DNA of 10,282 nucleotides. Source: a candidate division WWE3 bacterium. Lineage in GTDB: Bacteria > Patescibacteriota > 4484-211 > JAGQKX01. The position numbers and the translations under genes are program-made. The DNA lies in assembly GCA_020429905.1 (NCBI GenBank), contig JAGQKX010000016.1, positions 1 to 10,282 on the forward strand. The letters are read 5' to 3'. The notes beneath the pieces were generated by a model. That model saw only the letters and a program-made list of their open reading frames with translations. It made no database searches and had not been told where the DNA came from. Positions 1 to 10,282 of the stretch are shown here, piece by piece (position 1 is the first letter of the stretch; each line of letters starts with the position of its first letter).

Positions 1-90
1 CATACGTGTATTTGCGAGTTTGTTTTGATTTGCGTTGTGTAAATTTATTCATGACATTCATGTGGACAGTGGTTCTCTATTTGGTCGTGA

Positions 91-165
91 TGGAGCCGAC
101 AGCCGGACTTGAACCGGCAACCTACGGTTTACGATACCGTTGCTCTACCGTTGAGCTATGTCGGC
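91..165 (-). tRNA. tRNA-Thr with anticodon CGT
   Basis: The minus strand folds into a complete cloverleaf of 75 nucleotides including CCA. The acceptor stem GCCGACA pairs with TGTCGGC over 7 bp. The D-stem is GCTC/GAGC, and the D-loop contains GG. The anticodon stem ACGGT/ACCGT encloses the loop ATCGTAA, which gives anticodon CGT (plus-strand bases 131-133) and so threonine (codon ACG). The T-stem GCCGG/CCGGC encloses TTCAAGT. The discriminator base is T, usual for bacterial tRNA-Thr, and CCA is encoded at 91-93. I see no clear terminator in bases 1-90. The gene is divergent from the ATPase gene at 270. Confidence 0.97.
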
Positions 166-173
166 TCAATTGC

Positions 174-182
174 TGTATAGCA
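174..182 (-). promoter_or_regulatory. Extended -10 promoter of the tRNA-Thr gene
   Basis: On the minus strand the sequence TGCTATACA is a TGn extended -10 with hexamer TATACA. No convincing -35 hexamer lies 15 to 18 bases upstream. The expected start is about 6 to 7 bases downstream, near 167-168, only 2 to 3 bases before the mature tRNA 5' end at 165. The ten bases TGTGCTATAC recur exactly in the minus-strand promoter candidate at 9978-9987. Confidence 0.5.
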
Positions 183-251
183 CAATCTATTACTACCAAA
201 TCTTGAGGTTATTTTACATTACTTGTTAGGTATTTTCAGCAAGCAGTAATC

Positions 252-260
252 TGGTAAGAT
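252..260 (+). promoter_or_regulatory. Extended -10 promoter for the ATPase gene, probably leaderless
   Basis: TGGTAAGAT fits the TGnTAnnnT extended -10 pattern. The expected start site, 7 to 10 bases downstream, falls at 267-270, on or next to the ATG at 270. No purine-rich ribosome binding site lies between the promoter and the ATG. Together these suggest a leaderless mRNA. No good -35 is visible at normal spacing; TTGTTA at 223-228 is too far upstream. Confidence 0.45.
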
Positions 261-269
261 TATTACAGT

Positions 270-2909
270 ATGTGGTATTCAAAAACTGCCGATTCTGTTA
301 TTGATGAGCTTAAGACTAATAGAGAGACAGGTCTTTCCCGTGAACAAACGCAACAGCTACTCGAAGAGTTTGGTCCGAATGAGCTTCCAGAGCCAGAAAG
401 AGAATCCCTAATCATCCGTATAATCAAACAATTTACCGACTTATTAGTAGTTACATTAATTGTAGCCACAGTCATTTCTTTTGCTTTGGGTGAATATCTA
501 GATGCTATCGTCATTTTGGTTATTGTCGTGATCAATGGAGTATTGGGTTTTGTTCAAGAATATAAAGCTGAGAAATCGCTTGAGGCCTTAAAAAAGATGT
601 CTGCTCTATTTGCGATCGTTCTTCGGGATGGGGAAAAACAACAGATTGCGGTTACTGATCTTGTACCGGGAGATGTTGTCATTTTGACAGCAGGGGACAA
701 AGTCCCAGCGGATGCGCGGATTATTGAGACTTTTAACCTTGCCACTCAAGAGGCTATTTTGACTGGAGAATCACTGCCTGTTGATAAAACTGTAGATGCG
801 ATTGAACGGGATCATCTTGCGCTCGGGGATCAAAAAAATATGGTTTTTAAAGATACCATTGTCTCTCGAGGTCAAGGAACAGCTGTTGTTGTTGCCACGG
901 GAGAAGAAACTGAAGTAGGCAAAATATCTACCCTATTAGCTTCTCAAGAAAAAACCCAAACACCATTACAGGCTGAGTTGAATTTGGTTGGAAAACGGCT
1001 TTCCTTAGCTGCGGGTATCATCATCTTGATCGTTTTTGCGGTTGGTATTTGGATTCATACGGCTGAACCCGTAGAAATGTTTTTGACTGCAGTAGCCTTA
1101 GCGGTCGCGGCTATCCCAGAGGGACTTCCGGCAGTAGTGACGATTGTTTTGCGTTTGGGAGTAACCCGAATGGCATCCAAAAATGCAATTGTAAAAAAAT
1201 TGCCGGCTGTAGAAACACTGGGGGCTACAGCCTTTATTTGTAGTGATAAAACGGGAACGCTGACTCAGAATAAAATTCGAGTAGCGCAGATTGTTCTTCG
1301 CGATATACAAGGAAGTGTTGCGGATCTAAAGATGGAACGTTCGCCCGAACTGCAATTACTGTTGACCGCAGGTGTGCTGAATTCAGACGCTTCAATCACT
1401 GAACATGGTAGTGGTGAACTTACAGAAGTAGGGGATCAGACGGAAGTAGCTTTGCTTATTGCGGCCAAAGAATTTGGAGTCGAGATTGAAGAATTACGGG
1501 ACATGTATGAGATGCTATACGAGATCCCATTTGATTCCGAAAATAAATACATGGTGACGGTGCATCAAAAGAAAGGTTCTGACGAAGTGACTATTTTTGT
1601 CAAAGGGGCACCTGAGGTTGTGCTGGATCTTTCAAATTCAAATGAAAAAACTAGGTGGCAGGATCATATGGAAGATTTAGCCCATCAAGGGTTACGTACA
1701 CTTGGATTTGGCTACCGAACGCTGCCGTTACGTGAATGGGAAGCGCTTGGTTTTGATCATACACAACTACCACAGGGCATTAATTTTATTGGCCTAGTTG
1801 GTGAACGTGATCCACTTCGTCCAGAAGCCGCAGCTGCGTTACAGCTTGCTAAGGAAGCAGGAATTAGAACGGTGATGATTACAGGTGATCATAAATTAAC
1901 AGCTTTTTCTATAGCCAAAGAGCTACAGTTGGTCGAAGATGAATCACAAGTGATGACTGGGGTTGAGCTGGCGAACATTTCTGATGATGAGCTTATCAAA
2001 AAGCTAGAACATATTTCTGTCTACGCCCGTGTTAATCCAGACCAAAAACTACGCTTAGTTAAGTTAATTCAGAAAGAATTCAGCGCTAAGGTTGCGGTAA
2101 CTGGTGATGGGGTAAATGATGCGCCAGCGATAAAAGCGGGTGATATCGGTGTGGCGATGGGAATTGAGGGGACAGACGTCACCCGTGAAGTAGCTGATTT
2201 GGTGCTAGAAGATGATAATTATGCCACTATCGTTAAAGCGGTTGAAGAAGGTCGAATCATCTATGCCAACCTTGTTAAATTTATTCGATATCTTATTTCC
2301 TGTAATATTTCGGAGATTTTTATTGTTTTCTTTGCGATCTTACTAGGATTTCCCTCACCATTACTTCCGATTCAGTTGCTGTGGGTTAATCTCGTTACCG
2401 ACGGGCTCCCTGCTCTGGCATTAGGCATGGATCCTGCTGAACTCGATGTGATGTCTCAACCACCTCGAAATACGAAAGAGGGAATATTGACCCGTAGACG
2501 CTGGAGAGACATGGTTATTGAAGGATTCATCATGGGGACGGCAGCCTTGTTGGCTTTTTTAATTATTGATATTGATTTTAACGATGATATTGCTAGAACG
2601 GTGGCTTTCACCACGCTGTCTTTTTCGCAGTTAGTTCATGCTCTGAATAACCGCTCCGAACATATTTCATTATTTAAGTTAGGATTGTTTACCAATAAAA
2701 TCCTGATTGGTACGGTAATTGGGTCAGCCATACTTCAGTTGCTCGTGATTTATAGTCCAGTAGGAAATCTTTTGTTCAAATCCGCACCGCTTTCCATTCC
2801 AGTACTCGCACTGACAATAGGAGTATCTTTACTTCCACTGGTGTATGTTGAATTAAAAAAATATTTTGGGATGAAGCGCTCCCTGAGCGCTGGACAGCAA
2901 CAAGTATAA
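270..2909 (+). CDS. P-type (P2, SERCA-like) cation-transporting ATPase
   Basis: This membrane pump uses ATP to export a cation, most likely Ca2+, through an aspartyl-phosphate intermediate. At 879 residues it is a normal full-length P2 ATPase. Motifs in order: actuator loop TGES at 165-168, M4 site PEGLP at 283-287, phosphorylation motif DKTGT with D326, nucleotide-domain KGAP at 445-448, TGD at 538-540 and hinge GDGVNDAP at 612-619. Hydrophobic helices lie at about 54-74, 75-97, 245-262, 268-294, 673-693, 698-720 and beyond 745. Of the known SERCA Ca2+ ligands, M5 has N679 and E682 and M6 has N707, T710 and D711. In M8 the residue aligned with SERCA E908 is Q787, so site I may be altered and transport may use mainly site II. 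Na+ or Mn2+ cannot be excluded. The ATG at 270 gives the usual N-terminus for the family. The next gene starts 10 bases after the stop. Confidence 0.93.
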   Translation: MWYSKTADSVIDELKTNRETGLSREQTQQLLEEFGPNELPEPERESLIIRIIKQFTDLLVVTLIVATVISFALGEYLDAIVILVIVVINGVLGFVQEYKAEKSLEALKKMSALFAIVLRDGEKQQIAVTDLVPGDVVILTAGDKVPADARIIETFNLATQEAILTGESLPVDKTVDAIERDHLALGDQKNMVFKDTIVSRGQGTAVVVATGEETEVGKISTLLASQEKTQTPLQAELNLVGKRLSLAAGIIILIVFAVGIWIHTAEPVEMFLTAVALAVAAIPEGLPAVVTIVLRLGVTRMASKNAIVKKLPAVETLGATAFICSDKTGTLTQNKIRVAQIVLRDIQGSVADLKMERSPELQLLLTAGVLNSDASITEHGSGELTEVGDQTEVALLIAAKEFGVEIEELRDMYEMLYEIPFDSENKYMVTVHQKKGSDEVTIFVKGAPEVVLDLSNSNEKTRWQDHMEDLAHQGLRTLGFGYRTLPLREWEALGFDHTQLPQGINFIGLVGERDPLRPEAAAALQLAKEAGIRTVMITGDHKLTAFSIAKELQLVEDESQVMTGVELANISDDELIKKLEHISVYARVNPDQKLRLVKLIQKEFSAKVAVTGDGVNDAPAIKAGDIGVAMGIEGTDVTREVADLVLEDDNYATIVKAVEEGRIIYANLVKFIRYLISCNISEIFIVFFAILLGFPSPLLPIQLLWVNLVTDGLPALALGMDPAELDVMSQPPRNTKEGILTRRRWRDMVIEGFIMGTAALLAFLIIDIDFNDDIARTVAFTTLSFSQLVHALNNRSEHISLFKLGLFTNKILIGTVIGSAILQLLVIYSPVGNLLFKSAPLSIPVLALTIGVSLLPLVYVELKKYFGMKRSLSAGQQQV

Positions 2910-2910
2910 T
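2905..2910 (+). promoter_or_regulatory. Possible internal -10 element before the flavoprotein gene
   Basis: A perfect TATAAT overlaps the ATPase stop codon (TAA at 2907-2909). The expected start near 2917-2919 is just ahead of the ATG at 2920, again a near-leaderless arrangement. TGGACA at 2891-2896 resembles a -35 box but is only 8 bases away, too close to act with this -10. AT-rich sequence makes chance matches common. Confidence 0.3.
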
Positions 2911-2919
2911 TATAGCTAC

Positions 2920-3876
2920 ATGAACCATTTATACGATCTCATTATCATCGGTGGAGGCCCCGGCGGGGCGGCCGCCGCAGTCTATTCAGGACGAAAAAAA
3001 CTCGATACATTAGTTATTACTGAAAGTTTTGGAGGACAGTCATTTAACTCAGGTGATATCGAAAATTGGATTGGTACACTGCATCTTTCGGGATTTGAAC
3101 TAGCACAAAAACTAGAAGAACATGTGAAAGCCCAAGAAGATGTCACCGTTCAGCAAGGGGAGCTTGTAACTTCAGTACGGCAATCTTCCTCAGAAGATTA
3201 TTCATTTACCAATCCCATTTGGGAAGTCGAAACAAACAAAGCAACATATCACACCAAAGGACTTGTCGTTACTTCAGGCGGACGTCGGAAAAAACTTGAA
3301 GTGCCCGGAGAAGATGAGTTTGCTGGACGAGGAGTCGTGTATTGCTCAACGTGTGATGCGCCACTTTTTAGAGATAAAGATGTTGTTGTCGTGGGCAGCG
3401 GTAATGCTGCTATGGAAGGAGTTATTGATGCTCTTCCCTATGCCAAAAAAATATTTATGCTCATTCGGGGAGATCATATGAAAGGTGATGACGCCACCAA
3501 AGAAAAAATTCTTGAACATGAGGGAGAAAAAATCACAATCATTTATCATGGTGAGTCGAAACAGGTATTGGGTGAAACCGTGGTTACGGGTTTGGAATAT
3601 CTGGATAAACAAACTAGCGAAACAAAAACGTTAGAGGTACAAGGCATTTTTGTAGAAATTGGCTCATTGCCTAATTCTGAATTCATGAAGGGTGTTGTTG
3701 ATTTGAACGAACGAGATCAAATCATTATTGATCACCGAAGCGGAAAGACGTCTGCCTCAGGGATTTTTGCTGCTGGAGCAGTTGTTGATCAATTGTATGA
3801 CCAGAACAACATTTCTGTCGGTGATGCAATTAAAGCCACATTGACAGCATATAATTATGTGGTTCACTTTAAGTAG
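2920..3876 (+). CDS. Thioredoxin-reductase/AhpF-like FAD disulfide oxidoreductase
   Basis: This is a cytosolic pyridine-nucleotide flavoprotein of 318 residues, the usual length for low-molecular-weight thioredoxin reductase. It has an N-terminal FAD-binding GGGPGG at 11-16, a redox pair CSTC (C142 and C145) in the context YCSTCDAPLF, and a second nucleotide-binding motif GSGNAAMEG at 159-167. The C-terminal half, including GIFVEIGSLPN at 242-252, reads most like the C-terminal part of AhpF. The NADPH-marking HRR motif is absent; LIRGDHMKGDD occupies that region, which suggests NADH or another donor. The near-universal GD of the C-terminal FAD motif (normally AAGD) is AAGAVV here, with A287 in place of the aspartate. 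The partner, whether thioredoxin, peroxiredoxin or glutaredoxin-like, is not in the window. The gene sits 10 bases after the ATPase gene and 3 bases before the kinase-like gene. No Shine-Dalgarno is seen. Confidence 0.85.
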   Translation: MNHLYDLIIIGGGPGGAAAAVYSGRKKLDTLVITESFGGQSFNSGDIENWIGTLHLSGFELAQKLEEHVKAQEDVTVQQGELVTSVRQSSSEDYSFTNPIWEVETNKATYHTKGLVVTSGGRRKKLEVPGEDEFAGRGVVYCSTCDAPLFRDKDVVVVGSGNAAMEGVIDALPYAKKIFMLIRGDHMKGDDATKEKILEHEGEKITIIYHGESKQVLGETVVTGLEYLDKQTSETKTLEVQGIFVEIGSLPNSEFMKGVVDLNERDQIIIDHRSGKTSASGIFAAGAVVDQLYDQNNISVGDAIKATLTAYNYVVHFK

Positions 3877-3879
3877 ACT

Positions 3880-4965
3880 ATGTTTGAAATATTTAATACG
3901 AAAGTAGAAAACGTATCTGAAACATTTGACCTTAATACTCCAGCCGGGAGGCATGAATATTTTCATCAAAAGGCGGCAAAAGAAATAGAAGAACTGAAAG
4001 AATATCTTGAGCATAATTCCTTTGTGAGTTTTTGGCTGGCTAAAAAAGGCGCCGGGAAAGGCACATACAGTAAGATGTTCTCGGAGATAATTGGGGAGGA
4101 ACGATTAGCACATATTTCAGTTGGTGATGTGGTAAGACACGTCCACGCCAGTGTTGAGGATGAACAGGCGAAAAAAGCTTTGTATACCTATCTTGACGAA
4201 AATTACCGTGGAACACTTTCACTCGATGAAGCGTTTGATGCACTGATCAATCGGGAAACCAAAACGCTACTCCCAACAGAATTTATTTTGACATTGGTTA
4301 AAAGAGAAATTGAACAACTTGATGGACAAGGCATCATGATGGATGGGTTTCCTCGAGGAATGGACCAAATTTCATACTCATTGTATTTTAGAGAAATTAT
4401 GAATTTACGCCATGATCCTGATTTTTTTGTTCTTATTGATGTTCCGGATAGTGTCTTAGACGCCCGAGTAAAAGCCCGTGTCGTTTGCCCTAAATGTCAG
4501 TTGTCTCGAAGTATAAAATTCTTATTAACCAAAGACATTATTTACGATCCGGAGACGGATACATATCATCTAATTTGTGATAATCCTGCGTGTGAAGGAT
4601 GTGGTGAGGAACGGCTTGTCGCCAAAGAAGGAGACGATCTCGGCATTGAAGGTATCAGAGATAGACTCGAAGCAGATGATGAGTTGATTAAATACGCGTT
4701 GCGGTTGAGAGGCATTCCAAAGCTTACACTTCGGAATACTGTTCCTGTTGATCAAGCGCAATCGTATGTTGATGAGTATGAAATAACTCCTGAATTTGTT
4801 TTCGACCACAATGCTAATAATGAGGTTGAGATATCGACAAAGCCCTGGGTTGTAAAAGACAGCGATGGTAGCGACGCGTACAGCCTGATGGCGGCACCGG
4901 TTGTACTTTCATTTATAAAACAAATGCATGCGCAATTAATCGGAGACGATACCATGGGGGTGTAG
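3880..4965 (+). CDS. Adenylate-kinase-like nucleoside monophosphate kinase, extended form
   Basis: The core resembles adenylate kinase, which moves a phosphate between ATP and a nucleoside monophosphate. Seen: P-loop AKKGAGKGT at 54-62, where the usual first glycine is alanine; NMP-site DGFPRG at 155-160; and a LID-like segment with five cysteines, CPKC at 203-206, C233, and CEGC at 238-241, able to hold zinc. The motif RDRLEADDELI at 260-270 matches the RxxxDD region after the LID. At 361 residues it is about 150 longer than bacterial Adk (about 214). The extra length is a helical N-terminal extension of about 48 residues, a long NMP/LID region and a C-terminal tail beyond about 305. Because of these changes a substrate other than AMP is possible. 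The last codons overlap the tRNA-like element at 4956-5022. The start is 3 bases after the flavoprotein stop, so the two are probably co-transcribed. Confidence 0.8.
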   Translation: MFEIFNTKVENVSETFDLNTPAGRHEYFHQKAAKEIEELKEYLEHNSFVSFWLAKKGAGKGTYSKMFSEIIGEERLAHISVGDVVRHVHASVEDEQAKKALYTYLDENYRGTLSLDEAFDALINRETKTLLPTEFILTLVKREIEQLDGQGIMMDGFPRGMDQISYSLYFREIMNLRHDPDFFVLIDVPDSVLDARVKARVVCPKCQLSRSIKFLLTKDIIYDPETDTYHLICDNPACEGCGEERLVAKEGDDLGIEGIRDRLEADDELIKYALRLRGIPKLTLRNTVPVDQAQSYVDEYEITPEFVFDHNANNEVEISTKPWVVKDSDGSDAYSLMAAPVVLSFIKQMHAQLIGDDTMGV

Positions 4966-5022
4966 TTTAATTTCAAAATGGCCTTCGGGCAGATGAAGGT
5001 GTAAATCCTTCCACCTCCACCA
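4956..5022 (+). ncRNA. tRNA-like element lacking an anticodon arm
   Basis: GGGGGTG (4956-4962) pairs with CACCTCC (5012-5018) over 7 bp with one G-T wobble. It is followed by discriminator A (5019) and CCA (5020-5022). TA at 4963-4964 fills tRNA positions 8 and 9. A D-arm-like hairpin follows: GTTT, a 7-base loop, AAAT (4965-4979). The T-arm is GAAGG (4995-4999), loop TGTAAAT, CCTTC (5007-5011). Where a 17-base anticodon arm belongs there is only GCC-TTCG-GGC (4981-4990), so the total is 67 rather than about 75 bases. The D-loop GG and the T-loop TTC are also changed (TT and TGT). The 5' arm lies within the last codons and stop of the kinase-like gene, and the 3' end is 4 bases before the next ATG. 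It could be a decayed tRNA, a tRNA mimic in the operon mRNA, or a processed small RNA. Confidence 0.5.
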
Positions 5023-5026
5023 CCCC

Positions 5027-6034
5027 ATGACTGAACAGGACTATCTAAAAAAATTCATTTTTGATAAAGAGCCATACATGCTGACAGATCATGATCGGAA
5101 GACCATTGAATTTGAAGGCATGGAGTCATTTATTTTTAGAAAATTAACCACGGCCAAATACAAGGCTTCAGCTCTTCCTGCTGGACTCGAAGATAAAGTT
5201 ACCAAAATTATCAGGCGATGTGTAGCTGAGGAGAAACCAATTCATCTTACAGTTCCGTTTGGGGGATATAAAAAATGGCAATTTGCTTCGTATCCATATC
5301 CTGATTGGGCTGAAGTCTTCAATATCAGCCATTTAAGAAATTTTCTTAAACCTATTGCCGCAGCGTATAAGCACGGGGTAATTCTCCAATACTTTTCAGA
5401 TGAAATTTTTATCTCTCGCATGAATAACTACCCTGAAGAAGATGTGTTAGCGTACAACGAGTCTTTTCAAAAATTAATTCATTGGTACCAATCGTATTTT
5501 CCTCCAAACCTAATGCTGAGATTTTCAAAAATACGAGACGAGATTTCTCAAGAAAAATTGATGAAACGATTTGATCAAACAATAGAGACATTACGTGAAA
5601 AATGGGAATCAGTACCACCAGAAGATAGAGCTTTACGACTTGCTAAATCAGCCAGAAATTATAAAGGAGATCTGGAATCGCTAACCCCAAAAGAAAAAGA
5701 GAAAATATTGTGGGAATCGACGCTGGTTCATGATGCGTTTATCTTTGGGGATTGGGATAAAGATGTGACGTGGGCTTTTGGTGATTTGATGATACCTCTT
5801 GGCTTTCGGTATACCGGGAGTTGGGGAGTGCACCTAAAATCATCACCGTCGTCGACGGTTCAGTTTTGGATTGGAACTGGTGCTCTAAAACACAGAAACG
5901 ATGGTTCATTAGTCTCTACGATATTGACGTATGATCAGTTCACTAAGGCACAATCGAATATAACTATGGTACCGATCGAGTTGTTGCCAGCCTCATTAAA
6001 AAATGTGTCACAGATAGCAGTGGTCGGTAAATAA
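5027..6034 (+). CDS. Protein of uncertain family, possibly Dit1/PvcA isocyanide-synthase-like
   Basis: This is a soluble protein of 335 residues with no signal peptide and no membrane segment. I do not firmly recognise it. One stretch follows the pattern of the Dit1/PvcA family, which makes isonitriles from aromatic amino acids. It has EKPIHLTVPF at 69-78, then PDWAEV at 92-97, a helix, YKHGVILQYFSDEIF at 114-128, and EEDVLAYNESFQKLI at 137-151. In PvcA the matching elements are a PIxFxLPAF strand, PDMAE, a YPPGAxVTxxSDGRVF strand and a helix with xAYxxxL. The C-terminal part (about 255-305) could be the following beta-rich half. The similarity is recalled by eye, not computed. The gene starts 4 bases after the tRNA-like element, with no Shine-Dalgarno, and its stop is 2 bases before the cupin ATG, so it probably shares an mRNA with its neighbours. 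Confidence 0.6.
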   Translation: MTEQDYLKKFIFDKEPYMLTDHDRKTIEFEGMESFIFRKLTTAKYKASALPAGLEDKVTKIIRRCVAEEKPIHLTVPFGGYKKWQFASYPYPDWAEVFNISHLRNFLKPIAAAYKHGVILQYFSDEIFISRMNNYPEEDVLAYNESFQKLIHWYQSYFPPNLMLRFSKIRDEISQEKLMKRFDQTIETLREKWESVPPEDRALRLAKSARNYKGDLESLTPKEKEKILWESTLVHDAFIFGDWDKDVTWAFGDLMIPLGFRYTGSWGVHLKSSPSSTVQFWIGTGALKHRNDGSLVSTILTYDQFTKAQSNITMVPIELLPASLKNVSQIAVVGK

Positions 6035-6036
6035 AT

Positions 6037-6411
6037 ATGGACATACACAAAATTGTGAACGAATTGAAAACTGAATATCCAGAAAAAAATATTATCATCA
6101 ACGAACCGGGAGAAATTATTTGTGAGATTGAGCCAACTTCTGAACATACAGAATTCAGCATTGCCGTCGCGGTTGTAGATTCAATTGTCCCTCACTATCA
6201 TAATTATTCAGTGGAAGAATATGAAATTATCAAAGGAACACTTGAACTGCAGTTAGACGGTCACACCGTTATGTTACGAGAATCACAAAGCATCCGGATC
6301 GATCCCGAGGTTGTTCATTCAGCAAAAGGATCAGAAACTTGGTTTCGGGTGATTTCTAAACCCGGATGGAATACTGAAGATCATATTTTGATCTCAGATG
6401 AAACAGGATGA
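6037..6411 (+). CDS. Small single-domain cupin protein
   Basis: This 124-residue protein carries cupin motif 1, HYHNYSVEEYEIIKG at 53-67, with H53, H55 and E60 spaced as in the HxH(x4)E(x6)G form. A second motif is centred on H94 in DPEVVHSAKG. These residues would bind one metal ion inside a beta-barrel. Small cupins like this include sugar-phosphate isomerases, dioxygenases and metabolite-binding proteins, and the sequence does not tell which. The start ATG lies 2 bases after the upstream stop, and the stop TGA overlaps the ATG of the next gene in ATGA (6408-6411), which implies translational coupling with the hydrolase. Confidence 0.82.
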   Translation: MDIHKIVNELKTEYPEKNIIINEPGEIICEIEPTSEHTEFSIAVAVVDSIVPHYHNYSVEEYEIIKGTLELQLDGHTVMLRESQSIRIDPEVVHSAKGSETWFRVISKPGWNTEDHILISDETG

Positions 6412-6971
6412 GTAAATCGGCGATTATTTTTCATGGAACGCTTGGCTCTCCGGACGGAAACTGGTTTCCGTGGTTGGGAGAACAACTTGAATCCATTGGG
6501 TACGAAGTATATATACCCAAATTCCCTACCCCTGAAAACCAGACGATTACCAATTGGGTTCAAGTTGTTTCAACCGTACCGATAGCTATTGATGATCAAA
6601 CGGTTTTGGTCGGACACAGTTCTGGGTGTTTGGCAATTTGTGGATTGCTTCAGGAAACTAGAGCCAAGGTTAAAGCAGCCATGCTTGCAGCGCCGTTTTT
6701 GGGACCAATCGGGAATACGGAATATGATTCGTATAATCATGCGTTTAACGAGTATGAATATGACTGGAAGTTGATTAGTTCACTTGCCTCTTTTTATGTG
6801 TTCCGCGGAAGCGATGATCCATACGTACCAGCAGAAAATGGGGAAAAACTGGCGATGCTACTCAAGGCTGAAGAGATTATCATTCCCGGAGGTAAGCATC
6901 TTAATAATGAACCAGATATTCAATATACAAAATTTCCTTTACTGTATGAAAAAATCGAAACCTTAGATTAG
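6408..6971 (+). CDS. RBBP9/YdeN-type serine hydrolase (alpha/beta hydrolase fold)
   Basis: This is a compact cytosolic hydrolase of 187 residues, the typical length of the RBBP9/YdeN family. The nucleophile elbow is GHSSG at 69-73 with S71. The acid is D136 or D137 in GSDDPYVP, and the catalytic histidine is H164 in GGKHLNNE. The N-terminus AIIFHGTLGSPDGNWFPWL matches the family pattern in which HG, a short loop and a W-rich segment form the oxyanion region. The substrate is unknown; some relatives are esterases or amidases. The start overlaps the cupin stop by four bases, so the two proteins are probably made in fixed proportion. It is the last gene of the 270-6971 run; a separate promoter follows at 6981. 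Confidence 0.85.
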   Translation: MSKSAIIFHGTLGSPDGNWFPWLGEQLESIGYEVYIPKFPTPENQTITNWVQVVSTVPIAIDDQTVLVGHSSGCLAICGLLQETRAKVKAAMLAAPFLGPIGNTEYDSYNHAFNEYEYDWKLISSLASFYVFRGSDDPYVPAENGEKLAMLLKAEEIIIPGGKHLNNEPDIQYTKFPLLYEKIETLD

Positions 6972-6980
6972 GCCAGCCTA

Positions 6981-7008
6981 TTGATGAGTGGCCGGGTTAG
7001 TATATAAT
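6981..7008 (+). promoter_or_regulatory. Promoter giving a leaderless mRNA for the beta-helix membrane protein
   Basis: TTGATG (6981-6986) and a perfect TATAAT (7003-7008) are 16 bases apart. The expected start site, 7 bases after the -10, is the A of the ATG at 7015. No ribosome binding site is present. This decides the start codon: the upstream in-frame GTG at 6988 lies inside the promoter and cannot be on this mRNA. A weak GGCCA/TGGCC inverted repeat (6971-6975 and 6989-6993) overlaps the -35. Confidence 0.7.
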
Positions 7009-7014
7009 GTCAGT

Positions 7015-8169
7015 ATGAAACAAGTTTTGAAGTTCTCCGCCGCGATTTTTGTTACCCTAACGCTTATTTTTACTTCCAGTACATATGCTAAAACAATACA
7101 TTCCGAAGGGAGCGTATCTGTCGATAAAGATGATGTAATCAATGACGATGTATTTATTGCTAGTGATGTAGTGACGATTTCAGGAACTGTGAATGGTGAT
7201 GTTTATGCTGTTGGTGGTGTAGTTACCGTAAATGGAACGATTAATGGAGATCTTATCGTTGCAGGCGGGACGCTTGATATTTCAGGGGTGATCACGGATG
7301 ATCTTAGGGTTGGAGGCGGATTTATCACTATTAGAAATAGCGAAATTGGCGACAATGTCAGTATCGCAGGCGGAAGAATTATTATTGCTGAAGATGTCAC
7401 CATTGGCGGATCATTACTCATCGGGGGCGGTCAAGTAACGAACTACGCACAAGTAGAAAAAAATCTATTGGCAGGTGCTGGTGAAATGGTCATTGACGGT
7501 TCTGTCGGATCATCAGTCGAGATAGGAGCCGGATCTCTAACCTTTGGGCCCAATGCTAAAGTGGTCGGTGATATAAAATATGCTTCTGACGTAGAGGCGA
7601 ATATCGACCCGTCTGCAGATCTCCAAGGAGAACTTTCTAGAATTGATCCCCAAATTAAATCTACATTTGAAAAATCAACTGGTCGAAGAGAACTTCAAGC
7701 ACGGTTTGGTTTCAGCGTATGGTCATATCTTTCGATGTTACTCGTCGGACTGATGGCATTGTACTTCTTTAACAAACCACTGAAAAATATGTCTGAAATT
7801 GTGACCCATCGTCCTTGGGCTTCACTAGGGTTTGGCCTTATCGTGTTATTCATGGCGTTGCCGTTATTATTAATTCTTATGTTTACTGTTATCGGTGTTC
7901 CTCTAGCGGTAATTTTGATGCTGATCTTCTTTTTAGAAATTTATCTCTCACGGATAGTGGTGAGTGTATTAATTGGCGATCTTATTCAAAAACAAATGCC
8001 TGATAATAAGGTCAATCCATATGTTTTGTTTGCCCTTGGGTTACTCTTATTTTTCATTGCGATCAACATTCCCGTGATTAATTTCTTTGTCCATTTGTTT
8101 AGCATCTTATTGGGGTTGGGGAGTATGTTTATCTTTACTCGACAGAAACTTTTTTACGAAAGATCGTAG
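7015..8169 (+). CDS. Secreted bactofilin-like beta-helix protein with C-terminal membrane segments
   Basis: The 384-residue protein begins with a signal peptide: K3, a hydrophobic stretch at about 7-19, and a cleavage site after YA at 24-25. Residues 30 to about 190 are repeats rich in glycine and valine in short steps, such as ISGTVNGDVYAVGGVV and VNGTINGDLIVAGGTL. This is the pattern of the right-handed beta-helix of bactofilins (polymer-forming proteins). After a charged linker (about 195-232) come about five hydrophobic segments, near 234-251, 270-290, 292-320, 336-354 and 357-375. The likely arrangement is an extracytoplasmic beta-helix anchored by a membrane domain, with a role at the envelope or in surface organisation. 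The helix may polymerise, but this is inference. An in-frame GTG at 6988 is rejected because of the promoter. murB follows after 37 bases. Confidence 0.8.
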   Translation: MKQVLKFSAAIFVTLTLIFTSSTYAKTIHSEGSVSVDKDDVINDDVFIASDVVTISGTVNGDVYAVGGVVTVNGTINGDLIVAGGTLDISGVITDDLRVGGGFITIRNSEIGDNVSIAGGRIIIAEDVTIGGSLLIGGGQVTNYAQVEKNLLAGAGEMVIDGSVGSSVEIGAGSLTFGPNAKVVGDIKYASDVEANIDPSADLQGELSRIDPQIKSTFEKSTGRRELQARFGFSVWSYLSMLLVGLMALYFFNKPLKNMSEIVTHRPWASLGFGLIVLFMALPLLLILMFTVIGVPLAVILMLIFFLEIYLSRIVVSVLIGDLIQKQMPDNKVNPYVLFALGLLLFFIAINIPVINFFVHLFSILLGLGSMFIFTRQKLFYERS

Positions 8170-8206
8170 TTTATTCTTTTACGCAACCTAGTGCCAAAGA
8201 AAAAAT

Positions 8207-9286
8207 ATGAAGGTTCTAGAAAATGCGCCACTAAAATCATTTAATACATTTTGGATTAACGTCACTGCTAAATATTTGATCACGATTGACTCCGAATCCG
8301 ATATTATCGAAGTCGTGAAAGACGATCGCTATCACAACCTTTCCAAATTTATATTAGGGGGAGGAAGTAACACGTTATTTACAGATGATTATGAGGGTAT
8401 CGTATTGCGCAATCGAATCATGGGTAAACACGTCTTTGAAGAAACGGATCGGGAGGTTGTTCTCTCTATTGGTGCAGGTGAAGATTGGCATGAATTTGTC
8501 ACATATGCGGTTGAGAATGGCTGGAGTGGGATAGAAAATCTTGCTTTAATTCCAGGAACGGTAGGGGGAGCCCCGGTACAAAATATTGCCGCATATGGAG
8601 AAAATTTTGAGGATGTGTTTCACTCGTTAGACTATATCGACTTATCCACAGGAGAAAAAATAACTTTTAACAAAGAAGACTGTAAGTTTGGGTACCGGGA
8701 TAGTATTTTTAAAAATGAACTTAAGGGCAAAGCGTTTGTCACCAATGTTCGGATTAGATTATCCAAAGAAGGTACGCTTGAAACTTCGTACTTTTCTATT
8801 GGTCGACGGTATGATTCTGTCCAAAGTGAGCTAGAGGCCATAGCAAAAGAGCCATACTCCATAAAAGACGTCTATCAAGCGGTCATAAACATTCGTTCGC
8901 GTAAATTACTTGACCCCAAAGATGCTCCAACCGTTGGCAGTTTTTTTATCAATCCCATCATCACCCGGCAAAAATATGAGGAATTATTAAAAGTTGATCC
9001 GGAAATGCAGGCGTACCCAATCGACCAACTAACGTATGTGAAAATGGACAATCCGGATTTTTCGCAGGATGAATATGTCAAAATCCCAGTCGGGAGGTTA
9101 CTGGATATTTCTGGCTGGATCGGAAAAAAGATAGGCAATTGTATGGTTCATGATCAATGGGCTTCTATTATTACTCATAATGGAAACGCTACTGGGCAAG
9201 AGATGTTAGCGTTTATTTCAACCATCCAGAAAGATATCCAGGGTCGTTACGGAATCGACCTCAAAAGTGAAGTAAGTATCGTTTAG
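8207..9286 (+). CDS. murB: UDP-N-acetylenolpyruvoylglucosamine reductase
   Basis: MurB reduces UDP-GlcNAc-enolpyruvate to UDP-MurNAc with NADPH and bound FAD, the second committed step of peptidoglycan synthesis, in the cytosol. At 359 residues it is close to the E. coli type I enzyme (342). Seen: FAD-binding LGGGSN at 50-55; IPGTVGGAPVQNIAAYG at 115-131; YRDS at 163-166, a mark of type I MurB; GSFFINP at 244-250 with the proton-donor serine S245, where the usual lysine before NP is I248; GRLLDISGWIGKKIG at 296-310; and a C-terminal KSEV with the catalytic glutamate E355. The ATG at 8207 follows an A-rich stretch (AAAGAAAAAAT) with no Shine-Dalgarno. This implies that the host builds a peptidoglycan wall. 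Confidence 0.95.
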   Translation: MKVLENAPLKSFNTFWINVTAKYLITIDSESDIIEVVKDDRYHNLSKFILGGGSNTLFTDDYEGIVLRNRIMGKHVFEETDREVVLSIGAGEDWHEFVTYAVENGWSGIENLALIPGTVGGAPVQNIAAYGENFEDVFHSLDYIDLSTGEKITFNKEDCKFGYRDSIFKNELKGKAFVTNVRIRLSKEGTLETSYFSIGRRYDSVQSELEAIAKEPYSIKDVYQAVINIRSRKLLDPKDAPTVGSFFINPIITRQKYEELLKVDPEMQAYPIDQLTYVKMDNPDFSQDEYVKIPVGRLLDISGWIGKKIGNCMVHDQWASIITHNGNATGQEMLAFISTIQKDIQGRYGIDLKSEVSIV

Positions 9287-9359
9287 CAGTTATTTTTTCA
9301 AACCCAAACAATCAATACAAATAGCAGATAATGAGATTTAATTTTTAGAATGAGAAAAG

Positions 9360-9399
9360 GTGTGGGTGTGGTACCCACACAAGATGTGTGGGTACCACA
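9360..9399. repeat. Three-arm inverted repeat with mutually exclusive hairpins
   Basis: A 14-bp perfect stem joins 9367-9380 and 9386-9399 around the loop AAGAT. A competing 8-bp stem joins GTGTGGGT (9360-9367) with ACCCACAC (9373-9380), so the middle arm can pair either way. Read on the minus strand, the shorter hairpin (arms 9386-9393 and 9373-9380 replaced by the last pair 9380-9373 and 9367-9360) is followed directly by CTTTTC, like a terminator, with the longer one as antiterminator. It lies 73 bases after the murB stop. Confidence 0.75.
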
Positions 9400-9445
9400 G
9401 TTAACAAGTGGCTACAGTGTAAGTTTCGATGTCAATCGACACAAA

Positions 9446-9466
9446 GCCCGCAGTCTCTTAGCGGGC
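9446..9466 (-). terminator. Weak terminator-like hairpin on the minus strand
   Basis: GCCCGC and GCGGGC form a 6-bp all-GC stem with a 9-base loop. On the minus strand it is followed by TTTGTG, a short T-run. On the plus strand it has no T-run. It could end a leftward transcript from the promoter at 9977-9985, or be one hairpin of a plus-strand RNA. Confidence 0.25.
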
Positions 9467-9611
9467 GAACACAGATACCGACGGCGTCTACAGAAAACGA
9501 TGGTTACAGACCAACATAAGCAAATCCTCCTCGAGGAAATAAAAAAACGATCCAGCGGAAAAAAAGATGCATATCTTACCAATAAGGACGTATCACGCCC
9601 TAATTACAAGG

Positions 9612-9767
9612 TCAGATACCCCCAGGTGGGAAGCGAAAGCTCCCAGCAAATGTGTTTTGCTGAACCACCCGGTTCACCTCCTCCGCGTTTGCAACGCGGT
9701 GAACGATGAAAATTGGCCTTACCTGCGGCAAGAATGCACCAAGTGCTGTAATGATCTCATTGATCAT
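9612..9767 (-). CDS. Possible 51-residue small protein with a strong ribosome binding site
   Basis: On the minus strand AAGGAGG (9782-9776) is followed by 8 bases and ATG at 9767, an ideal Shine-Dalgarno arrangement and better than that of any other gene in the window. The ORF runs to TGA at 9612-9614. The product starts MINEIITALGAFLPQVRPIF, with a short hydrophobic N-terminus, and is mildly charged after residue 24. I do not recognise it. Against it: the reading frame passes through two strong hairpins (9683-9699 and 9661-9676), and codon use looks unlike the neighbours, with more GC at third positions. The start codon lies in a 6-bp stem (9751-9767), which could hinder translation. The promoter at 9977-9985 would serve it. 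Confidence 0.3.
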   Translation of the reverse strand: MINEIITALGAFLPQVRPIFIVHRVANAEEVNRVVQQNTFAGSFRFPPGGI

Positions 9768-9942
9768 GGTGCGTTCCTCCTTAACGAGAGTGGTGTTGGT
9801 TTTTATCAGTTTCTATTCGATAGTGCCTCCTCTTATTTTTCAGAAAATAAACGTATGGAAAGAATGTTATAGATATGTTCTATAGACATCACCTCCTATA
9901 CAGAAGATAGCAAGCCAACGGTAAAAATAAAATGTGCCACTC

Positions 9943-9965
9943 GTGACGGTTAACCCGTCACTTTT
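9943..9965 (+). terminator. Intrinsic terminator, plus strand
   Basis: GTGACGG (9943-9949) and CCGTCAC (9955-9961) form a perfect 7-bp stem with loop TTAAC, followed at once by TTTT (9962-9965) and further T-rich bases. It would end transcripts coming rightward from murB or from the candidate RNA. It lies between convergent genes; on the minus strand it lacks a T-run. Confidence 0.7.
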
Positions 9966-9976
9966 GAGTTTACGTT

Positions 9977-9985
9977 AGTATAGCA
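9977..9985 (-). promoter_or_regulatory. Extended -10 promoter reading leftward into the murB-queA interval
   Basis: On the minus strand TGCTATACT is a TGn extended -10 with hexamer TATACT (5 of 6 to consensus). It lies 33 bases beyond the queA stop, so it is not the queA promoter. The expected start is near 9970. It shares the ten bases TGTGCTATAC with the tRNA-Thr promoter at 175-184. No clear -35 is seen. Confidence 0.45.
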
Positions 9986-10018
9986 CAGGATTTTTGAAAA
10001 TGAAATAGGGAACAGCTG

Positions 10019-10282
10019 TTATAGGATGAGCATGCTATCGCCGTAACTAAGAAAAGAGTAGTCATTTTCTAAGGCTTCTTGGTATGCTTGTCTGAGTAAC
10101 GTATCTCCAGTAAAGGCTGCTGCCAGCAATAATACTGTTGAACGCGGGGCGTGGAAATTGGTAATGAGAGTATCAACGAGTTTGAATGAATATCCCGGAT
10201 AGATAAAAATATCAGCCTCTCCAGATATCCCATCCGGGAAGGTGTGTTTGGAAAAGATGTTATCGGAAATTGATTCTAGGGT
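10019..10282 (-). CDS. queA: QueA, tRNA preQ1 ribosyltransferase-isomerase, C-terminal part
   Basis: The last 87 codons of a gene that enters from the right edge; the start is outside the window. QueA transfers and isomerises the ribosyl group of S-adenosylmethionine onto preQ1 at tRNA position 34, giving epoxyqueuosine. Seen: [17 protein letters not shown], then [20 protein letters not shown], then [21 protein letters not shown] at the end. These match the conserved C-terminus of QueA (IYPGYxFKVVDxLITNFHLPxSTLLML, then YxxAxxxxYRFxSxGDAMLI). The stop TAA is at 10019-10021. No terminator specific to the minus strand is seen directly after it. Its relation to the convergent murB is only positional. 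Confidence 0.93.

Follow-up and report, generated by a model that had tools for sequence, protein, structure and literature searches.

A tRNA-like element without an anticodon arm, a candidate alanine donor encoded next to a PvcA/DIT1-like gene in a candidate division WWE3 bacterium

Between an adenylate-kinase-like gene and a gene for a PvcA/DIT1-like protein, the 10,282-nucleotide stretch of DNA analyzed here (the window) contains a 67-nt tRNA-like element with an alanine-type acceptor and no anticodon arm. Judged from its sequence, this element is probably a tRNA-like RNA gene that would be charged with alanine by the ordinary alanyl-tRNA synthetase (AlaRS), excluded from translation and used as amino-acid donor by the PvcA-like enzyme. 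A tRNA-like gene was accepted just upstream of the enzyme gene, on the same strand, in 21 of 37 loci. On balance we also favor the broader view that such RNA-enzyme pairs form a class in Patescibacteria. In each, a tRNA without its decoding parts, having UNCG/GNRA hairpins or closed loops for the anticodon arm and in several cases no elbow, would be encoded beside an isonitrile-synthase-like enzyme and supply it with a single amino acid, which differs by lineage according to the identity marks; one genome could run two such pairs (Ala and Cys).

The element, its partner gene and their surroundings

The following features of the window are referred to below.

91..165, minus strand: tRNA-Thr(CGT), called by ARAGORN
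3880..4965, plus strand: adenylate-kinase-like gene, with its stop inside the element
4956..5022, plus strand: tRNA-like element, 67 nt, Ala-type acceptor, anticodon arm absent (direct reading, fold and family comparison)
4956..4962, plus strand: 5' strand of the acceptor stem, GGGGGTG, with G2-C71, G3:U70 and G4-C69 (direct reading)
4965..4979, plus strand: D-arm GTTT-AATTTCA-AAAT, loop AATTTCA, in which TT replaces G18G19 (direct reading)
4981..4990, plus strand: C(UUCG)G-capped 3-bp hairpin GCC-TTCG-GGC in the place of the anticodon arm (reading and RNAfold)
4995..5011, plus strand: T-arm GAAGG-TGTAAAT-CCTTC (reading and RNAfold); the T-stem covaries among relatives
5012..5022, plus strand: 3' strand of the acceptor stem, discriminator A73 (5019) and encoded CCA (5020-5022) (direct reading)
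5027..6034, plus strand: partner gene for a PvcA/DIT1-like protein of 335 aa, a predicted enzyme (PF05141, AF2 and fold search)
6037..6411, plus strand: cupin gene, separated by 2 bases from the PvcA-like gene and possibly in one operon with it
6408..6971, plus strand: serine hydrolase gene (PF06821), sharing 4 bases with the cupin gene and possibly in the same operon

The acceptor strands (4956-4962, GGGGGTG, and 5012-5018, CACCTCC) form 7/7 pairs with a single G:U at 3:70. Together with 5/5 T-stem pairs and the encoded CCA, these are canonical tRNA features, and T8 and A9 are found at 4963-4964; a canonical anticodon arm is absent, its place being taken by the 3-bp UUCG hairpin. T-loop positions 55-56 read GT, with T54 and A58 retained. 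The GG of the D-loop and the GGTTC of the T-arm are kept in 20/20 other tRNA genes of this genome, and the element, which is single-copy there, is changed in both. The stop codon of the kinase-like reading frame (4963-4965) lies inside the element, whose end is separated by 4 nt from the ATG at 5027. An earlier note on this DNA had described a tRNA shape in which the hairpin GCC-TTCG-GGC stands for the anticodon arm, with GG changed to TT in the D-loop and TC to GT in the T-loop, overlapping the kinase-like stop and ending 4 nt before the next ATG, and our reading of 4956..5022 agrees on all these points.

The combination of A73, G2-C71, G3:U70 and G4-C69 is the acceptor set of bacterial tRNA-Ala listed in an excerpt of PMC9976931. 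According to the same excerpt, the bacterial alanine determinants comprise the acceptor and G20, with no contribution of the anticodon, and in minihelices U73 alone is sufficient for Cys and G-1:C73 for His. The listed determinant G20 is missing from the element, whose D-loop has C in that position. Of the 20 further tRNA genes found in the genome, three have G3:U70, all of them tRNA-Ala; an AlaRS gene is present. A search of 379 genomes of the phylum with an Ala-type 5'-half pattern returned only the window's own genome (1/379) and no further Ala-type case.

The element was not called by ARAGORN or by Rfam (E up to 5), where no leader family matched over it either. The genome gave 20 RF00005 matches at E up to 10, none of them at the element, and the tmRNA model RF00023 matched it neither at E up to 5 nor among the ten RF00023 matches of the genome. 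RNAfold gave a structure of -20.1 kcal/mol with the acceptor, hairpin and T-arm formed and the D-stem missing. This folding energy is unexceptional (z -1.25; 26/200 shuffles fold equally well) and was set aside as evidence, not being significant for the window element alone. Support for the element therefore comes from comparison: in dinucleotide-shuffled upstream regions of 35 loci of the enzyme family, such elements appeared in 0/700 shuffles.

The protein encoded at 5027-6034 scores 31.0 bits against PF05141 (DIT1_PvcA), for which the curated cut-off is 26.4; in seven relatives scanned none reached the cut-off, six matching weakly and the protein of locus L064 not at all. Its AF2 model has a pLDDT of 93.5. 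A fold search with this protein placed PvcA and PIsnA, and thus the isonitrile synthase fold, at the top, followed by TyrRS and CDPS with Z 7.7-9.2, near the level of a common arrangement. The segments K..PD..E..SD are common to the window protein and PvcA/PIsnA.

On the upstream side, the adenylate-kinase-like protein (361 aa) is cysteine-rich near residues 200-250 and falls far under the NCBIfam adenylate kinase cut-offs. Upstream genes were scanned at 11 loci, and an adenylate-kinase-like gene adjoining the element was not seen at any of these except the window. Five are divergent TrmB-family regulators, L025 has an ABC transporter and L026 a HAD hydrolase, and the upstream genes of L023, L064 and L054 gave no family at the thresholds used. 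Dependence of the element on the kinase gene was therefore rejected, as the upstream gene differs or diverges in other loci. The earlier note had tied the element to the kinase mRNA, which does not hold for L008 and L009, where the gene on the upstream side runs in the opposite direction, leaving the element by itself in front of the enzyme gene. No Pfam family recurred among the downstream neighbours scanned. A tmRNA match at L010:6695-7156 lies about 1.7 kb 3' of the PvcA-like gene. The TrmB-family regulators, divergent from the RNA/PvcA-like pair at five loci, may control the pair:

L008, 2898-3845, minus strand: TrmB-family regulator
L009, 2936-3883, minus strand: TrmB-family regulator
L010, 2942-3808, minus strand: TrmB-family regulator
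L011, 2829-3704, minus strand: TrmB-family regulator
L062, 461-1336, minus strand: TrmB-family regulator

Recurrence, types and conservation of the elements

The enzyme family is sparse, with matches, some of them weak, in 12/379 genomes of the phylum, 9/383 of one class, 2/45 and 7/85; a scan of genome contigs gave 24 loci. The locus set has 37 distinct members whose upstream DNA could be read, an initial 35 and two added later (L113 and L114). Not counted are L013/L116, in which the upstream part is truncated, L006 and L070-L073, whose matches are weak or incomplete, and same-contig repeats. Start codons were chosen among in-frame ATGs. The 200 nt 5' of the ATG were scanned automatically for 7/7 acceptor pairs, 5/5 T-stem pairs and a central hairpin, with a GC filter, and 20/35 loci were positive; control windows of the same loci were positive in 10/1935 cases, five of which are ordinary tRNA genes (ARAGORN). 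The accepted total of 21/37 is obtained from these 20 by removing L024 and L017 and adding L065, L113 and L114. The L024 element was dropped as chance-like, without CCA and without a D-arm, and the L017 element as odd and common to L016. The latter (L017:394-456 and within L016:3046-3248, both Kerfeldbacteria) is a short element of the form TTCTCCC...GGGAGAA/G with inner hairpins, and a tRNA-Ile(TAT) precedes it. The L017 copy has TCCA at its end, and 58 nt separate it from the PvcA-like gene that follows.

The full CCA is encoded in 12/21 elements and incomplete in 9/21. Across the 18 accepted elements of the 35-locus scan the CCA position lies -1 to 14 nt from the chosen ATG, and it overlaps the ATG in seven (L020, L021, L025, L026, L027, L068 and L069); in L113 and L114 the gap is 28 nt. 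These two loci, whose Gly-like elements are close to each other, came from a class search around the genome of L008 (85 genomes, seven with the enzyme), in which no new Ala-like element was found. In viral contigs, no enzyme relative was confirmed. As 16/37 loci lack an accepted element, the enzyme fold can exist without one. The PvcA-like relatives of Rhizobium leguminosarum (L024) and of an alphaproteobacterial MAG (L031) are without an accepted upstream element. Four homologs (P0007, P0008, P0027 and P0035) start with MK..LPPP and a fifth, P0015, has a longer extension; from their sequences, these N-terminal extensions could be translated elements, a hint only, and in a check on them the acceptor motif was encodable in 182/1513 control stretches.

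The accepted elements fall into the types below. Their amino-acid labels are predictions made with the list in the PMC9976931 excerpt or, for Met and Arg, from the anticodon.

Ala-like with a tetraloop: window (UUCG), L008 (GAAA), L009 (GCGA)
Cys-like (U73, GCA in the loop): L064, L020, L021, L022, L025, L026, L027, L065, L068, L069
U73 with a GGAA cap: L010, L023
Gly-like: L113 and L114 (U73, G1-C72, C2-G71, G3-C70, UCC loop, without U33); L062 (U73 and UCC, but G2)
His-like: L060 (G-1, C73, GUG in the loop)
Met-like: L054 (CAU loop, A73, changed D- and T-loops)
Arg-like: L003, an ordinary-looking tRNA-Arg(TCT)

All five caps that replace the anticodon loop, at the same place in the window, L008, L009, L010 and L023, are UNCG or GNRA loops. 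The L113 and L114 acceptor carries the Gly marks listed in the excerpt of PMC9976931, plus C35 C36. Position 33 is C in 9/10 Cys-like elements (L025 has U33), where its pairing with G38 could give a closed GCAA tetraloop; except for L025, their loops read CCGCAAG or TCGCAAG. An ordinary tRNA-Cys was found in 8/11 genomes with Cys-like or U73-capped elements, with the loop CTGCAAA and U33 in 8/8, and BLAST found no further tRNA-Cys in G311, G744 and G748. The elbow change is not universal, as the Cys-like set mostly retains GG and TTC, and both L003 and L025 resemble ordinary tRNAs. The L010, L054 and L064 elements score as tRNAs in Rfam; for those of L008, L009, L060, L062 and L023 there was no tRNA-family match at E up to 0.5.

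Pairing was counted over 19 elements (excluding L113 and L114) and is complete, with 133/133 cells in the acceptor and 95/95 in the T-stem, a count that is partly circular because perfect pairing was a condition for finding most of them. Less so is the variety of pair types, with compensatory changes at 6/7 acceptor and 4/5 T-stem positions; partner shuffles reached the observed pairing in 0/500 trials. The three Ala-like elements on their own have compensation at one acceptor and three T-stem positions, and they prove little alone, since 168/500 shuffles match their acceptor pairing and 25/500 their T-stem pairing.

The enzyme tree (33 rows, leaving out L065, L030, L113 and L114) has several weak branches and long ones for L062, L024, L028 and L029. 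Eight of the 15 element-free relatives form one clade with support 100/99 (L012, L014, L015, L018, L019, L053, L055 and L057), and the rest are scattered. A ten-row group (100/100) contains most Cys-like cases, L023 and the element-free L031, with L064 outside it. The three Ala-like cases cluster with L010 at 94/91, just short of the threshold for firm support.

The window's genome (G000; 812 kb, 77% complete) has a second RNA-enzyme pair, L064, whose PvcA-like paralog (G000:C82:5224-6222) is 31% identical. The element of this pair (L064:1421-1494) is Cys-like, has C33, lies 6 nt 5' of the paralog and is called tRNA-Cys by ARAGORN. The genome also has three ordinary tRNA-Ala and one ordinary tRNA-Cys.

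Proposed role and alternative readings

In the scheme that we propose, the element and the enzyme gene would share a transcript, from which tRNA end-processing would release the element; such excision by tRNA-processing enzymes is plausible. AlaRS would load it using the acceptor stem alone, and without an anticodon and elbow it would be inactive in translation by ribosomes. The enzyme would then bind the acceptor end and convert the alanyl group to a small metabolite, possibly through isonitrile-type chemistry on the alanyl group or through peptide-type coupling. In other lineages the same scheme would operate with Cys, Gly, His or Met. These sequences would be explained most simply by a dedicated aminoacyl donor that does not decode. 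The AlaRS identity set, the adjoining enzyme family and the Cys-, Gly- and His-like parallels speak more for an RNA that is charged but does not decode than for an mRNA-borne mimic that affects translation. The earlier note was right on the tRNA shape and on non-decay, for which it had looked to compensatory changes in relatives, now seen in both stems, and it had missed these three observations.

The main alternative, an element that stays in the mRNA leader as a cis-regulatory tRNA mimic, where AlaRS or the PvcA-like enzyme binds it and translation or stability follows the charging state or the enzyme level, seems unlikely to us. Its fixed place would suit a regulator, as it is found 5' of the gene and on the same strand in all 21 accepted cases, with the narrow spacing given above for 18 elements and the seven overlaps with the ATG. 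In a regulator, however, CCA and identity sets for several amino acids would be superfluous, and the D-loop change resembles that reported for non-proteinogenic tRNA-Gly (PMC4052509, in excerpt). With only 4 nt separating the element from the gene, a terminator would not fit in between, and no Rfam leader family (E up to 5) matches the window element, although undescribed leaders are possible.

We give a low probability to a tRNA shape kept only as a processing signal, on which RNase P and a 3' processing nuclease would act to release a near-leaderless enzyme mRNA. A cut after the discriminator would indeed let the mRNA start 2 nt before the ATG in the seven loci with overlap, but the identity sets, the CCA encoded in 12/21 elements and the loss of the decoding part in several lineages would go unexplained, and the 28-nt gap of L113 and L114 does not fit.

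Hardly any weight remains for a decayed, functionless tRNA gene that neighbours the enzyme gene by chance: the unremarkable folding energy of the window element and its absence from the ARAGORN and Rfam calls would agree with decay, but the acceptor and T-stems stay paired with compensatory change over the 19 elements, even with the partly circular count, and the association with one enzyme family recurs. Equally far-fetched is a detached tRNA domain of tmRNA, an origin rejected on the RF00023 searches of the element and the genomes, since the sub-cut-off tmRNA match of the L008 element (34.4 vs 47 bits) is paralleled by ordinary tRNA-Ala genes of G000 (37.5 and 35.3 bits), over-cut-off tmRNA matches lie elsewhere in G000 and in the genomes of L008 and L009 (3/3 searched), the window element is not among the tmRNA matches, and its D-arm is tRNA-like (UAGUUUAAU).

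If the donor reading is true, tRNAs that gave up decoding have become private amino-acid carriers of one enzyme, and the PvcA/Dit1 superfamily joins the users of aminoacyl-tRNA, in keeping with its likeness to class I synthetases. Genomes regarded as metabolically poor would have small-molecule pathways, and the elements would be compact natural acceptors for studies of anticodon-free synthetase recognition. It would also explain sequences that tRNA annotation overlooks (window) or labels as plain tRNA-Cys (L064).

Comparison with known systems

Non-translating tRNAs and enzymes that use aminoacyl-tRNA are already known, and the RNA-enzyme couple as such appears to be undescribed within the searched literature. 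That search covered a subset of PMC papers, and among the matches listed no link of a PvcA/Dit1-like enzyme to a tRNA or tRNA-like gene was found. Word searches found neither PvcA nor isonitrile in a 2026 review of aminoacyl-tRNA-dependent enzymes (PMC12945691), and no Pvc or Dit1 in a 2010 survey of synthetase-like enzymes (PMC2922099).

A close likeness is found in Staphylococcus aureus. Its non-proteinogenic tRNA-Gly species are otherwise complete tRNAs with the anticodon arm kept, and this system uses Gly and serves cell-wall transferases of another fold. In an excerpt of PMC4052509, three of the five tRNA-Gly are called non-proteinogenic and have G18G19 replaced by UU or CU, as in the window element (UU); they are thought to serve cell-wall synthesis, with a proposed role as FemXAB donors, while other isoacceptors translate, a non-ribosomal supply of amino acid similar to the one proposed here. 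Unlike these tRNA-Gly, the window element has no anticodon arm and adjoins its presumed enzyme.

The alanine-type acceptor and the lack of an anticodon are shared with tmRNA. The element differs in being 67 nt long without a tag frame, and the tmRNA matches of the genome, of about 400 nt, lie elsewhere.

LanB-like proteins use ordinary tRNAs, and CDPSs take the ordinary aminoacyl-tRNAs of the cell. The former belong to a different family and, as in our proposal, use aminoacyl-tRNA non-ribosomally in small-molecule pathways (PMC12945691, in part). The latter are Rossmann-type proteins related to class I synthetases (PMC7566563, PMC2922099, both in excerpt), and in a 5-angstrom crystal their contacts with Phe-tRNA are limited to the acceptor end (PMC7566563). 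CDPS ranks under PvcA in the fold search, and the window protein is nearer to PvcA in both sequence and fold.

PvcA and PIsnA (PF05141) resemble the window protein by family match, top fold match and the common K..PD..E..SD segments. Known PvcA/IsnA-type enzymes condense Tyr or Trp with ribulose-5-phosphate, no tRNA being named in the excerpt of PMC7949033 that describes this reaction, whereas the window protein would take its amino acid from a tRNA-like partner.
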